Source: a virus
Reading direction: 5' to 3' (one strand)
Virus record (IMG/VR): IMGVR_UViG_3300046009_001256
Location: 1-30,374 of that record
DNA: 30,374 nt
Part shown: positions 1-30,374 of the stretch, piece after piece
Position numbering within the stretch: the stretch's first letter is position 1
How the letters are laid out: each line of letters opens with the position of its first letter
Notes under the pieces: model-generated
Database searches by the model: none
Seen by the model: the letters and a program-made list of their open reading frames with translations, nothing else
What the model was told of the DNA's origin: nothing
Translations under genes and position numbers: made by a program

Positions 1-262
1 GATAGATTACAACAATTACCTTGGTGGGAATAATTATTGTTTATTGTTCAGAGAACTGATGTCTTTAAGGGTACCAGGGGGAACCAATCAGAGCTCTTAG
101 GTTGCATTACACCTTAAAATTATCTCATAGAAATCCCTAAGGTTGGGGATTGATGACTGACATCCCTACCGGGGACTAGTAATCATATGCTCGGGGTAGG
201 ATTATTAACTGCGGACTATGCCTACCCCTCGCATCGTCTACATTCGTAGACTCTGCTCGTGG
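1..262. other. Structured non-coding region at left edge
   Basis: No credible coding frame is visible on either strand. The right half holds several inverted repeats: AATCCC (132-137) can pair with GGGATT (146-151); the same GGGAT (146-150) can instead pair with ATCCC (162-166); CCTACC (165-170) can pair with GGTAGG (195-200); GGGGTAGG (193-200) can instead pair perfectly with CCTACCCC (221-228); and GTCTAC-ATTC-GTAGAC (236-251) is a 6-bp hairpin. Smaller palindromes (GGTACC near 71, AGAGCTCT near 90) lie to the left. I checked for tRNA and group I intron cores and found neither. It could be a structured phage RNA, a leader of a transcript entering from the left, or a packaging or replication region. 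The function is unknown. Confidence 0.55.
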
Positions 263-380
263 ATTAATTATATAATTATAATTATAGTTAAGAGTAATTA
301 GTTAATAATAAATTATATATATATATATATATTATTATATATAATTATAATTATAATAATACAATTATAACTAAAATGAA
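263..380. repeat. A/T-rich palindromic tract with two 16-bp palindromes and (AT)9
   Basis: Only a handful of G or C bases occur in this stretch. The perfect palindrome TATAATTATAATTATA is present twice, at 271-286 and 340-355, on either side of an (AT)9 run at about 315-332. The symmetry and extreme A/T content suggest an easily melted element such as an origin unwinding region, a genome-end or packaging site, or simply the upstream A/T-rich part of the promoter that follows. No iteron set or DnaA-box cluster was recognised. The alternating A/T run could vary in length between clones or assemblies. Confidence 0.6.
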
Positions 381-387
381 ATAGTAC

Positions 388-416
388 TTGACAAATTAAT
401 AATTTTATGATATACT
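388..416 (+). promoter_or_regulatory. Sigma-70 type promoter, extended -10
   Basis: The -35 box TTGACA (388-393) and -10 box TATACT (411-416) are separated by 17 nt, and a TGA just upstream of the -10 gives the TGn extended -10 form. The start point is predicted near 423, about 45 nt before the first coding gene. A second TATAAT at 424-429 has no matching -35. The element resembles the promoters at 11722 and 30063 and points to use of the host RNA polymerase. It would drive the terminase-small/fibre/lysis genes. Confidence 0.8.
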
Positions 417-453
417 ATTTGGGTATAATATAAATTCGTCTTACAAAAACTAA

Positions 454-471
454 ATGATTGCCGTCTTATGA
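454..471 (+). CDS. Possible 5-codon leader cistron (MIAVL)
   Basis: ATG at 454 opens a five-codon frame encoding MIAVL. Its TGA stop (469-471) overlaps the ATG at 468 of the next gene in an ATGA arrangement. It lies between the promoter start point and the first gene, so it could couple translation to that gene, which has no clear Shine-Dalgarno of its own. The minicistron has no obvious Shine-Dalgarno either. Chance occurrence is quite possible. Confidence 0.2.
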   Translation: MIAVL

Positions 472-1013
472 CTCTAAACAAATTACATGCTTCTATGAAA
501 GATGACATGGGTCGCTATAGGACTCAGAGTTTGTTCTGGGAGCTACGTTATGGTGTAGATGCGAAGTATCCCCCTATCTTCACCCTCAAAGCAGAAGATA
601 TTGAACGTGAAGGCGTTAAGTATCTTTCCCTCAAGAAGTTATACATGGCCTATGATCATGTTCCAGGACTTGAGTATGAGTTCGCAATGGACGTATTCAA
701 TTCCTGGGATCATTGGCAAAAGTTACAGGGAGATACAATCCCTACGATTAAAGACGAGATTAAAGCTTGGAGAGATGAACTAGACATTCGCATTAAGGCT
801 AAGGCCATTAAAGCACTCATGACTTCTTCACTCGATAACGATTCTAAAGGCGTTAATGCTGCAAAGTATCTAGTTGAAAAAGGTTACCTCTCTAAACGAG
901 GTCGTCCGTCTAAAGAAGAACTTGAACGCGAGAAGAAACAAATTCTCGGAATGAATAAAGACGTTGCTAGTGATCTAGAACGAATTGGTTTAAAGGTTGT
1001 CAATAATGCTTAA
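468..1013 (+). CDS. Putative terminase small subunit-like protein
   Basis: The protein has 181 residues. It resembles a family common next to packaging and tail genes of marine podophages. The N-terminal part carries a conserved W/F-E-L-R-Y-G-V-D segment (residues about 24-31) and an SWDHWQK segment near 79-85. A helical middle follows, then an AAKYLVEKGYLSKRGRPSKEE region (about 131-152) resembling the AT-hook-like RGRPSKEE end seen in phage small terminase or DNA-maturase-like proteins. In that role it would recognise the phage DNA and hand it to the large subunit at 8373. It is the first gene after the left promoter and lies far from the large subunit. The start follows a possible leader cistron; no strong Shine-Dalgarno is seen. 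The small-terminase call comes from remembered similarity plus the basic RGRP motif, so a generic phage DNA-binding protein remains possible. Confidence 0.5.
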   Translation: MTLNKLHASMKDDMGRYRTQSLFWELRYGVDAKYPPIFTLKAEDIEREGVKYLSLKKLYMAYDHVPGLEYEFAMDVFNSWDHWQKLQGDTIPTIKDEIKAWRDELDIRIKAKAIKALMTSSLDNDSKGVNAAKYLVEKGYLSKRGRPSKEELEREKKQILGMNKDVASDLERIGLKVVNNA

Positions 1014-1188
1014 CTATCCAGATCAAGATACATTCAGAGCTTACTGCGTTACTAAGAGCTATCCTAAACAATACAACGATGGCTTGAAGAAAGCTCTTGA
1101 AACTGATCTTGGTGTTTCTGGTTTATCACTACCAGACTTAATGAGACTCTACTCTGCAACTAATGGTTCAGAGTACTTGTACCCATAA
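1006..1188 (+). CDS. Small hypothetical protein
   Basis: The protein has 60 residues from the ATG at 1006 (the frame is open upstream to a TTG at 997, which is less likely). The start overlaps the end of the preceding gene by 8 nt, suggesting translational coupling. It is soluble, rich in Tyr and Leu, and has no membrane segment or recognised motif. The stop lies one base before the ATG of the HNH-like gene. Its position between packaging-like genes suggests an accessory structural or packaging role, which is inference only. Confidence 0.5.
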   Translation: MLNYPDQDTFRAYCVTKSYPKQYNDGLKKALETDLGVSGLSLPDLMRLYSATNGSEYLYP

Positions 1189-1189
1189 C

Positions 1190-1450
1190 ATGCCATTCAT
1201 GACTAATGGTCGTAGAGACTACAAAAAAGAACTCTCTTGGGAAAAGACAGAAAAGCCTAGCAGAGTTAAAGACAGAGCAAAACGTAATGCAGCAAGAAAA
1301 GCAGTAGGTCTTAAAGTTGGTGATAGTAGACAAGTAGATCATAAGCGTCCACTTAAAGGTGGAGGTAGTAATAAGAAATCAAACCTACGAGTTGTATCTG
1401 CAAAAACAAATTTAACAAAAGAAGCAATGAGGAAAAAACGTAATGGCTAA
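1190..1450 (+). CDS. HNH-like small basic protein
   Basis: The protein has 86 residues from ATG 1190; an in-frame ATG at 1199 would give MTNGRRDYKKE, which resembles the start of related proteins, and ATG 1163 is unlikely because it lies inside the previous gene. A Lys/Arg-rich N-terminal half precedes an HNH-like motif: VDHKRPLKGGGSNKKSNLR spans about 49-67, with Asp50-His51, Asn61, Asn65 and Asn74 as the likely core. Such proteins are common near phage packaging and tail genes, and some HNH proteins help terminase in cos packaging. No Cys knuckle is present and the fold is short, so either a minimal nicking nuclease or a DNA-binding relic is possible. The 3' end overlaps the next gene by 8 nt. 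Confidence 0.6.
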   Translation: MPFMTNGRRDYKKELSWEKTEKPSRVKDRAKRNAARKAVGLKVGDSRQVDHKRPLKGGGSNKKSNLRVVSAKTNLTKEAMRKKRNG

Positions 1451-1775
1451 AATAACACTACCTACCATATCATCTGGTTATGCTACCACTACTCAGCTTA
1501 ACAATGCATTTGATTCAATAGAAACAGAATTTCAAAATAAAGTTTTATATCGAGACAATCCATCTGGCGAACCAAACGTCATGGAACAAGATCTTGATAT
1601 GAATAGTAACAAGATAATCAACGTAAGTGATGTAGAAGTAGGAGGTGTTAATATTTTAACATCAATGCAAACTATTTACGATGAGTATGAAGCACTAACA
1701 AACAGGGTAACAATTAGTACAAGCTCTCCAACAGGTGGTACCAATGGAGATATTTGGTTTAAAGTAAGCGTTTAA
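1443..1775 (+). CDS. Tail fibre/appendage-type structural protein
   Basis: The protein has 110 residues. The N-terminus (ITLPTISSGYATTTQLNNAF) and the segment MEQDLDMNSNKIINVSDVEV at about 46-65 are typical of the adaptor or shaft start of podophage tail fibres, in which a statement of the type DMNSNKIINL recurs. It is much shorter than a full fibre (T7 gp17 has 553 residues) and ends with a GTNGDIWFKV motif common in phage fibre ends. It opens the fibre cassette and is coupled by an 8-nt overlap to the HNH-like gene. It may form the proximal, virion-attached part of a multi-protein fibre. Confidence 0.6.
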   Translation: MAKITLPTISSGYATTTQLNNAFDSIETEFQNKVLYRDNPSGEPNVMEQDLDMNSNKIINVSDVEVGGVNILTSMQTIYDEYEALTNRVTISTSSPTGGTNGDIWFKVSV

Positions 1776-1790
1776 TTAAGGGAGAAGTAA

Positions 1791-2183
1791 ATGGCAGCAT
1801 TATCAAATTACGCAGAGAAGTTATTGCTCGATTGGGCGATGACTACAGGCTCTGCAACACGACCAACAGCATGGTACGTTGCATTATACACTGCAGCTCC
1901 AGATGATACAGGTGGTGGTACAGAAGTTTCAGGTTCAGGTTATTCACGTCAATCAGTAACATTCGGTGCAGCATCAAGCCCAGGTGGTACGACTTCAAAC
2001 ACAGGAGCAGTTACATTCACAGCATCTGGTGGTTCTTGGGGTACAGTATCTCACATTGGTATCTTTGATAACTCATCTGGTGGTAACTTGTTATGGCACG
2101 GTTCTATGACTGCATCTAAGTCTGTAGCTGACGGTGATACACTAGAATTCTCAATCGGCAATATTGATCTAACTCTAGCTTAA
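1791..2183 (+). CDS. Gp80-like phage structural protein
   Basis: The protein has 130 residues and matches in layout a widespread phage minor structural family (Gp80-like): an N-terminal helix (LSNYAEKLLLDWAM), a WYVALYTAAPDD strand near 28-39, a GSGYSRQSVTF segment near 47-57, and a C-terminal beta region with HIGIFDNSSGGNLLWHG. It is rich in Gly, Ser and Thr with no signal or membrane segment. A clear Shine-Dalgarno (AAGGGAGAA) lies upstream. Placement within the fibre cassette supports a virion appendage role, though the exact position in the virion is not known. Confidence 0.65.
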   Translation: MAALSNYAEKLLLDWAMTTGSATRPTAWYVALYTAAPDDTGGGTEVSGSGYSRQSVTFGAASSPGGTTSNTGAVTFTASGGSWGTVSHIGIFDNSSGGNLLWHGSMTASKSVADGDTLEFSIGNIDLTLA

Positions 2184-2185
2184 TC

Positions 2186-3067
2186 ATGGCTGATGGCTTT
2201 CGTGTTCTCGAAAATGGGGACTATAGGATCACGGAAGCAGATGTGTTCCGAATCACTGAGAAGTTCTCTGAACAGTTCAGTGATCTAAGTGCAACTGGAA
2301 GTTTAAGTGCACTTCAAAGTTTAAAGCAAGTAGGATTTTTTGATAATGGTGGTGAAGGATTCTGTGCATCAGTAGCTACTTTAACTAAGTATGGTGCAAG
2401 TGCCCTAACAGGTACAGGTACGTTAGATAATGTAGGTAATCTACAAGCAAAAGGATTCTCTAACTTATCAGCTCAAGGATCTTTAGATTCACAAGCTCGT
2501 GTAGTTAAATATGTATTTGCAGATTTAAGTTCTACAGGTAGTGCTTCATTTGATGGATATAGCACTTACAGAACAACAGTAGACCTAGCTGCAACAGCAT
2601 CTAAACTATCTGAAAACTATGCTAAGTTTAGTGGAGCTACACATAACTTTAATGGTGTAGCTACTATTACTGAAAACTCTAGACTCGTTGCTTATAGAAA
2701 TTCAGATCTACAAGCGACAGGTACACTAGCAGTAGTTCCAACACTAAGATTAAATGGAGCTACAAGTTTAACAGGCACAGGTAGTTTAAGTTCTATTGGA
2801 CTTAGAATTAAGTTTGCTGAATCAGCTCTTAGTGGAACTGGTAGTATAGCAGCAGATGGTGATAGTAAGTTAGGTGGATCTACAAGTTTAAGTGCTACAG
2901 GATCTATTACTCCTGAAGGAACATTGATACCATTTACTTCAACAATGTATGTAAAAGTTAGTGGAACATGGAAGACATCTACTCCCTATGTCAAACATGT
3001 TGGTACTTGGAAAGAACCAACTAGAATATACAAAAAAGTAAGTGGTGCTTGGAAGAGGGTTTACTAG
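2186..3067 (+). CDS. Repeat-containing tail fibre-like protein
   Basis: The protein has 293 residues in three parts. Residues 1-30 contain two RITE motifs (YRITEADV, FRITEKF). Residues 34-254 are built of about eleven 20-residue units with a core of the form L-[ST]-x-T-G-[ST]-L; clear cores begin at 34, 74, 94, 114, 134, 175, 195, 215 and 235, with two degenerate units between. Residues 254-293 contain three copies of a short Y-x-K-x-x-G-x-W-K motif (VKVSGTWK, VKHVGTWK, KKVSGAWK). The strict period suggests a beta-solenoid or fibrous shaft ending in a small beta cap. The next gene encodes a short relative with matching ends. No enzymatic motif is seen. Start ATG 2186 follows the previous stop by 2 nt. 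Confidence 0.6.
   Translation: MADGFRVLENGDYRITEADVFRITEKFSEQFSDLSATGSLSALQSLKQVGFFDNGGEGFCASVATLTKYGASALTGTGTLDNVGNLQAKGFSNLSAQGSLDSQARVVKYVFADLSSTGSASFDGYSTYRTTVDLAATASKLSENYAKFSGATHNFNGVATITENSRLVAYRNSDLQATGTLAVVPTLRLNGATSLTGTGSLSSIGLRIKFAESALSGTGSIAADGDSKLGGSTSLSATGSITPEGTLIPFTSTMYVKVSGTWKTSTPYVKHVGTWKEPTRIYKKVSGAWKRVY
2285..2947 (+). repeat. 60-bp coding repeat array (20-residue units)
   Basis: Within the gene at 2186, the LxxTGxL-type core recurs every 60 bp: cores begin at 2285, 2405, 2465, 2525, 2585, 2708, 2768, 2828 and 2888. Units at about 2345 and 2645 are degenerate, and one extra codon lies before 2708. The period is kept more at protein than at DNA level, which indicates old, selected repeats rather than a recent expansion. 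Confidence 0.75.
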
Positions 3068-3373
3068 ATGCCTCTAATTCAATACGGACAAGTAGAATCA
3101 GGAATCATTACAGATGTAACTCGTATTACTGAAGCATCAGATACTAGAATTACAGAAGCAGGTGATACTCGTATTACAGCTGAAATAGCCGTAAATAACA
3201 GTACAGGTTATTTAAACGCAATACCAACATTAACTACATTCTTTCAGAACATGTATTACAATGTTGGAGGTTCTTGGAAAATATCAACTCCTTATGTTAA
3301 TCATAATGGAACGTGGAAACTACCAGATCAGATTTATATTAAACAAAGTGGCAATTGGAAAAGGGTCTATTAG
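3068..3373 (+). CDS. Short paralogue of the upstream repeat fibre protein
   Basis: The protein has 101 residues. It starts with three TRITEA-type motifs (residues about 18-37), equivalent to the two RITE motifs of its neighbour, and ends with about 40 residues that match the neighbour's end, including P-Y-V, G-T-W-K and the terminal W-K-R-V-Y. The middle has one stretch, STGYLNAIPTL (about 45-55), resembling a single 20-residue repeat of the neighbour (ATGTLAVVPTL). It therefore looks like a tandem duplicate with one repeat instead of about eleven. The ATG directly follows the upstream stop, preceded by GAGGG as Shine-Dalgarno. Role: probably a virion appendage subunit. Confidence 0.55.
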   Translation: MPLIQYGQVESGIITDVTRITEASDTRITEAGDTRITAEIAVNNSTGYLNAIPTLTTFFQNMYYNVGGSWKISTPYVNHNGTWKLPDQIYIKQSGNWKRVY

Positions 3374-3817
3374 ATGGCAAATGTAAAAATATCAGGATTA
3401 ACCGCAGCGGGTTCCGTTGCAGGTGCCAATGAATTTGAAATAAACGAAGCAGGTACGAGTAAGAAGGTTACTGGTACTCAAATTACTACGTTTGTATTTA
3501 GTGGCAATGAAATCTCAATGCCAGGCACTGGTTCCTTAACACTTCCAAAGGGTAATGACGGAGCTCGTCCAGGAACACCAACCGCTGGTATGATTCGTTA
3601 TAATACCACATCAGGTGGTTTTGAAGGTTATACAACAGCTTGGGGAGCAATTGGTGGTGGTGCCTCTGCTGGAGGTGTCATCTATGAAAATTCAAATAGC
3701 ATCTCATCCAATTATACATTAAGTACAGCTAAAAATGGTTTTAGTGTAGGTCCAATCACAGTCGCTTCTGGCGTAACAGTTACAGTTCCTAGCGGTCAAC
3801 GCTGGGTAGTATTATAG
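3374..3817 (+). CDS. Tail fibre-like structural protein
   Basis: The protein has 147 residues and is rich in Gly, Ser, Thr and Val. The N-terminus (KISGLTAAGSVAGANEFEIN) is of the type found at the head of many phage appendage proteins. A middle GTPTAGMIRYNTTSGGFEGY segment (about 70-89) and a C-terminal VTVPSGQRWVV (about 136-146) are both common elements of phage fibre proteins. It begins immediately after the previous stop, preceded by AAGGG, and is likely a receptor-contacting or connector part of the tail fibre. No enzymatic motif is seen. Confidence 0.55.
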   Translation: MANVKISGLTAAGSVAGANEFEINEAGTSKKVTGTQITTFVFSGNEISMPGTGSLTLPKGNDGARPGTPTAGMIRYNTTSGGFEGYTTAWGAIGGGASAGGVIYENSNSISSNYTLSTAKNGFSVGPITVASGVTVTVPSGQRWVVL

Positions 3818-3826
3818 GAGAAATAG

Positions 3827-4408
3827 ATGGCTTCAATAGATGCATCAACAAGTGGCGCTGGTGGAATAATAACCACTGCTGATAACACTGGCACTTTAAA
3901 CCTACAATCTGGTGGCACTACTATTGCTACTATTAATAGCACTGGATTATCTATGGCTAGTGGAAAAGTATTAGCTCCTACTGGACCATCATTTTCAGCT
4001 AGTTCATCATCTACATCAAGTATATCCCACGCTACTAATACTAAAATTCCGTTTGCTACGGAAGATTGGGATACTAATTCAAATTATGATAATACCACAA
4101 ATTACAGATTTACTCCTACAGTAGCTGGTTATTATCAAGTTAATATAAAAATTCAACTTGATAATACTGGTTCTGGCGGTGAAACATATACAGCTTTGTA
4201 TAAAAATGGATCTTCACATAAACGAGTAGGATTTACTCCAAATATTGCTTCCACTCAAAGATCTCCAGTAGGTTCTATTTTAGTTTATTTAAATGGATCA
4301 ACAGATTATGTAGAAGCTTATGTTTTTCAAAATACTGGAGGATCTGTCCCATTAAATGGAACTTCAGAATTTAATTATTTTCAAGCGTTTTTAGTGAGGG
4401 CTGCATAA
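3827..4408 (+). CDS. Tail fibre protein with C1q/TNF-like jelly-roll domain
   Basis: The protein has 193 residues. The first part (about 1-55) is a low-complexity Gly/Ser/Thr shaft with an LNLQSGGTTIATINSTGLSM segment. The second half (about 70-193) has the pattern of a C1q/TNF-like jelly roll: KIPFATEDWDTNSNYD, then FTPTVAGYYQVNIKIQL and, near the end, EFNYFQAFLV. Such domains trimerise and cap phage fibres, often contacting surface polysaccharide. A GGAGAA Shine-Dalgarno precedes the ATG. The stop overlaps the next ATG by one base. Receptor binding is inferred from family and context. Confidence 0.6.
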   Translation: MASIDASTSGAGGIITTADNTGTLNLQSGGTTIATINSTGLSMASGKVLAPTGPSFSASSSSTSSISHATNTKIPFATEDWDTNSNYDNTTNYRFTPTVAGYYQVNIKIQLDNTGSGGETYTALYKNGSSHKRVGFTPNIASTQRSPVGSILVYLNGSTDYVEAYVFQNTGGSVPLNGTSEFNYFQAFLVRAA

Positions 4409-4569
4409 TGACATTATACGAAAAAATTAAATCAATATATCCACAGTTAGAAGATAAAGATTTTATGACTGTCATCATCTTACAAAACGACTCTGATGGT
4501 CGTGGAGATTACATAGCTAAATGGGAACATCCTACATTAGCTAAACCAACAGAGGAGCAATTAGCATGA
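4408..4569 (+). CDS. Small XkdW-like/fibre-associated protein
   Basis: The protein has 53 residues and starts MTLYEKIKSIYPQLEDKDFM. A conserved QNDSDGRGDYIAKWEHPTLA segment occupies about 26-45 and the end is PTEEQLA. This layout recurs in small proteins encoded among phage fibre genes, which I associate with the XkdW family or with fibre assembly helpers. The start shares one base with the previous stop (TAATG) and the end overlaps the next start by 4 nt (ATGA), so it is translationally coupled on both sides. No catalytic motif is visible. Confidence 0.6.
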   Translation: MTLYEKIKSIYPQLEDKDFMTVIILQNDSDGRGDYIAKWEHPTLAKPTEEQLA

Positions 4570-5153
4570 GCAGTGTAATCATAGCGGGGGATACTTCTGG
4601 CACAGTAACACTATCAGCACCAGCAGTAGCTGGCACGACAACACTTACGTTGCCATCAACAAGTGGCACTGTAGTTACCACAAACACTATGCCAGCTGGA
4701 AGTATGTTGCAAATAGTAAGTACTACAAAAACAGATACTTGGTCAAATACTACACAAAATGCATGGAATGATGTAACAGGGCTATCAGTAAGTATTACCC
4801 CATCTTCTTCATCTAATAAAATTTTAGTGACTGGTCAATTAAGTTATGCAGCATCATCAAATTTATATTTTAGAATAGTTAGAGGTTCAACAGCTATTGC
4901 TGTAGGTGATACTGCAGGCTCAAGAATTTCTTGTACAGGTGCTAGTGGATATAACTTTGCTGATGGTAATGTAGGTGAAAATGCTACATTTGAATATTTA
5001 GATTCTCCATCAACAACATCATCAACAACATACAAAATTCAAGTATATGGATTTAATATCGCACAATTTGTAAATAGAGTTGTTACTGATTCTGATAGTA
5101 ATGTATCCCCTAGAAATGTAAGCACCATTACATTAACGGAGGTAAAAGCATAA
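4566..5153 (+). CDS. Tail fibre-like structural protein
   Basis: The protein has 195 residues. The N-terminal 40 residues are a Ser/Thr/Gly/Val-rich segment (VTLSAPAVAGTTTLTLPSTS) of the kind that starts many marine phage fibre proteins. The C-terminal part (about 45-195) is a predicted all-beta domain with SVSITPSSSSNKILVTGQLS and a STTYKIQVYG strand, and resembles a fibre tip domain. It overlaps neighbours at both ends (ATGA upstream, one base downstream). Receptor contact is inferred from context only. Confidence 0.6.
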   Translation: MSSVIIAGDTSGTVTLSAPAVAGTTTLTLPSTSGTVVTTNTMPAGSMLQIVSTTKTDTWSNTTQNAWNDVTGLSVSITPSSSSNKILVTGQLSYAASSNLYFRIVRGSTAIAVGDTAGSRISCTGASGYNFADGNVGENATFEYLDSPSTTSSTTYKIQVYGFNIAQFVNRVVTDSDSNVSPRNVSTITLTEVKA

Positions 5154-5428
5154 TGAAACATCAAGCTATATATGCACTATATCCTAATGTTGTTATGATT
5201 AATGACAGCACAGGTGCTTTTGATAAAGATGGAAATAAAGTAGAAATTAATTTAGATTTAGTTAATGCATGGGTAGATCCAGAAGCATACAAGGCTAAAC
5301 GTGCAGCAGAGTATCCACCATATACAGACTATCTAGATGGTATCGTCAAAGGTGATAACGCACAAGTGCAAGCATACATAGACGCTTGTAACGCAGTTAA
5401 GAATAAGTATCCTAAAGGAGCAGCATAA
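5153..5428 (+). CDS. Small conserved fibre-cassette protein
   Basis: The protein has 91 residues. It starts MKHQAIYALYPNVVMINDST, carries an RAAEYPPYTDYLDGIVKGD segment at about 50-68 and ends AVKNKYPKGAA. This type of small soluble protein, with the EYPPxxDYLDxxVKGD motif, is found beside tail fibre genes in many phages and may be a fibre assembly chaperone or minor subunit. It is translationally coupled on both sides by one-base overlaps. The family is recognised from memory; no structure-based role is established here. Confidence 0.6.
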   Translation: MKHQAIYALYPNVVMINDSTGAFDKDGNKVEINLDLVNAWVDPEAYKAKRAAEYPPYTDYLDGIVKGDNAQVQAYIDACNAVKNKYPKGAA

Positions 5429-6402
5429 TGGCAATGACACTTGATGGCTCAAATGGAGTCACGTTTAATGACGCATCTCTACAAGCTGCTGCAGCGTCAC
5501 CTTATGTGCTAAAGAACCGTATTATAAATGGTGCTATGCAAATATGGCAAAGAGGCACAAGCATTACAACTAACGGAGCTTATACAGCAGATAGATGGAC
5601 TGAAGTAAGTGGAAACTCTAATCAGCATATACAATCCACAGATGCACCTACTAATTTTGGCTATTCAATGCAAATTATTGGTGTTGGTGCAAATATGAAC
5701 CAAAGAATTGAAAGTTTAAATTGTCAAGATTTATCAGGACAAACAATTACAGTAAGTTTTTGGGTTAAAAATACAAGTGGAACAGATGGTTTAATTTTAG
5801 GTTTATATTATCCTAATACTGCTGATAATTTTGGTTCTCTTACGCAAATTGGTTCAAATATAACAATATCATCTAATCCTTCTTCATCTTGGACGCAATA
5901 TACAACTACATTTACTAGTTTACCAGCAGGCTCTAAAAATGGATTAAGTTTATATTTGGCTAGATTAGGAACTGGAGCTGTATCAACAACTTGGTATCTT
6001 ACTGGCGTGCAATTAGAAATAGGCTCAACAGCAACACCATTTGAACGCAGACTTTATAGTCAAGAACTTATTAACTGTCAGAGGTATTGCAGAACTATAG
6101 GTCCAGCTGGAGGAGATGGAGCAATGTTTAGTGGAGTTGCTTATCTAACTAACAACATTATTGCATCATATACCTTTCCAACAATGAGAGTTGCTCCATC
6201 TGCAACTATTACAAGTGCAACTTCTCTTGATGTTGTAGTTGGTAATAATGTAATCCACAATAATAATACTTTTTCAATAAGTGAATTGACTCCAAATTCA
6301 GGTCAACCAGCTGTTAGTAATAGTGGAACTCCTTACACAATAGGTCATGGAGCAGTTATTCGTTCTGATGGCATGGCTATAATTTTATCTGCGGAGCTAT
6401 AA
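5428..6402 (+). CDS. Tail fibre/receptor-binding protein with carbohydrate-binding-like domain
   Basis: At 324 residues this is the longest protein of the fibre cassette. It begins with the DGSNGVTFNDASLQAAA head common in phage fibres, followed by KNRIINGAMQIWQRGTSITT (about 30-49) and TADRWTEVSG (about 54-63), a signature of phage and prophage proteins with a galactose-binding-like jelly roll. Later segments TVSFWVKNTSG (about 107-117) and LTGVQLEIGSTATPFERR (about 190-207) complete that domain. The C-terminal 110 residues are variable-looking beta sequence. It is the best candidate for the host-recognition tip; the receptor is unknown. Confidence 0.65.
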   Translation: MAMTLDGSNGVTFNDASLQAAAASPYVLKNRIINGAMQIWQRGTSITTNGAYTADRWTEVSGNSNQHIQSTDAPTNFGYSMQIIGVGANMNQRIESLNCQDLSGQTITVSFWVKNTSGTDGLILGLYYPNTADNFGSLTQIGSNITISSNPSSSWTQYTTTFTSLPAGSKNGLSLYLARLGTGAVSTTWYLTGVQLEIGSTATPFERRLYSQELINCQRYCRTIGPAGGDGAMFSGVAYLTNNIIASYTFPTMRVAPSATITSATSLDVVVGNNVIHNNNTFSISELTPNSGQPAVSNSGTPYTIGHGAVIRSDGMAIILSAEL

Positions 6403-6561
6403 ATGTATAAATTATTTAAAAATGTAGTTAGTGGAAATATAAATACAGTATTAAGAATTGCAGATAATTCTTATATCCCATTTGACCCAGCTAACACAGA
6501 CTACCAAGCCTACCTTAAATGGTTAGACGAAGGCAATACGCCAGAACCAGCAGATAAATAA
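6403..6561 (+). CDS. Small hypothetical protein
   Basis: The protein has 52 residues, starts right after the preceding stop and shares one base with the next ATG (TAATG). The sequence reads MYKLFKNVVSGNINTVLRIA and then ADNSYIPFDPANTDYQAYLKW. The PFDPANTDYQAYLKWLDEGN part resembles small proteins encoded next to phage fibre genes. It is soluble with an acidic, Pro-rich end. It may be a fibre chaperone or minor subunit; the function is not established. Confidence 0.6.
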   Translation: MYKLFKNVVSGNINTVLRIADNSYIPFDPANTDYQAYLKWLDEGNTPEPADK

Positions 6562-6731
6562 TGTCTAAGCTTACTCAAACTGAACTAGAATCAAAACTAA
6601 GTACACACGAAGAGATCTGTGCTTATCGTTATGAGTCAATCAATGCTAGACTTAAACGATTAGAACAGATCCTATTAGGCACTGCTGGATTTGTTATTGT
6701 ATTCTTACTAACTCAGATATTTAATAAATAA
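6561..6731 (+). CDS. Small single-TM protein of the lysis cassette
   Basis: The protein has 56 residues. Residues 1-37 are charged and helical with the pattern THEEICAYRYESINARLKRLEQ, and residues about 38-53 form a hydrophobic segment (ILLGTAGFVIVFLLTQIF). The orientation is likely N-in with a short C-terminal tail. Proteins of this type sit directly before holins in many phages and may act as antiholins, holin partners or spanin-like pieces. It is coupled to the gene before by a one-base overlap and followed by the holin after one base. Function is inferred from context. Confidence 0.6.
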   Translation: MSKLTQTELESKLSTHEEICAYRYESINARLKRLEQILLGTAGFVIVFLLTQIFNK

Positions 6732-6732
6732 T

Positions 6733-7098
6733 ATGGATCCAATAACAATATTATCAGCATTCTTACCTGTAGCAATGGACCTAGGTAAGTCTCTTATCAA
6801 TAAATTTGTAGCTCCTGATCAATTTAAGCCAGCTACTATAGAACAATATACTCAAATGAAGTCTATTGATCTAGAATTCTTTAAAGTTATGAATGAGGTA
6901 GGAGCAGGTAATCCATCTTATCCATGGGTAGAAGCCATAGTTAGATTAATGAGGCCTATAATAGGGGTTCTTGTGCTTTCTACATGGGTATATACAGTAT
7001 GTACAGGACAACCTAGTGAAGAAGTTAATAACTTTGCTAGTGCAGTAGGTTTTTACCTCTTTGGTGAAAGAAGTTTATTCTACATTAAGAAAAAATGA
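6733..7098 (+). CDS. Putative holin (3-TM, GTA-holin type)
   Basis: The protein has 121 residues. Hydrophobic segments are visible at about 66-90 (IVRLMRPIIGVLVLSTWVYT) and 100-117 (FASAVGFYLFGERSLF), with a weaker one at 5-22. The R-P-I-I-G-V and Y-L-F-G-E-R-S motifs match the family of three-TM holins described for gene-transfer-agent release. It would form inner-membrane lesions that release the endolysin at the end of infection. The gene overlaps the endolysin start by 4 nt (ATGA), so the two are likely made together. The family call is by eye. Confidence 0.7.
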   Translation: MDPITILSAFLPVAMDLGKSLINKFVAPDQFKPATIEQYTQMKSIDLEFFKVMNEVGAGNPSYPWVEAIVRLMRPIIGVLVLSTWVYTVCTGQPSEEVNNFASAVGFYLFGERSLFYIKKK

Positions 7099-7532
7099 GT
7101 TTAACAAAACACTTTACTCTTGAAGAGTTAACAGCGTCAGATATAGCAGCAAGGCATGGAATAGACAATACTCCAACTAGCCCTTTAATTTTAACAAATT
7201 TAAAGACTTTAGCAGAAGGGTTAGAACATGTCAGAACATTACTGGGTAAACCTGTTATTATTAATAGTGGCTATCGTTCTGTTATGGTTAACTCATTACT
7301 TGGAAGTAAACCGTCAAGTCAACACACAAAAGGACTGGCGGCAGATTTTATCTGTCCCTCTTTTGGAACACCTAAAGACATTATTAAAAAGATTGTATCT
7401 AGCGATATTAAATATGACCAAGTTATCTTGGAGTTTGATCGCTGGATTCATATTAGCTTTTGTGAAGAGGGTTATAAACCTCGTAAGCAAGGGTTAATTA
7501 TAGATAGTAAGGGTACTAGAAACTTTAACTAA
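7095..7532 (+). CDS. Endolysin, M15-family D-Ala-D-Ala carboxypeptidase-like
   Basis: The protein has 145 residues and matches the peptidase M15_3/VanY-like fold. The SGYRS motif is at 58-62, SQHTKGLAAD at 75-84 supplies His77 and Asp84 as zinc ligands, and WIHIS at 117-121 supplies the third ligand His119. Glu113 in VILEFD is the likely catalytic acid. It cuts peptide cross-bridges or stem peptides in peptidoglycan. There is no signal peptide, so export would depend on the holin that overlaps it upstream. The length is typical of single-domain phage M15 endolysins. Confidence 0.85.
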   Translation: MSLTKHFTLEELTASDIAARHGIDNTPTSPLILTNLKTLAEGLEHVRTLLGKPVIINSGYRSVMVNSLLGSKPSSQHTKGLAADFICPSFGTPKDIIKKIVSSDIKYDQVILEFDRWIHISFCEEGYKPRKQGLIIDSKGTRNFN

Positions 7533-7544
7533 AAGGAGAACGTT

Positions 7545-7673
7545 ATGCCAATGGTCGGAAAAATGAAATTTGCTTACACAGAAAAAGGTAAAAAAGAAGC
7601 TAAAGCCTACGCTAAAAAGTCAGGCAAAAAGATGGCAGCTAAGCCTATGAAAAAGGCTGCTAAGCGTGGCTAG
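7545..7673 (+). CDS. Very small polybasic protein
   Basis: The protein has 42 residues with a strong AAGGAGAA Shine-Dalgarno. The start is MPMVGKMKFAYTEKGKKEAK; the rest is an Ala/Lys-rich tail, and Lys plus Arg make up over a third of residues against two Glu. The pattern MPxVGKxxFxYTxxGxxxAxAYAKKxGK recurs in phage genomes in this setting. It could bind DNA or be a minor virion component. It overlaps the next gene by 8 nt. Confidence 0.6.
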   Translation: MPMVGKMKFAYTEKGKKEAKAYAKKSGKKMAAKPMKKAAKRG

Positions 7674-7842
7674 TAAGTCAAAAGTAAATCAGGCAGGCAA
7701 CTATACCAAACCAACTATGCGTAAAGCTTTATTTAATAAAATTAAAGCTGGCAGTAAAGGTGGTGATCCAGGTGAATGGTCTGCTCGTAAAGCTCAACTC
7801 CTTGCCGTGCAATATAAAAAAGCAGGTGGGGGTTATAAGTAA
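7666..7842 (+). CDS. Small conserved basic phage protein (GTG start)
   Basis: The protein has 58 residues and starts at GTG 7666, giving MASKSKVNQAGNYTKPTMRK; no ATG start fits that conserved N-terminus, since the first in-frame ATG lies at residue 18. The end, EWSARKAQLLAVQYKKAGGG, carries the SARKAQxLAxQYKKxGGGYK motif well known in small phage proteins located near terminase genes. It is highly basic. It overlaps the gene before by 8 nt and shares one base with the next start. Its function is unknown; association with packaging or the virion is inferred from constant position. Confidence 0.7.
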   Translation: MASKSKVNQAGNYTKPTMRKALFNKIKAGSKGGDPGEWSARKAQLLAVQYKKAGGGYK

Positions 7843-8078
7843 TGGCTCTTGCTAAATCTCAGCAGTCTTTAAAAGCTTGGACTAGTCAAAAATGGAAAAC
7901 ATCTGATGGCAAACCAAGTAAAGGTAAAAAAAGATATTTACCTGAGGCTGCTTGGAAAGCATTAAGCTCTTCTGAAAAAGCTTCTACAAATAAAGCTAAA
8001 GCACAAGGTAACAAAGCAGGAAAACAGTTTGTTAAACAACCAAAGAATATAGCAAAAAAAACAGCGAGGTTTAGATAA
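7842..8078 (+). CDS. DUF5872-like basic protein
   Basis: The protein has 78 residues with a recognised layout: LKAWTSQKWKTSDGKPSKGK (about 10-29), RYLPEAAWKALSSSEKA (about 31-47) and the end GKQFVKQPKNIAKKTARFR. This matches the DUF5872 family of small basic proteins found in phages and some bacteria. A DNA-binding or virion role fits the charge, but none is proven to my knowledge. It sits in a run of four small basic genes just before the terminase. Confidence 0.7.
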   Translation: MALAKSQQSLKAWTSQKWKTSDGKPSKGKKRYLPEAAWKALSSSEKASTNKAKAQGNKAGKQFVKQPKNIAKKTARFR

Positions 8079-8079
8079 A

Positions 8080-8373
8080 ATGAAAACACCAGCATGGACA
8101 AGAAAAGAAGGAAAGAATCCTAAGGGTGGATTAAATGCCAAAGGAAGAGCTTCCTATAAAGGTGGAACTCTAAAAGCTCCTGTTAAATCAGGTGATAATC
8201 CACGCAGAGCTTCTTTCTTAGCTCGTATGGGTGGTATGCCAGGACCAGAACGTAAACCTAATGGAGAACCAACTAGACTATTGTTATCTCTTAAAGCTTG
8301 GGGAGCATCATCTAAAGCAGATGCTAAAGCTAAGGCAAGAGCTATATCTGCTAGAAACAAAAATAAGAAATAA
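8080..8373 (+). CDS. DUF6321-like basic protein
   Basis: The protein has 97 residues. It starts MKTPAWTRKEGKNPKGGLNA, has GRASYKGGTLKAPVK at about 22-36, and NPRRASFLARMGGMPG at about 40-55, the R-R-x-S-F-x-A-R-M-x-G-M signature of the DUF6321 phage family. The C-terminus is Lys/Ala-rich. Its stop shares a base with the ATG of the terminase large subunit, so the two are coupled. The role is unknown; a helper in DNA packaging is a reasonable guess. Confidence 0.7.
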   Translation: MKTPAWTRKEGKNPKGGLNAKGRASYKGGTLKAPVKSGDNPRRASFLARMGGMPGPERKPNGEPTRLLLSLKAWGASSKADAKAKARAISARNKNKK

Positions 8374-9905
8374 TGAAAGATAAATTAGACTTAATTAAAG
8401 AGTCTGCTGAAAACGATTTATCAGTTTTTATTAAACTCGTAGCACCCCACTTAATGTTAGGTGCAGTACACGAAGAACTAATCCAATGGTGGACTCGTTC
8501 AGAAAGTAAGAACAATCAATTAGTTCTTCTTCCTCGTGGACACATGAAGAGTAAACTCGTTGCATATAGAACAGCTTGGTGGATTACTAGATATCCTGAG
8601 ACTACAATTTTATATGTATCAGCAACAGCTGACCTAGCTGAAAAACAGTTATACGCTATTAAACAAATTATTGATAGCCCTATTTATCGTAGATATTGGC
8701 CAGAGATGATCAATATAGAAGAAGGTAAACGAGAAAAGTGGGCGGTATCTGAAATTGCAGTAGACCACCCTCAACGTAAATTGGAAGGAATTCGTGATGC
8801 GACTTGCAAAGCTGTTGGTCTTACATCTAATACCACAGGTTTTCATGCTGACGTTGTGGTTCTTGACGATATTGTTGTTCCTGGCAACGCTTATACAGCT
8901 GATGGTCGTGAGAAAGTTGAATCTGCTTACTCTCAGCTTGCTTCCATTGAAAATCCGGGCGCTAGAGAATGGGTCGTAGGTACTAGATACCATCCAAAAG
9001 ATATATATGATACCATGGTAGGGATGAAAGAGACTCTCTACGGTGATGACGGTGATATAAGTTCTGAAGAAGAAGTATACGAATTGTTTCAAAGAGTGGT
9101 TGAGACTGAAGGTGAGTTTCTTTGGCCTAAACAAACACGAGCAGATGGTAAGAAGTTTGGATTTGATGATAAAGAGTTAGCTCGTATTAAAGCTAAGTAT
9201 ATAGACACTACACAATTCTATGCTCAATACTATAATAATCCAAATAGTGAAGACACTGCAAGAATTAATGCAGATAAGTTTCAGTACTTTGATAAAGCTA
9301 TACTCCAGAATAAAGAAGGAGATTGGTATATTAGAGATAGGAAGCTTAATATTTATGCTGCTATTGACTTTGCTTTTTCTCTTCGTAAAAAAGCTGACTA
9401 TACTGCCTTAGTTACTATAGGTGTTGACCACCAGGGTAACTTCTATATACTAGATATTGATAGATTCAAGACTGATAGAATTGTAGAATACTATGAGCAT
9501 ATTGTAAAATCCTGGGAAAAGTGGGGATTTAGAAAACTCAGAGCTGAGGTTACTATAGCTCAACAAACGATTGTTAAAGAATTAAAAGAGAGCTATCTTA
9601 AACCTAATGGAATACCTCTTTCTATTGATGAGTTTAGACCAACAAGGTCACTAGGTGATAAATACGAACGTATTGCTGCCGTATTAGAACCTAAGTATGA
9701 TAATTTACAGATTTGGCATTATAAAGGTGGTAACTGTCAATCATTAGAAGAAGAGTTAACAATGGCTCATCCTCCTCATGACGACATTAAAGATGCATTA
9801 GCTAATGCTATATCTATTGCAATGATTCCTAAGCAAAGAGTTGGGGCATTTTCAGTAGGTAAAAACATTGTAACTCATAGCCGCTTCGGTGGAGTTTCTT
9901 ACTAA
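8373..9905 (+). CDS. terL: Terminase large subunit
   Basis: The protein has 510 residues, the usual length for a phage terminase. It packages DNA into the procapsid using ATP and cuts concatemers. The N-terminal ATPase domain (about 1-260) has a deviant Walker A, PRGHMKSK at 54-61, and Walker B VVVLDD at 161-166. The C-terminal RNase H-like nuclease domain (about 300-500) shows Asp332 in AAIDFAFS, Glu392 in RAEVT and the HDDIKDALANA motif at 469-479, the expected metal-binding acids. The motor must dock on the portal encoded next (9915). The gene starts in a TAATG overlap with the DUF6321-like gene. The assignment is secure. Confidence 0.93.
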   Translation: MKDKLDLIKESAENDLSVFIKLVAPHLMLGAVHEELIQWWTRSESKNNQLVLLPRGHMKSKLVAYRTAWWITRYPETTILYVSATADLAEKQLYAIKQIIDSPIYRRYWPEMINIEEGKREKWAVSEIAVDHPQRKLEGIRDATCKAVGLTSNTTGFHADVVVLDDIVVPGNAYTADGREKVESAYSQLASIENPGAREWVVGTRYHPKDIYDTMVGMKETLYGDDGDISSEEEVYELFQRVVETEGEFLWPKQTRADGKKFGFDDKELARIKAKYIDTTQFYAQYYNNPNSEDTARINADKFQYFDKAILQNKEGDWYIRDRKLNIYAAIDFAFSLRKKADYTALVTIGVDHQGNFYILDIDRFKTDRIVEYYEHIVKSWEKWGFRKLRAEVTIAQQTIVKELKESYLKPNGIPLSIDEFRPTRSLGDKYERIAAVLEPKYDNLQIWHYKGGNCQSLEEELTMAHPPHDDIKDALANAISIAMIPKQRVGAFSVGKNIVTHSRFGGVSY

Positions 9906-9914
9906 GGAAAAATT

Positions 9915-11711
9915 ATGGCTGGAAAAGTAGCACAACTAAGACAATTAATGGATAGAGAAGGCCTAGCAAAACGTTTAGCAGGTCTCTATAATAATTGGTG
10001 GATTCAACGTGATGATAAAGAAGTAGAGTGGAGAGAACTCCGTAACTATCTATTTGCTACTGATACTACTAAAACAACCAATTCTAAATTACCTTGGAAA
10101 AATAAAACAACTCTTCCTAAACTAACTCAAATTAGAGATAATCTTCATGCTAACTACATGGATGCTTTATTTCCTAATGATGACTGGGTTAAGTGGGAAG
10201 GTTATAACTTAGAAGCTTCTACTCATAACAAGCGTAGAGCTATTGAGTCTTATATTAAAACTAAACTAAGAGAATCTAATTTTAGAGAAACAGTATCTCA
10301 GCTTCTTTATGATTATATTGATTATGGTAATTGCTTTGCAGATATTATTTATGTAAATGAAAGACACACAGATCAATACACAAATCAAGAGATTACTACT
10401 TATCAAGGTCCTAAATTAGAACGTATATCACCATTTGATATTGTATTTAATCCTACAGCTAAAACTTTTAAAGAGTCACCTAAGTTTACAAGGTATGTAA
10501 AATCTGTTGGCGAACTTAAAAAAGATATTAAATATCGTACAGATTTAAACTATGATGAAGCTGCTTTTGAAAAAGCTATAGCTGTACGTAGAAATATTTC
10601 AGCATTTAAAATGGAAGATATTAATAAAGCTGAAGGATTTAGTGTAGATGGTTTTGGTTCTCTTCAAGAATACTATCAATCAGGTTTAGTAGAAATTCTT
10701 GAGTTTGAAGGAGACCTCTATGATGAAGTTAAAGGTGAGTTACTAGAACGTAGAATTATTACAATTATTGATAGAAGTTATATTATTCGTAATATTGAGA
10801 ATCCATCTTGGCTTGGTCGTGACTCAAAACATCATGTAGGTTGGAGAGAAAGACCAGATAATCTATACTGCATGGGTCCTTTAGATAATTTAGTAGGACT
10901 ACAGTATCGTATTGATCACTTAGAGAATCTTAAAGCTGACGCTATGGATCTTACTATTCATCCTCCTATGGTTGTTAAAGGAGATGTAGAACCTTTTGAA
11001 TGGGGTCCAGAAACAACAATTCACATACCAGAAGATGGTTCTGTAGAAATGTTAGCTCCAAATGCTGCAGCTTTCCAAGTAAATAATGAGATTGCTGCTT
11101 TACTAGCTCTTATGGAAGAGATGGCTGGTGCTCCTAAAGAAGCTATGGGTATTCGTACTCCTGGTGAAAAAACTGCTTTTGAAGTTCAACAGTTACAGAA
11201 TGCAGCTGGACGAATATTCCAACACAAGATTAACAAGTTTGAAATTGAGTTCCTTGAACCAATCCTCAATACCATGTTAGAAATGGCTAGACGTAATCTT
11301 GATATTGCTGAAATTTCTAGAGTAATGGATGATGATCTTGGTGTAGCCGACTTTATCTCTATTACTAAAGAAGACATTACAGCTAAAGGTAAACTACGTC
11401 CTATTGGAGCTAGACACTTTGCAGCTAGAGCTCAGCTTATTCAGAATATGCTTGGTATCTTTAATAGTCCAATGGGTCAAGTTATTGCTCCACATGTTTC
11501 AGCTAAACGTCTTGCTAAGATGGTTGAAGAGTATATGGGTTTTGAGAAGTATGAATTTATTAAAGATAATGCAGCTATATTTGAGCAAGCAGAAACTCAA
11601 AAACTTGTAAATCAAGTTCAACAAGAGATGCAAATTGAACAAGCTACACCACTTGAAGAGGATCTTTTAGAACCTCAAATGGAAGGTGAGCTACCTCCAG
11701 AGGCTATGTAA
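9915..11711 (+). CDS. Portal protein (T7 gp8-like head-tail connector)
   Basis: The protein has 598 residues, somewhat longer than T7 gp8 (536). The dodecameric portal occupies one capsid vertex and is the channel for DNA packaging and ejection. Visible hallmarks are the N-terminal LYNNWWIQRDDKEVEWRELR region, TQIRDNLHANYMDALFPNDD (about 71-90), and a C-terminal GIRTPGEKTAFEVQ segment (about 412-425) followed by a helix with FEIEFLEPILNTML, typical of podophage portals. The C-terminal tail is acidic. Position between terminase and scaffold agrees. An AAGGAAAAATT Shine-Dalgarno precedes ATG 9915. Confidence 0.88.
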   Translation: MAGKVAQLRQLMDREGLAKRLAGLYNNWWIQRDDKEVEWRELRNYLFATDTTKTTNSKLPWKNKTTLPKLTQIRDNLHANYMDALFPNDDWVKWEGYNLEASTHNKRRAIESYIKTKLRESNFRETVSQLLYDYIDYGNCFADIIYVNERHTDQYTNQEITTYQGPKLERISPFDIVFNPTAKTFKESPKFTRYVKSVGELKKDIKYRTDLNYDEAAFEKAIAVRRNISAFKMEDINKAEGFSVDGFGSLQEYYQSGLVEILEFEGDLYDEVKGELLERRIITIIDRSYIIRNIENPSWLGRDSKHHVGWRERPDNLYCMGPLDNLVGLQYRIDHLENLKADAMDLTIHPPMVVKGDVEPFEWGPETTIHIPEDGSVEMLAPNAAAFQVNNEIAALLALMEEMAGAPKEAMGIRTPGEKTAFEVQQLQNAAGRIFQHKINKFEIEFLEPILNTMLEMARRNLDIAEISRVMDDDLGVADFISITKEDITAKGKLRPIGARHFAARAQLIQNMLGIFNSPMGQVIAPHVSAKRLAKMVEEYMGFEKYEFIKDNAAIFEQAETQKLVNQVQQEMQIEQATPLEEDLLEPQMEGELPPEAM

Positions 11712-11721
11712 CAAATATTAC

Positions 11722-11750
11722 TTGACTTTTAAGTAATTGTATGTTATAAT
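11722..11750 (+). promoter_or_regulatory. Sigma-70 type promoter, extended -10, before the capsid cassette
   Basis: TTGACT (11722-11727) and TATAAT (11745-11750) are separated by 17 nt, with TG at 11742-11743 forming an extended -10. It lies in the short gap after the portal gene. The expected start point, six or seven bases after the -10, falls at about 11757, exactly the ATG of the next gene. It would raise expression of scaffold and capsid above that of neighbouring genes. Confidence 0.8.
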
Positions 11751-11756
11751 TATCCT

Positions 11757-11984
11757 ATGGATTTAAAATCTGAAAAAGCTAAAAGCTTATCAAAACAAGA
11801 AGTTTTCGATTTACTTAAAGCGTATATCACTGACCAAGTTGAATTGTCTAGACGTAAATGTATAGATGAAGAGAATTTTTCTCTTCCTTCTTGGGCTGAA
11901 TATCAAGCTTATCAATTAGGCTTCCAAAAAGCATTTCTAAAACTTCAGTCTTTATTACCTGACAAAGGAGAAAGTAATGTCTGA
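11757..11984 (+). CDS. Small hypothetical protein, possibly leaderless
   Basis: The protein has 75 residues and begins MDLKSEKAKSLSKQEVFDLL. It is mostly helical, charged, with no membrane segment. The middle (NFSLPSWAEYQAYQLGFQKA, about 40-59) and the final LQSLLPDKGES resemble small proteins placed between portal and scaffold genes in other podophages. No other Met is available as a start. The ATG coincides with the predicted transcription start of the promoter directly upstream and no Shine-Dalgarno precedes it, so a leaderless mRNA is possible, unless read-through transcripts from upstream provide the message. The end overlaps the scaffold gene by 8 nt. Confidence 0.6.
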   Translation: MDLKSEKAKSLSKQEVFDLLKAYITDQVELSRRKCIDEENFSLPSWAEYQAYQLGFQKAFLKLQSLLPDKGESNV

Positions 11985-12684
11985 AGACAATAAAATAGCT
12001 GAACCTAGTACCAACGAAGTTCAGAACCAAGATAACCAACAACCCGTATTCCAGATTCCGACAGAAGCTGCTGAATTAGTGGGAGATGGTAAGAAGTATA
12101 ACTCTGTAGAAGATGCGTTAAAATCAGTTCCTCATGCTCAGAAGCATATTCAAACTTTAGAGTCTGAATTAGCTGCTGCAAGAGAAGAACTCACTAAACG
12201 TAAAACTACTGAAGAACTTCTAGATGAAATTAAGTCTGGAATTCAACCACAGATTACCTCTGCTGGATCTGAATTTGATCAAGATAAATTATTGAAATTA
12301 GTTGATCAAACCTTAGAGCAAAAAGAAAGACAAAGAGCAGCTAAGACTAATGCTGAAACAGTAGCAAATAAGTTTACTGACAAGTATGGTCAAAAAGCTG
12401 AAGAAGTCTACAATACTATTGCTCGAGATAGTGGATTAACTGTACAACAATTAAATAGCTTAGCAGCTAGTTCTCCCAAGATTGTACTAAAACTTGCTGG
12501 TCTAGAAGGAACATCTGCTCCAGTAGCAGGTAAACCAACTAGTTCAGTTAATACAGAAACTCTTGGTAATAAGCAAGACCCAAATCAGTTATCTGCTAGG
12601 GTTAAGCAAGGAGCGACTACTAAAGATTTAGTCAATGCATGGAAGATTGCTGGCGAAAAAGTTAAATTAAATTTATCACAATAA
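11977..12684 (+). CDS. Capsid assembly scaffold protein (T7 gp9-like)
   Basis: The protein has 235 residues, acidic and mostly helical. After a disordered N-terminus, VFQIPTEAAELVGDGKKYNS (about 24-43) and EDALKSVPHAQKHIQTLESE (about 45-64) form the motif found at the start of podophage scaffolds, followed by a coiled coil (about 55-90) and a second helical part. The C-terminus is basic (GEKVKLNLSQ), suitable for contacting the capsid protein. It guides procapsid assembly and leaves before maturation. A GGAGAA Shine-Dalgarno precedes the ATG; the capsid gene starts 12 nt after the stop. Confidence 0.82.
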   Translation: MSEDNKIAEPSTNEVQNQDNQQPVFQIPTEAAELVGDGKKYNSVEDALKSVPHAQKHIQTLESELAAAREELTKRKTTEELLDEIKSGIQPQITSAGSEFDQDKLLKLVDQTLEQKERQRAAKTNAETVANKFTDKYGQKAEEVYNTIARDSGLTVQQLNSLAASSPKIVLKLAGLEGTSAPVAGKPTSSVNTETLGNKQDPNQLSARVKQGATTKDLVNAWKIAGEKVKLNLSQ

Positions 12685-12696
12685 TAAGGAAAAAAC

Positions 12697-13680
12697 ATGT
12701 CACAATTAACTAGTAATACAACTGCCTTTATTGAGGCACAACAGTATTCACAGTTTATTCTTGATAACTTACATGATTTCTTACTACCTGAAGGTATGTG
12801 GAGAGATGTATCAGACTTTGGTTCTGGCACTACTTTAAACATTAAAACAGTTGGTACTGTAACAATTCAAGATGCAGCTGAAGATACACCATTAAACTTT
12901 AACCCTATCGACACAGGTACTATCACTTTAGGTATCACTGATTATGTTGGTGATGCATGGAAAGTGTCTGACGACCTCCGTGAAGATGGTGCTCAAGTAG
13001 ACTCATTAATGTCTATGCGTGCAATGGAATCAACTCGTGCTCTTGGTGAAAACCACGAATCACGTTTCTTAGCTACAGCTAACGCTGCTCAAACTAACGC
13101 TAACGTAAACTTAGTTAACGGCCGTCCACATCGTTGGGTAGCTGGTGGTGCTTCTGCATCTACACGCGTTATGACATTATCTGATATCATTGCTATGAAA
13201 TTAGCATTTGATAAAGCTAATGTTCCTACAGCAGGCCGTATCGCTATTGTTGATCCAATCGTTGAAGCAACATTAAACAGCATCACTAACTTAGTTAGCG
13301 TATCTAACAACCCAATGTTCGAAGGTATCGTTACAGAAGGTTTTGCTAAAGATCACAAATTTGTTAGAAACATCTTTGGTTTCGACATTTGGACTTCTAA
13401 TCGTTTACCAGTTAAGACTGCTACAGAAGCATTAAACGCTTCTTCATACAACTTAGCAAACGATACAGCTGAAATCGGAGACGTAGCTAACATGTTTATG
13501 TGCGTAGCCGATGACTCAACAAAACCAATCATGCATGCTTGGAGACGTGCTCCTAAGACTGAAGGTTGGAGAGACAACGAAGAACGTGCTGATAAGTATC
13601 AAGTTACTTCTCGTTTCGGTTTTGGTGCCCAACGTGTTGATACACTTGGTGTTATTTTAACTAGCGGTTCTACATACTAA
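12697..13680 (+). CDS. Major capsid protein
   Basis: The protein has 327 residues, close to T7 gp10A (345). It begins MSQLTSNTTAFIEAQQYSQF, the N-arm typical of marine podophage capsids, then a GTTLNIKTVGTVTIQDAAED strand pair (about 45-64) and TDYVGDAWKVSDDLREDGAQ (about 85-104). An A-domain region follows with PTAGRIAIVDPIVEATL (about 172-188), and the end is RFGFGAQRVDTLGVILT. This fits the HK97 fold. A good Shine-Dalgarno (AAGGA) precedes the ATG. Arg codons are mostly CGT, unlike many neighbours that use AGA more, consistent with high expression. It lies directly after the scaffold and in a cassette with its own promoter and terminator. Confidence 0.92.
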   Translation: MSQLTSNTTAFIEAQQYSQFILDNLHDFLLPEGMWRDVSDFGSGTTLNIKTVGTVTIQDAAEDTPLNFNPIDTGTITLGITDYVGDAWKVSDDLREDGAQVDSLMSMRAMESTRALGENHESRFLATANAAQTNANVNLVNGRPHRWVAGGASASTRVMTLSDIIAMKLAFDKANVPTAGRIAIVDPIVEATLNSITNLVSVSNNPMFEGIVTEGFAKDHKFVRNIFGFDIWTSNRLPVKTATEALNASSYNLANDTAEIGDVANMFMCVADDSTKPIMHAWRRAPKTEGWRDNEERADKYQVTSRFGFGAQRVDTLGVILTSGSTY

Positions 13681-13690
13681 GGAGAATAAC

Positions 13691-14182
13691 ATGGGTTTTG
13701 AAATCGACGGTAAAAGAGGCGTAGCTAATTACTACGGCGTTAGAACAACAAACGGTAAGTTTGGTGGTCAACAATCAACTAAGGATGGTATTGTAAAATC
13801 TGCAGTTTGGGATTTTGATTACAATGATCTTCCTACCTACGGATCTGGTGCTCTTCACTTCCAGATTCCAGCTAATGCAACAATTGTATCAGCATTATTA
13901 TATGTTGATGTAGCATTTACTTCTACATCTACAACAACTGATTTAGATATCGGTTTATATACTGCTGCTGGTTCTGCTATTGACGCTGATGGTTTAATTA
14001 CTGCAGCTAACGCAACGCAAACAGCAATTGGCACAGCAGGTAACGTAGTTACTGGTTCTGGTGCTTTAGTTGGTAAAACAATTGGTTCATCAGCTGGTGA
14101 ATTAGTTGTAACTCCTACAGTATCTGACTTAACAGCAGGTGCAGGTCGCATCGTTGTTGAGTGGGTTTACAATAAGGACTAA
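13691..14182 (+). CDS. Probable capsid decoration/head structural protein
   Basis: The protein has 163 residues and is all-beta in composition, rich in Gly, Ala, Ser and Thr. The N-terminus (MGFEIDGKRGVANYYGVRTT) is followed by LHFQIPANATIVSALLYVDV (about 55-74) and ends AGRIVVEWVYNKD. Such a protein directly after the capsid gene is a common arrangement in podophages and suits a head decoration protein or head fibre. The capsid stop is 10 nt upstream with GGAGAA as Shine-Dalgarno, and the terminator follows, so it should be made in amounts similar to the capsid protein. No homology could be tested. Confidence 0.55.
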   Translation: MGFEIDGKRGVANYYGVRTTNGKFGGQQSTKDGIVKSAVWDFDYNDLPTYGSGALHFQIPANATIVSALLYVDVAFTSTSTTTDLDIGLYTAAGSAIDADGLITAANATQTAIGTAGNVVTGSGALVGKTIGSSAGELVVTPTVSDLTAGAGRIVVEWVYNKD

Positions 14183-14192
14183 GCAATAAACT

Positions 14193-14233
14193 GGGTATGG
14201 CCTTTACATTAGTAAGGGCCTCTCCCTTTTTTT
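14193..14233 (+). terminator. Intrinsic terminator after the capsid cassette
   Basis: A hairpin with GGCCTTTAC (14199-14207) pairing with GTAAGGGCC (14212-14220), nine pairs including one G-U, has the tetraloop ATTA. GGG (14193-14195) and CCC (14224-14226) can close the base across a 3x3 internal loop, followed at once by seven T (14227-14233). It corresponds in position to the T7 terminator after gene 10. The genes downstream have no visible promoter and so must depend on read-through. Confidence 0.85.
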
Positions 14234-14247
14234 ATAAGGAATTCTAA

Positions 14248-14817
14248 ATGACGATACAGCACTCACTAATTGCGGATGCAGATTTACATGAACCAAAAGG
14301 TGTAGTTTCTGCAGCGTCAGGAAAAGTGTATCAAGCTAATGGCTCAGGTTCAGGAACTTGGGTATATCCATCTGGTAAAGTTCATGGTGAAATTTACATA
14401 GATGCAGGTGCAACTGCACAAACTCTTTCAGGTTCTTCTGCCTACTCTAAGTTAAATCCAACTGGAGAATGGACAGCAGGAGTAACTAATGTCTTAACAC
14501 TTAGTGCTGGTAGTGGTACTATCACTCTAGTAGAAGCTGGTACTTATATGATTAACTTCTGGACCCAATTTACAACAGCATCTATTGCAAATGGAACTCT
14601 ATACAATTTTAAATATAACCTAGATGGTACTAATAGTAGCAGAACTTTAACAGTTTCTAAATTTAGTAATGGTGCTGATAAACTACATATTTCAGCAACA
14701 GGTTTATTAACAGCTACAGCAGGTCAAGTACTTTCTATGTATGTTGGAGGAGATGCAACATCTTCTTCTACTGCAATTACCGTATTAGAAGCAGGCTTAT
14801 CTGCAATTAAATTATAG
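14248..14817 (+). CDS. Virion structural protein, jelly-roll type (head/tail fibre)
   Basis: The protein has 189 residues. The N-terminus MTIQHSLIADADLHEPKGVV is a very common start of phage structural proteins, followed by a KVYQANGSGSGTWVYPSG segment (about 26-43). The rest (about 45-189) is an all-beta domain with the C1q/TNF-like pattern: EAGTYMINFWTQF near 92-104, then strands ending in a hydrophobic LSAIKL. The domain is likely trimeric. It sits between capsid and tail-tube genes, separate from the fibre cassette at 1443-6402, so it may be a head or neck fibre. An AAGGAATT Shine-Dalgarno precedes it. Confidence 0.6.
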   Translation: MTIQHSLIADADLHEPKGVVSAASGKVYQANGSGSGTWVYPSGKVHGEIYIDAGATAQTLSGSSAYSKLNPTGEWTAGVTNVLTLSAGSGTITLVEAGTYMINFWTQFTTASIANGTLYNFKYNLDGTNSSRTLTVSKFSNGADKLHISATGLLTATAGQVLSMYVGGDATSSSTAITVLEAGLSAIKL

Positions 14818-14826
14818 GAACTCATC

Positions 14827-15603
14827 ATGGCTAAGATGACACTACTTGAAATTGTCCAAGACATCATGTCCGATATGGATTCTGATGAAGTTAACTCTAT
14901 TAATGATAGTGTAGAGTCATTACAAGTAGCTCAACTCGTTAAGTCTACTTACTACAACATTGTAGATGGTAAAGACTACCCTTGGTTATATGAATTATTT
15001 CAGTTAGGTACTAGTGGTACAGTATCTAGACCTACTCATATGAGACTCCCTGAAACAATCATTGATCTTAAATGGATTAAATATGATTGTAAGAAACCTG
15101 GAGAAACTCGTAACAGATTTACAAAGATTGAATACAAGACTCCAGAAGAGTTTCTAGATATTACTGATCAACGATTAAGTACAGACTCTAAAATAACAGT
15201 TGTAACAGATTCTACAGGTATTAAAATCAATGTATATGATGATAGAGCTCCTAGTTATTTCACATCTTTTGATGATGACTACCTAGTCTTTGATGCCTAT
15301 AATTCTGCATTAGAGTCTTCTCTACAAAATAGTAAAACACAATGTCATGGTAAACGTTCAGTAGCTTTTACTCTATCTGATACTTTTACTCCTGACCTTC
15401 CAGTACAGATGTTTACTTATCTACTTAATGAAGCTAAATCAGCTGCATTCTTAACTCTAAAACAAATGCCTAATCCTAAAGCTGAACAAATTTCAGTATC
15501 TCAAAAACGTAAGATGAGCCAAGAAGCTTGGAAGATTAGTAATGGTATTAGATATCCTAATTATGGACGAAAGGGAAAAGTAACTAGGATGGGAGGTTAC
15601 TAA
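14827..15603 (+). CDS. Tail tubular protein A (T7 gp11-like)
   Basis: The protein has 258 residues, longer than T7 gp11 (196). It starts with helices (LLEIVQDIMSDMDSDEVNSI; then ESLQVAQLVKSTYYNI), then the WLYELFQL and RPTHMRLPETIIDLKWIKYD segments (about 47-76) typical of the gatekeeper/adaptor family that forms the dodecameric ring beneath the portal. The end is basic (YPNYGRKGKVTRMGGY). Position after the capsid cassette and before gp12-like agrees with T7 order. The stop shares a base with the small gene at 15603. Confidence 0.82.
   Translation: MAKMTLLEIVQDIMSDMDSDEVNSINDSVESLQVAQLVKSTYYNIVDGKDYPWLYELFQLGTSGTVSRPTHMRLPETIIDLKWIKYDCKKPGETRNRFTKIEYKTPEEFLDITDQRLSTDSKITVVTDSTGIKINVYDDRAPSYFTSFDDDYLVFDAYNSALESSLQNSKTQCHGKRSVAFTLSDTFTPDLPVQMFTYLLNEAKSAAFLTLKQMPNPKAEQISVSQKRKMSQEAWKISNGIRYPNYGRKGKVTRMGGY
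15592..15596 (+). promoter_or_regulatory. Strong RBS for the small gene at 15603
   Basis: GGAGG at 15592-15596 lies six bases before ATG 15603, inside the last codons of the tail tubular A gene. Its quality supports active translation of the 48-residue gene that follows, which overlaps another small gene in a different frame. Confidence 0.65.
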
Positions 15604-15749
15604 TGTCAATGCTCACAAGTAATACACCAGCATTTATTAACGCAGAACAATACGGAAAGAAAGGAAAAAAGAATGGCAGAAAAGTGGATACAAAAAGCAA
15701 TCAAAAAGCCAGGAGCATTAAGAAAAGCTCTAGGGGTAAAAGAAGGTAA
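15603..15749 (+). CDS. 48-residue protein with capsid-like N-arm and polybasic tail
   Basis: This short frame starts in a TAATG overlap behind a strong GGAGG. Residues 1-17 (MSMLTSNTPAFINAEQY) match the major capsid N-terminus (MSQLTSNTTAFIEAQQY) at 13 of 17 positions. Residues 18-48 are polybasic: 15 of 31 are Lys or Arg. The last 77 nt overlap the next gene in another frame. A minor virion peptide, a capsid-interacting DNA-binding peptide, or a leftover of a capsid duplication are all possible. The similarity is seen directly; the role is speculation. Confidence 0.55.
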   Translation: MSMLTSNTPAFINAEQYGKKGKKNGRKVDTKSNQKARSIKKSSRGKRR

Positions 15750-15855
15750 AACAATTCCTGCAGGCATGTTAGCTAAAGCTGCTAAAAAACCAGGTAAGAT
15801 GGGTCAACGTGCTCGTCTAGCTCAAACTCTAAAGAAAATGAGTAAAAAGAAATAA
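15673..15855 (+). CDS. Small conserved basic phage protein
   Basis: The protein has 60 residues. It carries KWIQKAIKKPGALRKALGVK (about 4-23), a motif that recurs in small proteins of cyanophages and pelagiphages, then GMLAKAAKKPGKMGQRARLA and a KKMSKKK end. It is very basic, Ala/Lys-rich and probably helical, and may bind DNA or membranes. An AAAGGA sequence lies at suitable distance upstream. The gene overlaps the previous small frame by 77 nt and shares one base with the next start. Position between the two tail tubular genes suggests a virion or assembly role. Confidence 0.7.
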   Translation: MAEKWIQKAIKKPGALRKALGVKEGKTIPAGMLAKAAKKPGKMGQRARLAQTLKKMSKKK

Positions 15856-16064
15856 TGAAAACATTTACAACTCCTAACGGAAAAGAAATACAGATCTTTA
15901 GAGATAAAGTATCAGCTCAATATAAACTTCAATTTAGTTCTGGTGGAGAGTTACCAGAAGAACTAACTGGCATCTTTACGAATGAACTCTTTGCTGAAAC
16001 TGCTATTAATAAATACCTAGAGAAACAAGAAACTAAAAAAGTTAAAGCTGAAACTAAGGAGTAG
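15855..16064 (+). CDS. Small hypothetical protein
   Basis: The protein has 69 residues and reads MKTFTTPNGKEIQIFRDKVS, with LPEELTGIFTNELFAETAIN at about 33-52 and a charged Lys/Glu-rich C-terminus. A small beta part followed by a helix is likely, and the FTNELFAETAI segment looks conserved among phage proteins at this place. It is coupled to the previous gene by a one-base overlap and followed by the tail tubular B gene after 2 nt, with AAGGAG as its Shine-Dalgarno. Function unknown. Confidence 0.6.
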   Translation: MKTFTTPNGKEIQIFRDKVSAQYKLQFSSGGELPEELTGIFTNELFAETAINKYLEKQETKKVKAETKE

Positions 16065-16066
16065 TA

Positions 16067-18316
16067 ATGGCTGTAGGTAATGAGAAGATCTATAGATCAT
16101 TCACTAAGGGTCTAATTACTGAGGCTAGTCCTCTTACATTCCCTGAGAATGCTTCTATTGATGAACGTAACTTTGTCCTTAATCGTAATGGATCTAGATC
16201 TAGACGTCTAGGTTTAGACTACGAAGGAGGTTACTCTCTCAAAGCTACAGGCTTTTCTACAGCTGCCCTTCAAACAGGTAAACAATCTTTTCATAAGTGG
16301 GATGTACCTGGTGGTGATACCACAGTAGCTATTGGTGTTATTCGTATTCTTAATAAACTTTGGTTTATTGATTTACTTACTAATGCTCCTAGTGCTAACT
16401 TCCTTAATGGTGGTTCTTCAATCACTTTAGCTGGCCTTAATACAGCTGATATTGAAACAGCAACAATTAATAATAAATTAGTTATTGTTTCAGAAGATTT
16501 AACTTACCCTATACTTCTTTCTTATAACTCATCTACAGATATAGTAACTCAAACCGATATTATTGTAGAAGTTCGAGATATTTGGGGTGTAAATGATAGC
16601 TTACTTGTTAATCAGCGTCCTACTTCATTAAGTAATCTACACAAATATAACTTAAGAAATCAAGGTTGGGCCCCTACAATTCAAACAAGTACGGGTGCAG
16701 ATGCTATTGATAGAACCTTTACTCAGATTGGTCAGTACCCATCTAATGCAGATGCTTGGATAAATGGTAAGATAACTAATCCAAGTTCAGGAGATTACGA
16801 GAAGTATGATGGTCAGACTATGGAAAATAATTCACAGTCTAACTTCCAAGTAGCTAAAGGTAGCTATATTATTGATGCTTTTAATAGAGGCACTGAACGA
16901 CAATCAAATTCAGGTTTAACTGGGTTACCTCTAGATAAAGAGAATGGTTCTTTTTCAACTATTGCTTCTTATGCTAGCCGTATTTTTTACTCTGGAGTTA
17001 ATTCATCTATTACAAGTGGAGACTCTAGATCACCTAATTATAGTGGTTACATATTCTTTACTTCTATTGTTACTGGTGATGATAAGTTAGGTGTCTGTTA
17101 TCAAGAAGCTGATCCTACAGATGCTGAGATTAATGATCTAGTTACAACTGATGGAGGTACAATCCAACTTCCAGAAGCTACTCAAATTATAAAAATTGTA
17201 TCATCACAGTCTTCTTTATTAGTTTTTGCTGATAATGGTGTATGGGAAGTTTACGGAGATACAGGTGGCTTTATTGCTACTTCTTTCCAAACAAGTAAAG
17301 TATCGACTAATGGTGTTAAAAATGCTAAGTCAATTGTAAATGTTAATGGTAACTTTGTTTACTGGTCTAAAGCCGGTATTTATTTACTTACTCCTGATGC
17401 TGCATCTGGTAGATTTTCAGCTAAATCAATTTCATTAACAACAATTCAATCTTTATTTTTAGAGATACCTACAGTTGGTAAGAACTTCTGTAAAGGTTTC
17501 TATGATGAAAAAGAAAATAGAGTTAGATGGCTTTACAATGATACTGATACATATACTACTAGTAACTATATTAATAAATATAATAAAGAACTTGTTTTAG
17601 ATTTAACATTAGAAGCTTTCTATGTAAATGAATTTTCTAGTTTAGTTAGTAATTCACCCTATATAGCTGACTATGTGGATATTCCAGGTTACTCAGTAAC
17701 AACTACTGACTCAAATGTTTTAGTAGGAACAGATGAAGTTATTGTAACTTCTACTGATAAGGTCATTATTACAGAACCAATAATTGCTTCAAGAACGACA
17801 CAGTTTAGCTTTTTAACTTTAGTTGGAGCTTCCTTTACAATATCTAAATTTGTAAATAGAAGTTTTACAGATTGGGAAACAGCTGGTTCAGGAACAGGAG
17901 TAAGTTATTCTAGCTATCTAGTAACTGGTTACGAACTCTTTGGTGATATTATTAGAAATAAACAAATACCCTATATTTTCTTTTACTTTAATAGAACCGA
18001 AGATGGATTTACTACAGTAGGACCTGCCCTCACAATTGATAATCCTTCCTCTTGTTTAGTACAAGCTCAATGGAATTGGGCTAATTCTGCTAACAGTGGT
18101 AAATGGGGTAACCAGTTCCAAGCGTATAGGTTATTACGAAACTATATTCCAAGTGGTTCAGGTGACCCATTTGACTATGGAGATTCTGTAATCGTTACTA
18201 AAAATAAACTAAGAGGTTCTGGTAAGTGTGTTAGTCTTAAGATTGAATCTGAAGCTGGTAAAGATATGCAAATACTTGGTTGGGGAGTCTCTGCAGTAGC
18301 TACAAGTAAACCGTAA
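16067..18316 (+). CDS. Tail tubular protein B (T7 gp12-like nozzle)
   Basis: The protein has 749 residues, close to T7 gp12 (794). The N-terminus (YRSFTKGLITEASPLTFPEN, about 7-26) followed by SIDERNFVLNRNGSRSRRLG is the hallmark of the podophage tail nozzle or stabilisation protein. A long beta-rich body follows, with segments such as SLLVFADNGVWEVYGD and NGNFVYWSKAGIYLLTPDA. Six copies would form the tail nozzle below the gp11-like ring. An AAGGAG Shine-Dalgarno lies upstream. The stop shares one base with the next gene. Confidence 0.85.
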   Translation: MAVGNEKIYRSFTKGLITEASPLTFPENASIDERNFVLNRNGSRSRRLGLDYEGGYSLKATGFSTAALQTGKQSFHKWDVPGGDTTVAIGVIRILNKLWFIDLLTNAPSANFLNGGSSITLAGLNTADIETATINNKLVIVSEDLTYPILLSYNSSTDIVTQTDIIVEVRDIWGVNDSLLVNQRPTSLSNLHKYNLRNQGWAPTIQTSTGADAIDRTFTQIGQYPSNADAWINGKITNPSSGDYEKYDGQTMENNSQSNFQVAKGSYIIDAFNRGTERQSNSGLTGLPLDKENGSFSTIASYASRIFYSGVNSSITSGDSRSPNYSGYIFFTSIVTGDDKLGVCYQEADPTDAEINDLVTTDGGTIQLPEATQIIKIVSSQSSLLVFADNGVWEVYGDTGGFIATSFQTSKVSTNGVKNAKSIVNVNGNFVYWSKAGIYLLTPDAASGRFSAKSISLTTIQSLFLEIPTVGKNFCKGFYDEKENRVRWLYNDTDTYTTSNYINKYNKELVLDLTLEAFYVNEFSSLVSNSPYIADYVDIPGYSVTTTDSNVLVGTDEVIVTSTDKVIITEPIIASRTTQFSFLTLVGASFTISKFVNRSFTDWETAGSGTGVSYSSYLVTGYELFGDIIRNKQIPYIFFYFNRTEDGFTTVGPALTIDNPSSCLVQAQWNWANSANSGKWGNQFQAYRLLRNYIPSGSGDPFDYGDSVIVTKNKLRGSGKCVSLKIESEAGKDMQILGWGVSAVATSKP

Positions 18317-18633
18317 TGAGTTTAAAAGTAATATATAAAGAAGAAGACAACGGGTTTGTTGGTTTAAGTTATGAACCCTTTTTACAAAAAACTGTAATGC
18401 ACCTTGAATTTAAAAAGTGGAGTGTTCAGGAATGTAAAAGGTATAAACAAATTTGGAAAGTCATTCTTAAATGTTTAAGAGATCAAGGTTTCACAGAAAT
18501 ATATAGTCTTTGTGATTCAGAAAAAGAAGCTAAATTTAATAGGTTTTTTGGGTTTAAAGATACTGGGTATAAAGCTCAGACAGATAAAGGTACTAAATTA
18601 TTATATAAACTGGAGTTATACTATGAAACATAA
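18316..18633 (+). CDS. GNAT-like small protein (T7 gp13-position)
   Basis: The protein has 105 residues. The segment MHLEFKKWSVQECKRYKQIW, then LKCLRDQGFTEIYSLCDSEK and AKFNRFFGFKDTGYK (about 70-84) resemble the C-terminal half of an N-acetyltransferase fold: the FNRFFGFKDTG pattern is like the FYxxxGF motif of GNAT proteins. Similar short proteins lie between gp12-like and gp14-like genes in many podophages, the place of T7 gp13. Catalysis is doubtful because a full acetyl-CoA loop (Q/RxxGxG/A) is not evident. A morphogenesis or internal virion role is more likely. The 3' end overlaps the next gene by 11 nt. Confidence 0.6.
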   Translation: MSLKVIYKEEDNGFVGLSYEPFLQKTVMHLEFKKWSVQECKRYKQIWKVILKCLRDQGFTEIYSLCDSEKEAKFNRFFGFKDTGYKAQTDKGTKLLYKLELYYET

Positions 18634-19174
18634 AAATGTAAGAAAAGTAGGATATGGTGGTGCAGTAGCAGCAGTAACTTCTGTTGTTAAAGCTGTAGGT
18701 CCAATTCTAAAGGTAGCATCTGCTATTGGTAATGTAGTTAGTCCTATAATAGGGGTTGCTAGCTATATGCAACAAAGAAAAGCTACTGGTCAAGCAGCTG
18801 AAGCTACTACTCGTCAAACACAATTACAAACTAGACTTAATGATATTAATGCTAGACGTCAAATGATTCAACAACAAAGAGAAGCTCGTATTAGACGTGC
18901 TCAAGTTCTAACAGAAACTACAGGTGGTGGTTTAGGTATAACAGGTACTTCTTCTTCAGTTGGTGCTATTGGTGCTGTATCTACTCAAGAAGCTAGTAAT
19001 ATAAGTGGAGTTAGACAACAAGGAGACTTTGGTAGAGCTATTGGTGAAGCTGGTACAGAAGCTTATACAGCTATGGGTGAGGCTAAAGGTTGGAGCCAAA
19101 TAGGTGGTATTGCTGGAGACATCTTTACAAAGACAGGTGGATTTGAAAAATTTGAAAGTATTTTTAGTGGTTAG
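18623..19174 (+). CDS. Internal virion protein (T7 gp14-like)
   Basis: The protein has 183 residues from ATG 18623, which has TGGAG seven bases upstream; the frame is open further left, but that part lies inside the previous gene. A hydrophobic, Gly/Ala/Val-rich segment at about 9-45 (AVAAVTSVVKAVGPILKVAS) could insert into membrane. A charged coiled coil (about 50-95) follows, then a Gly-rich part with GGGLGITGTSSSVGAIGA. The layout and position match gp14-like ejection proteins, which form the outer-membrane part of the DNA conduit. The sequence is typical of marine podophages. Confidence 0.7.
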   Translation: MKHKNVRKVGYGGAVAAVTSVVKAVGPILKVASAIGNVVSPIIGVASYMQQRKATGQAAEATTRQTQLQTRLNDINARRQMIQQQREARIRRAQVLTETTGGGLGITGTSSSVGAIGAVSTQEASNISGVRQQGDFGRAIGEAGTEAYTAMGEAKGWSQIGGIAGDIFTKTGGFEKFESIFSG

Positions 19175-19188
19175 TCTAGGATAAACTA

Positions 19189-22100
19189 ATGGAATTTTCT
19201 GAAGATTTTGTATTACCCGAGATAGAAGTAACAACTAAGCCTGTACCTGAAGTACAAGCTAATGATGATGCTTTCTATGCAGCTGGTTCTTATGGAACAG
19301 ATCCTGTTAATAACTATACTCAAATGTATGGTGAATTAACTCAAGGAGGGTATTCTCAATCTTTAGAAGATGCTAAAAAGATGTGGATGACTGAGCAGGA
19401 TTCCCGTAATAAAGAAGCTGTTTTAGGTCTTATTAATGATCCTTCTATTCCAAGAGAACAGAAGACAAAGATGTTATCTATTTATTCTACTACGGGCTAT
19501 CTATCTAGTGATATTAAAGATAAGTATGTACAAAGGATTGCCTCAGTCACTAATGGTAATACTCATTTAGATGACTCTTCACAAGATACTAATGTAAACT
19601 TGTTACCAACTAAACAAGCTGATATAGCTGAACGAAAAGATGATTATAGTAAAGAGTCTTTCTTTGATACTATTCTTGACAATATGCCTAAGGTTTATGA
19701 AGGTCTAACTCCAGGACTTATTCTTCGAAAACCAAATGGTAGTATTGATTGGTCTAAAACACTATCACCTAGTCAAATAGCTAAAGATGTAGGAGGTGAG
19801 CTTTTAGGTCTTGCTAACTTCTTTAGTTCTCTTCCTAATTTCCTTGAGTCTCGTGGTCATGCTTTTACAAGTTTAACTAAACAAGCACTTAATAAAGAGA
19901 ATCTTGAATGGAAAGATGCTATTGCTAAAGGTGAAGAGTGGGCAGCAACTAGTCCAATAGTTTCTTGGTCTGATTGGAGATTAGAAACAATTGTTAAAAA
20001 ACTAGGTATTGAAAAAGAATTTGAAACTGTAAAAGCAGAATATGAAGGTTCTGTTATTAATAGCATTATGGGTGGTGTAGGAACAGTTATTCAAAAACTT
20101 GACGATAAAGGGGTTGAATCTGGTAAAACTAAACCAGGCCAAGTGCAAGTTCTTACTGACGCAGCTTTAATCTTTGGTGGTCCTCTATTTAAAGGTGGTA
20201 AAGCACTTACTAAAAAGTTTACTAAAAAGGATGAAACTATTGATGTTCGTCCTGATAGTCCTATTGATAATACAGTAGCAGCTAATCCAGCTGTTGCCTC
20301 TCCTCTTATAGAAGCTGGAATTAAAGATCAAACAGGACAAACTGCCCTAGCTTTAGGAGCAGAAGATCCTGGTGTTCTTGTACATAAATATGTAATGCCT
20401 AAGACTGTAGAAAAGGCAGCTGATGTACGTAACAACCCAGATCTACATCAAGATATTATCAAGATGAATAAAGATCTAGAAAACGTTTTAGAGAATACAC
20501 AATTTGATCCTAATGTTATTGATATAGAGCAACGTAGAAGTGATATTACAGCTGTAAATAAAATTATTAATGAGTCTTCTTCTCCTACTTACATGCAATC
20601 TAACTCACTAGTTAATGTTGCAGATACAGTATTTGAAGTTAAAGCTGTTTTTGGTAGGGATAGTAACTACTTCTTTAACTCTAGAGAGAGTGTTATTAAT
20701 GCCTATGATAACATTAAACAGGCAGTAGAAGCTATTCCTGAAGATTCTAGAGGATCTGTTTACATTAAAGATAGACTTACTGGTCAGAAGTATACTCCAG
20801 ATTCTTTACGAGCTGATCCTAAGTTTACTGCAGATGTTATGGATAATAAACAGTTCTCAATTGAATGGGAATATAAAAAAGAATATGACTTACTAGATGC
20901 AGTATTAAGAGGTCCTCAATCTGTACAAACAGTTTTAGACTTTGGTTATAAGCTTGACATTTCTAAAATAGCTCAAACAAAAGTAGGTAAATGGATTACT
21001 CCATCAGGTAAGTTCGCTCCTTGGATTGAACAAGGTTTAGGTAGACAATCTGAAAGAGCTGCCTATTTATCCTCTCAAACTCTTAACTTAGTTAAACAAA
21101 AACTTGGAGATGGTAAACTTAAAAACGAATTAGCTACTGTAGTCTTTGATGCTCAAGAAGCAGGCAGAGAACTCTTTACAAAAACTGAACTTACTCTTAA
21201 GTTTCCTAAACTATCTTCAGCTGAAATTAATACTCTTTTTGAAAAACAAGTATACTGGAGACAGATTAATTACTTTGATTTAGCCTTAACTGATAGGGCT
21301 AGACGAAATGAACTCATTGGTAAAGGTTATAGAAATGGTCTCTACAAAGATGATAAATATATAGGTGCAGCTAGAAAAGACTTTGCTTTTATAGGAGAAG
21401 GTAATCTACCACCTAAATCAGTATGGGATCTTACATTAGAGCTTCCTGTAGAATTTGAACTAGATAGAGCTAAGACTGATGGTGTTTATAATATTGGTGG
21501 AAAACAACTTGTAGTTTTAGAAAAAGCATTTACTGATACAGCTACAGGAAAGATTTATGAGTATGGTCTAGTTGGTGATAAAGTTAAACTTGATATTTTA
21601 CCACAAAAACTTATTAGAAGAATTCCTGGATATTCTCCAGTACTTTATAAAGAACACTTCTTTATTGATGCTATACCTAAAGAATTAAATGTTAATGGGT
21701 ATCAGATCATGGATAAAACTAAATTAGAGAACTACTCTAGATCCGTGGCTGCTGCAACTACTAAATATGAAGCTGACGCTCTACTTAAAGAATTCCAAAC
21801 AAGATTACCAGATCATAATGTTTCTTTACGTAAAGCTAGAGAAGAGTCACTAGGAGATCGTGTATCATTATATGAAGTACATGGAGATGTAGTTCGTAAT
21901 GCTTTACGTCGTGGTGAAAGATTACCATCATTGCATGGTCCAGCTCGTCTTGAAGATCCACTTACAGCTTTAATTAAGACATCTCAAAGTTTAGCTCGTA
22001 TGGATGCATTACGTTCCTATAAGAATGTATTTGAATCTTACTTTATTAAGAACTATAAAGAGTTCCTACCAAGAGTTAGAGAAGGAGAGTTCCCTCCACG

Positions 22101-24015
22101 TATTGAACTTATTGAACCTTTACCAAGAGCTATGAGTGCTGTTGAGAAAGCTAAGTTTGAAAAAGCTAAAGCAGAGTATGAACACTATAGTACTATTACT
22201 TCTTTTGCTGACTGGTCAGATTCTGTTCCTAGTCTATTTGTAGGTGTAGCTGATGTACTAGAAAAATATAAAATTCCTGGTAATATAGCTCGTGAAATTG
22301 GTAATAAAAATATGATTATCAATGCTCCTCAACGTCTTGCATCTTTATTCTATATTACTCTTAACGTACCTAGACAATGGTTTGTACAAACACAACCTAT
22401 CTTTGAAATGGTTGTAGCTAACCCTATCCAAGGATCTAAGAATGTAGCTTTAATGCTTGCAACTCGTTTAGCTATACTTGATGAAGCTAAAATGCTTAAG
22501 CCTTACAAAGGTGCATTAAATAAATTTGCTCATGATTCTGTAAAAAACTTAGTAGACAAAGCTGAGTTTGATGCTACTGTGAAAGCTGTTAAAGAATCAG
22601 GTTTACTACAATCAGTTGATCAAAACTTATTAGTTAATCAAATTCTAACTGATTCTACTAGACCTTTAGTTGAAACTCCTCTTGAGAAAGGAATGGCTGG
22701 AGTTACAGCTGTTCCTTCTGCTACTGTTAAGTTAGCTAGAGCAGTTGGCTTTGATGCAGCTGAAATGTCTAATAGACTATTTATGTGGTTACAAGCTAAA
22801 GATTACTGGAAAGAACAAAATCCTGGTAAAAACTGGAATACTCCTAAAGCTAAAGAAGAGATTTCATATGAAGCTTGGAGACTATCTGGTTCTATGAGTA
22901 GAGCAGGTTCATTACCATATCAACGTGGTGCTTTATCATTCTTGATGCAGTTTGCTGCTATTACACAAAAGCAATTTTTACTTGGATTCCAAGAAGGTGG
23001 AAGTATCTTAACCAGATCTGATAGAGCTAGGCTTTTAGCTTCAAGAGCGTTACTATGGGGTTCATATGGTGTTATTGGAGGCAAATTAATAAGTGATGCT
23101 TTAATTGCTACACAAGATCCAGATATTCTTAAAGTACGAAATGAGTTAAGACAAGGTGCTTATGACAGAGTTATGAATGGATTCTTTAAAGCCTTAGCTG
23201 GTGATGATATTGATCCTAGCATTAACTTCTCTAAAGATATTAACCCTTATGGTGAATCAGGTTTAGGTATTCCATATATTGATTTAATGGTTGAAATTGT
23301 CAAATTGTTAAATGGTGATACTAGTGGATTTAGATTCCCAGCTATGTCAGCTATAGGTAGAATACCTGATACTATTAATACTATTAACTCTTGGTTTGTA
23401 ACTAAAGATATATCTGAACAAAACTTTAGTAAAACAGTATTAGAAGCTTCACGTTTTGCTTCTGGTATGGATAACTGGGCTAAAGCACAACTCATGTTAG
23501 CTATTGATGATAAGCTTACGAAACAGGGTAAACCATTAGGTTTAAATGCTACTCGTGCCGAAGCTTTTGCTCAAATAATTGGTTTTACTACTACTAAAGA
23601 AGATGATATTTGGGCAGCTGGTAAAGTTAGAAAAGATAGAACTACTGAAATTAAAGATATGGCATCTAATATCCACAGAGAGATTATTAAGATTATATCT
23701 GATCCTGAACTTAAAAATGATCCTGATCTTGAATCTAAGAAACGTCAGCTAATGAATAGTTTCTTAAGTGTTCTTCATGATAAGGATAGTGTAAAATGGA
23801 ACAAGTCAACCCTTAAAGAAATCAATGACCAAGTATTAGACTTAGATAAAGAAACTAGAAAAACACTTAAACGTAGTCTAATTGAGTATACTTGGACTAA
23901 AATGAATGGTGAGTACGATAAAAATAATCAAAAGTTAGAAAACTTATTAAAAAATAAAGAGAATGAGTCAACATTCAATTTACTTAATTCGATACACGGA
24001 AGGGAAAATCCATAA
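19189..24015 (+). CDS. Giant internal virion/ejection protein
   Basis: With 1608 residues it is the largest protein of the window and comparable to T7 gp16 (1318), but it shows no lytic transglycosylase motif. The N-terminus is acidic (EFSEDFVLPEIEVTT). The middle and C-terminal parts are helical; INAPQRLASLFYITLNVPRQ (about 1043-1062) and SYEAWRLSGSMSRAGSLPYQ (about 1226-1245), followed by RGALSFLMQFAAITQKQFLL, are the most family-typical stretches and are amphipathic or hydrophobic. It would be packed in the capsid core and ejected into the cell to build the trans-envelope channel. It is followed by the next core gene in a one-base overlap. A T7-gp15 versus gp16 equivalence is unclear. Confidence 0.72.
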   Translation: MEFSEDFVLPEIEVTTKPVPEVQANDDAFYAAGSYGTDPVNNYTQMYGELTQGGYSQSLEDAKKMWMTEQDSRNKEAVLGLINDPSIPREQKTKMLSIYSTTGYLSSDIKDKYVQRIASVTNGNTHLDDSSQDTNVNLLPTKQADIAERKDDYSKESFFDTILDNMPKVYEGLTPGLILRKPNGSIDWSKTLSPSQIAKDVGGELLGLANFFSSLPNFLESRGHAFTSLTKQALNKENLEWKDAIAKGEEWAATSPIVSWSDWRLETIVKKLGIEKEFETVKAEYEGSVINSIMGGVGTVIQKLDDKGVESGKTKPGQVQVLTDAALIFGGPLFKGGKALTKKFTKKDETIDVRPDSPIDNTVAANPAVASPLIEAGIKDQTGQTALALGAEDPGVLVHKYVMPKTVEKAADVRNNPDLHQDIIKMNKDLENVLENTQFDPNVIDIEQRRSDITAVNKIINESSSPTYMQSNSLVNVADTVFEVKAVFGRDSNYFFNSRESVINAYDNIKQAVEAIPEDSRGSVYIKDRLTGQKYTPDSLRADPKFTADVMDNKQFSIEWEYKKEYDLLDAVLRGPQSVQTVLDFGYKLDISKIAQTKVGKWITPSGKFAPWIEQGLGRQSERAAYLSSQTLNLVKQKLGDGKLKNELATVVFDAQEAGRELFTKTELTLKFPKLSSAEINTLFEKQVYWRQINYFDLALTDRARRNELIGKGYRNGLYKDDKYIGAARKDFAFIGEGNLPPKSVWDLTLELPVEFELDRAKTDGVYNIGGKQLVVLEKAFTDTATGKIYEYGLVGDKVKLDILPQKLIRRIPGYSPVLYKEHFFIDAIPKELNVNGYQIMDKTKLENYSRSVAAATTKYEADALLKEFQTRLPDHNVSLRKAREESLGDRVSLYEVHGDVVRNALRRGERLPSLHGPARLEDPLTALIKTSQSLARMDALRSYKNVFESYFIKNYKEFLPRVREGEFPPRIELIEPLPRAMSAVEKAKFEKAKAEYEHYSTITSFADWSDSVPSLFVGVADVLEKYKIPGNIAREIGNKNMIINAPQRLASLFYITLNVPRQWFVQTQPIFEMVVANPIQGSKNVALMLATRLAILDEAKMLKPYKGALNKFAHDSVKNLVDKAEFDATVKAVKESGLLQSVDQNLLVNQILTDSTRPLVETPLEKGMAGVTAVPSATVKLARAVGFDAAEMSNRLFMWLQAKDYWKEQNPGKNWNTPKAKEEISYEAWRLSGSMSRAGSLPYQRGALSFLMQFAAITQKQFLLGFQEGGSILTRSDRARLLASRALLWGSYGVIGGKLISDALIATQDPDILKVRNELRQGAYDRVMNGFFKALAGDDIDPSINFSKDINPYGESGLGIPYIDLMVEIVKLLNGDTSGFRFPAMSAIGRIPDTINTINSWFVTKDISEQNFSKTVLEASRFASGMDNWAKAQLMLAIDDKLTKQGKPLGLNATRAEAFAQIIGFTTTKEDDIWAAGKVRKDRTTEIKDMASNIHREIIKIISDPELKNDPDLESKKRQLMNSFLSVLHDKDSVKWNKSTLKEINDQVLDLDKETRKTLKRSLIEYTWTKMNGEYDKNNQKLENLLKNKENESTFNLLNSIHGRENP

Positions 24016-26630
24016 TGGCACAAGAACGTTTTTCACAAACAATGACTCTACCTAGCTATGCAGCTAATCCTGTATCAGATAGAGCTGGACTAATTTCTAA
24101 TGATGTTTCTCAATTAGCAGGTACTTTAGGATTTGTTTCAGAAGTAGCTGGAGAAGCTATGAAATATAGTGCTATGAGTGAGGTTGAACAATCTATTAAA
24201 AAGGACATTGAGGACTATCAAAAACAAAGTCCTACGTATTTAGCACAAACTAATCTTGATGTTAAAACTATGCAAGATAAGTTAAATGATCCATCCCTAA
24301 AAGAATCTGAAATTCCTGGTATTGTTAAGTCTATAAATGACAAAGTAAACTTCTTACAAACAGCTAGAGATCAACGTAAGATTAATGACTATGAATTTAC
24401 ATCTAGAATTAATCAAGTTACTCGTGAAGCTTTAGCAAAGAACCCTGGATTTAGTAGAGAGATTCTATCTAAGGCTCAACAAACTCTTGACTTAAACAAT
24501 ATCCAACAAACTATTAAATTAGATGCTGCTTTGTATGAATCACAAAGAAAAACAGTAGAAGAAGAAAGACGTAACTTAAGAGAACTAGGTGAAAAGTACT
24601 TACTTAGAGCTCCTGAAATTGTAGGTGAAGATGGTCAAAAGTATCTTGATTATGCTGCTTTAGATAGAGAAGTAACTAAAGCAATGAATGATGAACGTAC
24701 AGCTAAAGGTATAGAACGTTTAGCTACTACTACTAAAAATATTAATGAAATACAATTACAAGAGATTGTAAACAACGGTATTCATTGGTCTGTAGTTAAT
24801 GATTCTTATAGATCTGGGTTATCTCAATTTAATACTTTAATGAAAGATCCTAGTGTTCCTTTAGATAAAAAGATTACTACACTAGACTTGTTAGCTAATC
24901 AAATGAAGCTAGATTTTAACACTAAATTTGGCAGATTCTATAACAAACCTGAGATCAAAGAGGCAGCTGATTTCTATACTAAACAGATTGATGGTGTAGT
25001 TACAGCTCTTAAGAATGATTCTACAGGTAAAAACTACGCTGAAATCCTTGAAACTAACTCTAAGATTAACACTAAGTTATCAGAATTAGAGTTACGTAAT
25101 ATGGGTATTGATCCTGTTTATACTAAAGTTTTAGGTGACCTTGCTCCTTACCTTAATAAGTTTAATCTTAATCCTAAAACAGAAAATACTTTAATTAATT
25201 GGTCTAATTTAGTTCTTGAGAAATCATTACAAAAAATGCAAAAAGGTGATAGTAATCCTAAAAATCAAGAAACTGTTGATAATGTATTCCAAAAAGGTAC
25301 TATCACTCTTCAAAATGGTGAGAAAGTTTCTATCAATGCTGGCTATCTAAACTCATCAGCTAATAATATTAGTAAGGGTGATGCTACTGTTGTTCCTGTA
25401 TTTAAACAATCTTTAGATAATTATATTGCATATATCAATTTTGACTCAGATTTCTTATCTACTAAAGATAGACAAGTACAACAAAAGAAACAGTTTGGTG
25501 CTATGGAAGAAATGTTTAAACAAATAGGTGATCCTAAGTTTAAAGAGGCAGCTAAATACATTGATGGTTATCAAGCATCTCAACTTTTAAAAGGTGTTGA
25601 TGAATATAACAGAGTCATCTATAATAACTTTATGAAATATAGAGCTGAAAATCCTAATGAGAAAGTTCGTATCAGTCAAAACTGGGACGGAACACTTATT
25701 GCTACAGGAGGCTCAGAAGAGTTTAATACTAACTATGTTGGCCGTATTAATACAGCATTAAAAGCATACTCTACATTACAAGGTAAGAGTCCTAATGAAG
25801 TATCTAATGAGTTCTACTCAAGATACTATCAAGATATTTTTACTAAGAATGTAAGTGAATTATCAATGAAAGTGAAACCAGTTGAAGAAGGTAATATTGA
25901 CCTTAAGAATAGACCAGTAGTGAAAAACACTGATGGTACTATAAGCACAGTCAGAAGTATGTCATTTAGAATGGGAAATACAGAAATTCTTGTACCTACC
26001 GTTTCTGATGATGGTAAGATTTTGACTGAAAACGAAGCAATTAAACGATACTTAGATACAGGTAAACATCTAGGTAAGTTTAGAACTGCAGAGGAGGCAA
26101 CAACATTTGCTAAACAACTTCACAATGAACAAGATAAAATGTATTCTCCTGGGAATACTCTTGATAATTTCTCAACCACTTCTGGAGGTGGAGCAGATAA
26201 AAAAGTAGGAGCTCAAAAGACATCTTATATGCCTAAGTTTATAACTGAGGCTAATGCAGGTGAAGTAGATAACATTCTTGTTAAACTTGCACAAAAAGAG
26301 TCTGGAGGATTACATATTAATCCGACTACTAGACAACTTGTAGAATCTCCTAAAGGAGCTAAGGGTGTTACTCAAGTAATGCCAGCTACTGGTGTTGATC
26401 CTGGTTATGGTGTTCAACCATTACGTGATCAATCAGAAGTAGAATACAAACGTTTTAGTAGGGATTACTTTGTAGCAATGCTTAAAGAGTTTAATGGTGA
26501 TGTAGGTAAAGCTTTAGCAGCTTATAACTATGGACCAGTTAATGTTAAGTCATTAGTTAAGAAACATGGTGATAGTTGGTATAATAAACTACCATCAGAA
26601 ACTAAAGATTATGTAGCATCTATACTATGA
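24015..26630 (+). CDS. Internal virion protein with C-terminal lytic transglycosylase domain
   Basis: The protein has 871 residues. Residues 1 to about 620 are helical, charged and without a recognised enzyme motif, similar to a gp15-type core protein. Residues about 625-710 contain NIDLKNRPVVKNTDGTIST, then ILVPTVSDDGKILTENEAIK and a GKHLGKFRTAEEATTFAKQL end, a module I recognise from other phage virion proteins. Residues about 750-871 are a soluble lytic transglycosylase (SLT) domain: catalytic Glu762 in AQKESGG, then KGAKGVTQVMPATG and ALAAYNYGPVNV. It would open the peptidoglycan during DNA ejection. In T7 the SLT domain is at the N-terminus of gp16; here it is at the C-terminus of another core protein. 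It overlaps the next gene by 4 nt. Confidence 0.82.
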   Translation: MAQERFSQTMTLPSYAANPVSDRAGLISNDVSQLAGTLGFVSEVAGEAMKYSAMSEVEQSIKKDIEDYQKQSPTYLAQTNLDVKTMQDKLNDPSLKESEIPGIVKSINDKVNFLQTARDQRKINDYEFTSRINQVTREALAKNPGFSREILSKAQQTLDLNNIQQTIKLDAALYESQRKTVEEERRNLRELGEKYLLRAPEIVGEDGQKYLDYAALDREVTKAMNDERTAKGIERLATTTKNINEIQLQEIVNNGIHWSVVNDSYRSGLSQFNTLMKDPSVPLDKKITTLDLLANQMKLDFNTKFGRFYNKPEIKEAADFYTKQIDGVVTALKNDSTGKNYAEILETNSKINTKLSELELRNMGIDPVYTKVLGDLAPYLNKFNLNPKTENTLINWSNLVLEKSLQKMQKGDSNPKNQETVDNVFQKGTITLQNGEKVSINAGYLNSSANNISKGDATVVPVFKQSLDNYIAYINFDSDFLSTKDRQVQQKKQFGAMEEMFKQIGDPKFKEAAKYIDGYQASQLLKGVDEYNRVIYNNFMKYRAENPNEKVRISQNWDGTLIATGGSEEFNTNYVGRINTALKAYSTLQGKSPNEVSNEFYSRYYQDIFTKNVSELSMKVKPVEEGNIDLKNRPVVKNTDGTISTVRSMSFRMGNTEILVPTVSDDGKILTENEAIKRYLDTGKHLGKFRTAEEATTFAKQLHNEQDKMYSPGNTLDNFSTTSGGGADKKVGAQKTSYMPKFITEANAGEVDNILVKLAQKESGGLHINPTTRQLVESPKGAKGVTQVMPATGVDPGYGVQPLRDQSEVEYKRFSRDYFVAMLKEFNGDVGKALAAYNYGPVNVKSLVKKHGDSWYNKLPSETKDYVASIL

Positions 26631-27043
26631 AGTTTGAATTTGATGAATCTTTAAGTAAAATTTTTAGAGCTGTAAAAGCTATAGGAGCTGAGGTAACAGG
26701 TATGGCTCCTAATAAAAAATTTGCTGAAGACGTAAGTGTAGAAACTTATGGTAAAGAATCACAACTTGGGGGTAAGGCTGATGCAATGCGTCATATTACA
26801 TTCTCAGCCCTTGCTTCTCAACAATACTCTGAACCTGTAGCTAAAACTATTTCAGTCTTAAACGAAAATATTACTTATAATCAGAGTAAAGCTGAAAAAG
26901 ATATGGATTATTCTAATGATGCTATAGGAAGAGATATAGCTAAAAAAGCAAAATCAAAAGAAGAAATTGTAGAAATGGCTAAAGAAGCTATTGATACTGG
27001 TAAAGCTAAAACAATTAAAGATACTACGGGTCCTTACTACTAA
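26627..27043 (+). CDS. Conserved phage protein with DAMRH motif (DUF6973-like)
   Basis: The protein has 138 residues. Motifs are LGGKADAMRHITFSALASQQ (about 47-66), LNENITYNQ (about 78-86) and EKDMDYSNDAIGRDIAKKAK (about 89-108). The order G-x-A-D-A-x-R-H, N-E-N and M-D-x-x-N-D-x-x-G resembles a domain seen in bacterial toxins and phage proteins (consensus DAFRHxxWNA, AHE, MDLxNNxxGR), for which I use the tentative name DUF6973-like. The conserved His, Glu and Asp/Asn could bind a metal. It is the last gene of the plus-strand unit and overlaps the SLT protein by 4 nt, suggesting a virion or wall-associated role. Function not established. Confidence 0.5.
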   Translation: MKFEFDESLSKIFRAVKAIGAEVTGMAPNKKFAEDVSVETYGKESQLGGKADAMRHITFSALASQQYSEPVAKTISVLNENITYNQSKAEKDMDYSNDAIGRDIAKKAKSKEEIVEMAKEAIDTGKAKTIKDTTGPYY

Positions 27044-27411
27044 AGAGCTTTAATTACCATTACTGGTATGTTTTTCTTTTGAGAATACTTAATCGAGTAC
27101 TCAGTTCCTTTACTCTTCCCATCCCAAATAGCCAACACCTTATCAGCATTATCTATTATCTGTTTAGATCTAATAAAGAAGTATTTACTACTAAACTCTG
27201 TACTAGGATCTAACAAATGGTATGGTAAGAACTCTACGAAATCATATCCGTGAGTTCTTGCATACTCTTTTGATATCTGATCAACTCCCTTAGCCCCTCC
27301 TGAGATAAATACAGGAGTTCCTACGACTTGTTCCTGGATGAACTTGTCGATTATAGGAATCACTATCTCAGGTTTATCTACACTCCTACTTCCAACAATA
27401 CAGATCTTCAT
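27040..27411 (-). CDS. SLOG-superfamily protein (YspA/DUF2493-like)
   Basis: The protein has 123 residues with a Rossmann-like nucleotide-binding pattern: MKICIVGSRS at 1-10, FISGGAKGVDQISKEYA at 35-51, an IRSKQIIDNADKVLAIWDG segment at about 80-98, and KGTEYSI after it. The SGGAKGVD loop and the IWDGKSKGT motif are signatures of the DUF2493/YspA group in the SLOG superfamily, proposed to bind nucleotides or nucleotide-derived ligands. It is the last gene of the minus-strand operon behind ribonucleotide reductase, consistent with a nucleotide-related role, but no reaction is known to me for phage members. Start ATG overlaps the previous stop (ATGA); its stop overlaps the convergent gene by 4 nt. 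Confidence 0.75.
   Translation of the reverse strand: MKICIVGSRSVDKPEIVIPIIDKFIQEQVVGTPVFISGGAKGVDQISKEYARTHGYDFVEFLPYHLLDPSTEFSSKYFFIRSKQIIDNADKVLAIWDGKSKGTEYSIKYSQKKNIPVMVIKAL
27055..27078 (+). terminator. Weak candidate terminator at the convergence point
   Basis: TACCA (27055-27059) pairs with TGGTA (27064-27068) around the loop TTAC, followed by TG and a T-rich run (27071-27080). The stem is only five pairs with two G-C, so efficiency would be low. It lies inside the 3' end of the minus-strand SLOG gene. It is the only terminator-like element seen where the two transcription units meet. Confidence 0.3.
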
Positions 27412-27536
27412 TGTTTCTCTAATGAAAATTGTAACCGCACAAAGAATAAGTCAATAAGTACATAACTAAAATACTCATCTTCTATATACTCAAATCCTAC
27501 GTTTACACCTGTAATAAATTCCATATCAAATAACAT
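27408..27536 (-). CDS. Very small conserved phage protein
   Basis: The protein has 42 residues and begins MLFDMEFITGVNVGFEYIED; its end is a hydrophobic/aromatic stretch (YFSYVLIDLFFVRLQFSLEK). Small proteins of the pattern F-x-x-G-x-x-x-G-x-E-Y-(acidic)-Y-x-x-x-D-L-x-x-x-R occur near phage metabolism genes. A TAGGAG Shine-Dalgarno lies upstream, eight nt downstream of the ribonucleotide reductase stop, and its TGA overlaps the SLOG start, so it is part of that operon. It may form a small beta sheet; the role is unknown. Confidence 0.6.
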   Translation of the reverse strand: MLFDMEFITGVNVGFEYIEDEYFSYVLIDLFFVRLQFSLEKQ

Positions 27537-27544
27537 ATTATCTC

Positions 27545-29428
27545 CTAGATTTCACAAGAACCAGCAGTACATGCTAGTGTTTGTTGACCTGTTGTATTAT
27601 CTTCTACTTCTAAGAAGTCTGCCCAATCTATACGATTAGGAGTCTTAGCAAGAAGTTCCTTGTATTGCTCCTCACTACAATCTTCGTAGGGAGCTTGTTG
27701 ATATGTATGATTAGAATGTGGTAAGAAAGATACACCACTAATCTCATCAAAATGTTTCCATACCCAAGCACCTACTTCAGGCCACTCTTCATCCTTAACT
27801 GAGATAGTTACAGATGGTTTATGCTCACACCAGTGACGTTGGTAGATTAACCAAATTTCTAATTGCTCTATAGCAGTCTTATCATTTCTAAGAATAGCAC
27901 CCTTAGGGGCTTTCATAGGGAAACTAAATACTGCAGTACTGTCAGGACGGAATACTTCATCCTCTACTGTGACTCCCTTCTCCTTGAGATAATCGTAGAT
28001 CGGATCCTTTTTATCCATGCGTATGCGTCTAATATAAAAGTTATTGTGACGAGCGTGGATACCACTAGCGGAATCAACCAACTGTGACACAGTACCTGAA
28101 GGTTTAACGCAAGTAATAGAAGCAGAAGGTGCGATATCAAATTTCTTCGCATATTCCTCATTTGTTGCCCTAGCGACATCTCTTAGTTCCTCTAATAGTT
28201 TAGGATCAGGGTTATTAGTAACTTTAGCATCCATAATACCAGTTAAACTAACTCCTAAGAGTCTTTCGTCAGAAGTATTCTTAACCCAATCACTAGATAG
28301 AAATTGGAAATTAGTTAAGGTTGATTGGATAGTTCCGAGAATTGTCGCAAGTCTGACCTTACGCTTAAGGGTATCTCTGGTATCGTTTGCCCGTACAACC
28401 ACTTCCGTAAGATTGCAGAATTGTTTATCACGAAGGATAATTTCTGAGCATGGATTCGTTCCGTAGCTGAGAGTCGGATCTCGTCTTCCCCACTTATTTG
28501 CTTGATTCTGAGCAGCAACACGATTAAAGATTCCTCGTTCACCTGACTTTGACTTAACCAAACTGAGCCACTCTTCCATGAAAGTTTCGCTATCGGGTTT
28601 TTCTGTATAGGCGACAGAGTTATTGGCAAGTCCTCTATGTGAATTATCATTGTACCACGCTCCTGTTTTAGCATCTCTCATACGTTTATCAGTAAGGTTA
28701 GAGAGTGAAATAAGAGCCGAACGTCTTACTCCTCCTACAACTACAATCTCACCTATCATACACATAATATCGTGTACTTCAATTGAATTTAACTTACGAC
28801 CTTTGGCCTTTTTAAATGACTCTACTACAAAGTCAAAGAGTTTCTTGAGTGGTTCAGGGCCACTGGCACGACCTCCAAATACCTTGAGTCTTGCTCCTGC
28901 AGGTCTTACTTTAGTAAAATCAAAGGTAGGTATATCACCTTCCCATAGAGAAGATAATAGTTTCTTAAAGGCTTTAGCCCACCCTAGTTTACTATCCTCA
29001 ACAAAGATAACATCATCTACATATTTTAATTCAGAAGGTACTTCAGGAAGTTTGTCTATCTCTTGACGTTCACAAGAGAATCCAACTCCTGTACCGTTCA
29101 TGAGTATATATAAAGCTTCACTAAAAGCACGTTTATTATTAACAGCAAGATAGCTACAATTATAAGCAGCGATATTATCTCTTTCACAGGCTTCTCCAGC
29201 AGTCATGAGTAAACGCATAGAAGGCATAACTTCTAGGTTTAAAACTGAATTATATAACTCAGTCCACTCTGTTGTATCTAATTCTACTTTAGTCTTAAGG
29301 TAATCAGTTAAACGAGTAACTGTTTCTTCCCAATTTTCTCTACGTTTTTTTTCAGGTAAGTATCGAGCATATCTGCTCATTGCAATTACTTCTTGGTATA
29401 CACTTGGTAAACTACTCATAAGTATCAT
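27545..29428 (-). CDS. nrdJ: Class II (B12-dependent) ribonucleoside-triphosphate reductase
   Basis: The protein has 627 residues (624 if ATG 29419 is used; AGAGGA sits very close to 29428 and rather far from 29419). It reduces ribonucleotides to deoxyribonucleotides with adenosylcobalamin as radical source, supplying DNA precursors. All key residues of the monomeric family (Lactobacillus leichmannii type) are visible: Cys91 in YNCSYLAV, the finger loop GTNPCSEIIL with Asn325, Cys327 (thiyl site) and Glu329, Cys338 in FCNLTE, and the C-terminal redox pair Cys620 and Cys625 in CTAGSC. PSGTVSQL at 443-450 is a family phosphate-binding segment. It is shorter than the L. leichmannii enzyme (739), so part of the allosteric or insert region is reduced. 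It overlaps the upstream small gene. Confidence 0.9.
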   Translation of the reverse strand: MILMSSLPSVYQEVIAMSRYARYLPEKKRRENWEETVTRLTDYLKTKVELDTTEWTELYNSVLNLEVMPSMRLLMTAGEACERDNIAAYNCSYLAVNNKRAFSEALYILMNGTGVGFSCERQEIDKLPEVPSELKYVDDVIFVEDSKLGWAKAFKKLLSSLWEGDIPTFDFTKVRPAGARLKVFGGRASGPEPLKKLFDFVVESFKKAKGRKLNSIEVHDIMCMIGEIVVVGGVRRSALISLSNLTDKRMRDAKTGAWYNDNSHRGLANNSVAYTEKPDSETFMEEWLSLVKSKSGERGIFNRVAAQNQANKWGRRDPTLSYGTNPCSEIILRDKQFCNLTEVVVRANDTRDTLKRKVRLATILGTIQSTLTNFQFLSSDWVKNTSDERLLGVSLTGIMDAKVTNNPDPKLLEELRDVARATNEEYAKKFDIAPSASITCVKPSGTVSQLVDSASGIHARHNNFYIRRIRMDKKDPIYDYLKEKGVTVEDEVFRPDSTAVFSFPMKAPKGAILRNDKTAIEQLEIWLIYQRHWCEHKPSVTISVKDEEWPEVGAWVWKHFDEISGVSFLPHSNHTYQQAPYEDCSEEQYKELLAKTPNRIDWADFLEVEDNTTGQQTLACTAGSCEI

Positions 29429-29597
29429 ATTCCTCTAATTCGTTATCGGTTTCTTTTAGTAATCTATCTAGATTCTCTTCAATTTTATCTTGAAACATAT
29501 CTACTAGGTCTTCACTATTAATGTTTAATAGTTCTAATAGAGTAGTCTCATCAAATTTCTTGAGGTCATCGCAGAGTTCTTGGAAAGTACGTTGCAT
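29412..29597 (-). CDS. Small acidic conserved phage protein
   Basis: The protein has 61 residues. It starts MQRTFQELCDDLKKFDETTL and continues LELLNINSEDLVDMFQDKIE, ending in an acidic tail. The pattern (D-E-x-T-L-L-E-x-L-x-I-x-S-E-D-L-V-x-x-F-x-D-K-I-E-E) is familiar from phage genomes, often beside replication or nucleotide genes. It is probably a helical bundle; no function is assigned. The ATG lies in a TAATG context two nt after the previous stop, and the 3' end overlaps the ribonucleotide reductase start by 17 nt (or 8 nt if ATG 29419 is used). Confidence 0.6.
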   Translation of the reverse strand: MQRTFQELCDDLKKFDETTLLELLNINSEDLVDMFQDKIEENLDRLLKETDNELEEYDTYE

Positions 29598-29599
29598 TA

Positions 29600-29842
29600 T
29601 TAACTTTCTGATGACCGACCATAGTGATCGCCATCGTTTCTGTTCTGTTCAATAGTATCAACTTTATATACTTTTTGAACTTCACCAGTAGATTTATTTA
29701 ATTCGTACTCTGTCATATCCTGTGTACTCAATTTCTGTTCCTTTATCCGTTTTCCAAAAATACGATCCCAGTTTTCTTGCCCCTCTTTTGAGAGAGTCTT
29801 TGATACTAGACGGGCACCTGTTATTTCGTTCTGACTTGCCAA
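29600..29842 (-). CDS. Small conserved phage protein (TTG start)
   Basis: The protein has 80 residues from TTG 29842, chosen because a near-perfect Shine-Dalgarno (AAGGAGGT, 29855-29848) lies five bases upstream and the N-terminus ASQNEITGARLVSKTLSKEG with ENWDRIFGK (about 23-31) looks conserved in phages. The C-terminal half is Lys/Glu/Asp-rich and probably disordered. The first 149 nt overlap the out-of-frame extension of the DUF3310 gene. Function unknown; it is in an operon with nucleotide metabolism genes. Confidence 0.6.
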   Translation of the reverse strand: MASQNEITGARLVSKTLSKEGQENWDRIFGKRIKEQKLSTQDMTEYELNKSTGEVQKVYKVDTIEQNRNDGDHYGRSSES

Positions 29843-30041
29843 TTTCTACCTCCTTAAGTAGTTCTACATAGTGAATGACCTTATCTAAGTCATCTACTCC
29901 TCCTTTATCACGCCATCTACTGATGTATTTGATAATATTACCCTCAATATATGGGATATTATTAGCCGTAATATATTGAATTGGTTGGATTTTAAAGCCT
30001 TTATAATGCTGACCACCAATCTGTTTATCTAATGCACTCAT
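29694..30041 (-). CDS. DUF3310 protein with an extended C-terminus
   Basis: The protein has 115 residues. Residues 1-65 are a complete DUF3310 domain: DKQIGGQHYKGFKIQPIQYI (about 5-24), NNIPYIEGNIIKYISRWRDK (about 27-46) and GGVDDLDKVIHYVELLKE. T7 gp1.7, a nucleotide kinase, is among the proteins linked to this domain, which fits the neighbouring reductase, but activity here is inferred. Homologues usually end near this point; residues 66-115 are a basic extension translated from DNA that also encodes the start of the next gene. Either both frames are used or the stop was lost. An AAGGAG Shine-Dalgarno sits eight bases before the ATG, just behind a consensus promoter. Confidence 0.7.
   Translation of the reverse strand: MSALDKQIGGQHYKGFKIQPIQYITANNIPYIEGNIIKYISRWRDKGGVDDLDKVIHYVELLKEVEIGKSERNNRCPSSIKDSLKRGARKLGSYFWKTDKGTEIEYTGYDRVRIK
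29848..29855 (-). promoter_or_regulatory. RBS that fixes the TTG start at 29842
   Basis: AAGGAGGT on the minus strand, five bases before TTG 29842, is the strongest Shine-Dalgarno of the right arm. It lies within the DUF3310 coding sequence, where it reads as Lys-Glu-Val, just where a typical DUF3310 domain ends. Confidence 0.7.
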
Positions 30042-30062
30042 TAAGTTATCTCCTTAGCTATT

Positions 30063-30091
30063 ATTATAACATTTTATTATATACTTGTCAA
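30063..30091 (-). promoter_or_regulatory. Consensus sigma-70 promoter, minus strand, extended -10
   Basis: On the minus strand TTGACA (30091-30086) and TATAAT (30068-30063) are 17 nt apart, with a TGT before the -10. The predicted start point near 30056 leaves only about 15 nt before the DUF3310 ATG, room for its AAGGAG. The -35 overlaps the stop codon of the SprT-like gene. It drives the DUF3310-reductase-SLOG operon. Confidence 0.88.
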
Positions 30092-30374
30092 ACAAAATGT
30101 TCACGACTTATTAATAAAATTTCACATATTTCATCTGACATATCTTTGAACTTTTTTCTATGTTGATCATAGTCTTTATGATGATTATAATAGAAATATA
30201 CATGTACCATCTCATGTAGCATAGTTTCAGCAATTTGGTAGAAGGTTTCGTTTAACATACTGATTTGTATACGCATTGGTTCAGGAATAAATAGACCCAT
30301 ATAGTCTTCAGCATCAGTTATTTCAAAAGTAATCTTACGACTAGGAGGCATACGTAATTCATTAATCCTCTTTT
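30088..30374 (-). CDS. SprT-like zinc metalloprotein, 5' end beyond the window
   Basis: The frame stays open to the right edge, so the gene is probably partial; the first in-window ATG (30351) gives 87 residues, but the family pattern N-E-L-x-x-P-P-S-R-K-I-T-F suggests that the true start lies further right. The HEMVH zinc-binding motif is at 46-50 counted from that ATG, with Glu47 as catalytic residue and His64 in DQHRKKFKDM as likely third ligand. SprT-like domains act as proteases of DNA-bound proteins in cells; phage forms are uncharacterised. There is no signal peptide in the visible part. Downstream genes have their own promoter. Confidence 0.72.
   Translation of the reverse strand, partial: KRINELRMPPSRKITFEITDAEDYMGLFIPEPMRIQISMLNETFYQIAETMLHEMVHVYFYYNHHKDYDQHRKKFKDMSDEICEILLISREHFV

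Follow-up and report, generated by a model that had tools for sequence, protein, structure and literature searches.

The window, by which we mean the whole stretch of DNA analysed here, is a virus record of 30,374 bases that lies near the OM43 phages MEP401 and MEP402 (PMC10580990). The feature under study is an ORF of the tail-fibre gene cluster, in agreement with a first-pass annotation that had called its product a fibre protein. For brevity this product is referred to as the rope, and its upstream neighbour as the bead gene. Elsewhere in the window, AT-rich short-period repeats and a 24-bp near-tandem repeat were found at 265-370 and 29931-29976.

Table 1. Features of the putative fibre locus, with positions in the window.
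Feature	Position	Strand	Remarks
Putative bead protein, homologous to gp80 of GP4 fibre I	1791..2183	+	PF23140 E 3e-45; PDB 8jou_a E 8e-13
Putative rope protein	2186..3067	+	293 aa; ITE module at the N-terminus, then 11 units of 20 residues, then the Trp module at the C-terminus
N-terminal module MADGFRVLENGDYRITEADVFRITE..., residues 1-31	2186..2278	+	invariant alignment columns; dN 0 to 0.04
11-unit array, residues 32-252	2279..2941	+	profile unit calls
Unit starts (window rope)			residues 32, 52, 72, 92, 112, 132, 153, 173, 193, 213, 233
Unit 2, core degenerate	2339..2398	+	degenerate across whole 11-unit group
Extra codon, residue 152, at junction of units 6 and 7	2639..2641	+	spacing 21 there
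C-terminal Trp module, three ~13-residue repeats, W at 262, 275, 289	2942..3064	+	also in ORF 3068-3373
Short paralogue of 101 aa with ITE and Trp modules, without array	3068..3373	+	

The autocorrelation of the rope was strongest at a lag of 20 residues (z 8.9); over 1000 shuffles, the best lag had a 99.9th percentile of 4.5. A counting profile trained on 21 other ropes only, of 9 and 10 units and with the 11-unit group left out, placed 11 units at spacings of 20,20,20,20,20,21,20,20,20,20, with or without a penalty on other spacings. The window rope scored 193 to 197 with this profile, whereas 300 shuffles reached at most 12.8 and eight other window proteins stayed below 0; both the shuffles and these proteins were assigned essentially one unit and no score. 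A self-trained profile ran across whole proteins and overcounted, and cross-protein or other-protein profiles were used instead. The first-pass annotation had described about eleven units at 20-residue spacing, interrupted by one extra codon and two degenerate units, all of which held: the spacing is 20 nine times and 21 once, and the degenerate units are unit 2 (FDNGGEGFCASVATLTKYGA) and unit 7 (HNFNGVATITENSRLVAYRN). The span it had given, 2285-2947, covers a real array but began on the core L, two residues after the true start, and its core L-[ST]-x-T-G-[ST]-L, which suits the most frequent units, is too narrow to describe the family.

Between units of the window rope the mean identity was 0.43 in DNA (maximum 0.57) and 0.26 in amino acids, and tandem repeat finding on the DNA did not report the array. 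The dN/dS of the rope between close relatives was 0.15-0.35, and units of different phages were 0.47 identical at equal positions and 0.25 at different positions. Recent internal duplication is disfavoured because same-position units are more alike, the DNA has diverged and dN/dS is low. Judged from these comparisons, the array is old, fixed in position and kept by purifying selection, much as had been proposed from the diverged unit DNA. The composition of the rope is of low complexity and rich in Ser, Thr, Gly and Ala, and no Pfam family covered the array at its gathering score (best 11.5 bits, cut-off 27).

An alignment-based search identified 36 viral-contig loci. Unit numbers were counted in 34 ropes, from 32 contigs together with MEP401 and MEP402; three loci matching the C-terminal module only and one frameshifted locus (L040) were dropped, and CRP-4, CRP-5 and Venkman were treated separately. 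The ropes carried 11 (n = 12), 10 (n = 13), 9 (n = 8) or 6 (n = 1) whole units, and the comparison among related phages that the first-pass annotation had proposed thus gave a fixed spacing as well as a variable number: the spacing was 20 throughout, except that eight of the 11-unit ropes contained one spacing of 21. Only 3 units were recognisable in CRP-4 and only 2 in CRP-5. In L040 (2200-2475) the rope frame is broken after 91 aa and the match continues, which reflects either a frameshift or a sequencing error. In the group of MEP401 and MEP402 (L001 3256-4071) lag 40 exceeded lag 20, as though units came in unlike pairs.

The bead gene directly upstream of the rope matched the Pfam family 'Podophage GP4 fiber I protein gp80' with 154 bits. 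In the PDB entry 8jou, to chain a of which the gene also matched, gp80 is present in 10 chains, and the phiM5 record states that a gp80 homologue was detected in the proteome of the phiM5 particle. Two tandem gp80 domains were found in one 267-aa ORF of another contig (L183 5995-6798), a natural fused bead pair.

The linkage between gp80 and 20-residue periodicity was assessed in 160 contigs picked by gp80 alone, in two sets from two gp80 queries, and an ORF was called periodic when its top lag was 20 or 40 with z of at least 4. The neighbour ORF calling retained 160/160 gp80 loci, whereas another ORF caller lost genes in GC-rich contigs (128/160 retained). The ORF following gp80 was periodic in 53/76 contigs of the first set and in 17/73 of the second, the remaining 56/73 of the latter falling below the cut. 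Periodicity was found in 14/69 and 6/63 ORFs at position +2, in 0/65 and 5/56 at +3 and in 2/52 and 2/48 at +4. Before gp80, the -1 ORF was periodic in 0/76 and 2/76, and the ORFs at -2 to -4 in none (0/68, 0/58 and 0/45 in the first set; 0/58, 0/40 and 0/30 in the second). When the search started from the rope, gp80 was directly upstream in 78/78 contigs that extended far enough upstream (of 80), and likewise for all 34 window-family ropes that could be assessed; another 3 loci, which matched through the Trp module alone, were without gp80 upstream. These counts do not represent independent events, because the contigs are related to one another. A quantisation of lengths modulo 20 (R 0.68 versus 0.22 in other neighbours) was set aside: modulus 10 gives 0.73, and shared descent inflates the value.

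All 7 annotated phages whose records matched the rope also appeared among the gp80 matches. In unrelated annotated phages the gene adjoining gp80 was often 20-periodic, as in POI1126 (gp16, z20 6.7), ct2t2046 (11.6), BcepMigl (gp57, 3.4), ctjtQ328 (10.8) and phiM5 (3.5). A 20-periodic gene precedes gp80 in prophiGD16-1 (z20 5.4) and lies eight genes from it in Venkman (z20 10.8). Altogether, z20 was at least 3 in 10/18 annotated phages examined, MEP401, MEP402 and CRP-5 counted in, and below 3 in the genes examined of the other 8/18 (CRP-4, Itty13, PVJ1, Lietuvens, CcrSC, ACP17, DB2 and phiCbK). Repeats of other periods were also observed, namely one of 22 residues (z 12.7) in gp11 of Octadecabacter phage DB2 (L298 6211-7737), whose gene is the third after gp80, and a strong 17-residue repeat (z 23.8) in Venkman gp55 (L051 9759-11951).

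In one contig of 61,129 bases, gp80 matched the 8jou chain at 100% identity over the 135 residues compared, and from this sequence match the contig is presumably GP4. The ORF after its gp80 encodes 325 aa, with lags 10, 20 and 40 at z 4.8, 4.7 and 4.4, and a profile from other phages placed 11 units in it at spacings of 18-22 (score 68, at most 13.7 in 300 shuffles); this 11 is the best chain rather than eleven clear units, because some units score near or below zero. GP4 fibre I is reported to consist of five gp80 dimers joined by an elongated rope protein, and five such fibres reportedly sit on a 15-fold adaptor where head and tail meet. The 10 gp80 chains of 8jou fit these five dimers. A PDB sequence search with the candidate GP4 rope gave no chain match among chains of identified residues, those of unknown residues only falling outside such a search. 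The window rope, the BcepMigl rope and a profile of six GP4-like ropes had no relative in the PDB, and two other window ORFs, one of them considered a possible adaptor, had no match there.

In the largest group of ropes, 116 distinct ropes had 10 (n = 82), 9 (n = 16), 6 (n = 10), 8 (n = 3) or 12 (n = 2) units, and 5, 11 and 17 units in one each. The share of 10-unit ropes is inflated, because the ropes collected rope-first were ranked by their similarity to a query of 10 units, and the prevalence of 10 units may reflect shared descent. All 1185 spacings in 138 ropes of this group were exactly 20. In the window family, unit number clustered by lineage on a gp80 tree with few well supported branches (6 changes versus 13.7 when shuffled). 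In the largest group, different unit numbers were found beside near-identical bead proteins: gp80 pairs of 97.7%, 96.9% and 94.5% identity accompanied ropes of 10 versus 6, 8 versus 12 and 9 versus 17 units, respectively. Among gp80 pairs at least 90% identical, unit number was equal in 1566 and unequal in 144; in one of the unequal pairs both ropes are 295 aa long but received counts of 10 and 9, and unit counts may therefore be off by one. Near-identical gp80 with different unit counts implies that the rope changes length by whole units while the bead stays constant, and lends indirect support to the earlier suggestion that unit number sets fibre length.

The N-terminal ITE module of the rope was well conserved within the family. 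Phages with 10 or 11 units have the 101-aa paralogue as a gene of its own, whereas in those with 9 or 6 units, and also in CRP-4 and CRP-5, it makes up the C-terminal domain of the rope. From this fusion the paralogue is probably a cap or connector, and it suggests that rope and paralogue act together at one end. Within the 101-aa ORF, a 24-bp tandem repeat (2.3 copies, 3125-3179) encodes an ITEA-DTR repeat.

Structure prediction with AlphaFold2, run from shallow alignments and without an oligomer, gave a pLDDT of 39.9 and a pTM of 0.29 for the window rope (26 sequences) and 45.6 and 0.47 for its most regular relative (27 sequences). The models displayed an alternating strand pattern at low confidence, and a Foldseek search of the low-confidence rope model against the PDB returned nothing at E 0.001; the weak matches, at E 0.13 or worse, were mostly beta-solenoids and are not taken to demonstrate a fold. 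Taken as they are, these models would count mildly against a self-standing solenoid and would fit a chain that needs a partner.

Based on the linkage to gp80 and the likeness to GP4, we consider it reasonably probable that ORF 2186-3067 encodes the rope component of a bead-and-rope fibre like that of GP4, in which each unit docks approximately one gp80 and unit number sets bead number. The first-pass annotation had suggested a beta-solenoid or thin filament with a rung of 20 residues. The fold predictions did not support a self-standing solenoid, and the upstream GP4 fibre I bead gene, unseen at that time, points to a more probable function for the repeat. A trimeric or monomeric solenoid, or another beta-rich filament with one rung per unit and gp80 as a mere neighbour or at its base, would account for the exact spacing with almost no indels, for the alternating strands and for the solenoid-like matches. 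We regard it as unlikely, since one of the two poorly modelled proteins is nearly perfectly regular, the Foldseek matches fall short of significance and the tight gp80 linkage is left unexplained. That linkage also speaks against a flexible linker or surface-binding protein structurally uncoupled from gp80, its repeat kept by internal duplication. The low-complexity composition would suit such a protein, but the position-specific likeness of units, their diverged DNA and the low dN/dS make this very improbable.

The ratio of units to beads is a separate matter. Each unit might serve a gp80 dimer, or units might alternate in their roles, so that bead number would differ from unit number; the stronger lag 40 in the group of MEP401 and MEP402, the 7 units only of the BcepMigl rope and the 5 or 6 of other ropes would agree with this, and gp80 copy number is known for GP4 only. 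The 11 units and 10 chains of GP4 are nearly one to one, and we hold a rope with a dimer per unit, or with alternating units, to be somewhat improbable. The same numbers can be read against a strict one-to-one relation, as 11 is not 10, some GP4 units are poor and BcepMigl has 7. Odd or even unit number was also considered as an indication of dimers, but it was not robust and was dropped.

The bead-and-rope fibre may be depicted as follows: Gene 1791-2183 would supply the bead and ORF 2186-3067 the rope. Each 20-residue unit would form a short, mostly extended segment, whose core L-x-G-x-G-x-L of alternating hydrophobic and small residues would dock about one gp80 subunit, and 10-11 units would carry about ten subunits, or five dimers. 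The ITE and Trp modules would attach the ends of the rope to the virion and to the component that follows, and the 101-aa paralogue would cap or lengthen one end. By gain or loss of whole 60-bp units, bead number and fibre length would change with the bead gene untouched. The contact between rope and gp80, the single subunit per unit and the roles of the end modules are what we infer. Tentatively, the 20-residue unit might also be a general docking site for one gp80, and the array a bead-counting ruler that sets fibre length in many otherwise unrelated phages, with the GP4 rope encoded by the gene after gp80.

The proposed fibre resembles GP4 fibre I (Zheng et al. 2023, PMID 37660940) in that a bead gene of the gp80 family is followed directly by a 20-residue repeat protein, with 11 units by best chain in GP4. 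It differs in rope sequence and in the ends, the window having the ITE and Trp modules and GP4 other ends, and in the presence of the separate 101-aa paralogue. MEP401 gp59 and MEP402 gp62, of Methylophilales phages of the Zobellviridae, are the same protein as the window rope (43-45% identical) and are adjoined by gp80 and the 101-aa ORF; they have 10 units instead of 11 and are annotated just as tail protein or hypothetical protein. In Anabaena phage A-1(L) the neck fibre consists of five extended fibres of repeated beads at the head-tail junction, the beads being gp81 trimers, about 14 per fibre, and no rope is named in the passages on it (PMC10966104). The likeness of A-1(L) to the proposed fibre is one of bead-chain design. 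A literature search, to which subscription papers including that on GP4 were not open, found no paper on a 20-residue repeat tied to gp80 or to the GP4 rope.

With the bead-and-rope reading, an anonymous repeat protein becomes one half of a two-gene fibre kit that is found together with gp80 in many phages. If true, the count of 20-residue units in a genome would predict the approximate number of beads per fibre, and the setting of side-fibre length would become testable in phages with 6, 10 and 17 units.

Follow-up and report, generated by a model that had tools for sequence, protein, structure and literature searches.

The heads of tailed phages are usually described as containing bare DNA together with metal ions and polyamines. 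In phage T4, a short N-terminal capsid-targeting tag sends small, partly basic internal proteins into the head, which is the kind of working that we propose below for a different protein; the T4 tag differs in that it is a substrate for cleavage by a prohead protease and does not reproduce the capsid N-arm. In encapsulins, short cargo-loading peptides dock cargo inside an HK97-fold shell; they are usually C-terminal and copy no segment of that shell. Among tailed phages, we are aware of no named precedent for a protein that carries a copy of the capsid N-arm, and our literature searches found no published description of one.

The adenovirus core protein VII has a short N-terminal segment that binds hexon on the inside, and the remainder of the protein is basic and DNA-binding (PMC7998265). 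This combination of a capsid-binding segment with a basic body resembles the protein described here in its working only and does not place the two in the same family; adenovirus is an unrelated virus, and the pVII segment is not a copy of capsid sequence and is removed by a protease (PMC7998265). The SaPI1 protein CpmB is likewise a small protein that engages a shell surface to which another assembly protein binds, but it is a satellite protein that imitates the scaffold and alters capsid size, and no polybasic tail has been reported for it (PMC5644958). In solved HK97-fold phages, the inner-face contacts of the capsid N-arm are with neighboring subunits or with scaffold (PMC6813328, PMC5644958, PMC12005531). 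In SPP1, an N-terminal helix is bound to the scaffold in the procapsid and later unfolds to reach neighboring capsomeres (PMC6813328); in 80alpha, the N-arm helix is packed by the scaffold C terminus (PMC5644958); and in P22, acidic N-arm residues meet basic residues of the scaffold (PMC12005531).

Results

The capsid N-arm is copied at the start of a 48-residue gene product

The stretch of DNA analyzed here (the window) comprises positions 1 to 30,374 of the viral record IMGVR_UViG_3300046009_001256. Its capsid, adaptor, and tail genes are of the Zobellviridae-like podophage type, and the nearest named records are the Methylophilales phages MEP401 and MEP402 and the uncultured genome MW202697. 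On the plus strand, a scaffold protein gene (11977–12684), in the position of the annotated scaffold of MEP401/402, precedes the gene for the major capsid protein (12697–13680), which is assigned to the HK97 fold by PHROG 267, Pfam PF25209, and AF2/PDB comparison. Downstream, also on the plus strand, lie an adaptor or tail-tube-A-like gene (14827–15603, named from the annotation of relatives) and a tail-tube-B-like or head-closure gene (16067–18316, PHROG 8094).

The plus-strand ORF at 15603–15749, stop codon included, encodes 48 residues (MSMLTSNTPAFINAEQYGKKGKKNGRKVDTKSNQKARSIKKSSRGKRR) that open with MSMLTSNTPAFINAEQYG and continue into a Lys/Arg-rich tail. Residues 1–17 (15603–15653) match the start of the capsid protein (MSQLTSNTTAFIEAQQY, residues 1–17 at 12697–12747) at 13 of 17 positions and at 37 of 51 nucleotides, in a register shared from the Met, which reproduces on recount the values given in the sequence-only reading. 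By codon position, the matches number 12/17, 16/17, and 9/17 for the first, second, and third positions, respectively. The remaining 31 residues (15654–15746), previously described as about half Lys/Arg, contain 15 of them (48%). The strong Shine-Dalgarno sequence and coupled start described earlier are also present, the former as GGGAGG (15591–15596), 6 nt upstream of the ATG, and the latter as TAATG, in which the adaptor stop codon overlaps the arm-copy start (translational coupling).

The identity of the arm copy to the capsid arm after the Met is 12/16, and the runner-up among 903 ORF starts of the window reaches 5/16; when the capsid arm was shuffled 2000 times, the best ORF-start value was at most 8/16. 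In a BLOSUM test over 25 residues, 0 of 1000 shuffles attained the observed score. Neither a Pfam nor a PHROG match was obtained for the arm-copy protein, and a complete HK97 capsid fold is absent from it, the 48 residues comprising the arm only and a remainder that is unstructured in the AF2 model.

The placement between two tail-tube genes that had been pointed out is true of the window, but two other small plus-strand genes lie there as well. The first (15673–15855) encodes a basic protein of 60 residues (KWIQKAIKKPGALRKALG) and overlaps the 3′ end of the polybasic tail by 77 nt in another frame; the second (15855–16064) encodes 69 residues and directly follows the adaptor where relatives lack the arm copy. 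The arm-copy tails are equally basic in relatives without the overlap. Homologues of gene 15673 occur in HTVC027P (gp44), Rhizobium phages, and Thermus phages. The profile of fusellovirus VP2 (PF25632), a family of small basic virion proteins, gave no match to the arm-copy protein; its likeness to gene 15673 is weak (18.9 bits, and 22 for a homologue, with a cut-off of 27). In locus L209 (2257–2436, minus strand), the tail of the arm copy (KKGKLGQRKLLNTSLKKK) resembles by eye the C terminus of gene 15673 (KKPGKMGQRARLAQTLKK), as if an arm and a DNA-binding module had been fused. Elsewhere in the window, a minus-strand ORF (27040–27411) resembles, by eye only, a SLOG/DprA-like nucleotide-binding protein (GSRSVDKPEI...SGGAKGVD).

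The gene is retained among relatives

Capsid and adaptor searches and IMG/VR pattern scans yielded at least 110 distinct capsid/arm-copy pairs. Because copies were collected with a pattern (regular expression) that demands Phe and Tyr/Phe, the full conservation of those residues is partly built in. Chance matches inside unrelated ORFs aside, the motif matches listed in the pattern scan belong to this phage group wherever the capsid or adaptor could be checked. For a presence count, 122 distinct loci with a capsid at least 75% identical to that of the window were taken, and 7 incomplete loci were left out. The arm-copy gene is present in 112 of the 115 remaining, including one locus in which it is displaced downstream (L202) and one with a diverged form (L155), and is absent from L145, L147, and MW202697. 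Among 29 loci with more distant capsids (≤63% identity), none has an arm-copy gene after the adaptor, and no arm copies were found in the outgroup Zobellviridae CW02, SIO1 (for which the capsid start used was uncertain), ICP2, and Klyazma. Two contigs with distant capsids, L168/G001 and G008, carry an arm copy beside an HNH gene (MQTSGNTGAFVESQQYGKKK... and MQTTGNTGAFVEGQQYGKKK...), and the capsids paired with these copies start MQLTSNT... and MQLTGNT.... The arm copy of L168/G008 sits in a small-gene cluster comparable to a run of four small basic genes upstream of the terminase in the window (7545–8373; PHROGs of unknown function, DUF6321).

The family is carried by many marine and freshwater phages. 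MEP402_gp39 and MEP401_gp37, annotated as hypothetical, are the same gene ((M)TFTTANTLSFIHKEQYGKKKKK...), and the capsids of these phages begin MAHTTANT and MAHNTANT. The usual start of the gene is on the adaptor stop codon; in the MEP (OM43-phage) clade (L158, L178, L001, and relatives), the start is TTG, four bases into the adaptor gene, and not ATG. The sequence-only reading had considered that relatives might lack the frame or keep only the overlapping frame at 15673. The opposite was found, in that the arm-copy frame is kept and frame 15673, limited to some relatives, is often missing, and the likeness to the capsid N-arm is conserved across relatives. The ORF at 15603–15749 represents a real gene family and is not a relic.

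Arm and tail are maintained in different ways

A check for purifying selection, suggested at the outset, gave a positive answer for the arm: dN/dS of the arm copy is 0.19 in 38 close independent pairs and 0.22 in 49 more distant ones, compared with 0.17 for the capsid arm in both pair sets. Where arm and copy share a residue, the codon is identical in 53.6% of cases within a phage versus 55.5% between phages. Gene conversion or fresh copying from the capsid gene was rejected on these grounds, the codons of a phage's own capsid being no closer than those of other phages; since synonymous sites are not closer to the own capsid, the likeness of the arm is maintained at the protein level.

For arm-copy tails of equal length, dN/dS rises to as much as 0.80 at larger distance. 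The 108 tails contain 32–61% Lys/Arg and carry a net charge of +6 to +20, their sequences are highly variable, and near-identical tails are paired with different arms, for example in L301 and L399. The tail is maintained for charge rather than sequence. The last residues of many tails (those of L399, L402, L405, L301, and others) are KPKKQGY, KGY, or NYG, so that an aromatic C terminus is conserved on tails that otherwise vary.

One arm position co-varies with the capsid of the same phage

Numbered relative to the conserved Phe, residues T−6, N−4, T−3, A/S−1, I/V+1, and Q+5 are maintained in both the capsid arm and the copy. Every one of the 86 capsid arms has Glu at +2 (Glu13), but only 6 of the 86 copies do, the other 80 having a replacement there. 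Matched pairs of capsid and copy include MASTGNTTAF and MANTGNTSAF, MAHTTANT and (M)TFTTANT, and MSQLTSNT and MSMLTSNT. At position −7, which is Leu or polar in the capsid, the copy has the same hydrophobic or polar state in 76/86 pairs. A Pagel test of this position on the capsid-plus-adaptor tree favored the dependent over the independent model (LR 11.6, 4 df, p = 0.02), and the fit allows the copy to change only in the presence of a polar capsid residue. Fitch counts gave only one change of both proteins on the same branch. In a cluster permutation of likeness to the own versus another arm (8 clusters), p was 0.05 for the whole arm and about 0.02 for the first three to five residues; since the whole-arm result is weak, the claim of tracking relies on the tree-based test. 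Together, these data are moderate evidence that one arm position co-varies with the own capsid, with few independent changes behind it. Of the idea that each copy would keep matching its own phage's capsid N terminus, the conserved likeness thus stands, and the tracking stands in part, at a single position.

Structural context of the arm

The AF2 model of the capsid protein is HK97-like but of low overall confidence (pLDDT 62.8), with an N-terminal helix at residues 9–24; its arm and E-loop are poorly modeled. For the arm copy, AF2 predicts a helix at residues 9–17 followed by an unstructured tail. By Foldseek and VIA-align, the solved structures closest to the capsid model include the procapsid proteins of HRP29, T7, and P22. 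Neither phmmer nor profile searches with the capsid found a usable homologue among PDB sequences, and the place of the arm in the shell is therefore not readable from a close structure.

The scaffold C terminus (12586–12681) is strongly conserved and basic (SARVKxGA[ST]TKDLVxAWKxAGEKVK, also written SARVKxGATTKDLVNAWKIAGEKVK) and is probably a capsid-binding hook. By analogy with P22, we infer that the loss of Glu13 from the copies may reflect release from a scaffold contact, with the shell contacts retained.

The same design occurs in Pelagibacter phages

In a blind test within each genome, the capsid N terminus was set against the start of every ORF, using 1000 shuffles per genome. The result was 0/1000 for the window and for HTVC010P and HTVC034P, two cultured Pelagibacter phages, and at chance level for HTVC028P, HTVC027P (part), HMO-2011, T7, CW02, Klyazma, MW202697, and ICP2. 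In HTVC010P, an ORF at 24896–25000 (MITKNFAQQYSRKTSMLSQQTGKKKKKKKYKKKK), for which no gene is annotated in the record, copies the start of the phage's own capsid (MSSNITTAFVQQYSANVQMLSQQMGSLL) and has a lysine-rich tail; its counterpart in HTVC034P (MINKSFAQQYGKKVTMLSQQTGKKYGKKKSKRVYTSRKNTKKN), also unannotated, similarly joins the own capsid N terminus to a lysine-rich tail. A pattern scan found the HTVC010P-type design in 39 IMG/VR stretches, and pN/pS of the HTVC-type arm is 0.16 (11 pairs). The capsid of this type belongs to PHROG 3437, which has only remote likeness to PHROG 267 of the window, and the copied stretch in HTVC010P (QQYS....MLSQQ.G) extends further into the arm than does that of the window.

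The design of an arm copy joined to a basic tail therefore occurs in two capsid families. The two sets may have had independent origins or an ancient shared origin followed by tracking. The position between the tail-tube genes is not essential, since two relatives and the Pelagibacter phages have the gene at other places.

Discussion

We propose that the arm-copy protein is a minor head protein, of the virion or the procapsid, in which the borrowed capsid arm acts as an address tag and the tail holds DNA, a reading that we regard as evenly balanced between right and wrong. Residues 1–17 would imitate the capsid N-arm, with an extended LTSNT segment, a short helix, and a QYG break at the end, and would thereby take up a place on the shell where an N-arm binds. 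From there, the lysine-rich tail would extend into the lumen, where it may bind or screen DNA, and the contact between tail and DNA could tether the genome to the shell or ease its packing and retention. Docking on the shell, packaging, and DNA binding are all inferred; the idea of docking plus DNA contact is the best available and would be consistent with all findings.

In favor of a minor head protein are the presence of the gene in 112/115 relatives, the low dN/dS of the arm with no sign of gene conversion, the residues common to both arms, and the tracking at position −7. The helix predicted in both proteins, the 108 basic tails and the pairing of near-identical ones with different arms, the recurrence in HTVC010P and HTVC034P, and the inner-face contacts of N-arms in solved phages point in the same direction. 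Against it, L145, L147, MW202697, and the other Zobellviridae tested are without the gene, which is thus not needed by every such head; the co-variation comes from few independent changes; the capsid model is of low confidence in the arm; and the replacement of Glu13 in 80/86 copies indicates that the copy is at most a partial substitute for the arm. The searches brought to light no virion mass spectrometry, structure, or binding data, and no virion proteomics for MEP401/402.

It is possible, but unlikely, that the arm copy is instead an assembly modulator, which in the course of assembly would bind scaffold or free capsid subunits and compete with the real arm, affecting rate, size, or scaffold release, its tail binding acidic scaffold or nascent complexes and forming no genome tether. 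In SPP1, 80alpha, and P22, the capsid N-arm is indeed a contact site for scaffold, the scaffold of the window has the strongly conserved basic C terminus described above, and CpmB is a small protein that competes at the scaffold–capsid interface (PMC5644958). Yet Glu13, by the P22 analogy the candidate partner of a basic scaffold and invariant in the capsids, is the residue that most copies have lost, and competition needs no strongly cationic tail. Redirection of capsid size of the CpmB type was considered and rejected, as the arm copy matches the capsid N-arm and not the scaffold C terminus (SARVKxGATTKDL).

A part of the portal vertex or neck, present in about 5–12 copies per virion, would fill N-arm sites that are vacant at the vertex where a portal stands in place of a penton, and its tail would touch DNA or portal. 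The usual position of the gene, adjoining that of the adaptor and coupled to it in translation, would suit such a part, but in L168/G008 and HTVC010P/034P a long distance separates it from the neck genes, and we consider this reading improbable. Some host defenses sense phage capsid proteins, and a decoy that soaks up a sensor of the capsid N terminus would be expected to follow its own capsid, as the copy in part does; such a role is very improbable, as it leaves the lysine-rich tail unexplained and the gene is conserved across phages that presumably infect different hosts. A strong Shine-Dalgarno sequence and a coupled start would accord with a nucleotide-level element, in which the sequence shared at the start would serve translation initiation or act as an RNA signal and the peptide would be incidental, but this is contradicted by a dN/dS of about 0.2, by third codon positions that match least, and by shared codons that are no closer within a phage, so that we give it scarcely any weight. 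Least probable of all is the inert remnant of a capsid gene duplication that the sequence-only reading had also entertained: the arm presumably did arise by copying of the capsid 5′ end, but purifying selection, the 112/115 retention, and recurrence in a second lineage contradict inertness.

Returning to the minor head protein, we tentatively extend the proposal, with confidence a little short of even, to tailed phages at large, which may have more than once made a genome-tethering microprotein from a tag of their own capsid N-arm and a protamine-like tail. The tag would have to keep matching the shell, and the design would be a general and overlooked cationic-peptide route into heads, often encoded in ORFs too small for annotation. 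Such genes can be found in a single step by matching the capsid N terminus against every ORF start in its genome. The arm copy would offer a short, naturally occurring tag with which to load cargo into HK97-fold shells and, as a test of N-arm docking, would show which arm residues are needed without the remaining capsid. If the capsid-addressed polycation is real, it would bring a protein component into the packing of the genome in marine phages that are very common, the HTVC010P-type pelagiphages and the OM43 phages.
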